From contig NZ_RXOM01000003.1 in NCBI RefSeq assembly GCF_008692195.1, positions 62,001 to 126,000 on the forward strand: DNA of 64,000 bases, written 5' to 3'. This DNA comes from Salegentibacter sp. R32 (GTDB taxonomy: Bacteria > Bacteroidota > Bacteroidia > Flavobacteriales > Flavobacteriaceae). The translations under genes were made by a program, and so were the position numbers. This document shows, piece by piece, positions 1-64,000 of the stretch; positions within the stretch are counted from its first letter, which is position 1; each line of letters opens with the position of its first letter. Under the pieces are notes generated by a model, which worked only from the letters and a program-made list of their open reading frames with translations, was not told the DNA's origin and ran no database searches.

Positions 1-473
1 GCGGAATTCACTCGGGAGATTCAAATGCGTTGCTACCACCATTTAATTTAGGAGATTTAGTACTTCAGCAAATAAAAGACCATACGCGTAAAATTGCTTT
101 AGCTTTAGATACCGTTGGTTTAATCAACATTCAGTTTGCGATTAAAGACGACAAGGTTTACATTATAGAAGCAAACCCAAGAGCATCGAGAACGGTTCCA
201 TTTATCGCAAAAGCTTATGGAGAACCTTATGTAAATTATGCTACGAAAGTAATGTTAGGGGATAAGAAGCTGAAAGACTTTAACTTTAATCCGAAATTAG
301 ATGGATACGCAATCAAGCAACCAGTTTTCTCTTTCAATAAATTCCCGAAAGTAAACAAACAATTAGGGCCGGAGATGAAGAGTACCGGAGAAAGTATCTT
401 GTTTATTAAAGATTTAAAAGATGACGATTTTTACGAGCTTTATGCAAGACGTAAAATGTATTTAACGAGATAA
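1..473 (+). CDS. carB: Carbamoyl-phosphate synthase large subunit, C-terminal part (5' end outside window)
   Basis: Large subunit of carbamoyl-phosphate synthase, which makes carbamoyl phosphate from bicarbonate, ATP and glutamine-derived ammonia for pyrimidines and arginine. The reading frame is open from base 3 and begins GIHSGDSN, internal to the second ATP-grasp half, so the ATG at 25 and the TTG at 30 are not starts. The ATP-grasp motif EANPRASRTVPF is clear. The protein ends about 30 residues after the PEMKSTGES motif, where the E. coli enzyme continues for more than 100 residues as the allosteric MGS domain. I take this shorter form to be normal for Flavobacteriaceae rather than a truncation. 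A strong hairpin terminator follows. Confidence 0.95.
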   Translation, partial: GIHSGDSNALLPPFNLGDLVLQQIKDHTRKIALALDTVGLINIQFAIKDDKVYIIEANPRASRTVPFIAKAYGEPYVNYATKVMLGDKKLKDFNFNPKLDGYAIKQPVFSFNKFPKVNKQLGPEMKSTGESILFIKDLKDDDFYELYARRKMYLTR

Positions 474-498
474 GTTATTAATCATAGTTTTATATTAC

Positions 499-533
499 AA
501 GCCTTGTTTTAAAATTTAAAGCAAGGCTTTTTA
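499..533 (+). terminator. Rho-independent terminator after carB
   Basis: An 8-bp stem AAGCCTTG (499-506) and CAAGGCTT (522-529), extended by T/A pairs, is followed by a T-rich run. It sits 26 bases after the carB stop codon. Confidence 0.85.
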
Positions 534-710
534 TTTTAGTAAGTAAATAAACCGAAGCTTCTAGCATAACGAAATTTTATAAAACGTATTTTTCTATAAT
601 ATCTTTTTTGGATTTAATACGCAGAAATTTACTCAGCTAAATAAAGTTGAACGAGTTATAATTGAGAATCCTATTTAACCTCAAAATTGTCCGCTTCAGA
701 GCTTTATTAA
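534..710. other. Intergenic spacer with no recognised feature
   Basis: Between the carB terminator and the promoter of the histidine-kinase gene I see AT-rich sequence with no open frame of coding character, no tRNA and no clear repeat. Confidence 0.5.
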
Positions 711-741
711 TTGTCTAACTTTAAATCTCAACTTATCTTTA
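711..741 (+). promoter_or_regulatory. Candidate Bacteroidota-type promoter of the LytS/LytTR pair
   Basis: TTG at 711-713 is separated by 20 bp from TATCTTTA at 734-741, a 7 of 8 match to the TAnnTTTG -7 element. It is the only such pair in the spacer, and transcription would start near 748. Confidence 0.5.
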
Positions 742-814
742 TGGATTAAAATTTTTTCAGTTGAAAGCAATTGCAGCCATCCCTAAAAACATTCTAACCA
801 AAAGTTTCTCAGAA

Positions 815-1825
815 ATGAGAAAGGTAAATTATTACATTACCGGCATTATTGGTTTATTTGGGTTCTTTTTTTTAGCAATTTCAGAACTTCCTTTAAGCGC
901 TATTATTTCTTTTGCCCTTGACGGTTGCGTTTATATATTCTTACTTACTACGCTTCATATTTATATTTTAAAATTCTGTGCTTCTCGTTACCACAAGCAA
1001 GCCAAATATTTTAATTTTTGGCGTTATTCTTTGGGCTTTATAGGTGCTATTTTAATACACTTTTTAATTTTTCCTTTTTTTGAATATCTATCAGGAATAC
1101 AATCAGAATTCGAATTTCATCGAACCTTAATTTTTATAGCCGAAGGTTTCATTTTTGCGAGTTTGACCTTTTTTATGCATAACTATATTATACTTAGCTA
1201 TTTTAGAAGGGAAATTGAATTGGAAAATTCGATATTGAAAATGCGCTCTGAAGAAGCTAAAAACCTATTGCTCAAAAAGCAGATACATCCTCATTTCTTC
1301 TTTAATTCTCTAAATACCTTAAAGGCTATTTACAAAAAAGATATGGGACTAGGAGAAACCTATCTTATACATTTAGCAGATTTTATGCGTTTAGCAGTAT
1401 CTAATCACTATTCTGAAGCAACTACTCTTAAAGAAGAAATAGAAGTATGTGAGAATTATTTAATGATGCAGAAAATAAGGTTTGGTGAAAGTCTTCAATG
1501 GAATAAAACTATTGAGAATCCTGAAAAATTAAATTGGTTTTTACCATTCTTTTCGCTTCAGCCTTTAGTGGAAAATGCTATTAAACATAATTCTTTTACA
1601 AAAGAAAAACCTTTTCATATTCATATTATTCAGCAAGGAGATCAGTTAAGAGTAGAAAATAGATTACAACCAAAAACTTTTAAGGAGCCTTCTTCGAAAA
1701 GCGGTCTGGTTAATTTAAATGAACGTTACCATATTTGGTGTAAGGAAGAAATTACCATACGCCAAACAGAAGATATCTTTTTTGTTGAATTTAAACTTTT
1801 CCCCTATGAAAATCCTAATCATTGA
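815..1825 (+). CDS. LytS-family sensor histidine kinase
   Basis: Membrane sensor kinase that should phosphorylate the LytTR regulator encoded immediately downstream. From the ATG at 815 there are four hydrophobic segments (about residues 6-25, 35-54, 70-90 and 104-127), a short helical linker, and a His_kinase domain with the phospho-acceptor region KKQIHPHFFFNSLN (His near 158). The ATP-binding N-box PLVENAIKHN follows. There is no extracellular sensor domain, as in many 4-TM kinases of this family. An in-frame TTG at 761 would add 18 residues; I prefer the ATG because TTG starts are rare and the first TM then lies at the N terminus. The 3' end overlaps the regulator by 20 bases, so the two are probably translationally coupled. 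Confidence 0.9.
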   Translation: MRKVNYYITGIIGLFGFFFLAISELPLSAIISFALDGCVYIFLLTTLHIYILKFCASRYHKQAKYFNFWRYSLGFIGAILIHFLIFPFFEYLSGIQSEFEFHRTLIFIAEGFIFASLTFFMHNYIILSYFRREIELENSILKMRSEEAKNLLLKKQIHPHFFFNSLNTLKAIYKKDMGLGETYLIHLADFMRLAVSNHYSEATTLKEEIEVCENYLMMQKIRFGESLQWNKTIENPEKLNWFLPFFSLQPLVENAIKHNSFTKEKPFHIHIIQQGDQLRVENRLQPKTFKEPSSKSGLVNLNERYHIWCKEEITIRQTEDIFFVEFKLFPYENPNH

Positions 1826-2570
1826 AGATGAACAGTGGGTAGCTGAAGAATTAGCCGAAACTTTAAAAGAAATAAATTCTAATATAGAAATTTTAGGAAT
1901 TTTAAATTCTGTAGAAGAAAGCATTCGTTTTTTTAACACACAACCTGACATCGATTTAATTTTTAGTGACATCCAGCTGGGCGATGGACTTAGTTTTGAA
2001 ATTTTTCAGAATAAAATAATTTATACACCGGTGATTTTTTGTACGGCTTATAATGAATTTATGCTTCAGGCTTTTCGTGCAAATGGCATTGATTACATAT
2101 TAAAACCGTTCAGCAAAAAAACTTTAAGTGAGGCACTATTAAAATATGCTAGTATGCGTAAAGCCTTTACCAAAGATTTACAGATAGATTATAAAAACCT
2201 GATGCAAAAGGTGACTTTAGAACTTCCGAAGTCACAGACTATTATTATTAAATATAGAGACCAAATACTTCCTTTAAAGTTAGATAAAATAGCTTTTTTC
2301 TATATAGAAAACGGAGTCACTTACGTACACACCCATCAACAAAAAAAATATGTCTATAATGGGGCTTTAGAAGAGCTGGAAAAGAAAACCCAACCTGTTT
2401 TCTATAGAGTGAATCGGCAATATCTAGTTAATAAAAATGCCATTAAAAATGCTGTAGAACTATTTTCGAGAAAAATAAAAATAGAACTTTCTATTCCTTG
2501 GGATAAAGAAATCTTGGTCAGTAAAGAGAAGAAAACCAGCTTGCTTAATTGGTTGGAAACTAACAAATAA
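1806..2570 (+). CDS. LytTR-family response regulator
   Basis: DNA-binding response regulator of 254 residues. The receiver domain starts MKILIIEDEQ with acidic residues at 7-9 and a phospho-acceptor Asp near 55 in LIFSDIQLGD; the signalling Lys lies in DYILKPF. The C-terminal 100 residues form a LytTR domain (FYRVNRQYLVN motif). The open frame extends upstream to 1719, but that part is out of frame inside the kinase gene and is not homologous to receiver domains, so ATG 1806 is the start. An efflux operon begins about 100 bases downstream on the same strand; that the pair controls it is inference. Confidence 0.92.
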   Translation: MKILIIEDEQWVAEELAETLKEINSNIEILGILNSVEESIRFFNTQPDIDLIFSDIQLGDGLSFEIFQNKIIYTPVIFCTAYNEFMLQAFRANGIDYILKPFSKKTLSEALLKYASMRKAFTKDLQIDYKNLMQKVTLELPKSQTIIIKYRDQILPLKLDKIAFFYIENGVTYVHTHQQKKYVYNGALEELEKKTQPVFYRVNRQYLVNKNAIKNAVELFSRKIKIELSIPWDKEILVSKEKKTSLLNWLETNK

Positions 2571-2624
2571 TTCATTTCAAATCCTTTTCATAAGGCTTTT
2601 TGTCCGTTTCAATTTTTTTATTCC

Positions 2625-2654
2625 TTGTCCTTCCCCTAATACAAGATAAGTTTG
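2625..2654 (+). promoter_or_regulatory. Promoter of the RND efflux operon
   Basis: TTG at 2625-2627, 19-bp spacer, TAAGTTTG at 2647-2654: an exact match to the Bacteroidota vegetative promoter. It lies 22 bases before the ATG of the first efflux gene, so the operon can be transcribed independently of the regulator pair upstream. Confidence 0.75.
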
Positions 2655-2676
2655 TTGGGAACATCAAAAAGAAAAA

Positions 2677-4017
2677 ATGAAATTTCCAGCCTTTCTTGTG
2701 TTTTTTTATCTGTTGTGCTTTCAATTATCTGCACAGGAAACTTTTAACCTAGAAGATTGTATAGATTACGGGTTGCATAACCACGGAACCATAACAATAG
2801 CGAATAATGGTGAACTCGCTGCAGATGCTGCGGCTAAAGAAACATTTTCTGGATACTTACCAAAAGTTTCTTTAAACGGAAATATTGATGATAATTTAAA
2901 AGTACAGGAACAAGTAATCCCTGCCGGAGTTTTTGGTGAAGAAGATGTTCGGGTGGCATTTACTAAGCAATTCAACACTACGGCAACTGTAGAATTAGAA
3001 CAAAAAATCTACGATCATTCTTTAATTATCGATTTAAAATCCAGAAAATTTAAGCAGGCACAGGCTAAATTAGAAACACAGCAAACCAAAGAAGACTTGA
3101 TTTATACCATTAGTTCAGATTATTATCAGGTGATGGTATATAAACTTCAACTTCTACTATTAAATAAAAATAAAGAAACTTATGCTGAACAAGTGCGGAT
3201 TTCTGAGTTACAGGTAGAAAAAGGTGTTTTGGCAAAAGTTGACTTGAAAAAGGTGAGAGTAGATTATAACAGTACCCTTTCTCAGATTAGGGTAACTCAA
3301 AATAATTTAACTAATAGTATTAATACTCTAAAAAACGATATTGGTTATCCTGTCCATAAAAATCTTCAAGTAGAAGAAGTTGAAATTACACCAAATGATT
3401 TAATGGCTGAAACGCCCACTACCGATGATTTTCAACCTGAAAATCGTATAGAATTTCAATTAGATAGTATCAATACTGAATTGTTAAAAATAGATTATCG
3501 AAGTACGAAAAATTCGGGCTTACCTAAGCTAAGTGCATATGCAAAGTACGGTACGGTAGGGTTTGGTGATGAGCTTGAAGAATCTTTTAATAGTCAGCAA
3601 AGCTTTTCAGCGATTGGATTACGTTTAAGTGCAAATCTTTTTGAAGGATTTGGGAAAACAGCCAAAGCTACTCAGGCAAAAATAAAATATGAAAATGCAA
3701 AAGAGCAGCAAAAATTAGATATGGCTACATATAAAATAGAAGTAGCCAACGCAAGTTCAAAACTAATTTCTTCTAAAACCAATGTAGAAGAAGAACTGGA
3801 GAATACAGAATTGGCACAATCTGTTTTTAATACTACAGATCTGCAATACCAAAAAGGCGTTGCTTCACTCCGCGATTGGTTAGAAGACCAACTATCGCTT
3901 CAGCAAGCACAGAACAACTACCTAAATGCAGTAGTCGATTTTTATGTGGCCACTTTAGAATTTGAAAAATCAAAAGGGACTTTAAAAAATTATTATAACA
4001 CGCTTAACGAAAAATAA
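2677..4017 (+). CDS. TolC-family outer-membrane efflux protein
   Basis: Outer-membrane channel component of a tripartite efflux pump. A signal peptide ending near FQLSAQ (residues 1-20) precedes two repeats of long helices and beta hairpins typical of the OEP family. Regions rich in Gln/Lys/Glu, such as residues 115-215 and 330-430, fit the periplasmic coiled-coil barrel. Length 446 residues is normal. The stop codon shares one base with the start of the next gene (TAATG), indicating coupling with the adaptor subunit. Substrate cannot be inferred from sequence. Confidence 0.93.
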   Translation: MKFPAFLVFFYLLCFQLSAQETFNLEDCIDYGLHNHGTITIANNGELAADAAAKETFSGYLPKVSLNGNIDDNLKVQEQVIPAGVFGEEDVRVAFTKQFNTTATVELEQKIYDHSLIIDLKSRKFKQAQAKLETQQTKEDLIYTISSDYYQVMVYKLQLLLLNKNKETYAEQVRISELQVEKGVLAKVDLKKVRVDYNSTLSQIRVTQNNLTNSINTLKNDIGYPVHKNLQVEEVEITPNDLMAETPTTDDFQPENRIEFQLDSINTELLKIDYRSTKNSGLPKLSAYAKYGTVGFGDELEESFNSQQSFSAIGLRLSANLFEGFGKTAKATQAKIKYENAKEQQKLDMATYKIEVANASSKLISSKTNVEEELENTELAQSVFNTTDLQYQKGVASLRDWLEDQLSLQQAQNNYLNAVVDFYVATLEFEKSKGTLKNYYNTLNEK

Positions 4018-5090
4018 TGAAAAAGAAATATATCCTTTTTTGCATCATCGCTATTGTAATATTACTTATCGGGTTTAAGTTATACACCAATAAAAAAGAA
4101 ATAAACGAAGAAAAGGCGGCAAGTGAAACGGTAGAAGATATTCGCATCCCTATATTAACAGATACAGTATCTTACATCAACGTATCTAACAGCTTAAAAA
4201 AAACAGGAACACTTATTCCTGTAAAGAAAGCTGTGATTTACGCACAAGCTGCGGGAAATTTAAAACAGTTGAATTTTGAGCTGGGCGATCAGGTTGCTAA
4301 AGGTGAATTGCTTGCCACAATAGATGCTAAAAAGTTACAGATTGATTTAGAAAATGCAAGAGCTAAAGCTAAAAAACTGAAACACGATTTAAGTATTTAT
4401 AAAGAACTGTTAGAAGGAGAAGCTACTACACAGGAGACTGTAGATCAATATCAACTTGATTATACCGATGCTAAAAACCAGGTGGCTCAATTAGAAAAAC
4501 AAGTGTACGATACGCGCTTACGTTCTCCATTGTCAGGAATTGTTTCAGATAAAAAAGCAGAGTTAGGGGTATATGTAAATAGTGGCGAAGAGTTGGCTAC
4601 TGTTATCGATATATCACAATTAAAAGTACAGGTGTATGTTCCTGAAAATGAAATTTATCAACTTACCGAAAATAGTATCGTGAACTTTACCACAGATGTT
4701 TATCCCGACAAAAAGTTTGAAGGGAAAATGAATTATATCAGTTCTCAGGCTGATGAAACTCACAATTACTTAGTAGAAGCAAAATTAACCAATCCTAAAG
4801 AAATGCCACTTAAATCTGGGACTTTCGTGTATGCTAATTTCACCAATGAAACCCAACGTCAGATTTTAGCCATTCCTAGAATTGCCTTAATAGAAAACAC
4901 AGGGCAAGCTCAGGTTTATGTGATTTCTGAAGGAAAAGCTTTTATCAAAGAAATAAGTTTAGGACAAAATTATGGTGATATGGTAGAAGTTACTCAAGGA
5001 CTTAAAAAAGGTGATGTGGTTGTGGTTTCCGGACAAATCAATTTAAAAGACAAATCAGCCGTAACGATTTCTAAAAACATATCGAAATAA
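4017..5090 (+). CDS. Efflux RND transporter periplasmic adaptor subunit (HlyD/MFP family)
   Basis: Membrane-fusion protein linking the inner-membrane RND pump to the TolC channel. An N-terminal hydrophobic segment (residues 5-20) acts as anchor or signal. A lipoyl/barrel-sandwich domain (first half near GNLKQLNFELGDQVAKGELL, second half near RLRSPLSGIVSDKKAELG) flanks an alpha-hairpin at about 110-155. Beta-barrel and membrane-proximal domains follow. 357 residues is standard. It overlaps the genes on both sides by one base, so the three pump genes are tightly coupled. Confidence 0.94.
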   Translation: MKKKYILFCIIAIVILLIGFKLYTNKKEINEEKAASETVEDIRIPILTDTVSYINVSNSLKKTGTLIPVKKAVIYAQAAGNLKQLNFELGDQVAKGELLATIDAKKLQIDLENARAKAKKLKHDLSIYKELLEGEATTQETVDQYQLDYTDAKNQVAQLEKQVYDTRLRSPLSGIVSDKKAELGVYVNSGEELATVIDISQLKVQVYVPENEIYQLTENSIVNFTTDVYPDKKFEGKMNYISSQADETHNYLVEAKLTNPKEMPLKSGTFVYANFTNETQRQILAIPRIALIENTGQAQVYVISEGKAFIKEISLGQNYGDMVEVTQGLKKGDVVVVSGQINLKDKSAVTISKNISK

Positions 5091-8000
5091 TGACGATTTC
5101 TGAATTATCGATTAAAAGACCACTTCTAATAGTTGTAATATTTACAGTACTCATTCTTTTTGGAGTCCAATCGTACTTACAGCTCAATTATAATTTATTA
5201 CCCAAAATACAGGTAAATACAGTAAGTGTAACTACTATATATCCGGGAGCTTCTGCTTCAGAAGTAGAAATGAACGTTACTAAAAAATTAGAAGATCAAC
5301 TTGCCAGTACCGAAGGTTTAGATGGCATTAATTCTACTTCACAAGAAGGGCTGTCCCAAATTAGTATTAACCTAAAAAGTAATGCAGATTTAGATGAAGC
5401 GGAACGCAATATTCAGCGTAAAGTAGATCAGGCAATGAGTGATTTGCCGGCAGATGTGGAAGACCCTACCGTTAGTAAAATAGATTTAGAAGAAACCCCG
5501 GTAATTAGCTCCGGTGTTATTGCTAATGTGGCTCCCAAGGAATTGTATCAAATGATTGATGATCAGATATTACCTATTTTACAAAATACGGAAGGTGTAG
5601 GAAAGGTTAATATTATAGGAGGAACACCCCGGGAAATAAAAGTAGACCTCAACCAAGATAAACTTAAAGCTTACAAGCTTAGTGTTGCTCAGGTAATCAC
5701 AGCAATATCAAATGCTAACCGTTCTTATCCTGCCGGAAGTATAGAAACCAGAGATGAGCAATACGCTATTAAATTTGATGCTAACCTTACTTCTGTAGAA
5801 GAACTTAGGGAACTTAAAATCCAGAATACCCCCAATAAAGGAACCGTTTATTTAAATGATATTGCATCGGTAACAGACGGAACAGAAAAAGTTACCACGA
5901 TTAACCATATTAATGCTATACCTTCCGTTGGTATTCAGGTTATAAAACAAAGTGATGCCAATGCTGTAGAAGTAAGTGAAATTATCCGCGATCAATTTAA
6001 CAAATTGGAAAACCAATATGAATCTTTTGGACTTCAATTTAAAATTTCGGCAGACCAAAGCGAATATACTATGGCTTCTGCAGATGCGGTAATGGAAGAT
6101 TTGGTTCTTGCTATTATAATTGTGGGAATCGTAATGCTTTTCTTTCTGCATAGTTTTAGAAGTTCACTGTTTGTAATGGTTGCTTTACCTTCTTCTATTA
6201 TTCCTACGTTTATAGCAATGTACCTTTTTGGGTTCTCCCTTAACTTAATGACATTAATGGCAATGTCTCTCGTGGTTGGAATTTTAGTGGATGATTCGAT
6301 CGTAGTATTAGAAAATATTTATAGGCATTTAGAAATGGGTGCCAATAAACGTAAAGCAGCTTTAGAAGGAAGAAATGAAATAGGTTTCACCGCTATGGCT
6401 ATTACTTTGGTAGATGTAGTTGTTTTTCTTCCTCTAGCATTGTCTGGCGGAATCATCGGATCTATTTTGAAAGAGTTCTCACTGGTAGTGGTTTTTTCTA
6501 CCCTAATGAGCCTTTTTGTTTCCTTTACAGTAACTCCATTACTGGCCAGTAGATTTGGACGGTTAGAAGATCTAAAAAAAGATACATTGTGGGGAAAGAT
6601 CAATATCTATTTTGAGAATTTCATTACAAACTTAAGAGAGTATTATGGAGTTTTACTCACCCAATCCTTAGAAAAAAAACGATGGGTTTTAGGAGGTATT
6701 TTTATTCTTTTCATCAGTTCATTTATGCTAGTGGGATTTGGATTTATTGGGGCTTCTTTCATCCCGGCGGGAGATCAAGGAGAACTTATTATTACTCTAG
6801 AAACCGCTCCATCTTCCTCAGTATATCAAACCAATATGGTGACTCAGCAAGTAGAAAGTTTACTGTTGAAAGATAAAGATGTAGAAACCGTTTTTTCAAG
6901 TGTGGGCTTTGTTTCAGGTAGTGTGGCAGGAGCCAATAACAATAGTAATATGGCTGAGTTAACCGTAAGCCTTACAGAAGATCGATCACTTAGCGCTGAA
7001 AAATTCGGGTTAAAAATTCAAAAAGAAATTACTCAGAAAATCCCTGGGGTTATTGCTTCAGCTTCCTCCACATCAATTTCTGGAGGAGGCAGTCAAGTCC
7101 CTATTCAGATTGCAGTAAAAGGACTTGATATTAAAAAAATAAGAACGTTAGCTGAAAATATAAAAAATGTAGCTGAAGAAATCCCGGGAACTAAATATGT
7201 TGAACTTTCAGTAAAGGACCCCAAACCACAAATTGAAGTAGAACTGAATCGTGAAAAATTAAAGCAATTTGGAATTGATGCGAGTGAAGTAGGAATGGCT
7301 TTGCAAAATTCATTTACGGGTGATGATAACAGTAAATTTAAACAAGAGGGTAATGAGTATGATATCCTAGTAAGTTTAGGTAATGCCAACCGAAATAATA
7401 TTCAAAACGTTCGTAATCTTTCTTTTACCAATAGTGACGGCGCAGTGTTTGAACTTTCTCAATTTGCCACTATAAAACAAGGAATGGGAGAAACCGTCCT
7501 TGAACGCAAAGACCGCTTAAATTCCATCACCGTAAATTCAAATGTAGTAGGCCGACCGGTAGGTACCGTGGGAGAAGAGATTAAAGAAAAAATAAGTACA
7601 ATGGCTATTCCTGATGGAATAAGCATTGAATATCTTGGGGATTTGAAAAACCAAGGTGAGGCTTTTGGAAGTTTAGGTACCGCTCTTATTATAGCTATTT
7701 TACTGGTGTATCTAATTATGGTAGCGCTTTATGAAAGTTTGGTTTATCCCTTTGTGGTTCTTTTTTCCATTCCGGTAGCCCTTATTGGAGCATTATTGGC
7801 ATTGGCCCTCGCGATGGAAACCCTCAATATATTTTCAATTATTGGGATGATTATGTTATTGGGACTGGTGTCTAAAAACGGAATTTTAATTGTCGATTTT
7901 ACCAATCAATTAAAAGCTGAAGGTCATACCGTTAAAAGTGCCCTTATTGAAGCCGGTAAAGAGCGTTTGCGTCCTATTTTAATGACTACAATGGCAATGG

Positions 8001-8215
8001 TACTTGGGATGCTCCCCATTGCTTTAGCTTCCGGGGAAGGCTCGGAAATTAAAAACGGAATGGCTTGGGTAATTATTGGTGGACTTACCAGTTCTATGTT
8101 GTTAACCTTATTTATAGTTCCTATTATGTATTTAATTATAGAGCATTTACGTATCTATTTTTCTTCAAAAAAGCATTCCAAAATTCAAGAATCTCAATTA
8201 ATCGATAATAATTAA
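5090..8215 (+). CDS. Efflux RND transporter permease subunit (HAE1/AcrB-like)
   Basis: Proton-driven inner-membrane pump of about 12 TM segments, 1041 residues. Diagnostic features are the N-terminal ISELSIKRPLLIVV, the periplasmic porter domains, and the TM4 proton-relay region GILVDDSIVVLENIYRH with paired aspartates. The second half repeats this plan, ending with LVSKNGILIVDF and RLRPILMTTMAMVLGMLPIALA. The pattern fits the hydrophobe/amphiphile family rather than the heavy-metal CusA family, but substrates cannot be predicted. Third gene of the efflux operon. Confidence 0.95.
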   Translation: MTISELSIKRPLLIVVIFTVLILFGVQSYLQLNYNLLPKIQVNTVSVTTIYPGASASEVEMNVTKKLEDQLASTEGLDGINSTSQEGLSQISINLKSNADLDEAERNIQRKVDQAMSDLPADVEDPTVSKIDLEETPVISSGVIANVAPKELYQMIDDQILPILQNTEGVGKVNIIGGTPREIKVDLNQDKLKAYKLSVAQVITAISNANRSYPAGSIETRDEQYAIKFDANLTSVEELRELKIQNTPNKGTVYLNDIASVTDGTEKVTTINHINAIPSVGIQVIKQSDANAVEVSEIIRDQFNKLENQYESFGLQFKISADQSEYTMASADAVMEDLVLAIIIVGIVMLFFLHSFRSSLFVMVALPSSIIPTFIAMYLFGFSLNLMTLMAMSLVVGILVDDSIVVLENIYRHLEMGANKRKAALEGRNEIGFTAMAITLVDVVVFLPLALSGGIIGSILKEFSLVVVFSTLMSLFVSFTVTPLLASRFGRLEDLKKDTLWGKINIYFENFITNLREYYGVLLTQSLEKKRWVLGGIFILFISSFMLVGFGFIGASFIPAGDQGELIITLETAPSSSVYQTNMVTQQVESLLLKDKDVETVFSSVGFVSGSVAGANNNSNMAELTVSLTEDRSLSAEKFGLKIQKEITQKIPGVIASASSTSISGGGSQVPIQIAVKGLDIKKIRTLAENIKNVAEEIPGTKYVELSVKDPKPQIEVELNREKLKQFGIDASEVGMALQNSFTGDDNSKFKQEGNEYDILVSLGNANRNNIQNVRNLSFTNSDGAVFELSQFATIKQGMGETVLERKDRLNSITVNSNVVGRPVGTVGEEIKEKISTMAIPDGISIEYLGDLKNQGEAFGSLGTALIIAILLVYLIMVALYESLVYPFVVLFSIPVALIGALLALALAMETLNIFSIIGMIMLLGLVSKNGILIVDFTNQLKAEGHTVKSALIEAGKERLRPILMTTMAMVLGMLPIALASGEGSEIKNGMAWVIIGGLTSSMLLTLFIVPIMYLIIEHLRIYFSSKKHSKIQESQLIDNN

Positions 8216-8218
8216 AAT

Positions 8219-9184
8219 ATGCGATCTCAAATTTCAATCCTATTTCTTCTTATCTCCTATCTAGGAACTTCACAAGAAAAAGAATTTAACTCTACACAAG
8301 AAAATCTTTTGCCATACCCGCAATTGAGGCAGTTTTCAGTTTCTTATGATTACATCGGAAAAACCAATTACACAGCCAATTTTGACGGGATGCCGGAAGA
8401 AACAGGCAAAGTACAGCGCGGAAATCTGAAAGCCTACGGAACATTTAAATTAATCGATAAAAAGAAGTTTACACTCAGTTTAACAGAAGTCTATACGCAT
8501 TCTAGCTTAGATTTTGAAACAGATGATTTCCCTATTTTTGATATTGATGAAGACTCTTATGGATTCGATAATTTCAATACCTCATTAAATTTCACTTATA
8601 AATCGGTTTTATTTGGGAAACCTTTTGTGTCCAACGCTTCTGTAATTACTTCAACTCGGGACTTCTCTCACTTAGATAAAGTAAGCGGTCTTGTTTCCGC
8701 TACGCTAGTCTTTCAGAAAAACAAAAATACACGCTATACTTTAGGGCTTGCCGGGATTATAGATCCCTCTTCTCAAATTCCTGCATTCCCCGTCATCACT
8801 TATTGGCACCGTTTTAAAAATCCGTTATGGGAACTTGATGTGGTATTACCTCAAAAAGTAAAGATAAGACGTTCCAATACCCTTGGAGGTTGGGTGTCTT
8901 TAGGCAGTGAGTTTTCTGCACAAAGTTTTTTCATTCCAGATTTTCAAGATAGAACCGGGACTTTCGAAAATCGATTTAATGAAATTGAATTTGGTTTGAG
9001 CTACGAAAAAATATTTATGAAACGTTTTATGTTTTCCGTAAATACAGGATACAATGCTGTAGTACAAAATAACATTATAGAGGTGTATAAACCTAATAGT
9101 GATAAAATAGGGGAAATTGATTATGACCCTTCATTTTATGCAAAAGTAGGAATTTCTTATTTATTTGATTTTGGTAAAAAGTGA
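8219..9184 (+). CDS. Outer-membrane beta-barrel protein, DUF6268-like
   Basis: A 321-residue exported protein beginning three bases after the RND pump gene. It has a short hydrophobic signal (ISILFLLISYLGTSQ) and then alternating hydrophobic/polar strands with many aromatic residues. It closes with YAKVGISYLFDFGKK, the aromatic C-terminal strand expected of an outer-membrane barrel. It resembles the DUF6268 family; I assign that from general pattern only. Its place as the fourth gene suggests a role connected with the pump or envelope. Confidence 0.7.
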   Translation: MRSQISILFLLISYLGTSQEKEFNSTQENLLPYPQLRQFSVSYDYIGKTNYTANFDGMPEETGKVQRGNLKAYGTFKLIDKKKFTLSLTEVYTHSSLDFETDDFPIFDIDEDSYGFDNFNTSLNFTYKSVLFGKPFVSNASVITSTRDFSHLDKVSGLVSATLVFQKNKNTRYTLGLAGIIDPSSQIPAFPVITYWHRFKNPLWELDVVLPQKVKIRRSNTLGGWVSLGSEFSAQSFFIPDFQDRTGTFENRFNEIEFGLSYEKIFMKRFMFSVNTGYNAVVQNNIIEVYKPNSDKIGEIDYDPSFYAKVGISYLFDFGKK

Positions 9185-9203
9185 AAACTTTATATGTAGT
9201 GAT

Positions 9204-9776
9204 TTATAATGATTTATCTTCTTCTAATTCTTTAATCACTTTACAAGGATTTCCTGCAGCCATCACGTTTGCAGGAATATCTTTGGTTACAACGCTTCCC
9301 GCGCCAATAATACTTTTGTCACCAATACTCACGCCTGGGCAAATAGTGACATCACCCCCAATCCAAACATTTTTGCCGATGGTAATTGGTTTTCCTTTCT
9401 CAACAAGTGTAGCACGTTTTTCGGCGTTGGTAGGATGTATCGCTGTATAAATTTGCACATTAGGGCCGAACATGGTTTTTTCTCCAATTTCAATAGTGGC
9501 TAAATCTAATAGCGTACAATTAAAGTTGAAAAACACGCCTTTTTCTGCTTTAATATTGTAGCCGTAATCACAGTAAAATGGAGGCTGAATAAAAATTGCT
9601 TTATTGGAATTAGGCAATAATTTTCGGGTAATTTCTTTCTGTTGCTGAAGATTTTCCGGCGGGTTATGATTGAGTTGATGCAATAGCTTTCTGGCTGCTA
9701 AACGTTCTTCACTTAATTCTTTATCAAACGGATTAAAATATTCTCCTGAAAGCATTTTTTCTTTTTCTGTCTTCAT
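9204..9776 (-). CDS. Sugar O-acetyltransferase (maltose/galactoside acetyltransferase family)
   Basis: Cytoplasmic acetyl-CoA-dependent sugar O-acetyltransferase of 190 residues. The N-terminal Mac domain (KEKMLSGEYFNPFDKEL) is followed by a left-handed parallel beta-helix of hexapeptide repeats (ITIGKNVWIGGDVTICPGVS). The catalytic His is in YTAIHPT near residue 114, matching His115 of E. coli LacA. The gene ends 20 bases from the convergent efflux operon and appears to be transcribed alone. The natural acceptor sugar is not deducible. Confidence 0.92.
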   Translation of the reverse strand: MKTEKEKMLSGEYFNPFDKELSEERLAARKLLHQLNHNPPENLQQQKEITRKLLPNSNKAIFIQPPFYCDYGYNIKAEKGVFFNFNCTLLDLATIEIGEKTMFGPNVQIYTAIHPTNAEKRATLVEKGKPITIGKNVWIGGDVTICPGVSIGDKSIIGAGSVVTKDIPANVMAAGNPCKVIKELEEDKSL

Positions 9777-9900
9777 TTTTTAGTTGAGGTTTTGCGTTAG
9801 GGGTTGAGGCTTTGTAGGAGCTCTTTTGAGATTCCTGCCTACACAGGAATTTGAAAAAGCGACTGCCGAAAACCCGACCCGATAGGGGAACGCCCAAATG
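9777..9900. repeat. Intergenic region with short palindromic repeat
   Basis: Contains ATTCCTG-N6-CAGGAAT (9831-9850) followed by a C-rich stretch around 9871-9890 (AACCCGACCCGATAGGGG). Both resemble the dispersed intergenic palindromes found elsewhere in this window (25.7-26.1 kb). It separates two minus-strand genes and could also act in transcription termination. Confidence 0.45.
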
Positions 9901-10608
9901 TTAGAGCTGCTGTAAAGTATAATTACATAAAAGAGCAATCACAATGGCGAGTCCAAAACTGAGTAAGGTTCCAATAAGAATGTACTCGGTGAGCTTGCGG
10001 TCTTTCGATTCAGTAAGGTCACTAAATCTGAAAATAGACTTGGCGGCAATTAAAAAACCAACGCCTTCCCAATGTTGCGTGACGATAAATACAAACACAA
10101 GCAAGCGCTCTAAGATTCCGATGTATTTGCCTGCATTTTCGAGCGATTCGTCTTTTTCAATTTCAGTATTGGGTTTGTAGATGGAAATCAAAGTTTTTAT
10201 CATAATCGATGCCGGATTGGTCAAGAAAAAAGCACCGGTAAGGTAACAAAGGAGTTCTTTGGAAATGATAAAATGGATACTTTCTCGCTTGACTAAAAAG
10301 TAAAGTGCAAAAATCACCAAAAAATGAAAAAGCTGGTCGAGAAAAAACAGCAAGCGTCGATTTTTTTCATTTTGAAAACTGAGTTTCCAGGTATCGATTC
10401 CTAAATGCGTGACTGCAATAATTAGGGGAATGTACCACAAGCTCAAATTCCATAAAAAAAGAAAATTCAGTAATAAATGAATCCCAACGTGAAAGTACAG
10501 CTTATTGGAAGCTAATTTTTTTCTCTCTTTTTCTTTTACCCAAGTGTAAGGCTGAAACAAAAAATCGCCCACCAAGTGCGCTAAAATGAGTTTGAGCAGT
10601 AGCATCAT
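9901..10608 (-). CDS. DUF3307 integral membrane protein
   Basis: A 235-residue membrane protein with about six to seven hydrophobic segments. The N-terminal LLLKLILAHLVGDFLFQP is typical of DUF3307, where an acidic residue sits in the first TM segment; HLGIDTWKL in the middle is also typical. Function is unknown. Its ATG overlaps the stop codon of satD by four bases (ATGA), so the two are translationally coupled. Such strict coupling suggests the cytoplasmic SatD protein and this membrane protein work together. Confidence 0.85.
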   Translation of the reverse strand: MMLLLKLILAHLVGDFLFQPYTWVKEKERKKLASNKLYFHVGIHLLLNFLFLWNLSLWYIPLIIAVTHLGIDTWKLSFQNEKNRRLLFFLDQLFHFLVIFALYFLVKRESIHFIISKELLCYLTGAFFLTNPASIMIKTLISIYKPNTEIEKDESLENAGKYIGILERLLVFVFIVTQHWEGVGFLIAAKSIFRFSDLTESKDRKLTEYILIGTLLSFGLAIVIALLCNYTLQQL

Positions 10609-11219
10609 AAAATCGATTTTATTTTATGTTGAAAAATTTGATTAAAATCTGCTAACTGACTAAGGGAGGCTCTTTTCTGCCGTTCACTTACTGTGTTTTG
10701 TTTAATACCGATTAATTCTCCCAGTTGTTGCTGATTTATCTCTGGATTTTCCAAACTCAATTTAACTATTTCTGCGGAATTAGGCGTCCAATAATCCATG
10801 GCAATTAAAGTTAATTGAAAATATACGTTGAGTTCTTTGTCTAACTTTTCATTTCCCGTATTAATGAGCAAATTGGTTTTTTCGCGTTTCAATTTTTCAA
10901 ACATTTCTCCAGAACGTATAAAAGCGCTTCCGTTGGCTTCAGAAATCGTTTTGGCTTCATAGGTTTTTTCTCCAATCCCAATTGCCATTCTGGCATCGAG
11001 TTCTTTTATGGTTTTTAAGCAAGCTTTTATGTAAACGCATTGCCAAAAAGCCTGTAGCGGGTCTTTGATTTCTATCTGAAAACTATCTCCCCTAAAAATT
11101 TCCCAGTCGGTTTGTTCTTTGCCCAAAACCTGAAGTGTAGCACGAATTTGCTCTAGATAAGCTTTTGGTAATTTTACCGATTTAGAATTGATAATATCTC
11201 CTGTTATTATACTTGTCAT
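10605..11219 (-). CDS. SatD family protein with C-terminal helix-turn-helix
   Basis: A 204-residue protein starting MTSIITGDIINSKSV, the hallmark of the SatD family, whose biochemical role is not established. The first 130 residues look like a nucleotide-cyclase-like alpha/beta fold (FRGDSFQIEI; ARMAIGIG). Residues about 145-190 contain an HTH of sigma-70 region 4 type (NQQQLGELIGIKQNTVSERQKRA). A DNA-binding segment plus an array of palindromes just upstream suggests autoregulation; this is inference. First gene of a two-gene unit with the DUF3307 membrane protein. Confidence 0.85.
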   Translation of the reverse strand: MTSIITGDIINSKSVKLPKAYLEQIRATLQVLGKEQTDWEIFRGDSFQIEIKDPLQAFWQCVYIKACLKTIKELDARMAIGIGEKTYEAKTISEANGSAFIRSGEMFEKLKREKTNLLINTGNEKLDKELNVYFQLTLIAMDYWTPNSAEIVKLSLENPEINQQQLGELIGIKQNTVSERQKRASLSQLADFNQIFQHKIKSIL

Positions 11220-11227
11220 ATTTCAAA

Positions 11228-11331
11228 TATCGTTTAAAAAGACGATAAATGCAAATATCGTCTAAAAAGACGATAATATAAATTATCGCTTATAGGATTG
11301 ATAATTCGATTTATCGTTATATAAATGGATA
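11228..11331. promoter_or_regulatory. Four 20-bp near-palindromic iterons, 28-bp period, upstream of satD
   Basis: Copies start at 11228, 11256, 11284 and 11312. The first two read TATCGTTTAAAAAGACGATA and TATCGTCTAAAAAGACGATA; all four begin TATCG and end GATA. They are separated by AT-rich 8-bp spacers. Copies 3 and 4 are more diverged in the centre. The first begins nine bases before the satD start codon and the last ends 130 bases before cydA. The layout is that of an operator array; SatD itself carries an HTH and is the obvious candidate binder. Confidence 0.75.
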
Positions 11332-11460
11332 TTATTGTTGATGAATATTCTATACCTATAAAATTTAAAAAATGTTAAACCTAAAAACTATGTAACCAAA
11401 GTGACACTAGTTAATAGGATATAAAGTAAATTTGTTAGAGAACAAAACTTCGCTTTTTCT

Positions 11461-12762
11461 ATGGAAAATCTAGAGGCCGCAAGACTTCAAATGGCAATCA
11501 CACTCATTTTCCACATTGTATTTGCCTGTATTGGAATGGTGATGCCTTTTTTTATGGTGATTTCGCACTATAAATGGTTAAAAACCCGAAAAGAAATTTA
11601 CTTAAAACTTACCAAAGCTTGGCAACGAGGCGTGGCAATTTTCTTTGTGACAGGAGCTGTTTCTGGAACGGCGCTTTCTTTTGAATTAGGTTTACTTTGG
11701 CCTGAATTCATGAAACACGCCGGACCCATTATTGGAATGCCATTTTCGTTAGAAGGAGCCGCCTTTTTTGTAGAAGCGATTGCACTTGGTTTTTATTTAT
11801 ACGGTTGGAAAAAGTTACCCGAAAAATTCCACTGGTTTACCGGAATTATTATCGGTATTTCAGGAGTGATGTCGGGTATTCTGGTCGTTGCTGCTAATGG
11901 TTGGATGAATGCTCCTTCAGGGTTTACTTATGAAAACGGAGTATTCTCCAATATTAATCCCATTGAAGCTATGCTGAACGCTGCTTGGTTTACCCAAGCT
12001 TTGCATATGACGTTAGCCGCTTTTGTAGCCACCGGTTTTGCTGTAGCGGGAATTCACGCTTATCAAGTTTATAAAGGTAGAAATGTAGAATTACACAAAA
12101 AAGCATTTCGCATTGCCATAATTTTTGCAGCGATTGCGGCATTGTTACAACCCATTAGCGGAGATATTTCAGCAAAAGATGTAGCAGAACGACAACCCGC
12201 TAAACTTGCTGCTTTAGAAGCGCATTATGAAACAGAAAAAGGCGCTCCGCTGTATATCGGTGGAATTGTAGATGAAGAAAATCAAGAAGTAACACATAAA
12301 ATTGAAATTCCAAAAGCGCTTTCTTTCTTGGCTTTTGGCGATTTTGATGCAGAAGTAAAAGGATTGAACGATTTTCCTGAAGATGAACAACCTCCGGTAG
12401 CGATCGTTCATTATGCTTTTCAAATTATGGTGGGGATCGGTACGTTGTTAGCGATCGTCGGTTTATTTTATCTTTTAAGTTTAAAGTGGAAAAAGTGGCA
12501 AAACCATCGGAAATTTTGGTTGCTTTTTACCTTGATGGCGCCGTTGGGTTATATTGCTTTAGAAGCCGGTTGGATCGTTACTGAAGTTGGCCGACAGCCT
12601 TGGATTATTTATCAAGTAATGAAAACCAAAGATGCCGTCACGCCAATGCCAGGCATTTTTTACAGTTTAATCACCTATACAGGAATTTACATTGTACTTA
12701 CTTGCGTCGTAAGTTGGCTGTTAGCCCGCCAAATAAAAGTGTTGAACCAAAACGAAGCTTAA
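11461..12762 (+). CDS. cydA: Cytochrome bd ubiquinol/menaquinol oxidase subunit I
   Basis: Heme-binding subunit of the high-affinity quinol oxidase in the inner membrane. Haem-ligand and proton-path residues are visible: His18 in LIFHIVFACIG, Glu98 and Glu105 in the FSLEGAAFFVEA helix, and His182 in LHMTLAAF. The family signature GRQPW is present. At 433 residues it is much shorter than E. coli CydA (522), because the periplasmic Q-loop is of the short type. A TAAATTTG -7-like element at 11427-11434 may be its promoter, but no good TTG lies upstream. cydB starts two bases after the stop. Confidence 0.95.
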   Translation: MENLEAARLQMAITLIFHIVFACIGMVMPFFMVISHYKWLKTRKEIYLKLTKAWQRGVAIFFVTGAVSGTALSFELGLLWPEFMKHAGPIIGMPFSLEGAAFFVEAIALGFYLYGWKKLPEKFHWFTGIIIGISGVMSGILVVAANGWMNAPSGFTYENGVFSNINPIEAMLNAAWFTQALHMTLAAFVATGFAVAGIHAYQVYKGRNVELHKKAFRIAIIFAAIAALLQPISGDISAKDVAERQPAKLAALEAHYETEKGAPLYIGGIVDEENQEVTHKIEIPKALSFLAFGDFDAEVKGLNDFPEDEQPPVAIVHYAFQIMVGIGTLLAIVGLFYLLSLKWKKWQNHRKFWLLFTLMAPLGYIALEAGWIVTEVGRQPWIIYQVMKTKDAVTPMPGIFYSLITYTGIYIVLTCVVSWLLARQIKVLNQNEA

Positions 12763-12763
12763 T

Positions 12764-13783
12764 ATGTTAACCGTAGTTTTATTCTTTCTATTTTTCTCAT
12801 TGTTTCTCTATGTATTGTTGGCAGGAGCAGATTTTGGTGGCGGAATTATTGAACTTTTTTCTTCACCTAAAAATCAAGAGAAAACCAAGCAGACTATTTA
12901 CCGTGTAATGGGACCAATTTGGGAAGCCAATCACATTTGGATTATTATTCTCATTGTAATTTTATGGATTGGTTTTCCGCAGTACTTCAACATATTTGTG
13001 GTCTATTTACATATTCCCATTACGTTAATGTTATTAGGAATCACCATTCGTGGTTTGGCTTTTATTTTTAGACATTATGATGCCATAAAAGGAAAGTCTC
13101 AAGGTTCTTACAATACTCTATTTAAATTGGGAAGTATTTTGAGTCCGTTGTTTTTGGGAGTCATTTTTGGTGGATTGGTTGGTGGAAATATCAATCTATT
13201 TTCAGAAAACCCTAACCTTAGTTTTAAAGAAATTTATATCGATGGTTGGTTTAATATATTTTCTTTATTAATCGGTCTTTTTTATATCACTCTGTGTGCT
13301 TTTATTGCTTCCAACTTTTTGATTGGTGAAGCTTCAGATGAAAATGAATTAAATTTATACCGAAAAAAAGCTAGTTACTCAACTATAGTTTTAGTGCTCA
13401 TTGGTTTTATAATTCTACTTTATGGTTATTTTAATGAGATAGCATTCGTTATAGATTTTATTGAGAATAAATATTCTATCATTGCTGTAGCGATTTCAGG
13501 AATTGTTTTAATCCCATTGTGGAAAATGATTAAACTGAAGCGAAAAGCTTGGGCCAGAATTTTAGCCGGGGTACAAGTTTTATTAGTAGTTTCTGCGGCG
13601 ATGTTAGCGCATTTTCCAGATGTTATTATTACTTCAACTAAAGAAATAAGTATTTTAGATGGCGTAGCACCTGATAGTGTGATTCAAATTTTAGCAATTG
13701 CATTAATAATTGGAGGATCTATTATTTTACCTGGACTTTTTCACTTAATGAAATCTTTTCAACTCATAAAACTATTTAAATAA
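12764..13783 (+). CDS. cydB: Cytochrome bd quinol oxidase subunit II
   Basis: Second subunit of the bd oxidase, 339 residues, with eight to nine TM segments. The N terminus has the conserved LLAGADFGGGIIELF. Next comes GPIWEANHIWIIILIVILW, containing the Trp-Glu-Ala-Asn motif near the haem region. It directly follows cydA and is followed without a gap (TAAATG) by a DUF423 gene, giving a three-gene operon. No small CydX-like subunit could be recognised. Confidence 0.95.
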   Translation: MLTVVLFFLFFSLFLYVLLAGADFGGGIIELFSSPKNQEKTKQTIYRVMGPIWEANHIWIIILIVILWIGFPQYFNIFVVYLHIPITLMLLGITIRGLAFIFRHYDAIKGKSQGSYNTLFKLGSILSPLFLGVIFGGLVGGNINLFSENPNLSFKEIYIDGWFNIFSLLIGLFYITLCAFIASNFLIGEASDENELNLYRKKASYSTIVLVLIGFIILLYGYFNEIAFVIDFIENKYSIIAVAISGIVLIPLWKMIKLKRKAWARILAGVQVLLVVSAAMLAHFPDVIITSTKEISILDGVAPDSVIQILAIALIIGGSIILPGLFHLMKSFQLIKLFK

Positions 13784-14179
13784 ATGATAAAAGAAATTAC
13801 TTTAATTGCCGGAGCAGTTTTTGGAATATTGGCAATTATTTTAGGGGCTTTTGGAGCACACGCTTTAAAGAAAACTTTTACTGAAGAGCAATTAACAAGT
13901 TTCGAAACCGGAGTAAAATACCAAATGTATCACGCAATTCTCTTATTGGTAATTGGTTTAAATTTTCCGTTGGTAAACACGATCGAACATTTGATGGTAT
14001 TTTTTGTGATCGCAGGAGTAATTCTTTTTTCGTTTAGTATTTACGGTTTGTGTATTTCTTCCAGCAGAGGTAAGAAAATTAAAATTTTAGGCCCGATAAC
14101 TCCACTCGGTGGACTTTCACTCATTATCGGGTGGGGGTTAATGTTAGCAGTATTTCTAAATTATGGCTTTTATTTATAA
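13784..14179 (+). CDS. DUF423 family small membrane protein
   Basis: A 131-residue protein with four TM segments. The N terminus LIAGAVFGILAIILGAFGAHALK and the segment FETGVKYQMYHAILLLVIGL are diagnostic of DUF423 (YwdK/YgdD type). Function is unknown. Its ATG abuts the cydB stop codon, so it is presumably co-expressed with the oxidase. Confidence 0.9.
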   Translation: MIKEITLIAGAVFGILAIILGAFGAHALKKTFTEEQLTSFETGVKYQMYHAILLLVIGLNFPLVNTIEHLMVFFVIAGVILFSFSIYGLCISSSRGKKIKILGPITPLGGLSLIIGWGLMLAVFLNYGFYL

Positions 14180-14231
14180 TAGATTTGCTAAAATAATTTA
14201 TTTTTAAACTGAATTTTTAATTATATATAAA

Positions 14232-15077
14232 ATGAAAAAAACTATCTCACTATTTCTTTTTGTAATTGCAGCATTATCAATTCAAGCTCAAGTGCAAACT
14301 CCACAACCAAGCCCACACGGTAAAATATGGCAAACCGTAGGATTAACCGAAGTTACTGTCGAATATTCTAGACCTTCAATGCGCGGTCGTGAAATTTTTG
14401 GTGATCTCGTTCCGTTTGATAAAAAATGGAGAACCGGAGCTAACGAAAACACAACCATTTCTTTCTCTGATGATGTGACAATTGATGGAGAAACCCTTCC
14501 CAAAGGAACTTATGCTATCTACACAGTCCCTCATAAAAATAATTGGGAAGTAATGTTCTATAAAAAGACAGATAATTGGGGTTTACCTCAAAAGTGGGAC
14601 AATGCTGAAGTAGCTTTATCTACTAAAGTAGAAGTAAATAACATGCCTTTTAAAATGGAAACTTTTACTATTGTAATAGATGAATTGAAAGGCGATTCAG
14701 CAATGTTGAATTTTCTTTGGGCAGATGTAGTTACTTCTGTAAAGTTTGAAGTTCCCACAGAAGCTAAAGCGATGAAAAGCATCGAAGCTGTACTTAATGG
14801 GCCGACAGCAAGAGATTATTATTCTGCAGCAGATTATTATTATATGAGCGATAAAGATTTAGATCAAGCTTTAGAGTGGATGAATAAAGCCATGGACGAT
14901 CAAGATAGTCCTGCGTTTTGGATGTTACGTAAGAAATCTTTGATTGAAGCTAAATTAGGAAAGAAGAAAGATGCTATTAAAACAGCGCAAGCTTCTTTGA
15001 AAGCTGCAAAAGCTGCAGGAAATGACGACTATGTAAAGATGAATGAAGACTCACTAAAGGAGTGGGGGGCAATGTAA
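14232..15077 (+). CDS. DUF2911 exported protein with C-terminal TPR-like helices
   Basis: A 281-residue exported protein. The signal peptide ends near LSIQAQ (residue 19). The DUF2911 domain follows, with VEYSRPSMRGREIFG, KWRTGANENTTI and LPKGTYAIYTVP, a set very typical of Bacteroidota. Residues about 195-280 are Ala/Lys-rich helices that look like two TPR-type repeats (DLDQALEWMNKAMDDQDSPA). Function is unknown. TAGATTTG at 14180-14187 could be the -7 element of its own promoter. A hairpin terminator follows. Confidence 0.88.
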   Translation: MKKTISLFLFVIAALSIQAQVQTPQPSPHGKIWQTVGLTEVTVEYSRPSMRGREIFGDLVPFDKKWRTGANENTTISFSDDVTIDGETLPKGTYAIYTVPHKNNWEVMFYKKTDNWGLPQKWDNAEVALSTKVEVNNMPFKMETFTIVIDELKGDSAMLNFLWADVVTSVKFEVPTEAKAMKSIEAVLNGPTARDYYSAADYYYMSDKDLDQALEWMNKAMDDQDSPAFWMLRKKSLIEAKLGKKKDAIKTAQASLKAAKAAGNDDYVKMNEDSLKEWGAM

Positions 15078-15097
15078 AATTAGTTTTTAAGACAATT

Positions 15098-15130
15098 TAA
15101 AAAGGTGCTTTCTTCAGCACCTTTTTTTGT
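15098..15130 (+). terminator. Rho-independent terminator after the DUF2911 gene
   Basis: Stem AAAGGTGCT (15101-15109) and AGCACCTTT (15116-15124), loop TTCTTC, then a run of T. Confidence 0.88.
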
Positions 15131-15229
15131 TTAAAGTAAATAATGTTACCTCACAGATTTGCAAAAATCGAATAATTTTCAAGGATTATGAGGCGTGATT
15201 ATTTTTTCTCACAAAAACCCTGTTCCGTT

Positions 15230-16480
15230 TTATAAGTAGGTTAATTTTCTCCATACATATTCCAAAGGACCTTGTTGATGATATTTTAACCAAAGTAGGG
15301 TGCAGATAATTTGAATTATCCAAATGGAGAGGACAAAACCTATTAATTGAAACCTTGAAAAGCTATTGTGCAGTCCCAATCCGTAACCATAAAATAAAAA
15401 ACCTAAGAGAATGCTCTGGAAGATATAATTAGATAAAGCCGTTCTGCCTATTTTAGAAAGGACTTTCAATTTTATATTTTTCAAATAGCATTGATAAACC
15501 CCGTTAAAAATCAGTACATAAGCAGTTCCCATTAATTCTTTTGGGAAGGTAAATAATAGGGCTTTAAGGGTACTTAGGTTAGCTATATGGTCTTCGTACG
15601 TCCAATGGTAATAACGATAATAATTAATGACTAAAGCTATCGTGAATACAGACAAGGAAATAGGCCAATAATATTTCCACACGCTATAATTTGAAAAAAT
15701 ACCTGATCTGTACAATAACATTCCTATCATCATCACGATTAAGGTAGATAAGACTAAAGATTGGTAATAAAATTCTCCCTTGTGTACTTTTAGGTGTTCA
15801 TAGGAATGGACCAGCCCTTGCCAATAGGTAGGTTTAGGAATTTCTACCTCTTCTGAAAAATTAGGGGTTTTTTGAGAATACCTTTTCTCCCAACCTAAAA
15901 TCAGTTGTTGTTCACTTTCCGTTCTGTTAAACTTATCTTTTTCAAGTGCCGTTGTGTACTTAGCATAAGTTTCTTGCCTGCTGGAGATATTTTCATACGA
16001 TTTTATTAATAATAAAGAAGCTAATCCCATGATAATTACTACTAAAGTGCGGCTTTTCATAGAGCGAAAGGGCAATAACAATAAACCACAGATAGCATAA
16101 TGATAGAGAATATCACCATCCCATATAAAGTAGGCGTGAACAATCCCTATAACAAACAGCCACAGCAAGCGCCGGGTATAAATATCCATGGCCTTTACCG
16201 CGTTGCTTTTTTGTTGAATACGTTCTATAAAAATCACAAAACCTACCCCAAACAATAAAGCAAACATAGTATAAAATTTCCCTTGAGTTAAAAAATAGAC
16301 CCAAAAACGGGTGTCGTGGTCAATTGTCTCTAGAAAGCCATATTGCCAAGAACTCCAAGGGTTAGGATACACAAAAGATTCGATATTAATAAATAGAATA
16401 CCCAAAATAGCAATTCCCCGTAAAAAATCTAAAGAAGGGATCCGTTCTAAAATAGTCGTAGGTTGTACTTTGCTGCTCAT
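15230..16480 (-). CDS. DUF418 family membrane protein
   Basis: A 416-residue polytopic membrane protein of the YeiB/DUF418 family. The N terminus RIPSLDFLRGIAILGILFIN is the acyltransferase-3-like opening shared by this family. A C-terminal DUF418 domain follows, with IGRTALSNYIFQSILLGFLFY and a final GPLEYVWRKLTY. Function is unknown. The start is ATG at 16480; a TTG one codon upstream is ignored. It is the third of three minus-strand genes (serine hydrolase, amidohydrolase, DUF418), each separated by a non-coding gap. Confidence 0.9.
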   Translation of the reverse strand: MSSKVQPTTILERIPSLDFLRGIAILGILFINIESFVYPNPWSSWQYGFLETIDHDTRFWVYFLTQGKFYTMFALLFGVGFVIFIERIQQKSNAVKAMDIYTRRLLWLFVIGIVHAYFIWDGDILYHYAICGLLLLPFRSMKSRTLVVIIMGLASLLLIKSYENISSRQETYAKYTTALEKDKFNRTESEQQLILGWEKRYSQKTPNFSEEVEIPKPTYWQGLVHSYEHLKVHKGEFYYQSLVLSTLIVMMIGMLLYRSGIFSNYSVWKYYWPISLSVFTIALVINYYRYYHWTYEDHIANLSTLKALLFTFPKELMGTAYVLIFNGVYQCYLKNIKLKVLSKIGRTALSNYIFQSILLGFLFYGYGLGLHNSFSRFQLIGFVLSIWIIQIICTLLWLKYHQQGPLEYVWRKLTYL

Positions 16481-16535
16481 CAATGAATGTTAATAGATGT
16501 AATTTAATCGGTTAAATCTTAAAAAGTGGGGAAGT

Positions 16536-17972
16536 CTATTCTAGCCCAAATTTGTCTTTTACGGTACTTAAAATTTGTTGAGGGTCATAGCCGTAGCCAT
16601 CTTTAAAAACATACTCAATATTTCTTATACTATTTTCAAGGCTTCCTTCCAAAATCACAAAATCGGCTTTTTTACCTTTTTCAATAGTTCCTATATCGGG
16701 ATTATCGAGCACCTGTGCGCCGTTACTGGTCATAATTTTAAGGGCTTCTTGCTTAGTAAATCCTGCTTCCCTAAGTAATTCAAAATTCCTTTGGTCTCCA
16801 TATCCCGGCAGTACGTGCCTACCGGCATCTACACCTGCGGTTAAAGTTCCTCCCATCTTATAAAACTGATATTCAAACTCCATAATACGTTTTAATCTTT
16901 TCAGCCTTATAGAATCAGGGGAAGATTGATGCTCATAGTTTTTTCTTCTTTCTTGATATTGCGAAACTAAATAAGGCGACATCGCTTCTAAGCTACGTTC
17001 ATCTGCAAAAGCACGTTCAGGAATACTTGCTTCGTAAATGGCTAGGGTAGAAGTTAAAAATGCCTGTTGGTCTATCATTAATTGTTGAAGTTTTTTTACT
17101 TCCGCACTGTTAATTTCCAATTCATCAATATACTCCCGAGAGCCATTACATATTCCCGGAGTTTTGTTTTTTCTGAAATCGCTGGTGCTGTTCAACCCGT
17201 GTTCAATACCATCAATTCCCATCTTGGTTGCTTCTTCAAAAGTAACTGAACAAAGATGACCGGTAACTTTAGCATTTTGTTGATGAGCTTCATCGATGAT
17301 GATTTGTAAATCTTCAGGCGAAACATTTCGATAGGCCTTGAACCAACGTACACCTTTTGCTGCCCAATATTGTATAGTGTCCCGAATGTGTTGCTCATTT
17401 TTGGGAATAATCAAGTTGGGGTTCCCGTTTATTCCGGTAAAATAAGGACCGCTGGTAATAATGTTGGGACCAATTGCGTTTCCCTTTTCAATTTGTTCCG
17501 CTAGTAAAACTTCCTGCTCAGGAGAAGCAGCTCCACAAGTTTGAATAGTGGTTACCCCAGAAGCCAGGTATAGTTTAGCGGCTGTCTCTCCCACAAATGG
17601 AAACCGTGGAATATGAAGGTGATTGTGTACACCTACAATACCAGGAATAATGGTTTTTCCTTTTGCATTCAACACCCGGGCATGGGAGGGGATTTTTATT
17701 TCTGAAGTTGAACCCATTTCATAAAAATGGCCATTAATGATAATAAGGGTTTGATCGTGTTTGGCCGCATTTCCTTTTCCATCAAAAATGGTCACATGGG
17801 TTAAGGCAAGGGTGTCTGATTTGTATTTTATGTATTTATGAAGGTTACGGTTTAGAGGAGGTCTGTTAGGGGTGAAAGTTGTGTTAGCAAAAAGAAGTTT
17901 ATCTTTATGGGAGGAAGTTTGCTTACAGCTACACACCGCTAAAATTAGAAATAGGAGGGTTAGTTTTTTCAA
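16536..17972 (-). CDS. Amidohydrolase-family lipoprotein
   Basis: Probable periplasm-facing metal-dependent hydrolase of the imidazolonepropionase-like group, some members of which are Xaa-Pro dipeptidases. A lipoprotein signal (KKLTLLFLILAV, then CSC) is followed by a composite beta domain, then the metal-binding GVHNHLHIP. Downstream are a His in VTGHLCS, a His in GIDGIEHGL, and an Asp in TLTAGVDAGRHVLPG. GKKADFVILEGS near the C terminus is typical. I place the start at TTG 17972, which gives a clean signal peptide; the frame extends to 18071, but that codon is the -33 element of the likely promoter. GTG 17999 is an alternative. Substrate unknown. Confidence 0.85.
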   Translation of the reverse strand: MKKLTLLFLILAVCSCKQTSSHKDKLLFANTTFTPNRPPLNRNLHKYIKYKSDTLALTHVTIFDGKGNAAKHDQTLIIINGHFYEMGSTSEIKIPSHARVLNAKGKTIIPGIVGVHNHLHIPRFPFVGETAAKLYLASGVTTIQTCGAASPEQEVLLAEQIEKGNAIGPNIITSGPYFTGINGNPNLIIPKNEQHIRDTIQYWAAKGVRWFKAYRNVSPEDLQIIIDEAHQQNAKVTGHLCSVTFEEATKMGIDGIEHGLNSTSDFRKNKTPGICNGSREYIDELEINSAEVKKLQQLMIDQQAFLTSTLAIYEASIPERAFADERSLEAMSPYLVSQYQERRKNYEHQSSPDSIRLKRLKRIMEFEYQFYKMGGTLTAGVDAGRHVLPGYGDQRNFELLREAGFTKQEALKIMTSNGAQVLDNPDIGTIEKGKKADFVILEGSLENSIRNIEYVFKDGYGYDPQQILSTVKDKFGLE

Positions 17973-18043
17973 GTTGATGGGTTTACAGTTGGTAATCACA
18001 CTTTTCAATAACTTTAACGGATGATTAAATATTGTGTGAAGCA

Positions 18044-18071
18044 CAAAAATATAGTTTTCACCTTCACACAA
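18044..18071 (-). promoter_or_regulatory. Promoter of the amidohydrolase gene
   Basis: On the minus strand, TTG (18071-18069), a 17-bp spacer and TATTTTTG (18051-18044) match the Bacteroidota promoter. Transcription would start near 18037, upstream of the candidate GTG (17999) and TTG (17972) start codons, and this rules out translation from 18071. Confidence 0.6.
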
Positions 18072-18141
18072 TAATTGGTTGATTAGATAACATTCCTATC
18101 TGAAAAGCCTGTTATGTCAAGCATTTAAAACCCATCATTTT

Positions 18142-19884
18142 CTACTTGTACGGTATCTCTTTAAACCAATCCCACGGCATATGATTAGGAGAAGTGGTAT
18201 ATTCCAATAGCTCTTTAAAGATAATACCTGTGTTTTCTGAATTGCTCATAACTAAAACCCCTTTCCCGGATTTCGGAAAAACAATAGAGTAGTGGTGAAA
18301 GCCTGAACCACGGCCTTCTTTAAAATAACCTGTTCCGTATGGGGTCGCTAAATATCCCCAACCCAAGCCATAACCTAGTTGAATGTCTTTGTATTCTTCA
18401 GCAGCCGCTTTTTTATCTTCAATTACTTTAGATAATGCATAGATATTAGTCTGTGGACTAAAAATCTCTTGATAAGATTTTTCACTAATAATTTCTTGCT
18501 GAAGTACGGCGGTTAAAAAGCTCACGTAATCACCAAACGTAGTTTCTAAGGTACTGCCGGCTCTGGGTTCATTGTCTTTATCTTTTTGAAAAACGCCTCC
18601 GTTTTTTGCATAACTCATGGCATAATCGTTTTCAAACCTAGGTTTCCATTCATAAGCAGAATTGTTCATTTGCAAAGGTTTAAAAATAATTTCTTGGGCA
18701 AGTTGCTCCAATCCTTTACCAGTAAGCTTTTCTAACACCACTTGTAAGTAAACAAAACCTTCCCCACTGTAATTATACTTTTCACCGGGAGGGGTAAAAA
18801 CCTGTAATTTGTGTTCTCGCGACCTCCAGTTCTGAAATCCCGAAGTATGGTTTAAACACATTCTGGCAGTTATTTTATGGTATAGACTATCAGTTTTTAA
18901 GTCAGAATAATCATCGTGCCAACGGGTTAAAAGTTCATATTCATATATTTTTTTAGGAAGATAAGATTCCAAAGGCGTATCTAAGTCAATTACTTTGTCT
19001 TCTACTAATTTCATCACAATAACACTAAATACGGCTTTACTGAGAGAAGCCCCATAAATGTTGGTCGTAGCTGTAAGTTTTAATTTCTCCTGAAAATTCT
19101 TGTATCCAAAAATATGTTGATAAACAGGTTGCTGATTATCAAAAATAGCAATCGCCAAGCCTTCAACATGGGCACGCTGGGTTAATTCTTCTATTTTAAG
19201 GGAGATAGAATCCTTACTCACCGTATTACCGTCAATACGTTCTATGGCATTTGAGGGTGCAGAACAGTTCATACAAAGTAAGCCGGTGAACAGGACTACC
19301 ATCATTTTTGCCGTACTTTTTGGTTGATAACTTAAAAAAGGTATCGCTAAGGGATAATAGCATTTTTCCTTTTGAAGCACATAAACGATATTAAAAAGCA
19401 CGATAGCTACACAAATGGGTACGGTAGCAATAAATATAAAAAATCCCCATTTTTCGATGGTCATTAAACTTATAAATGATAACACCGCGAGGAGTAATGC
19501 CGTAATCTGAAAGTTAATCACCTTCACCCCGTGTTGGTGGTAAATAGGATTATCTTCCCGTTTATGAATCCATATAAAAAGGGGAAGCAATACATTACAG
19601 AAAGGTATAAACACCCCCAATAGAGGAGTCGCGTGAAGTAATAACAGCCATTTTTTCTTGATAGATTCCTCATTGGGATTAGCCAACGGCAGCAAATCGT
19701 TGACTTCAATACCTAAGGCAGCAGCCAGTAATTTTAATGTATTTAAATGAGGTTTCACTTCGGCCTTTTCTATACGTTGAATAGTCCTTACCGTCACCTC
19801 CGATTTTAAAGATAATTCTTCTTGAGATAAACCTTTACTTTTTCGTTGATAGTTGAGCCTTTCAGCAATTGATTGATTGTCCAT
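18142..19884 (-). CDS. XRE-type HTH / DUF4870 membrane / beta-lactamase-like serine hydrolase fusion
   Basis: A 580-residue three-part protein. Residues 7-64 form a Cro/CI-type HTH (GLSQEELSLKSEVTVRTIQR). Residues about 78-185 match DUF4870 (LLGVFIPFCNVLLPLFIWIHK, VINFQITALLL, YYPLAIPFLSY). Residues 193-212 are another hydrophobic segment, resembling a lipoprotein signal (MMVVLFTGLLCMNCSAP). Residues 230-575 are a class C beta-lactamase/DD-peptidase domain with the SxxK motif at Ser280-Lys283 and YSG at 372-374. HTH+DUF4870 proteins and serine-hydrolase lipoproteins are usually separate, so this looks like a gene fusion. If the first long hydrophobic stretch is a hairpin, five crossings would put the hydrolase outside. 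It could be a transmembrane regulator or a merged bifunctional gene. Confidence 0.88.
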   Translation of the reverse strand: MDNQSIAERLNYQRKSKGLSQEELSLKSEVTVRTIQRIEKAEVKPHLNTLKLLAAALGIEVNDLLPLANPNEESIKKKWLLLLHATPLLGVFIPFCNVLLPLFIWIHKREDNPIYHQHGVKVINFQITALLLAVLSFISLMTIEKWGFFIFIATVPICVAIVLFNIVYVLQKEKCYYPLAIPFLSYQPKSTAKMMVVLFTGLLCMNCSAPSNAIERIDGNTVSKDSISLKIEELTQRAHVEGLAIAIFDNQQPVYQHIFGYKNFQEKLKLTATTNIYGASLSKAVFSVIVMKLVEDKVIDLDTPLESYLPKKIYEYELLTRWHDDYSDLKTDSLYHKITARMCLNHTSGFQNWRSREHKLQVFTPPGEKYNYSGEGFVYLQVVLEKLTGKGLEQLAQEIIFKPLQMNNSAYEWKPRFENDYAMSYAKNGGVFQKDKDNEPRAGSTLETTFGDYVSFLTAVLQQEIISEKSYQEIFSPQTNIYALSKVIEDKKAAAEEYKDIQLGYGLGWGYLATPYGTGYFKEGRGSGFHHYSIVFPKSGKGVLVMSNSENTGIIFKELLEYTTSPNHMPWDWFKEIPYK

Positions 19885-19934
19885 AGGTTTTTATTTGATG
19901 AAGTAAAAGTACGCTATCTCCGTTAATTTTTACC

Positions 19935-19961
19935 TGACATATACGTGTCATGTATCTGTCA
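19935..19961. promoter_or_regulatory. Phased TGTCA half-site array upstream of the HTH-hydrolase fusion
   Basis: TGACA at 19935-19939 and TGTCA at 19946-19950 and 19957-19961 are spaced exactly 11 bp, one helical turn apart; the first pair forms an inverted repeat. The array is 51 bases before the start codon, just upstream of a -7-like TACTTTTA (19911-19904, minus strand). It is a plausible operator for the encoded XRE domain. Confidence 0.55.
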
Positions 19962-20194
19962 TTTCCTTTAAAACCAAGGTTTTTCAGCTATCTTTTAAAC
20001 CCTACTCAAAATAAATCCACTACAGATGACGATAAGGGAAGCAATAAAAAATGCTTTCTTAGATTGGTAAATACGGGCTATTAAATTCCAACAATACAAG
20101 TAGGTTTAGAAATAGAAGATTTTATTGTTTTATAAATTTTCCTTTGCTAATTGTTACGTGTAAATCAACTCGGTGTATAAATTCATAAACCTTA
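19962..20194. other. Intergenic region; possible gene remnant
   Basis: The rest of the 310-bp gap upstream of the fusion gene. On the minus strand, 20102-19995 gives about 35 open codons containing a hydrophobic stretch (KKAFFIASLIVICSGFILS) before a stop, resembling the tail of a membrane protein. No start codon with upstream coding sequence was found, so this may be a decayed fragment or chance. Confidence 0.2.
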
Positions 20195-20674
20195 TCATTG
20201 GTTTTCACTTAAACAAATTTTTTTATCAAATATTAAGTCATTATATAACTTATGATAATCATAACTTGAAGGCCATATTAGAAACATTGGTCTCTCATTT
20301 ATTGTATCAATTATAATTTTTTTAGTTTTATTATCATAAAAATATATAAGTTCAGAATCTGGTAATTCTCTAGAGAAAAACATTTTGACTCCTTTTAACG
20401 AATAAACTGAATCTTTCAATCTAATAGTCATTTGCGGAACTTTTTTTTCTAATAATATGCTATAATTTTCAAGTTCTAAAAATAAATTATGTATAGAATC
20501 TTTATATGGAATGTTGCGACTAACTCTTATAATGTTTTTAATTTGTAAAGTGTCTGAATCTATTATCAAATATTTAGATTTTTCATTTCTTTTGTTTTTA
20601 CTACAACTTAGAACAGAAACGAATAGAACAGAAATAATAAAAAATAAAATTTTTAGTGATGATGTTTTGAACAT
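20195..20674 (-). CDS. Hypothetical lipoprotein
   Basis: I do not recognise this 159-residue protein. It has a lipoprotein signal (FFIISVLFVSVLSCSKN; lipobox Val-Leu-Ser-Cys, Cys at about residue 24) followed by Lys/Asn residues and then a mixed alpha/beta region. The DNA is AT-rich compared with the genes up to 19.9 kb. It is the last of four minus-strand genes in a block of unfamiliar products. Confidence 0.65.
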   Translation of the reverse strand: MFKTSSLKILFFIISVLFVSVLSCSKNKRNEKSKYLIIDSDTLQIKNIIRVSRNIPYKDSIHNLFLELENYSILLEKKVPQMTIRLKDSVYSLKGVKMFFSRELPDSELIYFYDNKTKKIIIDTINERPMFLIWPSSYDYHKLYNDLIFDKKICLSENQ

Positions 20675-20748
20675 TATTTTGAATAAAATTTATTAAAAAT
20701 AAGACTTTAATTTTTGCAATTTTATATTAGAAAGATATAAAGTCTTTA

Positions 20749-21264
20749 TCAGAAAATAGGTAAATTAGTTTTGCTAATCGTTATGCTGTCTGCAAAGTAA
20801 AATTGATTTCCCCAATTATTATCCCAACCTAGAACTCCATAAGTTTTATTAAATAATATTGGAATATAGGCATCAATTGCGGGGTCTATCGGTTCGTATT
20901 TATCAAAACCAAGATTGGCTTGATAACTATGATGTTCTATAAGTTGAAATTGCTCAGGTCCCCAAATAAGCTTTGAATTTAATTGATTAAATTGAAAAGT
21001 CATATTTCTAGTGGAATCTTTTAGGCTTTCATACTTAAAAATTTTTATGTTATCCCTTTCTATAATTTTTAATTCGTACTCCATTTGTCTTTTTAGAGAA
21101 TCAAATTCATATACATATAGAATCCTGTTTACCACGGTAATGTCATCTTTATCGAAAGTAGTGGCTTTTCTCCCGACAGCAGTTACAACAAAAAGAATTA
21201 TGGCAATTATAGCTAAACTTACAATGCTTAAAAGAATTAAAAATATATTCCAGATTTTTTTCAA
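20749..21264 (-). CDS. Hypothetical membrane-anchored protein
   Basis: Unrecognised protein of 171 residues with one N-terminal TM segment (residues 5-30, IWNIFLILLSIVSLAIIAII) and a polar C-terminal domain, probably extracytoplasmic. The domain contains scattered aromatic residues (VLGWDNNWGNQFYF). AT-rich; same strand as the lipoprotein gene downstream and the YcxB-like gene upstream, with gaps of about 40-75 bases. Confidence 0.65.
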   Translation of the reverse strand: MKKIWNIFLILLSIVSLAIIAIILFVVTAVGRKATTFDKDDITVVNRILYVYEFDSLKRQMEYELKIIERDNIKIFKYESLKDSTRNMTFQFNQLNSKLIWGPEQFQLIEHHSYQANLGFDKYEPIDPAIDAYIPILFNKTYGVLGWDNNWGNQFYFADSITISKTNLPIF

Positions 21265-21302
21265 ATTATAGACTATTTAAAAATACTATTATCTATATAT
21301 CT

Positions 21303-21818
21303 TTAGAGTTTTATCTTATCTACTATTAAATCACTTAAGTTTCCAAAATCTTCAGGTAACATTGATTTTTTAGGAATCAAGAAATTAGCTTTTTTAGAAA
21401 TAAGATATATATGGATTTCAGATATTTCGTAATATGTAAATTTTTCCCATACTTCAAAAGTAGATTTACCATCTTGAATTACTTCAATTTTTTTACTATC
21501 AAATATTAAAATATTTTCAGCTATTTTATCAAGTTCATTTAGGTATTTATAAATCTCTTTTTTCTTAAAGTATAATTTTCTTACTTGTATAAAATAATAT
21601 ATTAGATAAACAATAAAAACTATACTGAATCCAATAAGACCAATAGATACTTTTTCGTTGTAAATTGAAGATGATAGAAAAAATAGAAATATGATTAACG
21701 AAATTATTAGTTCCTTAAAAGAACTTTTTGTTTCAACACTTTTAAAATAGTTCCCATAATTATTATAAAAACATACTTCTTCAAAATGGCTTCTATGATA
21801 ATCGATTTTAACTTTCAA
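21303..21818 (-). CDS. Hypothetical membrane protein, YcxB-like C-terminal domain
   Basis: A 171-residue protein. Two adjacent TM segments (about residues 35-53 and 59-77) are followed by a cytoplasmic domain. The C-terminal part, with FEVWEKFTYYEISEIHIYLIS then NFLIPKKSM, follows the pattern of the YcxB-like domain, a PH-like fold of unknown function. The assignment is by pattern only. The gene is preceded on the same strand by the HEPN-like gene 30 bases away. Confidence 0.6.
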   Translation of the reverse strand: MKVKIDYHRSHFEEVCFYNNYGNYFKSVETKSSFKELIISLIIFLFFLSSSIYNEKVSIGLIGFSIVFIVYLIYYFIQVRKLYFKKKEIYKYLNELDKIAENILIFDSKKIEVIQDGKSTFEVWEKFTYYEISEIHIYLISKKANFLIPKKSMLPEDFGNLSDLIVDKIKL

Positions 21819-21848
21819 ATTTTTGCGAATGCTTTGTTATTTACCTTG

Positions 21849-22733
21849 TTAATCTTTTAAATCTTCTATTTTCAAAAATGATGCGGCAAACATTTTGGAA
21901 GTAAAATCTAATGCTTTCCATGCTTCAAATCTTTTTCCTTTTCGACCGTTATGAATTATTGAATTTCTGATTTTAGTCATCTGTTTTAATTCTTTTAATA
22001 AATTAGGCATATGTCCTAAATACTCTTTGTCAATTGTTCCGAATAAAATTTCGTATCTTGTTGACATTGAAATGTTCATGACGATATCTTTTGCTGCTTT
22101 TTCATTTTTTAATAGGGTTAATTCTTTAAAATATTCTACTAATTTTGGGAAAATATATGATTCAATTGAAGTGCAACAATTAATGATACACTCATTATAT
22201 TTTTGTTCATTAAAAAAATAGTAACCATCCATAAGTAAAGTAATATATGGTAATTGGTCATTTTCAACTATGACATCCCACCAATTTTCATATGGATTAT
22301 CATTTAGAATGTCATAGTACAATTCTAAATTCTTTGGTAGTTTTGGTTCTAGGATAATTTTTTTTTCCGTAATGATTAAGTTGTTTTCTTTAAAAGAAAT
22401 TTTACAATTCTCTATTGTTATTGGTGAAACGGAATGAAAATGTGAAGTTAAATGATAGAATGTTCTTATTTGAGAAATAAGATGGTTGACGATTTCAAAA
22501 ATCTCAAAAACTATCTTTTCAAATAATTCTTTATTTATTCCGTCTTTTCTTTCTCTTAATTTTCGACTTAGCCTAAATCGAGTTCTATTATTAATAATTT
22601 CTGCTTGGTAACTATAAATTCTATTATTTCTCTTAATTTCTAATGGTGATGTAAGATCTTTTAAAGTTATCTCTTCTAAGATAAATTGATAATCAAATTC
22701 TACAGTTACTTTTATATTTTGAGATTTATTCAA
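21849..22733 (-). CDS. HEPN-domain-like protein of unknown function
   Basis: A 294-residue soluble protein not closely recognised. The C-terminal third is helical and carries R256-NSII-H261 followed by NGRKGKRF, the RX4-6H motif of HEPN domains, many of which are RNases in toxin-antitoxin or defence systems. The upstream segment YNECIINCCTSIESYIFPKLVEYFK is the kind of helix seen in ApeA-type HEPN proteins. The N-terminal 150 residues look beta-rich. No MNT nucleotidyltransferase partner is adjacent. It is the first gene of an AT-rich block and starts inside its own transcription unit. Confidence 0.6.
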   Translation of the reverse strand: MNKSQNIKVTVEFDYQFILEEITLKDLTSPLEIKRNNRIYSYQAEIINNRTRFRLSRKLRERKDGINKELFEKIVFEIFEIVNHLISQIRTFYHLTSHFHSVSPITIENCKISFKENNLIITEKKIILEPKLPKNLELYYDILNDNPYENWWDVIVENDQLPYITLLMDGYYFFNEQKYNECIINCCTSIESYIFPKLVEYFKELTLLKNEKAAKDIVMNISMSTRYEILFGTIDKEYLGHMPNLLKELKQMTKIRNSIIHNGRKGKRFEAWKALDFTSKMFAASFLKIEDLKD

Positions 22734-22987
22734 CTTATATCTTATTTTAAATATTTAAGCCAATGATTTTTATTTTTAAACATTGGCAAAATTATACCCT
22801 ACCCAAATATAACCCTTTTTCATAATACACACACCAACCAGCTATTCATCCATCAAAACCAATTCCCTAAAAAATAACCACCAAACACCCTAATCCATTC
22901 CCAATTCTTAACTAATTTTCTTAATACTTCCCAAAGAACGAAGCTCGTAACAAATAAATTTTTATTTTTAAGAAAATTACAAATTAC
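22734..22987. other. Divergent intergenic region
   Basis: 254 bases between the minus-strand HEPN-like gene and the plus-strand comM-like gene. It is AT-rich with A-rich tracts; I see no clear TTG/TAnnTTTG pair, repeat or RNA gene. A minus-strand open frame across its right half continues antisense into the comM-like gene and is judged a shadow. Confidence 0.45.
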
Positions 22988-24526
22988 ATGCTCGTAAAAG
23001 TTTATGGGAGTGCGGTTTTTGGGGTAGAAGCCACCACCATCACGGTAGAAGTAAATGTAGATAAAGGCATTGGCTACCACTTGGTAGGTTTGCCCGATAA
23101 TGCCATTCGGGAAAGCAGTTACCGCATTGCCGCAGCTTTACAGAACAACACTTACAAACTCCCCGGCAAGAAGATTACCATAAATATGGCGCCTGCCGAT
23201 TTAAGAAAAGAAGGCTCTGCGTACGACCTTACCTTGGCACTCGGTATTTTAAGCGCTTCTTCCCAGATTAAAGCACCCCATATCGAAGACTATTTAATTA
23301 TGGGCGAACTTTCCTTAGACGGAAGTTTACAACCCATTAAAGGTGCTTTGCCCATTGCCATCAAAGCACAAGAAGAAGGCTTTAAAGGTTTTATCTTGCC
23401 CAAGCAAAACGCTACCGAAGCTGCCATCGTCAATGGATTGGAAGTCTATGGCGTAGAAAACATAACCGAAGTGATCGACTTTTTTGATAAGGGTGAAGCC
23501 TTAGAACGTACCGTGATCGATACCCGAAAACAGTTCTACGAGAATTTAGAACATCCCGAGTTCGATTTTGCCGATGTAAAAGGGCAGGAATCTATTAAAC
23601 GTTGTATGGAAATTGCCGCAGCCGGCGGACATAACATCATTCTTATTGGTCCACCGGGTTCGGGAAAAACCATGCTGGCTAAACGTTTGCCTAGTATTTT
23701 ACCACCGATGACTTTGCACGAAGCTCTAGAAACCACCAAAATACACAGCGTGGTGGGAAGAACTTCCAATTTGGGCGGGTTAATGGCAGAACGTCCGTTT
23801 AGAAGTCCACACCATACCATTTCTGATGTGGCTTTGGTAGGTGGCGGAACCTATCCACAGCCAGGGGAAATTTCCCTATCCCATAATGGTGTTTTATTTT
23901 TAGATGAATTGCCCGAATTTAAACGTTCGGTTTTAGAAGTGATGCGTCAACCTTTAGAAGATCGGGAAGTGACCATTTCAAGGGCAAAGTTCACCGTCAC
24001 TTATCCGTCCAGTTTTATGTTGGTGGCGAGTATGAACCCCAGTCCAGGCGGATATTTTAATGACCCCGATGCGCCGGTGACTTCTTCTCCTGCAGAAATG
24101 CAGCGTTACCTTAGTAAAATTAGCGGTCCGTTGTTAGATAGGATCGATATTCATATTGAAGTTACTCCCGTCCCTTTTGATAAATTAAGCGAAGGCCGAA
24201 AAGGGGAGAGCAGCGTCGTGATTAGAAAACGGGTGACTGAAGCAAGAAAAATGCAAACCAATCGATTTAAAAATTTAAAAAACGTACATTACAACGCTCA
24301 AATGGGCGTGAAACAAATTCGGGAATTTTGTGAATTGGACGAAGCCTCTAAACAATTGCTTAAAACCGCGATGGAGCGTTTAAACCTTTCAGCAAGGGCT
24401 TACGACCGTATTTTAAAAGTCTCCCGAACCATAGCAGATTTAGAAAATTCAGAAAAAATAACAGGAAAACACATTAGTGAAGCCATTCAATACCGAAGTT
24501 TAGACCGTGACGGATGGTTAGGTTAA
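22988..24526 (+). CDS. comM: YifB/ComM family Mg-chelatase-like AAA ATPase
   Basis: Cytoplasmic AAA+ ATPase. In naturally competent bacteria ComM is a helicase that drives branch migration during DNA integration; its role here is inferred from the family. The N-terminal ChlI-like domain (VYGSAVFGVEATTITVEVNV) is followed by Walker A GPPGSGKTML, a Walker B-like LFLDELPEF, and a C-terminal Mg-chelatase lid domain with LNLSARAYDRILKVSRTIADL. The length of 512 residues is normal. The ATG at 22988 starts the conserved N terminus. The next gene begins two bases after the stop. Confidence 0.93.
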   Translation: MLVKVYGSAVFGVEATTITVEVNVDKGIGYHLVGLPDNAIRESSYRIAAALQNNTYKLPGKKITINMAPADLRKEGSAYDLTLALGILSASSQIKAPHIEDYLIMGELSLDGSLQPIKGALPIAIKAQEEGFKGFILPKQNATEAAIVNGLEVYGVENITEVIDFFDKGEALERTVIDTRKQFYENLEHPEFDFADVKGQESIKRCMEIAAAGGHNIILIGPPGSGKTMLAKRLPSILPPMTLHEALETTKIHSVVGRTSNLGGLMAERPFRSPHHTISDVALVGGGTYPQPGEISLSHNGVLFLDELPEFKRSVLEVMRQPLEDREVTISRAKFTVTYPSSFMLVASMNPSPGGYFNDPDAPVTSSPAEMQRYLSKISGPLLDRIDIHIEVTPVPFDKLSEGRKGESSVVIRKRVTEARKMQTNRFKNLKNVHYNAQMGVKQIREFCELDEASKQLLKTAMERLNLSARAYDRILKVSRTIADLENSEKITGKHISEAIQYRSLDRDGWLG

Positions 24527-24527
24527 C

Positions 24528-25685
24528 ATGATTATGAAAAAGATTATACTTTTAAGTTTAGGAATTGCTTTATTTTCTTGCAAAGACAAGCGAGAAACCA
24601 ATATTGAACCGGCCAACGAGCTGAAAGAAGAAGATACCAGTATTGTAGATGACATTAAAGGAGAATTAATGCCGATGGAAGATTTGCAGTTAACCTTAAG
24701 CCAAGCCAATAAATTAGTAGAATTGCCTTTGGAATGTATTAGTACCAAATATCCTTATCGACCTGGTTTCACCCTAACTTCAGAAAAAGATTTGCAAACC
24801 CCAGATACCATTCATCCTGCGTTTTATGGATGTTTCGACTGGCATTCGGCGGTACACGCGCATTGGTCGTTAGTGAGTCTGTTAAAGCAATTTCCTGATT
24901 TGGAGAAGAGAGAAGCCATTGAAGAGCAGTTACAGCAACATTTAACTGAAGAAAACATTCAGCAAGAATTAGCTTACTTTAAAAAGAAACACAACAAATC
25001 TTTTGAGCGTACTTACGGTTGGGCTTGGTTGTTGAAACTTTCAGAAGAATTGCATACCTGGAATGATTCCTTGGCGAGACCTTTAGAGAAAAACCTTCAA
25101 CCGCTTACTGATCAAATTGTTGAAAATTATATGGAGTTTTTACCTAAGTTGAATTATCCCATTCGTGTGGGTGAACACGAGAATACCTCTTTTGGATTGT
25201 CTTTTGCCTACGATTATGCAAAAACCTTAGAGAATGAAAAGCTGATGAACCTTATTACTACTCGTGCCAAAGACTTTTATTTATCAGATGATAACTGTCC
25301 GTTAGGTTGGGAACCCAGTGGTTTTGACTTTTTATCACCCTGTTTAGAGGAAGTCGATTTGATGCAGCGTGTCTTGGCCGAGCAAACCTTTAAAATGTGG
25401 TTGAAAGATTTTATGCCTCAACTCCTGAACAAAGATTTTGAGCTCACCCCAGGAGAAGTCTCCGATAGAACTGATGGAAAACTCGTACATTTAGATGGCT
25501 TAAACTACAGTCGTGCGTGGGTGTTTTATCACTTGGCCAACAAATATGAAGAAGATTTCAAACACCTAAAACTAATTGGCGACCAACACGTGTCCCATTC
25601 CTTAAAAGACCTTTTTGGAGACTCTTACGAAGGCGGCCACTGGTTAGGAACCTTTTCCGTTTATGCCTTAAGTCAACGGGAATAG
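24528..25685 (+). CDS. DUF2891 lipoprotein
   Basis: A 385-residue lipoprotein (signal KKIILLSLGIALFSCKDK; the second ATG, 24534, may be the true start). The bulk is a DUF2891 domain of alpha/alpha-toroid character, with HPAFYGCFDWHSAVHAHWSL and RTYGWAWLLKLSEELHTW. DNCPLGWEPSGFDFLSPCLEE and LVHLDGLNYSRAW are also conserved. The multiple His/Trp motifs suggest an enzyme acting on carbohydrate or cell-wall material, but no activity is established. It follows the comM-like gene with no real gap, so the pair may share a transcript without obvious functional connection. Confidence 0.9.
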   Translation: MIMKKIILLSLGIALFSCKDKRETNIEPANELKEEDTSIVDDIKGELMPMEDLQLTLSQANKLVELPLECISTKYPYRPGFTLTSEKDLQTPDTIHPAFYGCFDWHSAVHAHWSLVSLLKQFPDLEKREAIEEQLQQHLTEENIQQELAYFKKKHNKSFERTYGWAWLLKLSEELHTWNDSLARPLEKNLQPLTDQIVENYMEFLPKLNYPIRVGEHENTSFGLSFAYDYAKTLENEKLMNLITTRAKDFYLSDDNCPLGWEPSGFDFLSPCLEEVDLMQRVLAEQTFKMWLKDFMPQLLNKDFELTPGEVSDRTDGKLVHLDGLNYSRAWVFYHLANKYEEDFKHLKLIGDQHVSHSLKDLFGDSYEGGHWLGTFSVYALSQRE

Positions 25686-26212
25686 TTATTTATAATATTG
25701 GAATTTTCGTCATTTCGTGCCTGACACGGAATCTCATACAGTTTTGCAAAACATAACTTCTAATATTAGACCCTGAAACAAACCCGCCTATCGGATGGGA
25801 AAGTTGAAGGTGACGTCTTTTTAGGATATATTCTAATAATTTTATACCCTTGTCACCTCAAGCCTGCCTCGCCGTTAGGCAGCCGGAGTCAAGAGATCTT
25901 TTGACCTTATTTCCTTGCAATTATAGTTTTTTGAAATAGAATTCTATCAGTCACTTCGAGTGATTGTGAGTAGCGTTAGCAAACCACAATTGTATCGAGA
26001 AGTTTTTCGAAGTTAAGAAAATTGTTCTCGATACATTTTTTCTTTACTTTGTTTCGTAAAAACACTCGAACCGACTTTAATTATCGTGTCACCTCGAGCG
26101 GAGTCGAGAGGTTTTCAACTTGTATCTGTCTAAAGCTTAATCAGCATTTAATGAATCAAATCATTTTAGAATCGATATATTAGCAAAGCAAGTCAATAAA
26201 AGAACAAACCTT
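25686..26212. repeat. Cluster of dispersed palindromic repeats (REP-like)
   Basis: A 527-bp gap without genes, filled with imperfect palindromes. Units: 25708-25735 (CGTCATTTCGTGCCTGACAC..., a degraded form); 25769-25815, where GACCCTGAAACA and AGTTGAAGGTGACG flank a CCCGCCTATCGG insert; 25852-25897, where GTCACCTCAAG and GGAGTCAAGAG flank an inner palindrome GCCTGCCT...AGGCAGC; 25950-26006, beginning GTCACTTCGAG; 26028-26075, with TTCTCGATACA; and 26088-26112, GTCACCTCGAGCGGAGTCGAGAGG. They look like the intergenic repeats common in flavobacterial genomes. No promoter for pxpA was identified with confidence. Confidence 0.7.
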
Positions 26213-26944
26213 ATGAAAACCATAGACTTCAACTGTGACTTAGCCGAAGGCGGCGCTTTTGATGCTGACTTGATGCCGCTCATTTCTTCCTGCAATATTG
26301 CCTGTGGCGGTCACTATGGAAATGAAGAAAGCATCACCACGGCGGTAAAACTTGCTCTAGTCAATCAAGTGAATATTGGCGCGCATCCTTCTTATCCTGA
26401 CCAAGAAAACTTCGGAAGGAAAGCCATGGATGTTTCCCTAGCGGAATTAAAAAGTACGCTTAAAAATCAAATTTTAGCCGTAAAAACAATCACCGAAAGG
26501 CTAGGGGGGAAGTTGCATCATGTAAAACCTCACGGAGCACTTTACAACGAAATTGCTAAAGACGAAGAAAAAGCAAAGTTAGTGATAGAAGTCGTGAAAG
26601 AAATTGATGAAAACCTGATATTATTTACTCCACCAAATTCGGTAATTGAGCGCTTGGCAAAATCAAAATTAACCACTTGGAAAGAAGGTTTCGCCGACCG
26701 TAATTATGAAGCTGATTTTAGTCTGATTTCCCGTTTAAAAAGCAATGCTGTTTTACACGAAAAAGAGGCTGTTTTTAAGCACGTTTTTTTAATGATTTCT
26801 GAAGAAAAAATACAAGTTAAAAATGGCACTTTTTTAGAAGCAAATTTCGATACCATTTGCCTCCATAGCGACACTCAAAATTCCGTAGAAATTTTAAGCT
26901 ATTTACGAAAAAAATTGGAAGCCGAAAATATTAAAATACGATAG
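26213..26944 (+). CDS. pxpA: 5-oxoprolinase subunit PxpA (LamB/YcsF family)
   Basis: Subunit A of the ATP-dependent prokaryotic 5-oxoprolinase, which hydrolyses pyroglutamate to glutamate. The family N terminus is present as DFNCDLAEGGAFDADLMPLISSCNIACGGH. NIGAHPSYPDQENFGRK and HVKPHGALYNE are also conserved, carrying the His/Asp metal-site residues. 243 residues is normal. First gene of a compact operon with pxpB (3-base gap) and pxpC. Confidence 0.96.
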   Translation: MKTIDFNCDLAEGGAFDADLMPLISSCNIACGGHYGNEESITTAVKLALVNQVNIGAHPSYPDQENFGRKAMDVSLAELKSTLKNQILAVKTITERLGGKLHHVKPHGALYNEIAKDEEKAKLVIEVVKEIDENLILFTPPNSVIERLAKSKLTTWKEGFADRNYEADFSLISRLKSNAVLHEKEAVFKHVFLMISEEKIQVKNGTFLEANFDTICLHSDTQNSVEILSYLRKKLEAENIKIR

Positions 26945-26947
26945 CAC

Positions 26948-27682
26948 ATGAAGTTTGAAAAACCTACTATTCAACCCTTAGGAAAACAAGCCATATTACT
27001 TTCTTGGGAAGAAAATATTGACGAAAATTTACTGTATCACCTCCTTCAACTGAAAAAACACATTCAACACTACTATACTAAAGTAAAAGTTGAGGTGATT
27101 AACACATATAATTCATTATTAGTAAATTATGTGTCAACTATAAAAAATATTTATGGTGAAATTTCAGTCTTGGAAAAGCTGATGGATTCACCGCAAAAAG
27201 ATACAGCATTACAATTTTATCAATTCACCCTTCCGGTATGTTATGACCAAAAATTCGGATTGGATTTAGAAGAGTTGAGCAAGCAAAACCAATTGGGAAT
27301 TTCAGAAATTATTCAGTTACATACGCAGCCCAATTATACGATTTTTTTTACAGGTTTTTTACCAGGATTTTTATACCTCGGCGGACTCGATAAAAAGCTT
27401 CATATTTCCCGTAAAAAATCTCCCCGCTTAAAGGTCGAAAAAGGAGCGGTTGGAATCGGTGAAAAACAGACCGGAATTTACCCGCAAATTTCTGCCGGCG
27501 GATGGCAACTTATTGGCAATTGTCCGGTTCCTATTTTCGATGTCAATCAGGAAAAACCTTCCCCTTTTCAAGCCGGTGATAAATTAAAATTTGAAGCGGT
27601 AAATTTAGAGGATTATGAAACCATTCAGCAAGAAGTAAAACAAGGAACTTATCAATTAAAAAAAGAAATGTATGAGCATTAA
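26948..27682 (+). CDS. pxpB: 5-oxoprolinase subunit PxpB (KipI/allophanate hydrolase subunit 1 family)
   Basis: Subunit B of 5-oxoprolinase; with PxpC it activates pyroglutamate using ATP. The C-terminal half has the family signature IFFTGFLPGFLYLGGLD, then SPRLKVEKGAVGIGEKQTGIYP and GGWQLIGNCP. In Bacillus the KipI paralogue inhibits the KinA kinase, but the neighbourhood here supports the enzyme role. 244 residues. It overlaps pxpC by 11 bases. Confidence 0.95.
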   Translation: MKFEKPTIQPLGKQAILLSWEENIDENLLYHLLQLKKHIQHYYTKVKVEVINTYNSLLVNYVSTIKNIYGEISVLEKLMDSPQKDTALQFYQFTLPVCYDQKFGLDLEELSKQNQLGISEIIQLHTQPNYTIFFTGFLPGFLYLGGLDKKLHISRKKSPRLKVEKGAVGIGEKQTGIYPQISAGGWQLIGNCPVPIFDVNQEKPSPFQAGDKLKFEAVNLEDYETIQQEVKQGTYQLKKEMYEH

Positions 27683-28526
27683 AGTCACAAAACCCGGATT
27701 ATTGACGAGTATTCAGGATTTTGGTAGAACAGGATATGCGCAATACGGAGTTCCGCAAAGTGGCGTCATGGATAGATACGCCGCTAAAATTGCCAATTTA
27801 CTGGTCGGCAATACCGAATATGAAGCCGTCATGGAAATTACGCTGATGGGACCAAGCTTAGAATTTCAAGAAGAAATGTTGGTGGCTTTGGTAGGTTTAG
27901 AAGCTGCAGTTACGTTAAACGATGAAAAAATAAGGCTTTTAAAGCCGTTAGAGGTAAATGATGGAGATGTACTTCAAATAAAACAAGTAACTAAAGGAAC
28001 AAGGCTCTATTTAGCCGTAAAGGGCGGATTTCTTACGGAAGAGAAATTAGAAAGCCGAAGTATGTACGAACCGATTACCCGTTCAGGTCAGTTGAAAAAA
28101 GTGGATGAATTGAAAGTTGCTGAATATAAAGTGGCGAAAGCAAAAGCTTTTGCTCATATTAAATTTGAAGCTGAAAAATACGAACCTTCACAATTGGAAG
28201 TGTTTCCGGGACCTGAATTTAATAATCTACCAGAAGAATTGAAAGGCGAATTATTAACAAAGAAATTCAGTGTTTCTAAGGACAATAGCCGGATGGCGTA
28301 TCAATTAGAAGAAAAACTTGAAAATGAGCTTCAACCCATATTAACGCAGCCCGTATTGCCGGGAACGGTTCAGTTTACCCCGGCTGGGAATTTAATAATC
28401 CTTATGCGTGATGCCCAAACAACAGGCGGTTATCCCCGGATTTTTCAACTTACCGAAGAAAGTATCAATCTACTGGTACAGAAAAAACAAGGTGATTCGG
28501 TTGAATTTCAATTAAAAGAGTATTAA
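27672..28526 (+). CDS. pxpC: 5-oxoprolinase subunit PxpC (allophanate hydrolase subunit 2 family)
   Basis: Third subunit of 5-oxoprolinase, 284 residues. Family motifs are KPGLLTSIQDFGRTGYAQYGVP, GVMDRYAAKIANLLVGN, and TQPVLPGTVQFTPAGNLIILMRDAQTTGGYPR near the C terminus. It completes the pxpABC operon. Unlike many bacterial clusters there is no NRAMP-type transporter gene nearby. Confidence 0.95.
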   Translation: MSIKVTKPGLLTSIQDFGRTGYAQYGVPQSGVMDRYAAKIANLLVGNTEYEAVMEITLMGPSLEFQEEMLVALVGLEAAVTLNDEKIRLLKPLEVNDGDVLQIKQVTKGTRLYLAVKGGFLTEEKLESRSMYEPITRSGQLKKVDELKVAEYKVAKAKAFAHIKFEAEKYEPSQLEVFPGPEFNNLPEELKGELLTKKFSVSKDNSRMAYQLEEKLENELQPILTQPVLPGTVQFTPAGNLIILMRDAQTTGGYPRIFQLTEESINLLVQKKQGDSVEFQLKEY

Positions 28527-28629
28527 AAGTAATTTTGACTTGGAAGTGATGTTATACTTTATTATTCACTTATAGATTGAAAGGTTAATGGAAAACGCTC
28601 AAAAGACTTGACTTGATTTAAAAGAATAA

Positions 28630-28815
28630 TTATTTGCTAGTGTAAGTAGTGGTAGGAAGTATTTTTTCAGGCTCAATTTCTATGATCTTACCTTCCTTAG
28701 CAATAATTAACGGACTCTTTTTATATTTTTTAAATTCTACTAATTTTTGATAAGATTTTTCAAGTCCACTAATTATTTTTTTTCTCTTGTCTATTATTTC
28801 TTTGTTTTTATCCAT
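28630..28815 (-). CDS. Small protein coupled to a zeta-toxin-like kinase (candidate partner)
   Basis: A 61-residue Lys-rich protein starting MDKNKEIIDKRKKIISGLEK, predicted helical in its first half and strand-rich in its second (SPLIIAKEGKIIEIEPEKI). The start codon lies eight bases inside the upstream zeta-like gene, so translation is coupled. It has no recognised domain. The gene order kinase then small protein would be opposite to the classic epsilon-zeta order. An antitoxin or accessory role is inference from context. Confidence 0.7.
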   Translation of the reverse strand: MDKNKEIIDKRKKIISGLEKSYQKLVEFKKYKKSPLIIAKEGKIIEIEPEKILPTTTYTSK

Positions 28816-29380
28816 GGTAAGTTTCTTTTAATTGATTCCAAATTTTCAAGTTCAGAATATCTTCGTCTTCTTTAGCACCAGCTGCAATAATTTGGTAGGG
28901 TTCGCCTGAATTATCAATAAACATCCAATCATCTACCAATTCTTTAAAGATAGTGAAAAAATTTTTCAATCCATTTTCATATCTTCTCCTAATTACATTT
29001 TCCGGGATATGATGTCCACCTTCTTTTACTCTTGTTTCCACACGTTTTACGGCAAGGTTTTGAGAACTGAGCCAAAAGAAAAGTAAGGTTACTGAAAAAC
29101 CATTATTTTGGGCTTTGGTAACAAAATTCTTATAGCTCTTTGTAGCTAAAGTTGTTTCGAAAGCAAAATCTTGTTCAGAATGAATTAAACTTTTTATCTT
29201 TTGTAGCATTAATCTTCCTGCCTGAATTCCTGCTCTTTCTGGTTTGAATGGAGATAATCCTTTAGCGATTTCATCAGCATTTACAAATTCGTCACATTCT
29301 AAAATATCAGGTAAAATTATATATGAGGCAGTTGTTTTTCCTGCGCCATTACATCCCGCGATGATATATAGTTTTTTCAT
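28808..29380 (-). CDS. Zeta-toxin-family P-loop kinase
   Basis: A 190-residue P-loop protein. Walker A is GCNGAGKTT at residues 9-17; NADEIAKGLSPF and the FAFETTLATK segment match the zeta/PezT fold. RVEGGHHIP-like sequence (RVETRVKEGGHHIPENVIRRRY) supplies the Arg/His residues typical of the chromosomal 'AAA family ATPase/zeta toxin' group. Zeta toxins phosphorylate UDP-N-acetylglucosamine, but members of this chromosomal group are mostly uncharacterised. It forms a two-gene unit with the small overlapping gene downstream and no epsilon-type antitoxin lies upstream. Confidence 0.85.
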   Translation of the reverse strand: MKKLYIIAGCNGAGKTTASYIILPDILECDEFVNADEIAKGLSPFKPERAGIQAGRLMLQKIKSLIHSEQDFAFETTLATKSYKNFVTKAQNNGFSVTLLFFWLSSQNLAVKRVETRVKEGGHHIPENVIRRRYENGLKNFFTIFKELVDDWMFIDNSGEPYQIIAAGAKEDEDILNLKIWNQLKETYHG

Positions 29381-29462
29381 TTAGTAAAGTTCATAGCAAA
29401 TATAATTTAAAAATTAACTTTGTACTTGTAACTGAATATTACAAATAAACAATCATTATCCT

Positions 29463-30137
29463 ATGAAATTTCGTTTGTTTATCATTTTAGCTCTAATAAT
29501 CACTATGGCAAAAGCACAACAAAAAGATTGGGCAAATTTGAGATTTTATGCAAAAGAGAATAAAGCTTTAAGTGAGCAAATTCCTATGAGTGACCACGTA
29601 GTGTTTATGGGAAATTCCATTACCCAATTCTGGAAAGACCTGCGGCCGGAGTTTTTTAGTGAAAACCTTTATCTTGACCGGGGAATTAGCGGACAAACCA
29701 CTCCACAAATGCTGTTACGTTTTCGACAAGATGTGATAGATTTACAGCCCAAAGCAGTCGTGATTTTAGCCGGAATTAATGACATTGCTGAAAATACCGG
29801 ACCGACCACGATAGAAACCATTTTTGGAAATATCGTTTCGATGGTCGAATTAGCTCAGGCTAACGATATTGAGGTGATTTTATGTTCGGTATTGCCGGCA
29901 GGAGCATTTCCTTGGAATCCAAACATTAATCCGAAAGAAAAAATCATTCAGTTAAATGATTTACTTTCTTCGTATGCTAAAAAACATCAGCTTCCTTATG
30001 TGAATTACTATGAAGCGATGGTGATGAAGGATAAATCACTCAATGCTAATTATGCTGAAGATGGCGTCCATCCCAATAAAAAAGGCTATGCCGTGATGGA
30101 ACCTTTGGTAGAAAAAGCCATCCAGCAATTGAAATAA
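29463..30137 (+). CDS. SGNH/GDSL-type hydrolase
   Basis: Exported esterase/lipase-like hydrolase of 224 residues. Signal peptide residues 1-18 end MAKAQ. The SGNH blocks are HVVFMGNSITQFW (nucleophile Ser52), DRGISGQTTPQML (oxyanion Gly), ILAGINDI (Asn) and DGVHPNKKGY (Asp/His of the triad). It is closest in pattern to the platelet-activating-factor acetylhydrolase IB-type group, which deacylates sugars or lipids. TAACTTTG at 29415-29422 may be its -7 element. It converges with the pseudouridine synthase gene, with no spacer between the two stops. Confidence 0.92.
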   Translation: MKFRLFIILALIITMAKAQQKDWANLRFYAKENKALSEQIPMSDHVVFMGNSITQFWKDLRPEFFSENLYLDRGISGQTTPQMLLRFRQDVIDLQPKAVVILAGINDIAENTGPTTIETIFGNIVSMVELAQANDIEVILCSVLPAGAFPWNPNINPKEKIIQLNDLLSSYAKKHQLPYVNYYEAMVMKDKSLNANYAEDGVHPNKKGYAVMEPLVEKAIQQLK

Positions 30138-30833
30138 TTACTCACAAGCTTTCCAAAGCGGTTCATCCGGTAATGGAGCTACAAAAGTGATTTCCTCTTT
30201 TTGTACAGGATGTACCAAACTGAGCTTTCTGGCATGTAAATGAATGCTAGCATCTTTGTTACTTCTATCAAAACCATATTTTAGATCACCTTTGATGGGA
30301 CAACCAATAGCTGAAAGTTGGCTACGAATTTGGTGATGCCTCCCGGTTTCTAAATCAATTTCCAATAAGAAGTAATTGTCCAATTTTTTAATAACTTCAT
30401 AATAAAGAATCGCCTTTTTACTATCAGGGACTTCGTTTTTATGAGCATAAGATTTATTTTGTTTCGGGTTGCGTTTTAAGTAATGAACCAAGGTATCTTT
30501 TTGTTTGGGTGGTTCATTCTTCACTAATGCCCAATAAGTTTTAGCGGTTTTCTTTTCTGAAAATAATTTGTTAAGCCGTGGTAAGGCTTTTGAAGTTTTA
30601 GAAAATAAAATAATCCCGGTAGTGGGTCGGTCTAAGCGATGAACAACTCCCAAATAAACATTTCCCGGTTTATTATATTTTTCTTTTAAAAAGGTTTTAA
30701 CGACTTCACTCAGAGGTTTATCTCCGGTTTTATCGCCTTGAACAATATCGCCTGCACGTTTATTTACCACGATTAAATGATTGTCTTCGTAAATAACGTT
30801 CAGGTTGTCTTTATGAGAATGTTCTTTTTTCAC
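30138..30833 (-). CDS. RluA-family pseudouridine synthase
   Basis: rRNA or tRNA pseudouridine synthase of 231 residues with no S4 domain. The catalytic motif is VHRLDRPTTGIILFSKTSKA, with the active Asp in HRLDR. Other family motifs are NVIYEDNHLIVVNKRAGDIVQGD, LETGRHHQIRSQLSAIGCPI and IHLHARKL. The exact target uridine cannot be read from the sequence. It is the last gene of a minus-strand run that starts with panB. Confidence 0.93.
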   Translation of the reverse strand: MKKEHSHKDNLNVIYEDNHLIVVNKRAGDIVQGDKTGDKPLSEVVKTFLKEKYNKPGNVYLGVVHRLDRPTTGIILFSKTSKALPRLNKLFSEKKTAKTYWALVKNEPPKQKDTLVHYLKRNPKQNKSYAHKNEVPDSKKAILYYEVIKKLDNYFLLEIDLETGRHHQIRSQLSAIGCPIKGDLKYGFDRSNKDASIHLHARKLSLVHPVQKEEITFVAPLPDEPLWKACE

Positions 30834-30918
30834 TTCAGCTTTTAATTTTCAAATGTAAGCGGAATTTCTGAATCGGCACAAGTGAGTTGTTTACAGTTTT
30901 TAGAAGCTTCCTTCCGAG

Positions 30919-31269
30919 TTATTCAAACTTATTTTTAATTGCTTTCTCAGTTTTCCAGAAAATTATAATTATTGGTACTAAAAGTACAAAAACTACCAAT
31001 ACCGATTGTGTGGAAGAACTCCAGTTAGGGAAGCCTATTCCTATTAATGAAAATAAAGCCAGTCCCACGCCGCATTTCCACATGAGTTTGGCAGAATATA
31101 GTTGAGAAAAATCCCAATGTTCTTGAGACTTCATCGAGCTGGGCGTACGATATCCGTACAAGGAATTGATTTTTTTAGGAGGAAAGTAGCGCATGAGTAA
31201 ACCAACCGCAATAAAAACAAGCCCGCAAAGAAATAAAGGAATCGTGAAAGGATTTTCTAAATTTTCCAT
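30919..31269 (-). CDS. SdpI family membrane protein
   Basis: A 116-residue protein with three TM segments. The diagnostic SdpI motif is visible as KKINSLYGYRTPSSMKSQEHWDFSQLYSAK. SdpI is an immunity protein and signal receptor for the SDP toxin in Bacillus, but most family members in Bacteroidota have no known toxin partner, and none is nearby here. Its start codon shares one base with the stop of the upstream cupin gene. Confidence 0.9.
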   Translation of the reverse strand: MENLENPFTIPLFLCGLVFIAVGLLMRYFPPKKINSLYGYRTPSSMKSQEHWDFSQLYSAKLMWKCGVGLALFSLIGIGFPNWSSSTQSVLVVFVLLVPIIIIFWKTEKAIKNKFE

Positions 31270-31775
31270 TAGTGGTGGGTTAATTTGGTGATGAGGTCTT
31301 GATGCTGCGGAAATTTATTAATGAGTTCTTCTCGAGTTGGAAGGGTAAAATCCTTAAAATCAAATCCTGGAGCAACGGTGCAACCTACTAAAGCGTAACT
31401 TTTAAGTTGAATAACTTTAGCGGCAAACCAATAGTTTTTAGGAACCACAAATTGTGGCACTTCACCATTTTCAATAGCATTCCCAATCCTCACTTCAGAA
31501 AGCTTTCCTTCTTCAGAAATCATCCATAATTGAATGGTTTCACCTTTATAAAAATGCCAAATTTCCTCTTGATTAATTTTATGAAAAGCAGAAAATGTTT
31601 CAGAAGTCAGTAAAAAATAAATACAGGTAGAATAATTTCGATCTCCTTCAAAAACATCAGGAAGTTGACTTTCTAAGATTTTACCTTCACTTCGATAGGT
31701 TTCTTTAAAATATCCACCTTCCGGATGTGGTTCTAGCTCTAGTTTTTTAATGATGGATTCAGCAGCTTCTAGCAT
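31269..31775 (-). CDS. Cupin domain protein, DUF985 family
   Basis: A 168-residue small cupin. Family markers are LELEPHPEGGYFKETYRSEG at the N terminus, SAFHKINQEEIWHFYKGE (metal-type His) in the first cupin motif, and ALVGCTVAPGFDFKDFTL at the end. Function unknown; DUF985 proteins are often described as predicted sugar-binding or epimerase-like cupins. It overlaps the disrupted thioesterase gene by one base, so it was once translated in coupled fashion. Confidence 0.92.
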   Translation of the reverse strand: MLEAAESIIKKLELEPHPEGGYFKETYRSEGKILESQLPDVFEGDRNYSTCIYFLLTSETFSAFHKINQEEIWHFYKGETIQLWMISEEGKLSEVRIGNAIENGEVPQFVVPKNYWFAAKVIQLKSYALVGCTVAPGFDFKDFTLPTREELINKFPQHQDLITKLTHH

Positions 31776-32157
31776 TATAAAATTTTAATTGGATTTTTAT
31801 TTTCGTCTATGGCAACAAAAGTAAATTCACCTGAAACAGCTTTTTCCCTGTTTTCAGAATACATTTCTTCCACAAAAATATCTACTCGTACTTTTAAACT
31901 GGTGCTACCTAAATAAGTTTTTTACCACTCAGTTCTATGATTGTTCCTGCAGGAATGGGCTTTTTAAAATCTATTTTATCACTACTTACCGTTACCATTT
32001 GTTGTCGGCTAAAACGGGTGGCGGTAATAAAAGCGGTTTCATCCATTAATTGCATGGCTGTGCCCCCAAATAAAGTATCGTAGTGATTGGTAGTATTTGG
32101 GAAAACCGCTTTAAATATGGTGGTTTTAGAATTTTCAATTCGTTGTTCTTGGTTCAT
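31775..32157 (-). pseudogene. Acyl-CoA thioesterase (hotdog fold), frameshifted
   Basis: The first open part (32157-31909) encodes MNQEQRIENSKTTIFKAVFP and the hotdog motif GGTAMQLMDETAFITATR, then stops after IELSGKKLI. The rest of the protein is intact in another frame down to 31775: YLGSTSLKVRVDIFVEEMYS, then FTFVAIDENKNPIKIL. Adding one A to the six-A run at about 31918-31923 (minus strand) restores GKKTYLGSTSL and a 127-residue thioesterase. Either a real -1 frameshift, slippage at the A run, or a sequencing error. Family: YciA-like medium/long-chain acyl-CoA thioesterase. The start overlaps the PAS gene stop by four bases. Confidence 0.85.
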
Positions 32158-32717
32158 CTTACTTGTTTTTCAAGTGCTAAAAAATGAGTGGTTTTTTCAG
32201 TATATAAAGGAAAAACATTTAGTTCACACTTGTAAAGGGTATTATCTTTTTTATAATTAATAATAGTTTCGGTAAAGTTTCTATTGCTCAAGATATTTTT
32301 TCGTATTCGTTTTTTTGTTACTGCTGAAGTTTTTTCACCTTGTAAGAAATCTGGAGATCTATGAAGCACAAATTTTTTGTCGTAGCCGGTCATCTCTTTA
32401 AACCCATTAGAAACCCAAACAATTTCTTTTTTTAAATTGGTGATGACCAAGGCTTCAAAATCATAAGTTGAAAAAATCTGGTTGAAGTTATTTTGAAACT
32501 GAAATTTGGCAATGAATTTTTGAAAAGCTTCAATTTCCCTCGCTTTTTTGATGGCAAAAAGACGTTTGTGGGAACAATCACTGAAAATATCCCAGCTAAG
32601 CAGTGGAGTAATGGTAGGAGAATTTTCTATCTTCGGTGCCAGTTGCTGATAATCTTCTAAAGAAAGTGAAGAAAAATAAAGGTCTAAGCCCGTCATTTTA
32701 CCTAAATTATTTTTCAT
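32154..32717 (-). CDS. LOV-like PAS domain protein lacking the flavin-binding cysteine
   Basis: A 187-residue protein. The first 85 residues are helical and unrecognised. Residues about 88-185 form a PAS domain (EALVITNLKKEIVWVSNGFKEMTGY). The segment HRSPDFLQGEKTS aligns with the LOV signature GxNCRFLQ, but Pro sits where the photoactive Cys should be. It is followed by the usual NYKKDNTLYKCELNVFPLY. There is no output domain, so it may be a small sensor or adaptor. It lies four bases downstream of panB and overlaps the thioesterase gene. Confidence 0.8.
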   Translation of the reverse strand: MKNNLGKMTGLDLYFSSLSLEDYQQLAPKIENSPTITPLLSWDIFSDCSHKRLFAIKKAREIEAFQKFIAKFQFQNNFNQIFSTYDFEALVITNLKKEIVWVSNGFKEMTGYDKKFVLHRSPDFLQGEKTSAVTKKRIRKNILSNRNFTETIINYKKDNTLYKCELNVFPLYTEKTTHFLALEKQVR

Positions 32718-32720
32718 ACC

Positions 32721-33539
32721 TTAATACTGCTCATTTTCATTAGGAAAATCACCCGATTTCACATCTTTATGATACGCTTTAAACGCATTGGTCATTTCAG
32801 TATGTAAATCTAAATATCGACGTAAAAACCGCGGATTAAATTCGTGAGTCATTCCCAACATATCGTGAATTACCAATACTTGTCCGTCAACTCCATTGCC
32901 AGCACCAATACCAATCACGGGTATAGAAATACTCTCGGCGACTTCTTTGGCTAATTTGGCAGGAACTTTCTCTAATACCACTGCAAAACAGCCGATTCTT
33001 TCGAGCATTTTAGCATCGGCTTTTAGTTTTTCAGCTTCTTCTTCTTCTTTTGCTCTAACGGTGTACGTTCCAAATTTATAAATAGATTGTGGGGTTAAGC
33101 CTAAATGCCCCATCACGGGAATTCCCGCTTTTAGAATCCGTTTAATCGATTCTTTAATTTCTTTTCCGCCTTCCAGTTTTACCGCATGACCGCCACTTTC
33201 TTTCATAATTCTAATGGCAGAACGCAAGGCTTCTTTCGGGTCGCTTTGGTAACTTCCAAAAGGTAAATCTACCACCACCAGCGACCGGTTAATAGCTCTA
33301 ATTACCGAAGAAGCATGGTAAATCATTTGGTCAAGCGTAATGGGTAGAGTGGTTTCGTGACCGGCCATCGTATTGGCTGCAGAATCGCCCACTAAAATTA
33401 CATCAACACCGGCACCATCTACAATGCTGGCCATCGTGTAATCGTAAGCGGTAAGCATCGATATTTTTTCTTTGTTGGCTTTCATCTCTATCAACGATTT
33501 TACCGTAACCCTTTTATATTGTTTTTTTGCAGTTGACAT
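32721..33539 (-). CDS. panB: 3-methyl-2-oxobutanoate hydroxymethyltransferase
   Basis: First committed enzyme of pantothenate synthesis: transfers a hydroxymethyl group from methylene-THF to 2-oxoisovalerate. A 272-residue TIM barrel with [20 protein letters not shown], the metal-binding VGDSAANTM, and [34 protein letters not shown] is also conserved. The frame is open to 33659, but homology and a conventional ATG ([11 protein letters not shown]) place the start at 33539; the extra 40 residues would cross the divergent promoter region and overlap the next gene. Confidence 0.96.
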
Positions 33540-33602
33540 TTTCTTGTTTTTTGTTGAAGTAAAAGTACTAAATTCGTACACGAACGTCAAAACATTAACG
33601 AT

Positions 33603-34058
33603 ATGCGGTTTTTTTACTTTTTCCTTATATTTTCTATAGGTTTTATGGGATTTTCTCAATCAAAGGAAGATTCCGCAAAAGAAATGGTACAAGCGTTTTT
33701 TAAGGCTTTTCATGAGCAGGATAGTGTGAAGTTGAAAACTTATGCCTTTGAAGAAACTCAGTTAAAATCAATCGCTAAAAATGCAGAAGGAAAAATGGTA
33801 ATCCATACCGATACTTACGAAAAATTTGTGAACTCAATAACCAGTATTCCTGCAGAAGTTGAATTTGAAGAGCGATTAGGTTTATTGGAAGCTCAAACCG
33901 ATGGTTATTTGGCCAATGTTTGGATGCCTTATGAGTTTTATTTGAATGGGGAATTGAGTCATTGTGGCGTGAATAACTTTCAATTGATGAACACCGATGA
34001 AGGATGGAAAATTATTTCTATTGTCGATACCCGAAAAAAACAAGCTTGTAAAGACTAA
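33603..34058 (+). CDS. Exported NTF2-like protein
   Basis: A 151-residue exported protein. Signal peptide [17 protein letters not shown] (residues 1-19). The mature part has the SnoaL/NTF2-like pattern ([20 protein letters not shown]; then [12 protein letters not shown] near the end), as in DUF4440-type 'nuclear transport factor 2 family' proteins. Function unknown. It is divergent from panB. Confidence 0.82.
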
Positions 34059-34101
34059 TTTGCGTTTAACTTTTTAAATTCGTCATCAAAACTAAACTAT
34101 C

Positions 34102-35274
34102 ATGAATTACATACTCTTTGACGGAGATTCTAGAAATAAATTATTACCGTTTACTTTTACGCGACCGGTTGCCGATATTCGCGTGGGGATTTTAACTATT
34201 CGTGAAAAATGGGAAATGCTGTTAGAAGCTACGACCACGACAGTAACAGAAGATTATTTGTCTGGAAAATGGCCAATGGTCGAGATGGAAACCAATGTGA
34301 TGATTAATGGTGCTTATTTTCCTTCGGAAAGTTTATTAAATCAGATTGAAAATTTAAAAGCAAATCAAGTCATTGTTCATCAAGACACGTATGTTGCGTT
34401 TATGACTGCGGAAGGGGAAGAAGTAGATTTAGAAAGTTTTACAACGATTGAAGTAGAAGAGGAGCCACTTTTTATTGAAAATACTTGGGATATTTTTTCC
34501 AAAAACGGTGATGCAATTGAATTTGATTTTTATTGGCTTACCAAAGATCGGGAATCAGCTGAAATTCCAGATTCGGTATTTTGTGTAAATAAAGAACGCA
34601 TTTTTGTTGAAGAAGGAGCAAAACTAACTATTGCCTCTTTAAATGCTTCCAACGGACCTATTTACATCGGAAAGGATGCAGAAGTGATGGAAGCTTGTAG
34701 CGTACGTGGACCTTTTGCTCTTTGTGAGCATGCCACCTTAAAAATGGGAGCGAAAATATACGGACCTACCACCGTAGGGCCGCACAGTAAAGTTGGTGGA
34801 GAAGTGAATAATTCAGTAATTATTGGATATTCCAATAAAGGTCATGATGGGTTCTTAGGGAATTCAGTTTTGGGTGAATGGTGTAATTTAGGAGCAGATA
34901 CCAATAATTCCAACTTAAAAAATAATTATGCAGAGGTAAGATTGTGGAGCTACGAAACCGAAGGTTTTGCCAAAACCGGATTACAGTTTTGTGGTTTGAT
35001 GATGGGGGATCATTCTAAATGTGGAATTAATACCATGTTTAACACCGGGACGGTAGTTGGCGTAAGTGCCAATATTTTTGGTGCCGGTTTCCCTAGAAAT
35101 TTTGTGCCGAGTTTTAGTTGGGGCGGAAGCAGTGGAACCACAACCTACAAAACCAATAAAGCCTTTGAAGTAGCCGAAAAAGTAATGGCTAGAAGGGATA
35201 TTGAATTTTCAACAGAAGAGAAAGCGATTCTAGAGCACGTTTTTGAAGAGACTTCAAAGTTTAGAAGAAGTTAA
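34102..35274 (+). CDS. GlmU-like sugar nucleotidyltransferase/acyltransferase
   Basis: A 390-residue protein of the Bacteroidota 'GlmU family'. The N-terminal domain (MNYILFDGDSRNKLLPFTFT, then RVGILTIREKW) is a shortened nucleotidyltransferase-like fold. The C-terminal half is a left-handed beta helix of hexapeptide repeats (GPIYIGKDAEVMEACSVRGP, NSVLGEWCNLGADTNNSNLK). The product is not known in detail; nucleotide-sugar formation for the envelope is likely. The N-terminal domain lacks a clear LxxGxGTRM pyrophosphorylase motif, so uridylyltransferase activity is doubtful. Confidence 0.88.
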   Translation: MNYILFDGDSRNKLLPFTFTRPVADIRVGILTIREKWEMLLEATTTTVTEDYLSGKWPMVEMETNVMINGAYFPSESLLNQIENLKANQVIVHQDTYVAFMTAEGEEVDLESFTTIEVEEEPLFIENTWDIFSKNGDAIEFDFYWLTKDRESAEIPDSVFCVNKERIFVEEGAKLTIASLNASNGPIYIGKDAEVMEACSVRGPFALCEHATLKMGAKIYGPTTVGPHSKVGGEVNNSVIIGYSNKGHDGFLGNSVLGEWCNLGADTNNSNLKNNYAEVRLWSYETEGFAKTGLQFCGLMMGDHSKCGINTMFNTGTVVGVSANIFGAGFPRNFVPSFSWGGSSGTTTYKTNKAFEVAEKVMARRDIEFSTEEKAILEHVFEETSKFRRS

Positions 35275-35334
35275 AATTTTAACATTTATAACTTTATTAT
35301 CAAATACCTTTTTAATTAATTTTATCCAATATAG

Positions 35335-35523
35335 ATGAAATGGGTTTTGACTATAAATGAAATTTTACTTCTTGGTATAGCTTTAGGAGTTATGTGTATT
35401 CTTATCTGTTTAATTATAAGAATTAATTATGTGAAGAAAATCAAGCCGAAAGTTATGCGACAAAAACAAATTTTTGAAGCGATGAATGATTTTATTGTTT
35501 CAAAAAGAAAATTGAGACATTAA
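35335..35523 (+). CDS. Small single-TM protein
   Basis: A 62-residue protein with one hydrophobic segment (EILLLGIALGVMCILICLII) and a basic C-terminal tail (KKIKPKVMRQKQIFEAMNDF). I do not recognise it. It ends four bases from the convergent pentapeptide gene and begins after an AT-rich gap of 60 bases. Confidence 0.55.
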   Translation: MKWVLTINEILLLGIALGVMCILICLIIRINYVKKIKPKVMRQKQIFEAMNDFIVSKRKLRH

Positions 35524-35526
35524 GAT

Positions 35527-36090
35527 TTATCTGATGTTGAGATTGTAATTTAAAAGCAGTCCGCTGAGGTTTTCTATAGAAAAGTGGGCTGCTTTTATGG
35601 TATTAGTTCCTGGGTTGATATTGAAGTTTTGAGCTGTTGTAAAATTACATTTTGCAAGATTGCTTCTTTCAAAAACAGCATTGGTTAAAATGCTATTTTC
35701 AAAGTTACTCCCTTCTACATCAGCTTCTGTAAAATCTACTTCTTTTAGACTACAGTTTTTAAAATTGGTTTTCTTCATTTTGCATTGAAAAAAGGAAGAA
35801 AAATCAAGTTGTGAGTTTTTGAAATTCACTTCAAATAAGAAAGGATTGCACAAATCAAATCGTAACCCTAAGAGTTTACATTCTTCAAAAAAGCAATTGT
35901 TCAAGCTACAATTTTGTAGGTTAGCCGAACTAAAATCACAGGTGAAAAATTCGCATTCTATAAAGTTGAAACCTGAAAGATTTTTGTTATTGAATTTACA
36001 ATTATGAAAACTACAATTGTCAAATTCAGCAGTTTCTTTTTCCTGGGAAAAATCAATATTTCTAAATGCTTCGTCTTGGTAAAATTTCAT
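35527..36090 (-). CDS. Pentapeptide-repeat protein
   Basis: A 187-residue protein built largely of A(D/N)LXX-type pentapeptide repeats from residue 20 to 160 (LSGFNFIECEFFTCDFSSAN, FTEADVEGSNFENSILTNAV). These form a quadrilateral beta helix. Some relatives (Qnr, McbG) protect DNA gyrase, but most chromosomal ones, including short ones like this, are unassigned. I see no signal peptide, so it should be cytoplasmic. It is downstream of purB on the same strand beyond a terminator. Confidence 0.9.
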   Translation of the reverse strand: MKFYQDEAFRNIDFSQEKETAEFDNCSFHNCKFNNKNLSGFNFIECEFFTCDFSSANLQNCSLNNCFFEECKLLGLRFDLCNPFLFEVNFKNSQLDFSSFFQCKMKKTNFKNCSLKEVDFTEADVEGSNFENSILTNAVFERSNLAKCNFTTAQNFNINPGTNTIKAAHFSIENLSGLLLNYNLNIR

Positions 36091-36094
36091 CTTA

Positions 36095-36135
36095 AAAAGT
36101 AAAAGCCCGAAGTTACATAAACTCCGAGCTTTTTG
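36095..36135 (-). terminator. Terminator after purB
   Basis: On the minus strand, stem AAAGCTCGGAGT (36132-36121) pairs with ACTTCGGGCTTT (36113-36102, with two G-T pairs), followed by TACTTTTTAAG. It lies between the purB stop and the pentapeptide gene start. Confidence 0.7.
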
Positions 36136-36161
36136 ATATTAATTTAAAAACTTATTTACTT

Positions 36162-37496
36162 TTAAATCCCTGTATAATTTTGAGGGGTGATGGCCTTTAA
36201 TTCTTGTTTTATTTCTTCTGAAACTTCTAAGGTTTCAATGAAATCTGCAATACTCTGTTCAGTAATTTTTTCATTGGTCCTCGTTAAACCTTTTAAAGCT
36301 TCATAAGGATTTGGATAAGCTTCCCGACGCAAAATAGTTTGAATAGCTTCAGCAACGACGGCCCAGTTTTTTTCTAAATCTTCATTTAGCTTCTCTTCAT
36401 TCAGCAATAATTTGTTCAAACCTTTTAAAGTAGATTGTAAGGCGATAATGGTATGTCCTAAAGGCATTCCGATAGTTCGTAAAACGGTACTATCGGTCAA
36501 ATCGCGTTGTAGCCTACTTACCGGAAGTTTGGCTGAAAGATGCTCAAATAAAGCATTGGCAACACCTAAATTTCCTTCACTATTTTCAAAATCAATAGGG
36601 TTTACTTTATGTGGCATTGCTGAAGAACCTACTTCACCTTTCTTGATTTTTTGCTTAAAGTAGTCCATAGAAACGTAAGTCCAAATATCACGGTCTAAAT
36701 CAATTAGAATCGTGTTGATTCGTTTTAACGCATCAAAAGTGGCCGCCATATAATCGTAATGTTCAATTTGAGTAGTAGGGAAGGAGTGTTTCATTCCCAA
36801 ACTTTCTACAAACCGTGTCCCAAAGGTTTTCCAATCAATAGTAGGATAAGCTACTTTATGTGCATTATAATTTCCGGTAGCTCCACCAAATTTTGCAGCT
36901 GTAGGTGTACGTTTTAATGTTTTCAGTTGTTCTTCGATCCTCTTTACAAATACTTCAATTTCTTTTCCTAATCGGGTAGGAGAGGCGGGTTGACCGTGTG
37001 TTCTTGCCAAAAGTGGAATTTCTTTCCAGTCTTCCGCTAATTCTTTCAGTTTATCTAAGACTTCATTTAAAAAAGGATGGTAAACATTTTCAATCGCATC
37101 TTTTAAACTTAATGGAACAGAGGTATTATTGATATCTTGAGAAGTTAAACCAAAATGAATAAATTCTTTTGATTCGGTCAAACCAAGTTCATCCATTTCT
37201 TTTTTAATGAAATATTCAACCGCTTTTACATCGTGGTTGGTAATCGATTCAATATCTTTTACCGCTTGGGCGTCTTCTACAGAAAAAGTCTCATAAATCT
37301 CTCTGAGTTTTGGAAAATAAGAGCGATCTACTTTTTGAAGTTGAGGTAAGGGTAACTCACAAAGTGCAATAAAATATTCAATCTCTACTTTTACACGATA
37401 TTTTATCAGTGCTTCTTCGCTAAAATAAGAGACTAAATCTTTGGTTTTGGAAGCATATCTCCCATCAATTGGTGAAATTGCCTGAAGCGGATTCAT
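36162..37496 (-). CDS. purB: Adenylosuccinate lyase
   Basis: Fumarase-superfamily enzyme of purine synthesis, cleaving SAICAR and adenylosuccinate. The signature GSSAMPHKVNPIDFENSEGN is present; the N-terminal LQAISPIDGRYASKTKDL and ARTHGQPASPTRLGKE also match. 444 residues is normal. The downstream gene order in relatives often includes the HEAT-like protein encoded here at 37833-38396; in this window a small plus-strand gene lies between. Confidence 0.96.
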   Translation of the reverse strand: MNPLQAISPIDGRYASKTKDLVSYFSEEALIKYRVKVEIEYFIALCELPLPQLQKVDRSYFPKLREIYETFSVEDAQAVKDIESITNHDVKAVEYFIKKEMDELGLTESKEFIHFGLTSQDINNTSVPLSLKDAIENVYHPFLNEVLDKLKELAEDWKEIPLLARTHGQPASPTRLGKEIEVFVKRIEEQLKTLKRTPTAAKFGGATGNYNAHKVAYPTIDWKTFGTRFVESLGMKHSFPTTQIEHYDYMAATFDALKRINTILIDLDRDIWTYVSMDYFKQKIKKGEVGSSAMPHKVNPIDFENSEGNLGVANALFEHLSAKLPVSRLQRDLTDSTVLRTIGMPLGHTIIALQSTLKGLNKLLLNEEKLNEDLEKNWAVVAEAIQTILRREAYPNPYEALKGLTRTNEKITEQSIADFIETLEVSEEIKQELKAITPQNYTGI

Positions 37497-37657
37497 AGGT
37501 TTACTTTAAAAAATTAAAGCAGTAAATATAAAACTTAACTGCCACCTAAAAAACTGAATGTAAAACTTATTTTTATGTAGAATTAACTATTTGTTAGTCA
37601 GAAAAATATCATTTCATTTAAAATAATTTGTATCTTGTTAGACTTTTATAATTGAAA

Positions 37658-37843
37658 ATGATAAGTAAGGAAATTTTAAAAAAGGAATTGGATAATTTTC
37701 CTGATTACATGACTATCGATGAAGTTGTTGGAAGACTTATTGTACTAGAAAGACGTGAACTTCAAATGAAGTACGACAAAAACCTTGGAAGCATTTCTGT
37801 GGAAGAATTGGATGCAGAAATGGAAAAGTGGTTTAAGATGTAG
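37658..37843 (+). CDS. Small protein resembling an addiction-module antitoxin component
   Basis: A 61-residue acidic protein (ATG 37658; a TTG two codons upstream is ignored). The layout FPDYMTIDEVVGRLIVLERR followed by SISVEELDAEMEKWF matches the general pattern of small type II antitoxins found before RelE/ParE toxins (Thr-Ile-Asp-Glu-Val, then a helix ending with Lys-Trp). No toxin gene follows; the next gene is convergent and overlaps it by 11 bases. It may be a solitary antitoxin or an unrelated small protein. Confidence 0.55.
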   Translation: MISKEILKKELDNFPDYMTIDEVVGRLIVLERRELQMKYDKNLGSISVEELDAEMEKWFKM

Positions 37844-38396
37844 GTCGTTTTTCTATTTTATCAATAATTTTTCTCGCGCGTGCTTTATAACCTGAAGTGC
37901 CGGAAGCATAATTTTGTTCTAAAATTAGCTTCAATTCCGGATGAATCCAATCAATTTCTTTTCCCAATAAAAATAGGGTTTGCATACTGTAAGCTTGCGG
38001 TGCGACTTTTTGCGGAGTAATCATCCAATCGAAACAGATAGCAGTAATTTTTTCTTTATCGGTAGGTTGAAGTGAGATAGAAGGTTTTTTACCATAGAAA
38101 TTTAGCGTCCATAATTCAAAAATTTTAGCTAGCGGTCTAACCATATCGTCTCGTTTAGATTTTTCTGCCAACTCATAAATTTTGGTTTTTTGCTGAAAGA
38201 TAAGTTCTTCTTTTTTCTGACAAACTAATTCTAAGGCTCTTGCAGCTTTCCCGGCGACTTCATTTTTTTCATCCATCGCTATTTGAATAACTTCTTCAAT
38301 TAGTTGAGGTTCATTTATAAGTTGCCCGGTGAAAATTTTTCGGTTTTCAGATTTTGCGTTAAGACTAATTAAACCTTCTAAAAGTTCTTTATTCAT
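37833..38396 (-). CDS. HEAT-like helical protein linked to purB
   Basis: A 187-residue soluble protein, almost all helix, with motifs such as MDEKNEVAGKAARALELVCQ and VRPLAKIFELWT that look like HEAT/ARM repeats. I know of no function; proteins of this kind are commonly found near purB in Flavobacteriaceae. Its start codon overlaps the last base of the PD-(D/E)XK gene upstream, so the two are translationally adjacent even though the nuclease gene looks like an insertion. Confidence 0.65.
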   Translation of the reverse strand: MNKELLEGLISLNAKSENRKIFTGQLINEPQLIEEVIQIAMDEKNEVAGKAARALELVCQKKEELIFQQKTKIYELAEKSKRDDMVRPLAKIFELWTLNFYGKKPSISLQPTDKEKITAICFDWMITPQKVAPQAYSMQTLFLLGKEIDWIHPELKLILEQNYASGTSGYKARARKIIDKIEKRPTS

Positions 38397-40243
38397 TATT
38401 TGCTTAACGCCTTTATTATTCGGTCTTCATTGATTACAACATCTCTAAATAATAAAACTTTTGGAAATTCTGTATGTTTTGAATCTTTAAATGCAGTTAA
38501 TATTTTAGATAAACCAGATGCAGTAAGTAAGGAAAGGTTTAGTTCGAAATTCATTTCACAGTCTGTGATAAAATCATCACTAAAATCTGGAGCAATTAAT
38601 AAAATTTTAGCTACTCTAATTCCATTTTTTTCAGTAACAGACTTATAAGATTTTAATTGCCTCGAAACAGTACTAAATTTATTATAGCCTCTTTCTTTAC
38701 TTGTTTTACATTCTATAATGATTACATCCCCATTTTCTAAACGAATTAATATATCTATTAAATCTTTTTTGGTATTTAAAGATTTCCTTAAATCTTCATC
38801 AATGTTAAAACCAAGTTCAGAAAATATAGTTCTCGTTAACTCTTCAAATTTAATACCCAATTCACTTTCTTTTACAGAAATTCCATTTTCTTTAAGGGTG
38901 TTTAAATCTCTATAAGCAACTTTTTCATAGTTTTCAAGATATAAATTTTCAGCATCTTTATAATGTTCCAATGTGTTTAAGATATCATCACCTCTTTGTT
39001 TTATACCATTATCTTGAATAAAAATTTTAAAATCTTCTTTTGGTATTAAGTCTAAAATATCTCTAGGCTTAATATTATAATCTAATAATAATTCTGCTTT
39101 GAGAACAAATTCGTCTTGAATTTCAAACTGCTTTCTAATTTGAGAATTTAATTTGGGAAGGGATACATTTAATTCAGTAAGTAATTTTTCAAATCCATCA
39201 AATGAAATATGAATGTTTTCATCTTTTTCAACACTTTCAAAATATAATATTAAATTATCAATTTTATCATCTAAAGTGCTGCCTCTAAGGTTATCAATAT
39301 TTAACTTTTTTTCACATAGCTCATTTAGTGTTTTCTTTTTTTCAGTGAGATTTGAATCTTTCTTATAGATATCATTCATAAGTAGACCTTTAAAAGAAAC
39401 ACCTTCGTTTATTATTTCTTCAATTTTTTCTAAATAGCTTATATTTCTATCAATATTATGTTTTCTTGCAATTTGGTTAATAATGGGTTCTCTTAGTAAG
39501 CGTAACGTTCTTCGTAAAAACTTGTCTGCAACTTCTTTATTTCTTAGCTTTCTTAAAAGTCTTACCATCTCATCTGCAACAAAAATTGTATTCTCTTTTT
39601 TTAAATAAAAGATTACTCCTATATTTTTCAGATTATTAATAACTTCCATTATATCTAATTTTTTAATTGGAAGTATTGAATAGTTTATAAGTTTTACTTC
39701 TTCTTGTGAAAGATTTAATTGATTAGAAAGAATTAAAATGATAGATAATTCGTCTGATGTAATTTTAGCATCTCTATTATTATCTAAATCATTTTTATAA
39801 GCAGTATTTAGACAAGCTTTATATATTTGATAATCCCTTTTTCGTTCGTCTGATATATCAGACTTATCATTTTGAAACTCTTGATTGGTTTGTTTTATTT
39901 TTAATTTTATATGTTTTATTTCAGCATCATATAATCTTGAAAACCAATCTTGCTTCATAATACAATTACCATCTTTTATCAAAATATCGACTAAAATATC
40001 TAATTGTGAAGATGTATCTTGAAATTCACATTTTAAATACTCAAAAAATTCTTTTTCTATTAAGGAAAAAACTTTGGCAACATTTAAGCTATCTACGGAT
40101 TTTAGGCCTTTATCTGCGGAACTAAGAATTTTATCAATTTCTTTTAAATTTTTTGGATTCTGTGAAATGATGTTATCTATAACTTTGATAAAGTTATTTT
40201 TATCAATAGAGTTTAAACGTTCTAAAATTTTTTCAAGTTTCAT
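38396..40243 (-). CDS. Large helical protein with C-terminal PD-(D/E)XK nuclease domain
   Basis: A 615-residue protein not recognised as a whole. Residues 1-430 are charged and predominantly helical, with no detectable motif. The C-terminal domain (about 455-615) carries FEELTRTIFSELGFNIDEDL, then D497 in KKDLIDILIRLENGDVIIIE and E511-C-K513, with KTSKERGYNKF following: the D-x13-ExK arrangement and following Lys-rich loop of restriction-endonuclease-like (Mrr/type IV-like) folds. A nuclease is likely; a defence role is inference. The coding DNA is AT-rich relative to the neighbours and the gene separates the purB region from the sirtuin gene. Confidence 0.75.
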   Translation of the reverse strand: MKLEKILERLNSIDKNNFIKVIDNIISQNPKNLKEIDKILSSADKGLKSVDSLNVAKVFSLIEKEFFEYLKCEFQDTSSQLDILVDILIKDGNCIMKQDWFSRLYDAEIKHIKLKIKQTNQEFQNDKSDISDERKRDYQIYKACLNTAYKNDLDNNRDAKITSDELSIILILSNQLNLSQEEVKLINYSILPIKKLDIMEVINNLKNIGVIFYLKKENTIFVADEMVRLLRKLRNKEVADKFLRRTLRLLREPIINQIARKHNIDRNISYLEKIEEIINEGVSFKGLLMNDIYKKDSNLTEKKKTLNELCEKKLNIDNLRGSTLDDKIDNLILYFESVEKDENIHISFDGFEKLLTELNVSLPKLNSQIRKQFEIQDEFVLKAELLLDYNIKPRDILDLIPKEDFKIFIQDNGIKQRGDDILNTLEHYKDAENLYLENYEKVAYRDLNTLKENGISVKESELGIKFEELTRTIFSELGFNIDEDLRKSLNTKKDLIDILIRLENGDVIIIECKTSKERGYNKFSTVSRQLKSYKSVTEKNGIRVAKILLIAPDFSDDFITDCEMNFELNLSLLTASGLSKILTAFKDSKHTEFPKVLLFRDVVINEDRIIKALSK

Positions 40244-40358
40244 TGATTGTGATGTTAATTGAAATTAAATGTAAATAGTTTTTTAAGATACCAGATATAT
40301 ACTTTATAGGTTAAAATAAGATAAATATATAAAAAATAACCTTTAAGTGTATCGTTTA

Positions 40359-41039
40359 TTAATTTTCCATCAACCTACTTACTAATTCAACAACACCTCT
40401 TGAGGCCTTTTGTGCAATTACTTCGATATTCTTAGAAGAATCAATCGATGGGTTGGGATCTATAAAATAAACCGGTGTATTTTCTGGGGCATAATGCATT
40501 AAACTGGCTGCTGGATAAACTTGCATAGAAGTACCAATAATGATAAGAATATCTGCTTTTTCAACTAGTTCAACGGCAACTTCCAACATCGGGACTTGCT
40601 CCCCAAACCATACCACGTGTGGACGTAATTGATGGTTGTGCTCACAGAAGTCACCTAGCTGTAAATCGTCTTTCCAATCTAAAATAAGGTTTTCATCAAA
40701 GGTACTTCTTACTTTAAATAACTCGCCATGTAAATGGGTAACATTAGCACTTCCGGCACGTTCATGTAAATCATCTACGTTTTGGGTGATGATGTTAACA
40801 TTGTATTTTTCTTCTAATTTTACTAAAGCTTTATGTGCAGTATTAGGCTCAACTTCTTTTAATTGTCTTCGCCGTTTATTGTAAAAGTCGAGTACGAGTT
40901 CTTGATTTTTTTCCCAACCTTGAGGAGAAGCAACTTCCATCACATCGTGACCTTCCCACAGACCATTGTCATCCCTAAAAGTTTTAATACCGCTTTCTGC
41001 ACTCATTCCGGCACCGGTTAGCACTACAATATTTTTCAT
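40359..41039 (-). CDS. cobB: NAD-dependent protein deacylase, sirtuin class III-like
   Basis: Removes acyl groups from lysines using NAD. A 226-residue protein with GAGMSAESGIKTFRD, TQNVDDLHERAG, HLHGELFKVRS and RPHVVWFGEQVP. The class III substrate-binding pair is conserved (Tyr and Arg in DFYNKRRRQL), so it may remove succinyl or malonyl groups. The zinc-binding cysteines of E. coli CobB are absent: only a single Cys (FCEHNHQLRPH) remains in the whole protein. Confidence 0.93.
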   Translation of the reverse strand: MKNIVVLTGAGMSAESGIKTFRDDNGLWEGHDVMEVASPQGWEKNQELVLDFYNKRRRQLKEVEPNTAHKALVKLEEKYNVNIITQNVDDLHERAGSANVTHLHGELFKVRSTFDENLILDWKDDLQLGDFCEHNHQLRPHVVWFGEQVPMLEVAVELVEKADILIIIGTSMQVYPAASLMHYAPENTPVYFIDPNPSIDSSKNIEVIAQKASRGVVELVSRLMEN

Positions 41040-41113
41040 AGCCTATTATTTTAAAAGTTGAAAGTCTAAAGTTAAAACTTAAAATTTCAACTAAAAAACT
41101 CTACTTTAGCACG

Positions 41114-41773
41114 ATGAGAGACCAAAAACTTTTAGATTATTTAGAAACTTACCTAACTCCCCGCAGAATAGGATTATTTAATAAAGTCTTAGCAGAGAGA
41201 ACCAATCATTTTACGGTTGCGACAGAAGATGTATATCAGTTGCACAACACTAGTGCGGTGATTAGAAGTTGTGATGTTTTTGGCGTACAGAATATTCATA
41301 TTACCGAAGAAAGAAACGTACGGAAAATAGATCGTGAAATTGCCATGGGAGCACAAAAATGGGTCAACGTAAACCGTTACCATAAAGTTTCAGATTCTAT
41401 CAATGCGTTAAGAAAAAAAGGTTATCAAATTGTAGCGACAACACCGCATAATGATGCTTGCCTATTAGATGATTTTGATATTTCCCAACCGGCTGCCATA
41501 TTTTTTGGTACTGAGAAGCAAGGCTTGAGTGAAGAACTACTGAACGAAGCGGACAGCTATTTAAAAATACCCATGGCAGGTTTTACAGAAAGTTTGAATA
41601 TTTCGGTTTCTGCAGCGATAATCCTTCAAAATCTTACTTCACGTTTAAAGCAAAGTGAAATTAATTGGCGCTTAAGTGAAGAAGAAAAATTCGATATACG
41701 AATGCATTGGGCTACCAATTGTATTAAAAGTAGCGACCAGATTATAGAACGTTACTTTAAAGAGAACTCATAA
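41114..41773 (+). CDS. trmH: tRNA (guanosine-2'-O)-methyltransferase, TrmH family
   Basis: SPOUT-class methyltransferase modifying tRNA G18. It has NTSAVIRSCDVFGVQNIHI, FFGTEKQGLSEELL and KIPMAGFTESLNISVSAAI, the three SpoU motifs forming the knotted SAM site, plus the N-terminal TPRRIGLFNKVLAERT typical of TrmH. 219 residues. Its 3' end overlaps the convergent beta-propeller gene by 22 bases. Confidence 0.94.
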   Translation: MRDQKLLDYLETYLTPRRIGLFNKVLAERTNHFTVATEDVYQLHNTSAVIRSCDVFGVQNIHITEERNVRKIDREIAMGAQKWVNVNRYHKVSDSINALRKKGYQIVATTPHNDACLLDDFDISQPAAIFFGTEKQGLSEELLNEADSYLKIPMAGFTESLNISVSAAIILQNLTSRLKQSEINWRLSEEEKFDIRMHWATNCIKSSDQIIERYFKENS

Positions 41774-42609
41774 AGGTTTCTTCCTTTCTTCTTGCTTTCT
41801 TTTTCATCGGCAAGAAAAGCTGTAGTGCTATTTTTATAGCAAATACTCTCTTTTTGTGTACGCTTTCCTGGTATATCGTATTGTTGAATATTTCCTCCAA
41901 AAAAATCATTATCTTTAAAATTACTAAGTTTCCAAATATGTTGTTCACTTAATAAAATTATTTCATTTTCTTCTGCATTAATACTTGCTGCAGTAATCCA
42001 ACATTCTCGTTTGCCTTCACAAGTTTTATAAGTTCCTATTTTTTTAGCTTTATACCTGCCGGGTTTAGCAGGTAATTGATAAACATTTACAGTCCCGTCA
42101 GGATGTTCACTTCTATTTTTAGTGAACATATACAGATGGCCATTTTTGTATATAAGAGCTTCAGAACCAAAATTCATATTTTCATTATCGGCAGGAAAAG
42201 TTTCTTGATCTTCAAATGAAAACTCTATTTTTTCTGCAATCGCTTCTTCTTTTTGCTGAAGAAAATTTTTAACGATATAAATGGTTAAATCTTCACGATC
42301 GTTATCATTATTACCGGTATCTGCAATGTAAAGAGTACCTTGATTATCTTTGGCAAGATCTTCCCAATCTACATTTTCAGCATTTTCAATTTCAATTTCT
42401 TGCTGAAGTTCCCCCTTAGGGGTAAAACCATATACAATATTTGGATTACCAGAATCGTTGATTGCCCAAATTAAATCTGAACCTTCTAATATTTCGATTC
42501 CACTTATTTCAGTAAGTTTTTTAGAAAGATGCTTAACTTCTGTAAGGGTATTGTTTTGACTAAAACAAAGTTGAATCGTAAAGAATAAAATAAAAATCAA
42601 TCTTCTCAT
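41752..42609 (-). CDS. Exported beta-propeller-like protein
   Basis: A 285-residue exported protein with signal peptide LIFILFFTIQLCFSQ. The mature part has repeated strands with aromatic closing residues: ISGIEILEGSDLIWAINDSG, DWEDLAKDNQGTLYIADTGN, and FGSEALIYKNGHLYMFTKNR. The pattern is that of a six-bladed propeller, similar to SdiA-regulated or NHL-type proteins. No catalytic motif is evident and the function is unknown. Confidence 0.8.
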   Translation of the reverse strand: MRRLIFILFFTIQLCFSQNNTLTEVKHLSKKLTEISGIEILEGSDLIWAINDSGNPNIVYGFTPKGELQQEIEIENAENVDWEDLAKDNQGTLYIADTGNNDNDREDLTIYIVKNFLQQKEEAIAEKIEFSFEDQETFPADNENMNFGSEALIYKNGHLYMFTKNRSEHPDGTVNVYQLPAKPGRYKAKKIGTYKTCEGKRECWITAASINAEENEIILLSEQHIWKLSNFKDNDFFGGNIQQYDIPGKRTQKESICYKNSTTAFLADEKESKKKGRNLYEFSLK

Positions 42610-42688
42610 ACCACGTCTTTAGAATGTAAAAATACAAAAGCTATGCCGTTAGTTCTTTATGAAGCATTGGTATTTAATAATTATTTTA

Positions 42689-43459
42689 TTATTTCTTTTT
42701 AAGTACGCGATATTCTTCGTAACAGCCACTAATGGCATCTAGAATTTGCAAATCGTTGGCTGATTTTATAAAACTTTCTGAATAGTTACAATTGCGTAGA
42801 ATTTCATCAATATCTACACGGGTAACTTGTAATAAAGCGGCTAAAGTCTCTCTGTTGAATTTTTTTGCGAGAAGATTTCTAATTTCATCGTCTTCTTTCA
42901 TTTTGCGAAGCTTACGCATTTGTTTTGGTTTTTTACCAAATACATTGTAGAGAAAATCAACCGGATTAAATATAGATTCCATCGTTCGGGTAAATGCACC
43001 GGGCTGACTGTCGCCGGCCTCATAACCATAATTTAATCCGGAAATACTGTATCTGTAATTTTCGTAGATAGGAATATTTTTGGCATCGATTTCTAAGTAA
43101 CCGGTAAGTTTTAAAGGTTTTACCGTTACTTCTTCGAGGGCAATGCCAATTTCTGTCATTTTTATTTTTACTTCCCCAAACTTTTTCCAGTCATTGGTGA
43201 CCCTAACTTCAATGGATTTATAACCCAAATAAGAGAAAAATAAAGTGTCGTTAATAGAGGCCTTTATATCAAATTCTCCTTCTTGCCCGGTACTGGTACC
43301 AATTACATCATTTAAGTTAACAATGTTTACACCTTCCAAAGGAAGGTCGTTTGCCGCATTTAGAACCCTACCTTTAATCACTTCGGTAGAATCGGTTTCT
43401 TGGGCAAAACTTGTTAAGGTTAAAAATAGAAATAAAGTAAAAAAGAGAATTTTTTGCAT
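42689..43459 (-). CDS. Exported carboxypeptidase-regulatory-like domain protein
   Basis: A 256-residue exported protein. After a signal peptide (LFLFLTLTSFAQ) comes a CarboxypepD_reg-like domain (VIKGRVLNAANDLPLEGVNI, then DTLFFSYLGYKSIEVRV), the fold that opens many TonB-dependent receptors. The C-terminal half is charged and contains a conserved-looking KKFNRETLAALLQV. It is not followed by a TonB-dependent receptor, so it belongs to the group of free-standing CarboxypepD_reg proteins of unknown role. Confidence 0.88.
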   Translation of the reverse strand: MQKILFFTLFLFLTLTSFAQETDSTEVIKGRVLNAANDLPLEGVNIVNLNDVIGTSTGQEGEFDIKASINDTLFFSYLGYKSIEVRVTNDWKKFGEVKIKMTEIGIALEEVTVKPLKLTGYLEIDAKNIPIYENYRYSISGLNYGYEAGDSQPGAFTRTMESIFNPVDFLYNVFGKKPKQMRKLRKMKEDDEIRNLLAKKFNRETLAALLQVTRVDIDEILRNCNYSESFIKSANDLQILDAISGCYEEYRVLKKK

Positions 43460-43541
43460 ATCAACAATTCAGTAAAAAAGAAAAATAAAAATTATTTACT
43501 CAATAGACCTTAAAATATTTCAAAAATTACACCAAGGATAT

Positions 43542-45323
43542 TTATTTTTTTCTTTTTCGCCTGTTTATCGAGCTTTTAATATTCGATTTTCTACTGCCTC
43601 CTTTACTGTCAGAATTTCCTCTTCGTGAAGATCTTCTTCCACCACCACCGGAGTTGTTATTTTGAAAATCGTTGTTTTTTCGGCCTCGGCCGCCACCACC
43701 GCCTTTTCTTCCTTTACGTTTTCTTCCACCACCACTGTTTTTGGTAATTTCAACGTTTACCGTTCTACCTTCGTGTTGATAGTTTTCAAAAGCAGCAAGC
43801 ACTTTATCTTTTTCGCTGTTATCGGTATTGAAAAAAGAAAAGCTATCTTTTACGTCAACTCTAGAAACGCCATCCCTTCCTAAGTCTAAATGCTCTTTTA
43901 AGAAATCTTTTAACGACATCCAATCGAAACCATCTTTTGCTCCAACATTAATAAAATATCGGGTTGAGCTACCATCATCACTAAAACTATCATTTTGTGC
44001 TTTGGCATTTAAATCGGTAGCGTCTTTGTAATAATTATGAAAACGGGTGAATTCTACTGAAAAGAATTTTTTGATTAATTCTTCTTTACTAAAATCCTGT
44101 AAAATTTCTTCTAGCTGCGGAAGGAATTTATCAATTTCATGATTAATCTTGGTATCTTTTATATCGTTCGCTAAATGGAAAAGTTGCACTTGGCAAATTT
44201 CTTCTCCGCTAGGAATATCTTTTTGTTCAAAAGATTGTTTAATGATTCGCTCGATACTTTTGATTTTTCGAACTTCACTTTTACTTACAATTACCATAGA
44301 AACTCCACTTTTTCCGGCACGACCGGTACGACCGCTTCGGTGAGTGTAAGTTTCAATTTCATCAGGTAATTGGTAGTTGATTACGTGGGTAATATCATCT
44401 ACGTCGATTCCACGAGCAGCCACATCGGTAGCTACCAACATCTGGATTTGACGCGTTCTAAAACTCTTCATTACCAAATCCCGTTGATTCTGACTTAAAT
44501 CTCCGTGTATTGCTGCTGCGCTGTAACCGTCTTCGATTAATTTTTCAGCAACTTTTTGTGTATCGCGTTTAGTTCTACAGAAAATAACCGAAAAAATATC
44601 TGGATTAGCATCGGCTAAACGTTTTAAGGCTTGGTAACGGTCTCTTCCCGGACTAATGTAATATTCGTGAGAAACGTTTTTTGACCCTTCATTTTTGGTA
44701 CCTACGGTAATTTCAATAGGCTTCGACATAAACTTTTTAGCGATGCTCGCTACTTCTTTGGGCATTGTTGCACTAAAAAGCCAAGTTTTCTTTTCTTCAG
44801 GAGTATGTGATAAAATATCGGTAATGTCTTCATAGAAGCCCATATTCAACATTTCATCAGCTTCATCAAGCACACAATAATCAATTTCAGAAATATCAAT
44901 CATTCTGCGGCCTACCATATCTTTCATTCGGCCGGGAGTGGCTACAATAATTTGTGCTCCTCGTTTGATTTGACGTTCTTGATCAGAAATGCTGGCACCT
45001 CCATAAATAGCTACCACATTTAGTTGCGGAAGGTATTTAGCGTAATTCTTAAGTTCGTTGGTAATCTGTAAACAAAGTTCACGGGTTGGCGATAAAATTA
45101 AACCCTGTGTTTGTTTACTGTTAATATTAATCTTTTGGATTAAAGGAAAACCAAATGCTGCGGTTTTTCCGGTTCCGGTCTGGGCCAAAGCGACAAGGTC
45201 TGTTTCTTGGTCCAATAAAATAGGTATCGCTTGCTCTTGTACTTCACTAGGAGCCTCAAACCCCATATCATTTACAGCATTCACGATTTCGGCCTGTAAG
45301 CCTAATTGTTCAAATTTGTTCAT
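43542..45323 (-). CDS. deaD: DEAD-box RNA helicase with DbpA-like C-terminal domain
   Basis: ATP-dependent RNA helicase of 593 residues. Motifs: AQTGTGKTAAF (I), PTREL (Ia), VLDEADEMLNMGF (II), SATMP (III), VATDVAARGIDVDDI (V) and HRSGRTGRAGKSG (VI). After the helicase core is a DbpA-type RNA-binding domain (FINVGAKDGFDWMSLKDFLK) and a Gly/Arg/Lys-rich tail for nonspecific RNA contact. ATG 45323 is the start; an upstream TTG is ignored. Likely roles are ribosome assembly and cold adaptation. The -7 element of its promoter overlaps the rdgB terminator hairpin. Confidence 0.93.
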   Translation of the reverse strand: MNKFEQLGLQAEIVNAVNDMGFEAPSEVQEQAIPILLDQETDLVALAQTGTGKTAAFGFPLIQKININSKQTQGLILSPTRELCLQITNELKNYAKYLPQLNVVAIYGGASISDQERQIKRGAQIIVATPGRMKDMVGRRMIDISEIDYCVLDEADEMLNMGFYEDITDILSHTPEEKKTWLFSATMPKEVASIAKKFMSKPIEITVGTKNEGSKNVSHEYYISPGRDRYQALKRLADANPDIFSVIFCRTKRDTQKVAEKLIEDGYSAAAIHGDLSQNQRDLVMKSFRTRQIQMLVATDVAARGIDVDDITHVINYQLPDEIETYTHRSGRTGRAGKSGVSMVIVSKSEVRKIKSIERIIKQSFEQKDIPSGEEICQVQLFHLANDIKDTKINHEIDKFLPQLEEILQDFSKEELIKKFFSVEFTRFHNYYKDATDLNAKAQNDSFSDDGSSTRYFINVGAKDGFDWMSLKDFLKEHLDLGRDGVSRVDVKDSFSFFNTDNSEKDKVLAAFENYQHEGRTVNVEITKNSGGGRKRKGRKGGGGGRGRKNNDFQNNNSGGGGRRSSRRGNSDSKGGSRKSNIKSSINRRKRKK

Positions 45324-45338
45324 ATTAAAAAATAAAAT

Positions 45339-45371
45339 AAGCTGCAAAGGTAATCATTCCTTTACAGCTTA
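45339..45371 (-). terminator. Terminator of rdgB, overlapping the deaD -7 promoter element
   Basis: On the minus strand, stem AAGCTGTAAAGG / CCTTTGCAGCTT (one mismatch, 8-base loop), followed by ATTTTATTTTT. The 3' arm contains TACCTTTG (45352-45345), a full TAnnTTTG match, placing deaD transcription start about 15 bases before its ATG. No clear TTG was seen at the -33 position. Confidence 0.65.
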
Positions 45372-45399
45372 TGCGATAAATAGTTAAGTATTAATTTTT

Positions 45400-45972
45400 T
45401 TATTCTGAAAGATATTCAGTTAGTTGCGTAAAAGCCCTTGCACGATGACTAATTGTTCCTTTTTCAGAAAGGCTCATTTCAGCAAAAGTTTGCTCGTAAC
45501 TATCAGGTTGAAAGATAGGGTCGTACCCAAAACCTTCATTTCCCTTTTTTTCTTTGGTGATTGTACCTTCACAAATTCCGGTGAAGAGTGTTTCTTTTCC
45601 ATTAATGGTTAAAGCAATTACTGTTTTAAAACGTGCTCTTCGGTTTGCTTTGCCTTCTAAGTTTTTCAATAATTTATTCATATTGGCATCGCTGTCTTTT
45701 TCTTCTCCCGCATAGCGTGCCGAATTAACACCGGGTTCACCACCCAATTCATCTACTTCCAGTCCAGTATCATCTGCAAAGCAATCATAATCGTAATTGC
45801 GTTTAACATATTTAGCTTTAATGATGGCGTTTTCATCAATCGTGCTTCCGGTTTCTTCAATATCTTCGGTACAACCAATATCGTCTAATGAAAGTAATTC
45901 GATATGATGAGGCAATAAACTCTGAATTTCTTTGAATTTATTTTTATTATGAGTGGCAAATACAAGTCGCAT
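45400..45972 (-). CDS. rdgB: Non-canonical purine NTP pyrophosphatase (dITP/XTP)
   Basis: House-cleaning enzyme that hydrolyses dITP and XTP. A 190-residue protein with FATHNKNKFKEIQSLL at the N terminus, DDTGLEVDELGGEPGVNSAR in the centre, and EGFGYDPIFQP followed by FAEMSLSEKGTISHRARAF. These are the HAM1 motifs. Standard length. Confidence 0.95.
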   Translation of the reverse strand: MRLVFATHNKNKFKEIQSLLPHHIELLSLDDIGCTEDIEETGSTIDENAIIKAKYVKRNYDYDCFADDTGLEVDELGGEPGVNSARYAGEEKDSDANMNKLLKNLEGKANRRARFKTVIALTINGKETLFTGICEGTITKEKKGNEGFGYDPIFQPDSYEQTFAEMSLSEKGTISHRARAFTQLTEYLSE

Positions 45973-46036
45973 AGCAATTATTTTTAAAGCTGAAATTTAT
46001 AAAAGTTTTTGGGTTGAAAAAGTATTTCCACATAAA

Positions 46037-46510
46037 TTATTGGTGGTGGTAAGGTTCATTTTTTAAAATAGTAAATGCACGGTACAATTGTTCAGTAAAA
46101 AAAAGCCGTACCATTTGATGTGAAAAAGTCATTTTGGATAAGGAAATTTTCTGATTGGAACGCTGGTAAACTTCTTCAGAAAAACCATACGGACCGCCAA
46201 TCACAAAAATAAGTTGCTTCATTCCTGTATTCATCTGTTTTTGTAACCATTTTGAAAACCCAACCGAAGAATAGCTTTTTCCGTTTTCGTCTAACAATAC
46301 CAAAATGTCTGAAGATTGTGTTTTGGCTAAAATAAGCTCGCCTTCTTTTTGTTTTTGAAGCTGCTCATCCATTTTTTTAGACTTTTTTATATCAGGAATA
46401 AGCTCGATTTCGAACTTACAATAGTGTTTTAAACGCTTAAAATATTGGTCTATAAGTTTTTGCAGGTCTTTATCGTCGGTTTTTCCTATAGCGAGTAATT
46501 TAATGGTCAT
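46037..46510 (-). CDS. rlmH: 23S rRNA (pseudouridine(1915)-N3)-methyltransferase
   Basis: SPOUT methyltransferase acting on pseudouridine 1915 in helix 69 of 23S rRNA. The SAM-binding knot is IFVIGGPYGFSEEVYQRSNQ, followed by KMTFSHQMVRLFFTEQLYRA and the C-terminal EPYHHQ. 157 residues is the usual size. It is divergent from nadC with 50 bases between. Confidence 0.95.
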   Translation of the reverse strand: MTIKLLAIGKTDDKDLQKLIDQYFKRLKHYCKFEIELIPDIKKSKKMDEQLQKQKEGELILAKTQSSDILVLLDENGKSYSSVGFSKWLQKQMNTGMKQLIFVIGGPYGFSEEVYQRSNQKISLSKMTFSHQMVRLFFTEQLYRAFTILKNEPYHHQ

Positions 46511-46560
46511 CTTTATAGTTAGCGATTACTTTGTTACATTAGCAAAAATAACCTGATTAT

Positions 46561-47418
46561 ATGATTACTCAAGAACAATTTCAAAAAGAAGTCGACTTAA
46601 TTATAAAAAATGCGATACGGGAAGATGTAGGCGATGGAGACCATAGTTCCTTGGCTTGTATTCCAGCCTATACTAAAGGAAAAGCAAAATTATTGGTGAA
46701 GGACAACGGAATTTTGGCCGGAGTTAATTTTGCTTATCAAGTATTTCAGTATGTTGATAGGGATTTAATTGTAGAAAAGTTTATAGACGACGGCGAGCAA
46801 ATTGTAAATGGAGATGTAGCTTTATATGTATCGGGTAATAGTCAGTCTATTTTAAAAGCCGAGCGTTTGGTGTTAAACGCGATGCAGCGTATGAGTGCTA
46901 TTGCTACTAAAACTCACGAATTTGCTAAGGTTTTAAAAGGAACCAATACTAAAATTTTAGATACCCGTAAAACCACACCCGGTTTACGCGCTTTGGAAAA
47001 ATGGGCGGTGAAAATTGGCGGTGGGGAAAATCATCGTTTTGCTTTATACGATATGATTATGCTAAAAGATAACCATATTGATTTTGCCGGTGGAATTACT
47101 AAAGCGATTGATAAAACTAAATTGTATTTAAAAGAAAAAGATTTAGATCTGAAAATTATTGTGGAAGCTAGAAATCTAGATGAAATTGACGAAATATTGA
47201 GTAATTCTGGCGTTCATCGTATTTTAATTGATAACTTTAACTACGAAGATACCAAGAAAGCCGTTCAACTAATTGATGGGAAATGCCAAACCGAATCGAG
47301 TGGTGGGATTACATTGGAAACTGCTAAACATTATGCTGATTGTGGAGTAGATTATATTTCCAGTGGAGCATTAACGCATTCGGTGTACAATTTAGATTTG
47401 AGCTTAAAGGCAGTGTAA
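46561..47418 (+). CDS. nadC: Nicotinate-nucleotide diphosphorylase (carboxylating)
   Basis: Quinolinate phosphoribosyltransferase of de novo NAD synthesis. 285 residues with AIREDVGDGDHSSLACIP, ILDTRKTTPGLRALEKWAVK and GGGENHRFALYDMIMLKDNH; the final VDYISSGALTHSV closes the barrel. Its stop abuts the ATG of the YihY gene, so the two are co-transcribed. Confidence 0.96.
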   Translation: MITQEQFQKEVDLIIKNAIREDVGDGDHSSLACIPAYTKGKAKLLVKDNGILAGVNFAYQVFQYVDRDLIVEKFIDDGEQIVNGDVALYVSGNSQSILKAERLVLNAMQRMSAIATKTHEFAKVLKGTNTKILDTRKTTPGLRALEKWAVKIGGGENHRFALYDMIMLKDNHIDFAGGITKAIDKTKLYLKEKDLDLKIIVEARNLDEIDEILSNSGVHRILIDNFNYEDTKKAVQLIDGKCQTESSGGITLETAKHYADCGVDYISSGALTHSVYNLDLSLKAV

Positions 47419-48339
47419 ATGTCTGAAGAAGTAGAAAAAAAACTTAAAAAAATTCCCGGACTTAGTTGGTTTGTTAAAAAAGCCAAGAAAGTAATCTTGC
47501 CCGGTTTAGAAGGTTTATCGCTGTACGACCTTTGGGAGATTTATTCCGTAGGAATTATCAAAGGGACTTTTTCTACACGGGCAGGATCAATTGCCTTTAG
47601 TTTTTTTATGGCGATATTTCCTTTTCTCCTATTTATCTTGAATTTAATTCCCTATATCTGGTTTATCGACGATTTTCAGTTACAAGTGTTGGCCTTTATG
47701 GATACACTTTTACCGCCCCAGACTTCAGAATTTTTCAATGAAATTTTAGCCGATATTGTAAATACACAACGTGCCGGATTATTGTCATTTACCTTTTTAC
47801 TTTCCATTTTTTTAATGACCAACGGTATCAACGCTATCTTCACCGGTTTTGAATTTTCATATCATACGACGATTAACAGATCTATTTTTAGACAATATTT
47901 AGTTGCGCTGGGAACCTCGATTATTATTGCGCTCATGTTGCTTCTTGCCGTGATAGCATTTGTTTATTTAACCTATATTATTGAAGATTTAAAAGCAATT
48001 GGCATATTTTCTGATAACCTTTATTGGGCAAAGATGGGAAGATACCTTGTTTTTATCCTTCTAATTTATAATGCGGTGGCCACTTTATATTATTTTGGAA
48101 CCAAAGAAGGAAGAAATTCACGTTACTTTTCTGTCGGGGCGTTTTTTACGACGCTTTTAATTATGCTCACCACGTTCTTATTTTCAATTTATATTGAAAA
48201 TTTTAGTACGTACAACAAACTGTATGGTTCAATTGGAGCATTGTTAATTTTGATGGTTTACATCTGGCTAAATGCTAATATTTTGTTATTGGGCTTTGAA
48301 TTAAATGCATCAATTAACCGTTTGAAACAAAATTTTTAA
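47419..48339 (+). CDS. YihY/BrkB-family membrane protein
   Basis: A 306-residue inner-membrane protein with about six TM segments. Typical YihY sequence is seen as SFFMAIFPFLLFILNLIP, GTFSTRAGSIAFS, and LYGSIGALLILMVYIWLNAN with the following LGFELNA. The family was once thought to be RNase BN, which was disproved; its function is unknown, and a lipid or export role has been suggested. Translationally adjacent to nadC. Confidence 0.9.
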   Translation: MSEEVEKKLKKIPGLSWFVKKAKKVILPGLEGLSLYDLWEIYSVGIIKGTFSTRAGSIAFSFFMAIFPFLLFILNLIPYIWFIDDFQLQVLAFMDTLLPPQTSEFFNEILADIVNTQRAGLLSFTFLLSIFLMTNGINAIFTGFEFSYHTTINRSIFRQYLVALGTSIIIALMLLLAVIAFVYLTYIIEDLKAIGIFSDNLYWAKMGRYLVFILLIYNAVATLYYFGTKEGRNSRYFSVGAFFTTLLIMLTTFLFSIYIENFSTYNKLYGSIGALLILMVYIWLNANILLLGFELNASINRLKQNF

Positions 48340-48367
48340 TATTTTAAGGGTCTAAATTTTATTAATT

Positions 48368-48931
48368 ATGAAAAAAATACTGGGAATTATTATGATTTTT
48401 TGTGTGGTAGCAGTGAGTTCTGCACAAAAAAAAGTAGGAGGGGTAACATTACCTGGCTCTGAAACTTTTGGGGAATACACAATCAAATTGAATGGTGCCG
48501 GAGTACGCGAAAAACTTTGGATAGACCTTTATGCCGGAGGTTTGTATTTAACCAATCCATCAAGTGATGCCAACGAGGTCATGAATGCAGATGAAGCGAT
48601 GGCGGTAAAATTGCATATTGTTTCCAAGTTAATCAGTAGTGATAAAATGATTGATGCGGTAGAAGAAGGTTTTGAAAACTCAACCGATGGAAATACTTCC
48701 GCATTAGATAGTAGAATAAAAAAGTTTATTGGTTTCTTTGAAGAAGAAATCACTAAAGGCGATGTTTTCGATATTACCTATCAACCCGGAAAAGGAGTAG
48801 TTGCTTATAAAAACGGAAAAGAAAAAGGAACAGTAGAAGGAATGGATTTTAAAAAAGCACTTTTTGGAATTTGGTTATCCAACCGTCCTGCAGATGATGA
48901 TTTAAAAGAAGCAATGCTTGGTAAAGACTAA
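48368..48931 (+). CDS. Exported chalcone-isomerase-like protein
   Basis: A 187-residue exported protein, signal peptide IIMIFCVVAVSSAQ. The mature domain has the chalcone-isomerase fold pattern: LNGAGVREKLWIDLYAGGLY, then LVS-type helices, and GKEKGTVEGMDFKKALFGIW at the end. Bacterial members of this fold are not chalcone isomerases; most are thought to bind fatty acids or similar ligands. It is separated by five bases from the DUF2147 gene. Confidence 0.87.
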   Translation: MKKILGIIMIFCVVAVSSAQKKVGGVTLPGSETFGEYTIKLNGAGVREKLWIDLYAGGLYLTNPSSDANEVMNADEAMAVKLHIVSKLISSDKMIDAVEEGFENSTDGNTSALDSRIKKFIGFFEEEITKGDVFDITYQPGKGVVAYKNGKEKGTVEGMDFKKALFGIWLSNRPADDDLKEAMLGKD

Positions 48932-48936
48932 TTAAG

Positions 48937-49359
48937 ATGAATTTAAAAACCCTATTTCTATTTTTATGTTTTCCTGCATTTATGTTTGGACAAAGTGTGT
49001 TGGGAAAATGGAAAATAATAAAAAAAGAAACCGGAGAACCTCGTTCTATCGTCAAAATTTATGAAGAAGACGGTGAAGTTTACGGTAAAGTCATTCGGAT
49101 TTTGAATGAAGAAAAACGTGATAAACTTTGTACCAAATGTAAAGGAGAAGACAAAAATAAAAAGATAGAAGGATTAATCTTAATGAAGCATTTTCATAAA
49201 GATGGAGATCGCTACGTAGATGGAAAGATTATGAATCCTGACGACGGTAAAGTCTATCGGTCTAAAATTTGGTTAGATGAAGATAATCCCGACCTTTTAA
49301 ATGTTAGAGGCTATGTAGGTATTTTCTATAAAACTGTTCAATGGCAACGAGCTAAATAA
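48937..49359 (+). CDS. Exported DUF2147 protein
   Basis: A 140-residue exported protein. Signal peptide LFLFLCFPAFMFGQ. The DUF2147 domain has GKWKIIKKETGEPRSIVKIY, KLCTKCKGEDKNKKIEGLIL and VRGYVGIFYKTVQWQRAK, a fatty-acid-binding-protein-like beta barrel. Function unknown. It is probably in one operon with the chalcone-isomerase-like gene; both may bind hydrophobic ligands, which is inference. Confidence 0.88.
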   Translation: MNLKTLFLFLCFPAFMFGQSVLGKWKIIKKETGEPRSIVKIYEEDGEVYGKVIRILNEEKRDKLCTKCKGEDKNKKIEGLILMKHFHKDGDRYVDGKIMNPDDGKVYRSKIWLDEDNPDLLNVRGYVGIFYKTVQWQRAK

Positions 49360-49367
49360 AAAATCAA

Positions 49368-49392
49368 AATCCGGCATTCGCCGGATTTTTTC
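49368..49392 (+). terminator. Terminator after the DUF2147 gene
   Basis: Stem AATCCGGC (49368-49375) and GCCGGATT (49380-49387), loop ATTC, then a T run. Confidence 0.9.
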
Positions 49393-49433
49393 TTAAGATT
49401 TCATCACTTTGAACTATAATATTATTCCAGTCG

Positions 49434-49452
49434 TGTTGATTCAGGGTGACGA
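49434..49452. repeat. Fragment of a dispersed intergenic palindrome
   Basis: TTGATTCAGGGTGACG is nearly identical to the right half of the palindrome at 63973-63997 (CTTGATTCAGGGTCAC). Confidence 0.45.
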
Positions 49453-49496
49453 AAAAATTACTTTTAAAATAATTTCTTTAATTCTTAGAAGTAGCA

Positions 49497-49910
49497 TTAT
49501 TTCTTCAATGAATATTTTAACGTAATATTTGTGTCCAGTACAGCTGAAATTGGGCAGTTTTTCTTTGCGTCTTGTACCAGTTCATCAAATTTCTCATTGG
49601 TAATTCCCGGGACGTCTGCTTTTAACACTAAATGAGATTCAGTAATTTTACCATCATCCAGTGTAATTTCACAGTCGGTTTTTAATTCTGTAGGTTCAAA
49701 TCCCGCTTCACTTAAATTAGCAGAAACTTTCATTGTAAAACAGCCGGCATGTGCCGCCGCAACCAATTCCTCTGGGTTTGTACCTAAGCTATCTTTAAAT
49801 CTGGAGTTAAACGAATAAGGCGTTTCTTTTAAAACTTTACTGTCTGCAGTTAAATTTCCGTGTCCTTTATTAATTGATCCTTTCCAAATGGCATTCGCGC
49901 ATCTTTTCAT
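49497..49910 (-). CDS. OsmC-family peroxiredoxin
   Basis: Thiol-dependent peroxide reductase of the OsmC/Ohr family, 137 residues. It has ANAIWKGSINKGHGNLTADS at the N terminus, then FKDSLGTNPEELVAAAHAGC with the first catalytic Cys in HAGCFTM and the second in AKKNCPISAVL. This arrangement is typical of OsmC itself rather than Ohr. Monocistronic. Confidence 0.92.
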   Translation of the reverse strand: MKRCANAIWKGSINKGHGNLTADSKVLKETPYSFNSRFKDSLGTNPEELVAAAHAGCFTMKVSANLSEAGFEPTELKTDCEITLDDGKITESHLVLKADVPGITNEKFDELVQDAKKNCPISAVLDTNITLKYSLKK

Positions 49911-49994
49911 AATTTTTTATTTTAAAATTAAGTAGACTGCTATAGCTCAGAAAACAATTATTAAAAGCTTAACTAATTTCAATTTTAAAATAAC

Positions 49995-50024
49995 TTGACG
50001 CTCTCCCAAAGAAAACTATTTTTG
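49995..50024 (+). promoter_or_regulatory. Promoter of priA
   Basis: TTG at 49995-49997, 19-bp spacer and TATTTTTG at 50017-50024: an exact Bacteroidota promoter, 22 bases before the priA start codon. Confidence 0.75.
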
Positions 50025-50045
50025 TAATAGAAACTTTGAATCCCA

Positions 50046-52496
50046 ATGCAAGCATTCGCCAATGTTATTTTACCACTTCCCTTAGACCAGCTGTTTACTT
50101 ATCAAATAGCAGAAGAAGATGTAGCAGCACTGCAAGTCGGGATGCGCGTGGCGGTTCCTTTCGGGAAATCGAAGGTTTACACCGGCGTAGTCGCTAAAAT
50201 TCATCACGAAGCTCCACAACACTACGAAGCCAAGTTAATTGAAGAAATTTTAGATGAACAACCCACCGTTACGCAAAATCAGCTCAAGTTTTGGTCGTGG
50301 ATTGCTTCCTATTATATGTGTGCCGAAGGAGAAGTGATGAAAGCCGCATTGCCCAGTGCCTTTTTATTGGAAAGTGAAACGGTGGTGGAGCTCAACAAAA
50401 AAGCTGAATTTGATGAAGAGGAATTAACCGATGAAGAGTTTTTGATTGTGGAAGCACTTCAGAATCAATCCTTGTTGAAAATTCAGGAAGTGATGCAGAT
50501 TTTGGAAAAGAAAACCGTACTTCCCGTATTGAATAGTCTGGTGGCAAAAAATGCAATCATTGTTAATCAAGAACTTTATAAGCAATACAAACCGAAACTT
50601 ATAAAATATGTCCGCTTAACTTCTGCATTTAGTGGAGAAGAACAGCTCCATCAATTGTTGGAAGAATTAAGCAATGCCCCTAAACAGCGGGAAATCATCC
50701 TTCAGCTTTTTTCACTTCAGGCAAAATTGAAAAAGCCTATTGAAAAAAAACAACTCGCAAAAGAAAGTGGGGCTTCTGCTTCTTCCATCAAATCACTTGT
50801 CGATAAAGAAGTGTTGGAAGAATATACACTTCAAAAAGACCGGGTGAATTACGAAGGCGAAGTGAACGATATTCAGCTTCATTTTAATAATGAACAAGAG
50901 CAAGCTTATTCAGAAATAAAAAATCATTTTCAGAATAATCAAGTAACGCTGTTACACGGCGTGACTTCTTCAGGAAAAACAGAAATTTATATCAAATTAA
51001 TTGAAGAAGTTATTGCCAAAGGAAAGCAAGTGCTCTATTTGCTTCCTGAAATTGCATTAACCACGCAACTTATTAGCAGGTTACAAGCTTATTTTGGGCA
51101 AGAAGTATTGGTGTATCACAGTAAATATTCTGTAAATGAAAGGGTTGAAGTTTATAAACACGTACTCCATAACACCAAAGGAAAAATTGTAATAGGAGCG
51201 AGGTCTTCCATTTTTTTGCCTTTTCAGGATTTGGGATTAATTATTATTGATGAATCCCATGAGTCAACCTTCAAGCAGTACGACCCAGCGCCAAGGTATC
51301 AAGCACGGGATGCCGCTGTGGTGTTGGCCAATTTTTTTAAAAGTCAGTTATTGTTGGGCTCGGCGACACCAAGTTTAGAAAGTTATCACAATACCGAAGT
51401 CCATAAATATGAATTGATAAAACTCACTAAACGCTTCGGAAATGTGCTTCCGCCCAAGATTGAACTGGTCGATATTAAAGAAAAACACAAGAAACGGAAA
51501 ATGACCGGTCATTTCTCTGATAGATTATTAGAAGAGATGAAAGAAACGCTATCGGAAGGGAAGCAGGTGATTCTTTTTCAGAATAGAAGAGGATTTTCAC
51601 CTATTTTGGAATGCAATACCTGTGGTCATTCTCCACAATGTCCCAATTGCGATGTGAGTTTAACTTATCATCAACATAACAATTCGTTGCGCTGTCATTA
51701 TTGCGGTTATCATATGGCGATGCAACAACAATGTATTGCCTGCGGCAGTACCGATATTACCACCAAAGGTTTTGGAACGGAGCAAGTAGAAACAGAATTG
51801 GAAGCTTTATTTCCCGATTATAAAATTGGTCGGATGGATTTAGATACGACTCGCGGAAAATATGGCTATGAAAAAATTATCACCGCTTTTGAACAGCAGC
51901 AGATCGATATTTTGGTAGGAACACAAATGTTAACTAAAGGACTCGATTTTAGAAATGTAGATTTGGTTGGCGTGATGAATGCCGATAGTTTATTGAATTT
52001 TCCGGATTTTCGCGCACACGAACGCAGCTTTCACTTGTTGTTGCAAGTGGCAGGTAGGGCAGGTAGAACTAAAGAACGCGGAAAAGTGCTGATACAAACT
52101 TATAATCCGTATCATCAAATTCTTCAGCAAGTATCTTCCAATAATTATGTAGCGATGTATAAAGAGCAAATGGAAGATCGCTATAATTTTAAATATCCTC
52201 CTTATTACCGATTGATTAAATTGACCTTAAAAGGAAGGGATTACAATATGGTGAATGAAGCTTCCTCTTGGTTAGCGAAAGCCTTGGCGCAAGCTTTTCA
52301 TGACCACGTATTGGGCCCGGAATTTCCTCCGGTAGCTAGAATAAGGAATGAGTATTATAAAAATATCATTATAAAAATTCCGCCGAAAAATTCGATTCAG
52401 AAAACGAAAGACTACCTTAGAAAGGTTTTAAAAAGTTACCATTCTATTGCTAATTACCGAAAAATACGGGTGATTATAAATGTAGATCCTTATTAA
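50046..52496 (+). CDS. priA: Primosomal protein N' (replication restart helicase)
   Basis: 3'-5' DNA helicase that restarts stalled replication forks. The N-terminal 3'-DNA-binding domain begins FANVILPLPLDQLFTYQI. Walker A is GVTSSGKTEIY, the DEAH-type box IIIDESHESTFKQ, and the zinc domain ECNTCGHSPQCPNCDVS...CHYC...CIACGS contains eight cysteines. GTQMLTKGLDFRNVDLVGV and QVAGRAGRTKERG complete helicase motifs V and VI. 816 residues. Overlaps the convergent LytTR gene by four bases. Confidence 0.96.
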   Translation: MQAFANVILPLPLDQLFTYQIAEEDVAALQVGMRVAVPFGKSKVYTGVVAKIHHEAPQHYEAKLIEEILDEQPTVTQNQLKFWSWIASYYMCAEGEVMKAALPSAFLLESETVVELNKKAEFDEEELTDEEFLIVEALQNQSLLKIQEVMQILEKKTVLPVLNSLVAKNAIIVNQELYKQYKPKLIKYVRLTSAFSGEEQLHQLLEELSNAPKQREIILQLFSLQAKLKKPIEKKQLAKESGASASSIKSLVDKEVLEEYTLQKDRVNYEGEVNDIQLHFNNEQEQAYSEIKNHFQNNQVTLLHGVTSSGKTEIYIKLIEEVIAKGKQVLYLLPEIALTTQLISRLQAYFGQEVLVYHSKYSVNERVEVYKHVLHNTKGKIVIGARSSIFLPFQDLGLIIIDESHESTFKQYDPAPRYQARDAAVVLANFFKSQLLLGSATPSLESYHNTEVHKYELIKLTKRFGNVLPPKIELVDIKEKHKKRKMTGHFSDRLLEEMKETLSEGKQVILFQNRRGFSPILECNTCGHSPQCPNCDVSLTYHQHNNSLRCHYCGYHMAMQQQCIACGSTDITTKGFGTEQVETELEALFPDYKIGRMDLDTTRGKYGYEKIITAFEQQQIDILVGTQMLTKGLDFRNVDLVGVMNADSLLNFPDFRAHERSFHLLLQVAGRAGRTKERGKVLIQTYNPYHQILQQVSSNNYVAMYKEQMEDRYNFKYPPYYRLIKLTLKGRDYNMVNEASSWLAKALAQAFHDHVLGPEFPPVARIRNEYYKNIIIKIPPKNSIQKTKDYLRKVLKSYHSIANYRKIRVIINVDPY

Positions 52497-53203
52497 GCAA
52501 TGCCAGAAAGGCTCTCTTCTAAATCTTTTTTTCTGTTTCTACTTAACGGAATTTTTTTGTCTTCTAAAAAAACAATTTTACTACTATAGTTTTTAATCCT
52601 GAAAAGATTAACAATATAAGATTTATGAACCCTCAAAAATTGTTCTTTAGGCAAGGTTTCGGCAAAACCTTTCATGGTTGATAGTACAGTATAAACTTCC
52701 GTATCGGTAAAAATTTTCACATAATCACCAAAAGCTTCCACATACTTTACCTTATCTAAATAAAGACGGTGCTTTTTTAGGTTACTTTTAATAAAGATGA
52801 AATTCTCGTCAACAGCATTCACCTTATCATTTTTCACCATAAATTGATCAATCGCCTTTTGAACAGCTTGATTAAAGCGTTCCCTACTTACCGGTTTTTG
52901 CAAATAATCTATCGCATGATAATTAAATGCTTGAAAAGCATATTGGGTTTTTCCTGTAATAAAAATAATTTCAGGTTTCTCTTTTAAGTTATCCAACAAG
53001 TCAAAACCAGATAATATAGGCATTTCTATATCAAGGAAAACTAAGTCAATTTTAGAGTTCTCTAATTCACGCTTCGTATCCAAAGCATTATTATGCTCTG
53101 CTACTAGCTCTAATCGGGGGTGATCTTTAACAAGTTTGATTATAGATAAACGCTGCAAAGTTGAGTCGTCTACTACTAAACATTTTAATTTGGGTATATT
53201 CAT
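52493..53203 (-). CDS. LytTR-family response regulator (orphan)
   Basis: A 236-residue regulator. Receiver domain: KLKCLVVDDSTLQRLSIIKL with phospho-acceptor Asp58 in LVFLDIEMP and Lys in YLQKPVSR. The LytTR DNA-binding domain (residues about 135-230) has YVEAFGDYVKIFTDTEVY, then FLRVHKSYIVN. No histidine kinase is adjacent, so its partner is encoded elsewhere. Confidence 0.93.
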   Translation of the reverse strand: MNIPKLKCLVVDDSTLQRLSIIKLVKDHPRLELVAEHNNALDTKRELENSKIDLVFLDIEMPILSGFDLLDNLKEKPEIIFITGKTQYAFQAFNYHAIDYLQKPVSRERFNQAVQKAIDQFMVKNDKVNAVDENFIFIKSNLKKHRLYLDKVKYVEAFGDYVKIFTDTEVYTVLSTMKGFAETLPKEQFLRVHKSYIVNLFRIKNYSSKIVFLEDKKIPLSRNRKKDLEESLSGIA

Positions 53204-53308
53204 AGGATAAATGAATAAATAAAAACAATTTTACGAATTAAATTGAAACTGCACAAGTTTGAAAACCTATCAACTACAATATATAAAAATATTTGATAAG
53301 TATTTTGG

Positions 53309-53338
53309 TTGGTAAATTTAAAAAAAGTATTATTTTTG
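53309..53338 (+). promoter_or_regulatory. Promoter of the rpsF-rpsR-rplI operon
   Basis: TTG at 53309-53311, 19-bp spacer, TATTTTTG at 53331-53338 followed by CAC. Exact consensus, 29 bases upstream of the rpsF ATG. Confidence 0.8.
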
Positions 53339-53367
53339 CACGCAATTTAATTTAAACATTTTTTATT

Positions 53368-53706
53368 ATGAATCATTATGAAACTGTTTTCATCTTGAAT
53401 CCCGTTTTATCTGAAGACCAGGTAAAGGAGACAGTTAGGAAATACGAAGATTTTCTTGATTCCAAAGGGGCTAAGATGGTTAACAAAGAGAATTGGGGCT
53501 TAAAAAAATTAGCATACCCAATTCAGCACAAGAAAAGTGGTTTCTATCACTTATTTGAGTACCAGGTAGATGGTGAGGTAATTGAGCCGTTAGAGTTAAT
53601 GTTTAGACGTGACGAGCGTATGATGCGTTTCTTAACTGTAAAGCTTGACAAGCACGCTGTAGAATGGGCTAGAAAAAGAGTAGAACGTAAAAAACAAAAA
53701 GCATAA
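53368..53706 (+). CDS. rpsF: 30S ribosomal protein S6
   Basis: Small-subunit protein that pairs with S18 on 16S r[23 protein letters not shown] and [20 protein letters not shown] are typical, with [19 protein letters not shown] near the end. 112 residues. First gene of the S6-S18-L9 operon. Confidence 0.97.
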
Positions 53707-53709
53707 GTT

Positions 53710-54006
53710 ATGTCATCTATAGAGCAACAAGCAAAAGGTAAAAAAGACGGAGAGATTAGATACTTAACTCCGCTTAACATAGAAACTTCTAAGAAAAAGA
53801 AATACTGTCGTTTTAAGAGATCTGGTATTAAGTATATTGATTATAAAGATCCAGATTTTTTAATGGCATTTGTAAACGAGCAAGGTAAAATTTTACCACG
53901 TAGGTTAACAGGTACTTCTTTAAAATACCAAAGAAAAGTAGCCCAAGCTATTAAACGTTGTCGCCATTTAGCTTTAATGCCATACGTTGGTGATTTATTA
54001 AAATAA
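53710..54006 (+). CDS. rpsR: 30S ribosomal protein S18
   Basis: A 98-residue protein with [20 protein letters not shown] and [20 protein letters not shown], the S18 core. It has a 20-residue N-terminal extension, common in Bacteroidota. It starts three bases after rpsF. Confidence 0.97.
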
Positions 54007-54020
54007 AAAGAAACGACATT

Positions 54021-54470
54021 ATGGAATTAATATTAAAGAGAGACGTAGAAAATTTAGGATTTACAGATGATGTCGTGACTGTTAAAAATGGTTACGGGAG
54101 AAACTACTTAATCCCACAAGGATATGCTGAGCTTGCTACTCCTTCAGCTAAAAAAATGTTGGAAGAGACTTTAAAGCAAAGAGCATATAAAGAAAGAAAA
54201 AACATTGAAGAGGCAGAAAAGCAAGCAGAAAAAGTAAGCGCGTTAGACCTTACCATTACTGCAAAAGCTGGTGCCGGAGATAAATTATTTGGTAGTATTA
54301 CCGCAGCTAATTTAAGTGAAGAGTTAGGTAAAGAAGGTATTGATATCGATAAAAAATACATCTCTATCTTTGGTGGTAACATTAAAAGATTAGGACAATA
54401 CGAAGCTAAACTTCGTTTCCACAGAGAAGTAATCGCTTCTTTAACTTTTGATGTAGTAGGAGAAAACTAA
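54021..54470 (+). CDS. rplI: 50S ribosomal protein L9
   Basis: A 149-residue two-domain protein: the N-terminal MELILKRDVENLGFTDDVVT and NGYGRNYLIPQGYAELAT, a helical connector, and a C-terminal domain (AKAGAGDKLFGSITAANL). Last gene of the ribosomal operon, followed by a terminator. Confidence 0.97.
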   Translation: MELILKRDVENLGFTDDVVTVKNGYGRNYLIPQGYAELATPSAKKMLEETLKQRAYKERKNIEEAEKQAEKVSALDLTITAKAGAGDKLFGSITAANLSEELGKEGIDIDKKYISIFGGNIKRLGQYEAKLRFHREVIASLTFDVVGEN

Positions 54471-54491
54471 GATTCCCCTTTATAAATTTAC

Positions 54492-54526
54492 AGCCTACTC
54501 TCGTAAAAAAGAGTAGGCTTTTTTAT
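54492..54526 (+). terminator. Terminator of the ribosomal-protein operon
   Basis: Perfect 10-bp stem AGCCTACTCT (54492-54501) and AGAGTAGGCT (54510-54519), then a T run. Confidence 0.92.
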
Positions 54527-54543
54527 AACAAAAATTCCCAAAA

Positions 54544-55020
54544 ATGAAATACACCCGATTAACAAAAGAGCAACTGCAAGAAATGCATCAGGAGTTTATT
54601 AACTTCTTGGCGGCACAATCCATTACCGCAGAAGAATGGGCTCAAATTAAACAAGAAAAACCAAAAGTAGCTGAAGAAGAATTAGATGTTTTTAGCGATT
54701 TGGTTTGGGAAGGGGTGTTGAACCAAGCAAAATATTTAGAGCATTTCTCGAAACAACAAATGTTTTTGTTTAAAATAGGAGAAGCTCAAATGACGCTGGT
54801 CGGCGTAAAAGTAGAAAATCCTACCATCGATATTAGAACCAAAGAAGGTTACGCTTGGTTACAGGATAATTTATTGAATGATCAAGTACAAATTTATACT
54901 TCTACAAAAGCCATTGTTGAAGATAGAAATCAAGATATTTTTGCGCTCATTAAACAAGGAGCCAACATTACCAAAGGCGATTTATTTCAGTATTTCGAAA
55001 AATTAATTGAAGTCGAATAA
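54544..55020 (+). CDS. DUF6495-like cytoplasmic protein
   Basis: A 158-residue soluble protein of a family restricted to Bacteroidota, commonly annotated DUF6495. Notable stretches are KYTRLTKEQLQEMHQEFINF, LDVFSDLVWEGVLNQAKYLE and TKGDLFQYFEKLIEV. Function unknown. It follows the rplI terminator by 18 bases and ends five bases before the convergent permease gene. Confidence 0.8.
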   Translation: MKYTRLTKEQLQEMHQEFINFLAAQSITAEEWAQIKQEKPKVAEEELDVFSDLVWEGVLNQAKYLEHFSKQQMFLFKIGEAQMTLVGVKVENPTIDIRTKEGYAWLQDNLLNDQVQIYTSTKAIVEDRNQDIFALIKQGANITKGDLFQYFEKLIEVE

Positions 55021-55024
55021 ACTG

Positions 55025-56266
55025 CTATTCGTACCTTAAAGATTCAATCGGGTCTTGTTTAGCAGCTTTTATGGCCGGGAACAAACCAGAAAGGATAGCG
55101 ATAATCAACGAAACTCCGGTGGCAATCCCAATGGCCAACCAAGGAATGGTAAAGCTTAAACCGGCTACTGATGCTACGAGTAAGCCAATTAACATTCCGA
55201 AGATGATTCCGCAGATACCACCTAATTGACCGATGATAATTGTTTCAGAAAAAAACTGAAAAGCAATGGTGTTTTTCTTTGCGCCAAGCGCTTTTCGTAC
55301 TCCAATTTCTCGGGTTCTTTCGGTAACCGAAACCAACATAATATTCATCAAAGCAATCGAAGAACCTAGAATAGTGATAAACGAAATCACAAAAGCAGCA
55401 ATATTTAAATAACCGGTAATTTTCAGAATTTGATTAATGAGGCTATCACTCCGCATCATCCCAAAATTATTATCTTCTTTTGGTTGTAGCTTTCTAATAT
55501 TTCTAAAGGTAATAATCGCTTCATCTTGCGCGCCTTCCATCATTTGTTTATCATCTACCATCACACTAATATTGTAATTAATGTAAGGCTGATTGTACAA
55601 CGAACGGGCAATTTGAATAGGAATTAATACCCGTAAATCTTCATTATTTCCAAAAGTTGAACCTTTACTCTCTAAAATTCCAATCACTTTAAATTTAGCC
55701 CCACGTACGCTAATGGTTTTGTTTACCGGGTCCATTCCATTAAAAAGCGCGTCTTTAAAATCGGCTCCCAGAATACAGACATTCACATTATTTTCAATAT
55801 CAAAATAAGAGAAATTCCTACCGCTTTCAATTTCCAAACCGGAGTTGCCTAGAAAATTTTCATTCACGCCTAGCACATTTACTTCCGGGTCGGTTTTTTG
55901 GGTTTCGTATTTTACTTCAGCTCCCGCCGTTCCGGTAAATGAAATTGAAGTCTGGGTGTAAGGAAAGTTGTATTTTTCTTTAAATTCTTTGGCATCTCGA
56001 TAACTAATAATGGGATTTACCTTTTCACGCTCGCCTTGGCCGCGGGTTTGTAAGTTAAAATCATAGCGCTGTAAATTAAAAGTATTAGCTCCCATGGAAG
56101 CAAAATCGCTAGAAATCGTATTTTCCAAAGCATTAATTGCGCTTAAAATTCCGACTAATGCGGTAATTCCAATCGTGATAATAATCACAGTTAAGATGGT
56201 TCTAAGTAGCTGACTCCTAATACTACTCAACGCAATTTTAATGTTTTCTTTGGCCAGTGAGAACAT
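55025..56266 (-). CDS. ABC transporter permease (MacB/FtsX type)
   Basis: A 413-residue membrane protein: one N-terminal TM (LLRTILTVIIITIGITALVG), a large extracytoplasmic MacB-type periplasmic core domain (residues about 45-270), then three TM segments. The C-terminal RTREIGVRKALGAKKNTIAF is the FtsX-family signature, and the protein ends IKAAKQDPIESLRYE. No ATPase or adaptor gene is adjacent, so its ATP-binding partner is elsewhere. Likely a lipoprotein or efflux exporter subunit. Confidence 0.9.
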   Translation of the reverse strand: MFSLAKENIKIALSSIRSQLLRTILTVIIITIGITALVGILSAINALENTISSDFASMGANTFNLQRYDFNLQTRGQGEREKVNPIISYRDAKEFKEKYNFPYTQTSISFTGTAGAEVKYETQKTDPEVNVLGVNENFLGNSGLEIESGRNFSYFDIENNVNVCILGADFKDALFNGMDPVNKTISVRGAKFKVIGILESKGSTFGNNEDLRVLIPIQIARSLYNQPYINYNISVMVDDKQMMEGAQDEAIITFRNIRKLQPKEDNNFGMMRSDSLINQILKITGYLNIAAFVISFITILGSSIALMNIMLVSVTERTREIGVRKALGAKKNTIAFQFFSETIIIGQLGGICGIIFGMLIGLLVASVAGLSFTIPWLAIGIATGVSLIIAILSGLFPAIKAAKQDPIESLRYE

Positions 56267-56338
56267 AAATTTTATTGACTTTATTTATAAGACTATTCAG
56301 AAGCCTAAAAGTTACTTATAATTTGTATTTTCTTTAAT

Positions 56339-56346
56339 TATCTTTG
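56339..56346 (+). promoter_or_regulatory. -7 element upstream of hisS
   Basis: TATCTTTG followed by CAC matches TAnnTTTG exactly; no TTG lies at a normal distance, so the element is only partly supported. Confidence 0.45.
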
Positions 56347-56363
56347 CACTTTCAAATAAAGTT

Positions 56364-57734
56364 ATGGCACAAAAACCAAGTATCCCAAAAGGAACACGAG
56401 ATTTTTCTCCGGAAGAAGTAAATAGAAGAAATTATATTATTTCAACCATTAAAAAGCAATTTCAACATTTTGGCTTTCAACCCATCGAAACGCCAAGTTT
56501 TGAAAATTCTTCAACCCTAATGGGAAAATACGGGGAAGAAGGGGACCGACTTATTTTTAAAATTTTAAATAGTGGGGATTTTTTAAACAAAGTGAAAGAT
56601 GACTTGTATGCTGAAAAAGATAGTTTGAAAATTACTCCCAAAATATCAGAAAAAGCCCTTCGTTACGATTTAACTGTTCCTTTTGCCCGTTACGTGGTGC
56701 AACACCAAAATGAAGTGGAATTCCCTTTTAAGCGTTATCAAATTCAGCCGGTTTGGCGAGCCGACCGTCCGCAAAAAGGAAGGTTTAGGGAATTTTACCA
56801 ATGTGATGCTGATGTTGTTGGAAGTGATAGCCTTTGGCAAGAAGTAGAATTTGTGCAATTGTACGATTCGGTGTTTACTTCTTTAAAATTGAATGGAGTT
56901 ACGATTAAACTAAATAACCGAAAAATTTTATCGGGTTTTGCTGAAGTAATTGGTGAAACCGATAAACTGATTGATTTTACTGTGGCACTGGACAAACTCG
57001 ATAAAATTGGGAAAGATGGTGTTATAAAAGAAATGAAAGAAAAAGGAATTGCTGAAGAAGCCATCCAAAAAATAGATCCTATTTTTGAATTGAATGGTAA
57101 TTTTTCAGCAAAAATCAACGGACTCAAGTCTATTCTTTCTACTTCTGAAGTTGGTAAAAAAGGAATTGAAGAATTAGAATTTATTCAGCGTGCGATAGAA
57201 GCCATGCCTTTGAAAACGGCTAAGTTGGATTTAGATGTGACCTTAGCCCGCGGACTTAATTATTACACGGGAGCAATTTTTGAAATCTCAGCTCCCGAAG
57301 GTGTCAAAATGGGCTCGATTGGTGGTGGCGGCCGTTACGATGACTTGACCGGAATTTTCGGATTAAAAAATATGAGCGGTATTGGGATTTCCTTTGGCTT
57401 AGACCGAATTTATTTAGTGTTGGAAGAACTTGATCTTTTTCCAGAAGCGGTTGAAGAAAACACAAAAATCATCTTTATAAATTTTGGAGAAAAAGAAGCT
57501 TTGTATGCGATGAAAGCCGTACGAGCTTTACGTGATGCCGGAATCAACGCAGAAGTTTATCCTGATAGCGCGAAGATGAAAAAACAAATGACGCACGCCA
57601 ATCGCCGAAACATTCCGTATGTGGTTTTGGCCGGAACCCAAGAAATGGAAGCCGAAAAATATACCATTAAACACATGGAAAGTGGGGAACAAGAAACCGT
57701 TCACCTTGATGAAATTATCCAGAAACTGAGATAA
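56364..57734 (+). CDS. hisS: Histidine-tRNA ligase
   Basis: Class II aminoacyl-tRNA synthetase, 456 residues. Class II motif 1 region [20 protein letters not shown]; motif 2 [14 protein letters not shown] (reads [14 protein letters not shown]); histidine-specific [15 protein letters not shown]; motif 3 [19 protein letters not shown]-terminal anticodon-binding domain follows ([20 protein letters not shown]). All essential segments are present. Confidence 0.97.
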
Positions 57735-57793
57735 ATCATAATTTGTAAGGGGTAATTTTTATAATTTTAAGTGATTAAAACTCATTTAAGCTT

Positions 57794-58786
57794 ATGAAAA
57801 TTGCCTTTTTTAGTACCAAATCTTACGATAAAGACTTCTTTGAAACCTACAATCACCAAGAAGGAGTCAGTTTTAAATACTTTTCGGCATCGTTGAGTAA
57901 AGATACGGTGGCTTTGGCCCGAGGTTACGATGGTGTTTGCGTTTTTGTAAACGACCATTTAGATGCAGAAACCCTCGAACAATTAGCCGAAGTAGGCGTG
58001 AAGTTAGTCGTGTTACGTTGTGCCGGTTTCAATAATGTGAATTTGGAGGCTGCTGAAAAATTCAACATCAATATTTATCGCGTTCCCGCGTATTCTCCGC
58101 AAGCAGTTGCCGAACATGCTTTGGCATTAATACTGACTTTAAATAGAAAAACCCACAAAGCTTACAATCGGGTTCGGGATGGTAATTTTTCATTGGAACG
58201 CTTACAAGGATTTAACCTTCAAAACAAAACCATTGGCGTAATAGGAACGGGAAAAATTGGCGCTTCTTTCTGTAAAATTATGAAAGGTTTTACCGATTTG
58301 ATGTTGGCTTACGATAAATACCAAAATAAGGAGGTGAAAGCGATGGGCGTGGAATATGTAAGTTTGGAAGAATTATTGGAAAAGTCAGATATTATTTCGT
58401 TGCACTGTCCGCTAACTCCCGAAACCAAATACTTAATTGATGCAACTAGTTTGCGACACCTTAAAAACGGTTGTATGCTCATTAATACCAGTCGGGGAGC
58501 CTTGATTCATACCGGCGATGCGATTGAGGCCTTAAAAGAAGGAAAATTGGGGTATTTAGGAATTGATGTTTACGAACAGGAAGAGCATTTATTCTTTAGG
58601 GATTTATCAGAGAATATAATTCAAGATGACCAGATTGCACGTTTAATTTCGTTTCCGAATGTGTTGATTACCGCGCATCAAGGTTTTTTAACTAAAGAAG
58701 CATTACAGGAAATTGCGAAAGTAACTTTTCAGAATATTTTAGATTTTCAAGCCGGAAGGGAAAATGAGAATAGGGTAGCGAAGTAA
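57794..58786 (+). CDS. D-2-hydroxyacid dehydrogenase (D-lactate dehydrogenase-like)
   Basis: NAD-dependent D-2-hydroxyacid dehydrogenase of 330 residues. The NAD-binding motif is TIGVIGTGKIGASFCKIMKG, the catalytic Arg is in LINTSRGALIHT, the Glu in VYEQEEHLFF, and the His in LITAHQGFLTKEAL. RCAGFNNVNLEAAEKFNI and VPAYSPQAVAEHALALILTL are typical of fermentative D-lactate dehydrogenases (LdhA). Assigned to D-lactate by similarity pattern; other 2-hydroxyacids are possible. Confidence 0.92.
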   Translation: MKIAFFSTKSYDKDFFETYNHQEGVSFKYFSASLSKDTVALARGYDGVCVFVNDHLDAETLEQLAEVGVKLVVLRCAGFNNVNLEAAEKFNINIYRVPAYSPQAVAEHALALILTLNRKTHKAYNRVRDGNFSLERLQGFNLQNKTIGVIGTGKIGASFCKIMKGFTDLMLAYDKYQNKEVKAMGVEYVSLEELLEKSDIISLHCPLTPETKYLIDATSLRHLKNGCMLINTSRGALIHTGDAIEALKEGKLGYLGIDVYEQEEHLFFRDLSENIIQDDQIARLISFPNVLITAHQGFLTKEALQEIAKVTFQNILDFQAGRENENRVAK

Positions 58787-58917
58787 TAAAAACTACAAAC
58801 CTGTGGGGTGATGGTGTTGTAGTCTCCTTAACCCAAATAACCAAAACCACTGATTATTCTGAAACTGATTATTCTGAATAAATATACGAAAAATTTTGAA
58901 GTAGATTAAAAGTTTTG

Positions 58918-59304
58918 TTAATAAACTACTAAATCATCACAGTAATTCCATTCAGCTACAGATTGCCTGCAGCAACCACTATTCCCTACCTTACCTTCTG
59001 ATCCATATTGATTTTCACACGTGCATGTTCCCCCTGGTTGTATTATAAGTGTATTAAGAGGACAAGTAGTATTGTAGACTTCAACATAAAAGACACTGTA
59101 GCCACTAGGTGCTGTGTATAGTTGGCTTCCGCCGGGTAAAAGTGAAATTGTAATGTGTAAAATTGGATCACAATTTCGTTCTACATATATGTCATAAGAA
59201 ATCATACAATTGGGCGTATTATTCCTCAAATTAAAACTAGGTGTTTGTGCAAATAAGCTAATAGAACTAAAAAACAAGGTGAAAATTAAAAATAATTTTT
59301 TCAT
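58918..59304 (-). CDS. Small cysteine-rich exported protein
   Basis: Unrecognised 128-residue protein with a signal peptide (FLIFTLFFSSISLFAQ). The mature part has nine cysteines, including the cluster PGGTCTCENQYG and GNSGCCRQSVAEWNYC near the C terminus, suggesting disulfide-stabilised secretion. It lies alone between a D-lactate dehydrogenase gene and a gene-free gap. A 15-bp tandem duplication (ACTGATTATTCTGAA, 58849-58878) is found just downstream of its stop codon. Confidence 0.6.
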   Translation of the reverse strand: MKKLFLIFTLFFSSISLFAQTPSFNLRNNTPNCMISYDIYVERNCDPILHITISLLPGGSQLYTAPSGYSVFYVEVYNTTCPLNTLIIQPGGTCTCENQYGSEGKVGNSGCCRQSVAEWNYCDDLVVY

Positions 59305-59605
59305 AATAAATTGGTTTTAAAAGATTAATAACTAAAAAATATAATGGAATCGGGCTTAACCGAATAACTTTGTACCAATTTGAAAAAACTACAACAGACA
59401 GTGTGGGGAAATAGAGGTTATAGTTAACTTTAAACTAACGTTTTAATCATGTTAATTCTTAATAAATATAAATTAAAAATGTTAATTATAAAAATAATTT
59501 TTGAAAAAAATGCTTTTTATGGAAATAAAAAGCATTTAAACTTTCTTAGTAATTTATATTGTTGATTAATTTTAATAGCAATTTCAGTTTTTCTAAATAA
59601 ATAAT

Positions 59606-59640
59606 AAAAAAACCATCCTAAAATCTAGGATGGTTTTTGT
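59606..59640 (-). terminator. Hairpin terminator downstream of the tRNA fragment
   Basis: Perfect 10-bp stem AACCATCCTA (59611-59620) / TAGGATGGTT (59626-59635) with a 5-base loop; followed by a seven-T run on the minus strand, and TTTTT also on the plus strand, so it may work both ways. It has the position expected of a terminator behind a minus-strand tRNA gene. Confidence 0.75.
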
Positions 59641-59665
59641 AGTAGCGAGACCGAGATTTGAACTC
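59640..59665 (-). pseudogene. tRNA 3'-end remnant
   Basis: On the minus strand the sequence is GAGTTCAAATCTCGGTCTCG then CTACTA. TTCAAAT is a T-loop, flanked by GAG / CTCGG of a T-stem, followed by a 7-base acceptor strand, an A discriminator and CTA. Sequence upstream on the minus strand (AAATAA) no longer pairs and no D-arm, anticodon arm or 5' acceptor strand is found. The fragment fits a tRNA gene truncated by recombination at its 3' end. Confidence 0.55.
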
Positions 59666-59695
59666 TTATTTTTCTGAATTAGTATTAACAACTAT

Positions 59696-60529
59696 TTATT
59701 CATTAATAATATATGAATCAATTTCTTGAGTATATTCAATACTGTAATCTGGGATTTCAGGAAGATTAGGTAGACCTATTTCTTCAAAATTATAATTGAT
59801 AGAAGTTTCGCTCTTAATTAATCCTATGTCGTTAGCAAAATAATTAGTGATTTGTATGGCATCTTGACTCTCTAAAATGGTTAAGGTAATTGGAAATTGT
59901 TCTATAGCAATTTCTATATTAACAATTATATCTGAACTTAAAACATCTTGAAAGTTTTCGTCTCCTGCCGTAAAAGAGTTTACAAATTCTCTCTGGATTG
60001 TACTTAAATTATAATCAATTGATAAAGAAATTGTCCCAAATTGAGGGAAATCCACAGTTTGAATCATCGTATCATCGGTATCGGTAAGGATTTGTCCTGA
60101 ATCAGCGTCAGCATCAAAAACTATAATATTTTCCAATGGTATACTAATATTCTCTGAAGCAAATCCAAAATTTGCTAGATCAACACTAAGTTCTCCATTA
60201 TAAATCAATTGATTATCTGCTACAATTAAACTACCGGCAGTTAAAATTCCAGTAAAAAAGCCTTGTTCGTTGATACTTGCGTCAGAATCTAAATTATAAT
60301 AAGTAACGCCTTGCTCTTCAGTAGTAGATTCTACGGTGATAGTTTCTTGAGAATTAGAAACGTTACCATCTTGATAGGAAGTTTCATTATTGTAGGTCCA
60401 ACTGTTTCCTACAGTTAATGGGAAATGGTTAGAAATGCTTTCCTGTGAGTCGTTGTTATCGTCATCATCAGAACAACTTATAGCAGCAATACTTAATAAA
60501 AAGTAAAATAGGTACTTAGGTAATTTCAT
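59696..60529 (-). CDS. Surface-type lipoprotein of unknown function
   Basis: A 277-residue lipoprotein with signal PKYLFYFLLSIAAISC; the Cys is followed by SDDDDNND, an acidic lipoprotein-export-like signal seen in Bacteroidota surface lipoproteins. The mature protein is rich in Asp, Ser, Thr and beta strands (HFPLTVGNSWTYNNETSYQD), so a beta-sandwich is likely. I do not recognise a named family. TATATTTG at 60556-60549 (minus strand) can serve as its -7 element. Confidence 0.75.
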   Translation of the reverse strand: MKLPKYLFYFLLSIAAISCSDDDDNNDSQESISNHFPLTVGNSWTYNNETSYQDGNVSNSQETITVESTTEEQGVTYYNLDSDASINEQGFFTGILTAGSLIVADNQLIYNGELSVDLANFGFASENISIPLENIIVFDADADSGQILTDTDDTMIQTVDFPQFGTISLSIDYNLSTIQREFVNSFTAGDENFQDVLSSDIIVNIEIAIEQFPITLTILESQDAIQITNYFANDIGLIKSETSINYNFEEIGLPNLPEIPDYSIEYTQEIDSYIINE

Positions 60530-60567
60530 GATTTTTATGATTTTACCGCAAATATACTATTTAATAT

Positions 60568-61395
60568 TTATTGTTTAGAAGTAATTGTTATAGCAGCTAC
60601 CAAGTTTTTAACTTCCTTTATATCCTCAACAACAACAACTTCCTTTTCATAATCTTCTTTTTTGAAGTGCTGAAGGCTCCATTTTCCCTTATGATATTCT
60701 AAAGACGTTAAATTTTCTATCCAATCGCCCGAATTTAAGTAAAGACATGTCCCAAATTTATTGACTTTCCTTACCATTTGTGGCTGATGGATATGTCCAC
60801 AAATAACATATTTATAATTATTTTCAATAGCCAAATCCGAAGCGACTTTTTCAAAATCTTGAATATGTTTTACGGCCTTCTTTACACTATTTTTTATTTT
60901 TTTGGAAAGTGAGAATTTTTCCCGGTTCATTTTAATCAAACACCAATTCACAAAACGATTGATTAGAATTAAAATATCGTAACCCCAACCACCTAATTTT
61001 GCCAACCATTTGGCATTCTGGATAGAAACATCAAAAACATCACCGTGAAAAAACCAAGCTTTTTTTCCGTCCAGCTCTAAAACCAATTTATCTAACAAAG
61101 AAATTTTGCCCATTTTTACATCAGTAAATTTTCGTAGCAAGTCATCGTGGTTTCCGGTAATATAAAATACCTCTGTCCCTTTAGCAGAAAGGTCGATAAT
61201 CTTTTTAATTACTTCTAAATGAGATTTAGGAAAGTAACGTTTTCTAAACTGCCAAATATCAACAATATCGCCGTTCAGAATCAGTTTCTTAGGCTTTATG
61301 CTATCCAAATAGAGGAGAAGTTCTTTCGCATGGCAACCAAAAGTCCCCAAATGCACATCTGAAATTACTACCAAATCAACCTTTCTCTTTTTCAC
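60568..61395 (-). CDS. UDP-2,3-diacylglucosamine diphosphatase-like metallophosphoesterase (LpxH-like)
   Basis: Metallophosphoesterase of the LpxH/YbbF type, acting in lipid A synthesis or a related phosphohydrolysis. Metal-binding motifs are DLVVISDVHLGTFGC, LILNGDIVDIWQF, YITGNHDD, FFHGDVFD and ICGHIHQPQ. I put the start at GTG 61395, giving KKRKVDLVV right at the N terminus as is usual for this group; an in-frame TTG at 61422 would add nine residues. No ATG is available before the catalytic core, so the start is non-ATG either way. Confidence 0.88.
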   Translation of the reverse strand: MKKRKVDLVVISDVHLGTFGCHAKELLLYLDSIKPKKLILNGDIVDIWQFRKRYFPKSHLEVIKKIIDLSAKGTEVFYITGNHDDLLRKFTDVKMGKISLLDKLVLELDGKKAWFFHGDVFDVSIQNAKWLAKLGGWGYDILILINRFVNWCLIKMNREKFSLSKKIKNSVKKAVKHIQDFEKVASDLAIENNYKYVICGHIHQPQMVRKVNKFGTCLYLNSGDWIENLTSLEYHKGKWSLQHFKKEDYEKEVVVVEDIKEVKNLVAAITITSKQ

Positions 61396-61578
61396 ACGTA
61401 TAGCATCTTTTCTTACTAACAAAGAAATAAAAGTAGGAGGAAAGTTATATTAATTTCAGTTTAAGCAATGTTGAATTAATTGTTATACTTGTTATTGAAA
61501 AATAAGTATTCATCAAGAGAATGTTAAGTAGATTTTTAAATATCTATTGAAAAAATTACATTTGTTGAAAATCACACT

Positions 61579-62640
61579 ATGGCAGGAAATTCCTTCGGAA
61601 CAATTTTTAAGCTAACTACTTTTGGTGAATCTCACGGAAAAGCAATCGGAGGAATTATTGATGGCTGTCCTTCCGGCGTTGAAATTGACTTGGAAGCGAT
61701 TCAAAATGAATTGAATAGACGTAAACCTGGACAATCGAAAATCGTTACCCAACGAAAAGAACCCGATACGGTAGATTTTTTATCGGGAATTTTTGAAGGT
61801 AAAACTACCGGAACTTCCATTGGTTTTATGATTCAAAATACCAATCAAAAATCGAAAGATTACGGACATATCAAAGATGTTTACCGACCTAGTCACGCCG
61901 ATTACACCTACGATCAAAAATACGGAAATCGTGATTATCGCGGTGGAGGAAGAAGTTCTGCACGCGAAACGGCTTGCCGAGTTGTTGCCGGAGCTCTTGC
62001 CAAACAATTCTTGAAATCTATTCAATTTCAGGCGTATGTTTCTTCCGTAGGGAAAATTCAACTTCAAGAGAATGATAAAATCGATTTTGAAGAAATTGAA
62101 AAAAATCCTGTACGTTGCCCCAATGCTGAAAAGGCTTCAGCAATGGAAACTTACATCAAGCAAATTCGAAAAGAAGGTGATACTGTGGGAGGCGTCGTTT
62201 CTTGCGTTATTCAAAATGTTCCTGTAGGATTGGGAGAACCGGTTTTTGATAAACTTCACGCGCAATTAGGTAAAGCCATGCTTTCGATAAACGCGGTAAA
62301 AGGCTTTGAATATGGAAGTGGTTTTGAAGGCTCACAAATGAGAGGAAGCGACCATAACGACCATTTTAATGAAGATGGAAGTACAAAAACCAATTATAGC
62401 GGTGGCATACAAGGCGGAATTTCTAACGGAATGGATATTCATTTTAAAGTAGCGTTTAAACCGGTTGCTACTTTAATGCAAAAGCAAGAAACCATTAATA
62501 GCAAAGGCGAAAAAGTAGAAATGGAAGGCAAAGGCCGTCACGACCCTTGCGTAGTTCCTAGAGCGGTCCCGATTGTGGAAGCGATGGCAGCTTTGGTGAT
62601 TGCCGACTTTTTATTAATAAATAGAACGACAAAAGCATAA
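61579..62640 (+). CDS. aroC: Chorismate synthase
   Basis: Last enzyme of the shikimate pathway, using reduced FMN. 353 residues with [40 protein letters not shown] (with RDY preceding) and [38 protein letters not shown] closes the protein. TACATTTG at 61557-61564 is a possible -7 element. The symporter gene starts seven bases after the stop. Confidence 0.97.
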
Positions 62641-62647
62641 ATTTTAG

Positions 62648-63952
62648 ATGAAGAAACTCGCATTACACTGGCAAATATTATTAGGAATGGCATTTGGGGT
62701 GATTTTTGCCCTAATTATGACCAACTTTTCTTGGGGAGCAGATTTTGTTGAAGATTGGATCAAACCCTTTGGAACCATCTTTATCAACGCTCTAAAATTA
62801 ATTGCCGTCCCCTTAATATTGGCTTCGTTAATTAAAGGAGTTTCCGATTTAAAAGATATCTCGCAGCTTTCTAAAATGGGTTTTCGAACCATTGGAACTT
62901 ATATTATCACGACCGTTATTGCAGTTTCTATTGGTTTATTGGTGGTGAATTTAGTTGAGCCGGGAAGTACGATTACAGAAAGTACCCGAGCCGAATTAGT
63001 GGAGAGTTACGGCGGTGATGCCGATTTAACCCGCCAAAATGCCCAAAAACAAAAAGATGCCGGGCCTTTACAAGCTTTAGTAGATATTGTGCCCAGTAAC
63101 ATTGTTGGTGCTGCCGGAAGCAACGCTAATATGTTACAGGTGATTTTCTTTGCTATTTTCTTCGGAATCGGACTGATTTTAATTCCTGAAGAACAATCGG
63201 AACCTGTGAAAAAATTCTTTGATGGCTTTAATGAAGTCATTCTGAAAATGATTGATATTATTATGCTTACTGCTCCATTTGGTGTTTTCGCTTTATTAGC
63301 CGCCTTAGTAGTTGAAGCACCCAGCGCCGATTTATTTGCGGCATTAGGAATGTACGCTTTATGTGTCATTGGCGGATTAGTATTAATGATCGGAATTTAC
63401 ACGTTGCTGGTTTGGGTTTTTACAAAAAAATCTCCGTCGTTCTTCATTAACGGAATTTCCCCTGCGCAACTCTTAGCTTTTTCAACCAGTTCGAGTGCCG
63501 CGACACTTCCTGTTACCATGGAAAGGGTAGAAGAGCATTTAGGTGTCGAAAAAGAGGTTTCCAGTTTTGTATTGCCGATTGGAGCCACGATAAATATGGA
63601 TGGAACCAGTCTTTACCAAGCCGTAGCAGCGGTTTTTATTGCGCAAGCTTTTGGAATGGATTTATCGTTTTCCGTTCAATTGGGAATTATAGCTACCGCC
63701 ACTTTAGCTTCTATTGGTTCGGCAGCGGTTCCGGGAGCGGGAATGGTGATGTTGGTGATCGTATTGGCACAAGCGGGGATCCCGGAAGCTGGTTTGGCGC
63801 TAATTTTTGCCATTGACCGACCTTTAGATATGTGTAGAACTACCGTAAATGTTACCGGAGATGCTTCGGTTTCGATGTTAGTGGCAAAATCTGTGGGGAA
63901 ACTTCGTGAAAAGCCATTAGTAAAAAATTGGGATGATAATTATAAGAAGTAG
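62648..63952 (+). CDS. Dicarboxylate/amino acid:cation symporter (DAACS family)
   Basis: Sodium- or proton-coupled transporter of dicarboxylates or amino acids, 434 residues, with eight TM segments and two re-entrant hairpins. Family motifs are AFSTSSSAATLPVTMERVEE (serine-rich HP1), LPIGATINMDGTSLYQAVAA, and AGIPEAGLALIFAIDRPLDM followed by CRTTVNVTGDAS. Closest in pattern to the glutamate/aspartate (GltP/DctA) branch. The long loop near residue 120 is hydrophilic, rich in Asp and Gln. Confidence 0.94.
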   Translation: MKKLALHWQILLGMAFGVIFALIMTNFSWGADFVEDWIKPFGTIFINALKLIAVPLILASLIKGVSDLKDISQLSKMGFRTIGTYIITTVIAVSIGLLVVNLVEPGSTITESTRAELVESYGGDADLTRQNAQKQKDAGPLQALVDIVPSNIVGAAGSNANMLQVIFFAIFFGIGLILIPEEQSEPVKKFFDGFNEVILKMIDIIMLTAPFGVFALLAALVVEAPSADLFAALGMYALCVIGGLVLMIGIYTLLVWVFTKKSPSFFINGISPAQLLAFSTSSSAATLPVTMERVEEHLGVEKEVSSFVLPIGATINMDGTSLYQAVAAVFIAQAFGMDLSFSVQLGIIATATLASIGSAAVPGAGMVMLVIVLAQAGIPEAGLALIFAIDRPLDMCRTTVNVTGDASVSMLVAKSVGKLREKPLVKNWDDNYKK

Positions 63953-63972
63953 GTCAATAACGAACTATAGCG

Positions 63973-63997
63973 TCACCCTGAACTTGATTCAGGGTCA
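63973..63997. repeat. Dispersed palindromic repeat
   Basis: TCACCCTGAACTTGATTCAG then GGTCA; an 8-bp stem ACCCTGAA/TTCAGGGT with a CTTGA loop. It is the same type as the fragments at 49434-49452 and 25769-25815. The window ends three bases later. Confidence 0.7.
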
Positions 63998-64000
63998 CAT

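Follow-up and report, generated by a model that had tools for sequence, protein, structure and literature searches.

The fused gene of the window (the whole 64,000-nucleotide stretch of DNA that was analysed) raises the question of whether a DNA-binding domain, a membrane module and a serine hydrolase encoded in a single frame act as one membrane-spanning protein, or are made together and then parted. An earlier note on this DNA had described a three-domain fusion in one gene of 580 residues and had proposed a membrane-tethered regulator carrying its own penicillin-binding-like sensor. We consider it fairly probable, from the comparison of sequences given below, that the gene is instead an auto-activating one-gene cassette, in which signal peptidase divides a polyprotein to give a regulator in the membrane and a serine hydrolase in the periplasm.

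The Pfam scan of the fused protein found 8 families at E values up to 0.1. The HTH_3 match (5.3e-12, 46 bits against a curated cut-off of 23) places the N-terminal part among the XRE, or Cro/CI-type, HTH domains; DUF4870 (PF09685) was found at 4.5e-21, with 75.3 bits against a cut-off of 25, and PF00144 Beta-lactamase at 1.4e-42, with 146.5 bits against 27. The C-terminal half belongs to the S12 hydrolases by this domain, by its SxxK motif and by its fold (Table 1), while the PADLOC matches of the protein were confined to the HTH part. The three-domain fusion is thus borne out by Pfam and by an uninterrupted frame: the stop or frameshift between residues 185 and 200, which according to the note would have undone its claim, is absent from the ORF, and relatives match over nearly the full length. 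It had also stated that HTH-DUF4870 proteins end after YPhaIPFL, and five examples of standalone relatives in the close clade indeed break off right past YPLSIPFL.

Conservation was followed in 53 distinct fused proteins (60 sequences minus 7 duplicates; L040, which is not fused, was left out). Two shortened frames are counted among them, L035 (511 residues) and L115 (540 residues, disrupted start). The fused frames of L035 and L031 stop early, the latter at 555 residues, and are possibly broken or badly sequenced. In L115 the start of the HTH-coding part is disrupted in the record, with the -7 box and the operator intact.

Table 1. Position of the features of the fused gene and of its upstream region in the window.
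Feature	Position	Strand	Basis
Operator TGACA-N6-TGACA-N6-TGTC, three half-sites, 11-bp period	19936..19961	-	Sequence conservation
-7 promoter box TACTTTTA, one mismatch to TAnnTTTG, 24 nt after the operator	19904..19911	-	Consensus from the excerpt of PMC9723704
Fused gene, HTH - DUF4870 - signal peptide - S12 serine hydrolase, 580 aa	18142..19884	-	ORF, Pfam, relatives
Cro/CI-type HTH_3 domain, residues 12-63	19696..19851	-	Pfam
DUF4870 (HOTT, Tic20 superfamily) membrane module, residues 77-184	19333..19656	-	Pfam, AF2 helices
Predicted internal signal peptide, residues 186-207, lipobox-like Cys207 (codon 19264-19266)	19264..19329	-	Sequence rule and eye
S12 / PF00144 beta-lactamase-fold hydrolase, residues 231-551	18232..19194	-	Pfam, fold matches
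SxxK motif, Ser280-Lys283	19036..19047	-	No variation in either residue across 38 aligned fused proteins, among them the window's
Second motif Y372-S373-G374, YSG for YxN	18763..18771	-	Invariant in 38 aligned fused proteins
Third motif K522-E-G (KxG)	18313..18321	-	K522 nearly invariant (at least 90%)

Operator and promoter of the fused gene

An operator ahead of the gene had been announced in the earlier note. The site is present and conserved in the relatives, and its description is corrected here to three half-sites at a fixed distance of 24 nt from a -7 box. It is exact in 49 of the 53 regions upstream of fused genes and altered in one or two half-sites in the other four (L030, L036, L039 and L116). 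According to the excerpt of PMC9723704, the -7 box of sigma-A promoters in a flavobacterium has the consensus TAnnTTTG and lies at -12 to -5. This consensus stands exactly 24 nt past the operator in 51 of the 53 regions, and at the same place with one mismatch in the window and in L107. The positions of the half-sites and of the box reach about 2 bits, most spacer positions remain below 1 bit, and a box at exactly this distance was met in 3 of 7600 shuffled sequences (shuffles of 38 regions).

With up to two mismatches allowed, the composite precedes the fused gene in each of the 22 genomes searched, which are 22 of the 23 with near full-length fusions (G259, the genome of L115, was left out). 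Genome-wide, there was a single extra match, in G139 and with two mismatches; the reversed control gave no match. The exact composite was found once in 60 relatives, at the fused gene of G022, this exact search having missed the own sites of the window and of G033, with one mismatch each. No wider regulon of the operator was found in these genome searches for the composite (22 fusion genomes and 60 relatives); the promoter of the fused gene is the one strong operator site per genome.

The TTTG expected in the -33 zone is present in 1 of 52 upstream regions. This rarity, combined with the constant 24-nt distance to the -7 box, makes the promoter on its own appear weak. With the box at its published place, -12 to -5, the palindromic pair would be centred near -43, the position of a class II activator, and the fixed spacing between operator and box suggests activation.

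Many Cro/CI-type proteins are repressors, and the same polyprotein might carry an auto-repressor, whose HTH would block the -33 region until released by an inducer bound to DUF4870. The proximal half-site does end about where the -33 box is expected. Nevertheless, we regard auto-repression as unlikely, since the 24 nt to the -7 box are kept in all 53 regions, the -33 zone so seldom has a TTTG to be blocked, and distant HTH-DUF4870 genes keep a fixed spacing of their own. From 73 rows of such distant genes, 47 were taken (L176-L222, mostly in listing order and blind to neighbours) and 18 were not; the other 8, in the set L072-L091, had been partly chosen for adjacency and were not counted (4 of the 8 adjoin an S12 gene). 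A regulator ORF was held by 45 of the 47 sampled regions (46 ORFs). TGTC-type repeats of 11-bp period lie upstream in 34 of the 45 loci, compared with 0.1% in shuffles, and are found 35-36 nt from TAnnTTTG in 19 of these 34. Many of these have CCGTTATC or GACGC between the repeat and TAnnTTTG.

Downstream of the window's fused gene, on the same strand (-), lie an amidohydrolase gene (16536-18071) and a DUF418 gene (15230-16483). Neither clustered with the neighbours of 37 fused loci, and no conserved operon partner was found among the window's neighbours in the comparison of these loci. Other shared neighbours of the fused genes are confined to close relatives, save for an additional S12 gene, which lies no more than two genes away from the fused one in 8 of the 37 loci; this additional gene is diverged (19-42% identical) and occurs in L007, L009, L011, L012, L022, L023, L037 and L039.

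The junction and the enzyme half

Residues 193-212 had been read as a leftover lipoprotein signal. The signal-like character of the segment stands; the word leftover does not, because cleavable-looking sites are kept in the fused proteins. A signal-peptidase-like site was found at the junction in 53 of 53, the script classes being corrected by eye: 43 have a lipobox-like Cys and 10 have, at the same place, a type-I-like [GASTVL]x[ASG]Q site (partly by eye). The strict script rule gave 42 lipobox-like and 10 type-I-like junctions with 1 unassigned. L031 was added by eye to the 42, and the classes were corrected by eye for L007, L015, L021, L028, L034, L035, L105, L114, L115 and L116. A positive n-region, a hydrophobic core and a lipobox Cys, as in lipoproteins, are combined in 43 of the 53, one of them by eye. 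In the 52 junctions assigned by the rule, at least two Lys or Arg precede the site and the hydrophobic core has 13-19 residues. As controls, the strict rule fires in 1 of the 53 DUF4870 regions of the same proteins, and recovers 12 of 15 SusD-like proteins of the window's genome (missing 3) and 22 of 26 separately encoded enzyme relatives (missing 4). Judged by eye, these 26 relatives start at the junction point with ordinary N-terminal signal peptides.

On the enzyme tree, the type of junction site needs at least four changes among the fused rows. Since a useless remnant would decay, a site that is kept and has been remade in a second form indicates that the 193-212 segment is maintained across the family and is not a remnant. 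The window's own protein passes the rule with a weak lipobox, C-M-N-C, having Asn at -1, where the SusD-like controls of its genome have Ser or Ala in 15 of 15 (by eye). The AF2 model presents a helix at residues 192-204 with low confidence, the pLDDT being 52-62 for residues 181-210.

According to the excerpt of PMC11628618, DUF4870 is a member of the HOTT/Tic20 superfamily, built from a reentrant helix, a charged loop and a further pair of helices. The AF2 helices of the fused protein (70-91, 96-108, 113-142, 146-172 and 192-204; mean pLDDT 80.8) agree in their DUF4870 part with the architecture given there, which would bring the end of DUF4870 to the same side as the HTH. With both of them inside, the signal peptide would have the normal orientation and the enzyme would be outside. 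The residues following Cys207, S-A-P-S-N, differ from the signal for surface export that the excerpt of PMC5080379 gives for lipoproteins of Bacteroidetes, so that the enzyme half of the window likely faces the periplasm.

Under the model of the earlier note, the protein would stay whole: a ligand would be sensed through acylation of the periplasmic penicillin-binding-like domain, and the signal would cross the membrane to reach the HTH. One frame does contain all the parts, the catalytic residues are conserved, the modelled DUF4870 helices plus one more would put the domain outside, and the weak lipobox of the window might stay uncut. We find this model quite unlikely, as the signal-peptidase-like sites are found in every fused protein, have changed type and seldom occur in the DUF4870 part of those chains; moreover, enzyme relatives are encoded as separate exported proteins, L040, a lipoprotein-like gene of its own, lies inside the fused clade, and other pairs of HTH-DUF4870 and S12 are two genes. 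The 53 junction sites and their changes of type fit a cut polyprotein better than a permanent tether. Of the tethered regulator-sensor, the fusion, its own operator and a layout unlike BlaR1/MecR1 are borne out, and the permanent tether is less well supported.

In S12 (PF00144) serine hydrolases, the second motif is defined as YxN. All 38 aligned fused proteins have YSG in its place; among the 26 separately encoded relatives, YSN is found in 2 and YSGEG in 23. The SxxK pair, Ser280 and Lys283, is intact as noted before, both residues being invariant in the alignment. The NCBIfam bla_class_C model gave 41.8 bits against a cut-off of 415, and the fold matches (Foldseek, VIA-align) were S12 esterases, penicillin-binding homologues and AmpC, with nearly tied scores. 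Together, the YSG motif and the score far below the class C cut-off argue against an ordinary beta-lactamase and make the reading as a beta-lactam sensor less well supported; an esterase or D-peptidase is as likely.

Cleavage would be needless if translation could also begin internally, at the former boundary between the genes, and so yield the enzyme separately; in the window two ATG codons do lie right at the signal peptide. However, an ATG within 14 codons past the DUF4870 end is present in only 12 of the 53 fused genes. This candidate was rejected on that count, and we hold it to be highly improbable.

Distribution and history of the fusion

The architecture, for which a joint search of the three domains was recommended earlier, recurs. 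The fused frame was found at 38 loci in a scan of public genomes, mostly of Flavobacteriaceae, and 37 of the 38 match over at least 550 residues with 53-71% identity (L035 is one of the 37, although its own frame stops at 511). Among 397 genomes sampled from the family, 22 carry a near full-length fusion (rows counted by hand), and none of the 15 other same-genus genomes examined does, so the distribution is patchy. The three-part fusion is an old gene family: relatives with two-gene arrangements do exist, but the 37 long matches and the 22 family genomes exclude a frameshift or misassembly of two neighbouring genes, whose probability we take as negligible. No publication on the HTH-DUF4870-S12 architecture was found in a literature search by titles and abstract starts, with subscription journals mostly outside its scope.

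The trees are of a quick kind, in which a few enzyme rows retained some junction residues. The enzyme tree unites 50 of the fused rows in a single group, inside which the unfused L040 also falls, and places the fused L114, L115 and L116 among unfused genes; the fused or unfused label needs 5 changes, 4 of them forced by strongly supported branches. L040 (4914-6116, from a Saprospiraceae MAG) encodes its lipoprotein-like enzyme separately, possibly through un-fusion or transfer. In the regulator tree, 15 Rce1-linked standalone regulators form one clade (support 100) inside the fused ones, with joining branches of only 82-85, and the two-gene pairs L077 and L143 are the nearest outside neighbours, at a place where the program warns of long branches meeting. 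Rce1-like (CPBP) membrane genes lie 23-35 bp after standalone HTH-DUF4870 regulators with a similar operator in 12 of 12 loci (L163-L174). The regulator of L079 is likewise Rce1-linked; in L144 and L145 the Rce1-like gene is upstream instead.

A second kind of S12 enzyme is joined to the regulator type of the fused gene in L123 (221-2197), L124 (169-2133) and L175 (3034-4998), in frames of 654-658 residues. These fusions have a lipobox-like junction and a like operator, with a spacing of 24 nt except in L123, where it is 23 nt. In L175, a further S12 gene follows 53 bp after the fused one. An S12 gene comes directly after 7 of the 46 sampled distant HTH-DUF4870 ORFs, and 2 further S12 ORFs were found elsewhere among the 241 ORFs of these loci, with S12 and Rce1 profiles that were built from a few of these loci and only some of whose matches were confirmed with Pfam. 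Together with the 8 fused loci having an additional S12 gene and the second type of fusion, the link between regulator and S12 enzyme recurs, as gene pairs and as fusions. The window's genome has a second DUF4870 gene (L002 / L080, G000 contig C6), of 171 residues, which matches from the membrane part onward only; a 282-residue gene follows it after 4 bp.

Proposed mechanism and comparison with known systems

In the auto-activating polyprotein that we favour, the Cro/CI-type HTH, anchored by DUF4870, would bind the sole good match of the genome, upstream of its own -7 box, and would act there in the manner of a class II activator. The growing polypeptide would enter Sec through the internal signal peptide, N-terminal side inside, and signal peptidase II would cut the junction, a step probably taken over by signal peptidase I in 10 of the 53 relatives. 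After the cut, the regulator would keep the short signal helix as a tail and remain in the inner membrane, and the S12 hydrolase would be freed on the periplasmic side, in the window as a lipoprotein; uncut, the short helix could still anchor the enzyme. As one polyprotein would be cut in two, we infer that activator and enzyme are made 1:1. We guess that an envelope-derived inducer is detected by DUF4870 and removed by the enzyme, by which a negative loop would be closed.

More tentatively, a transcription factor and an exported enzyme may be made here as one polyprotein and separated by signal peptidase, in such a way that export and the state of the regulator are coupled molecule by molecule, with the own gene as the one strong target. 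The regulator could then read whether its own enzyme was exported. Gene regulators and exported products are normally separate proteins; selection seems to have joined the two in many flavobacteria, yet to have kept the cutting site. If the cutting is true, the gene would combine switch and enzyme in a cassette that is compact and portable, would be a clear example of two working proteins made by signal peptidase from one regulatory gene, and would offer a first handle on what the DUF4870 (HOTT) regulators sense.

In the BlaR1/MecR1 systems, DNA binding is left to a separate repressor protein, BlaI or MecI, and an M56 protease carrying a PF00905-type sensor forms the membrane part. As in these, a penicillin-binding-type domain, here predicted to be outside, is genetically linked to a DNA-binding regulator; unlike them, the fused gene has HTH, DUF4870 and S12 enzyme in one chain, and neither M56 nor PF00905 is among the 8 families of the Pfam scan (E up to 0.1). 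The standalone HTH-DUF4870 (HOTT) regulators of Flavobacteriaceae have the same two domains. Those of the close clade have a similar operator, with a third half-site that is often TGGC or TGAC, and end after IPFL, whereas the distant ones have the TGTC-type repeats; they adjoin Rce1-like, S12 or other genes and carry no enzyme. Conversely, the 26 separately encoded S12 hydrolases of Bacteroidota, 33-59% identical to the enzyme half, have a signal peptide at the same place and no regulator part in the chain.

Two further systems each resemble one half of the proposed mechanism. FbcH, the cytochrome b/c1 precursor of Bradyrhizobium, combines a membrane protein with an exported one in a single chain, whose internal signal peptide is cut by signal peptidase; a literature search by titles and abstract starts found no paper on its processing. 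The fused protein has the same arrangement, with cleavage predicted from its sequence, but FbcH gives respiratory subunits and contains no transcription factor. Lambda CI at PRM is a class II auto-activator of the Cro/CI type, a role predicted for the fused gene from the geometry only, its palindromic pair being centred near -43; unlike the membrane-anchored regulator of the fused gene, lambda CI is a soluble phage protein.
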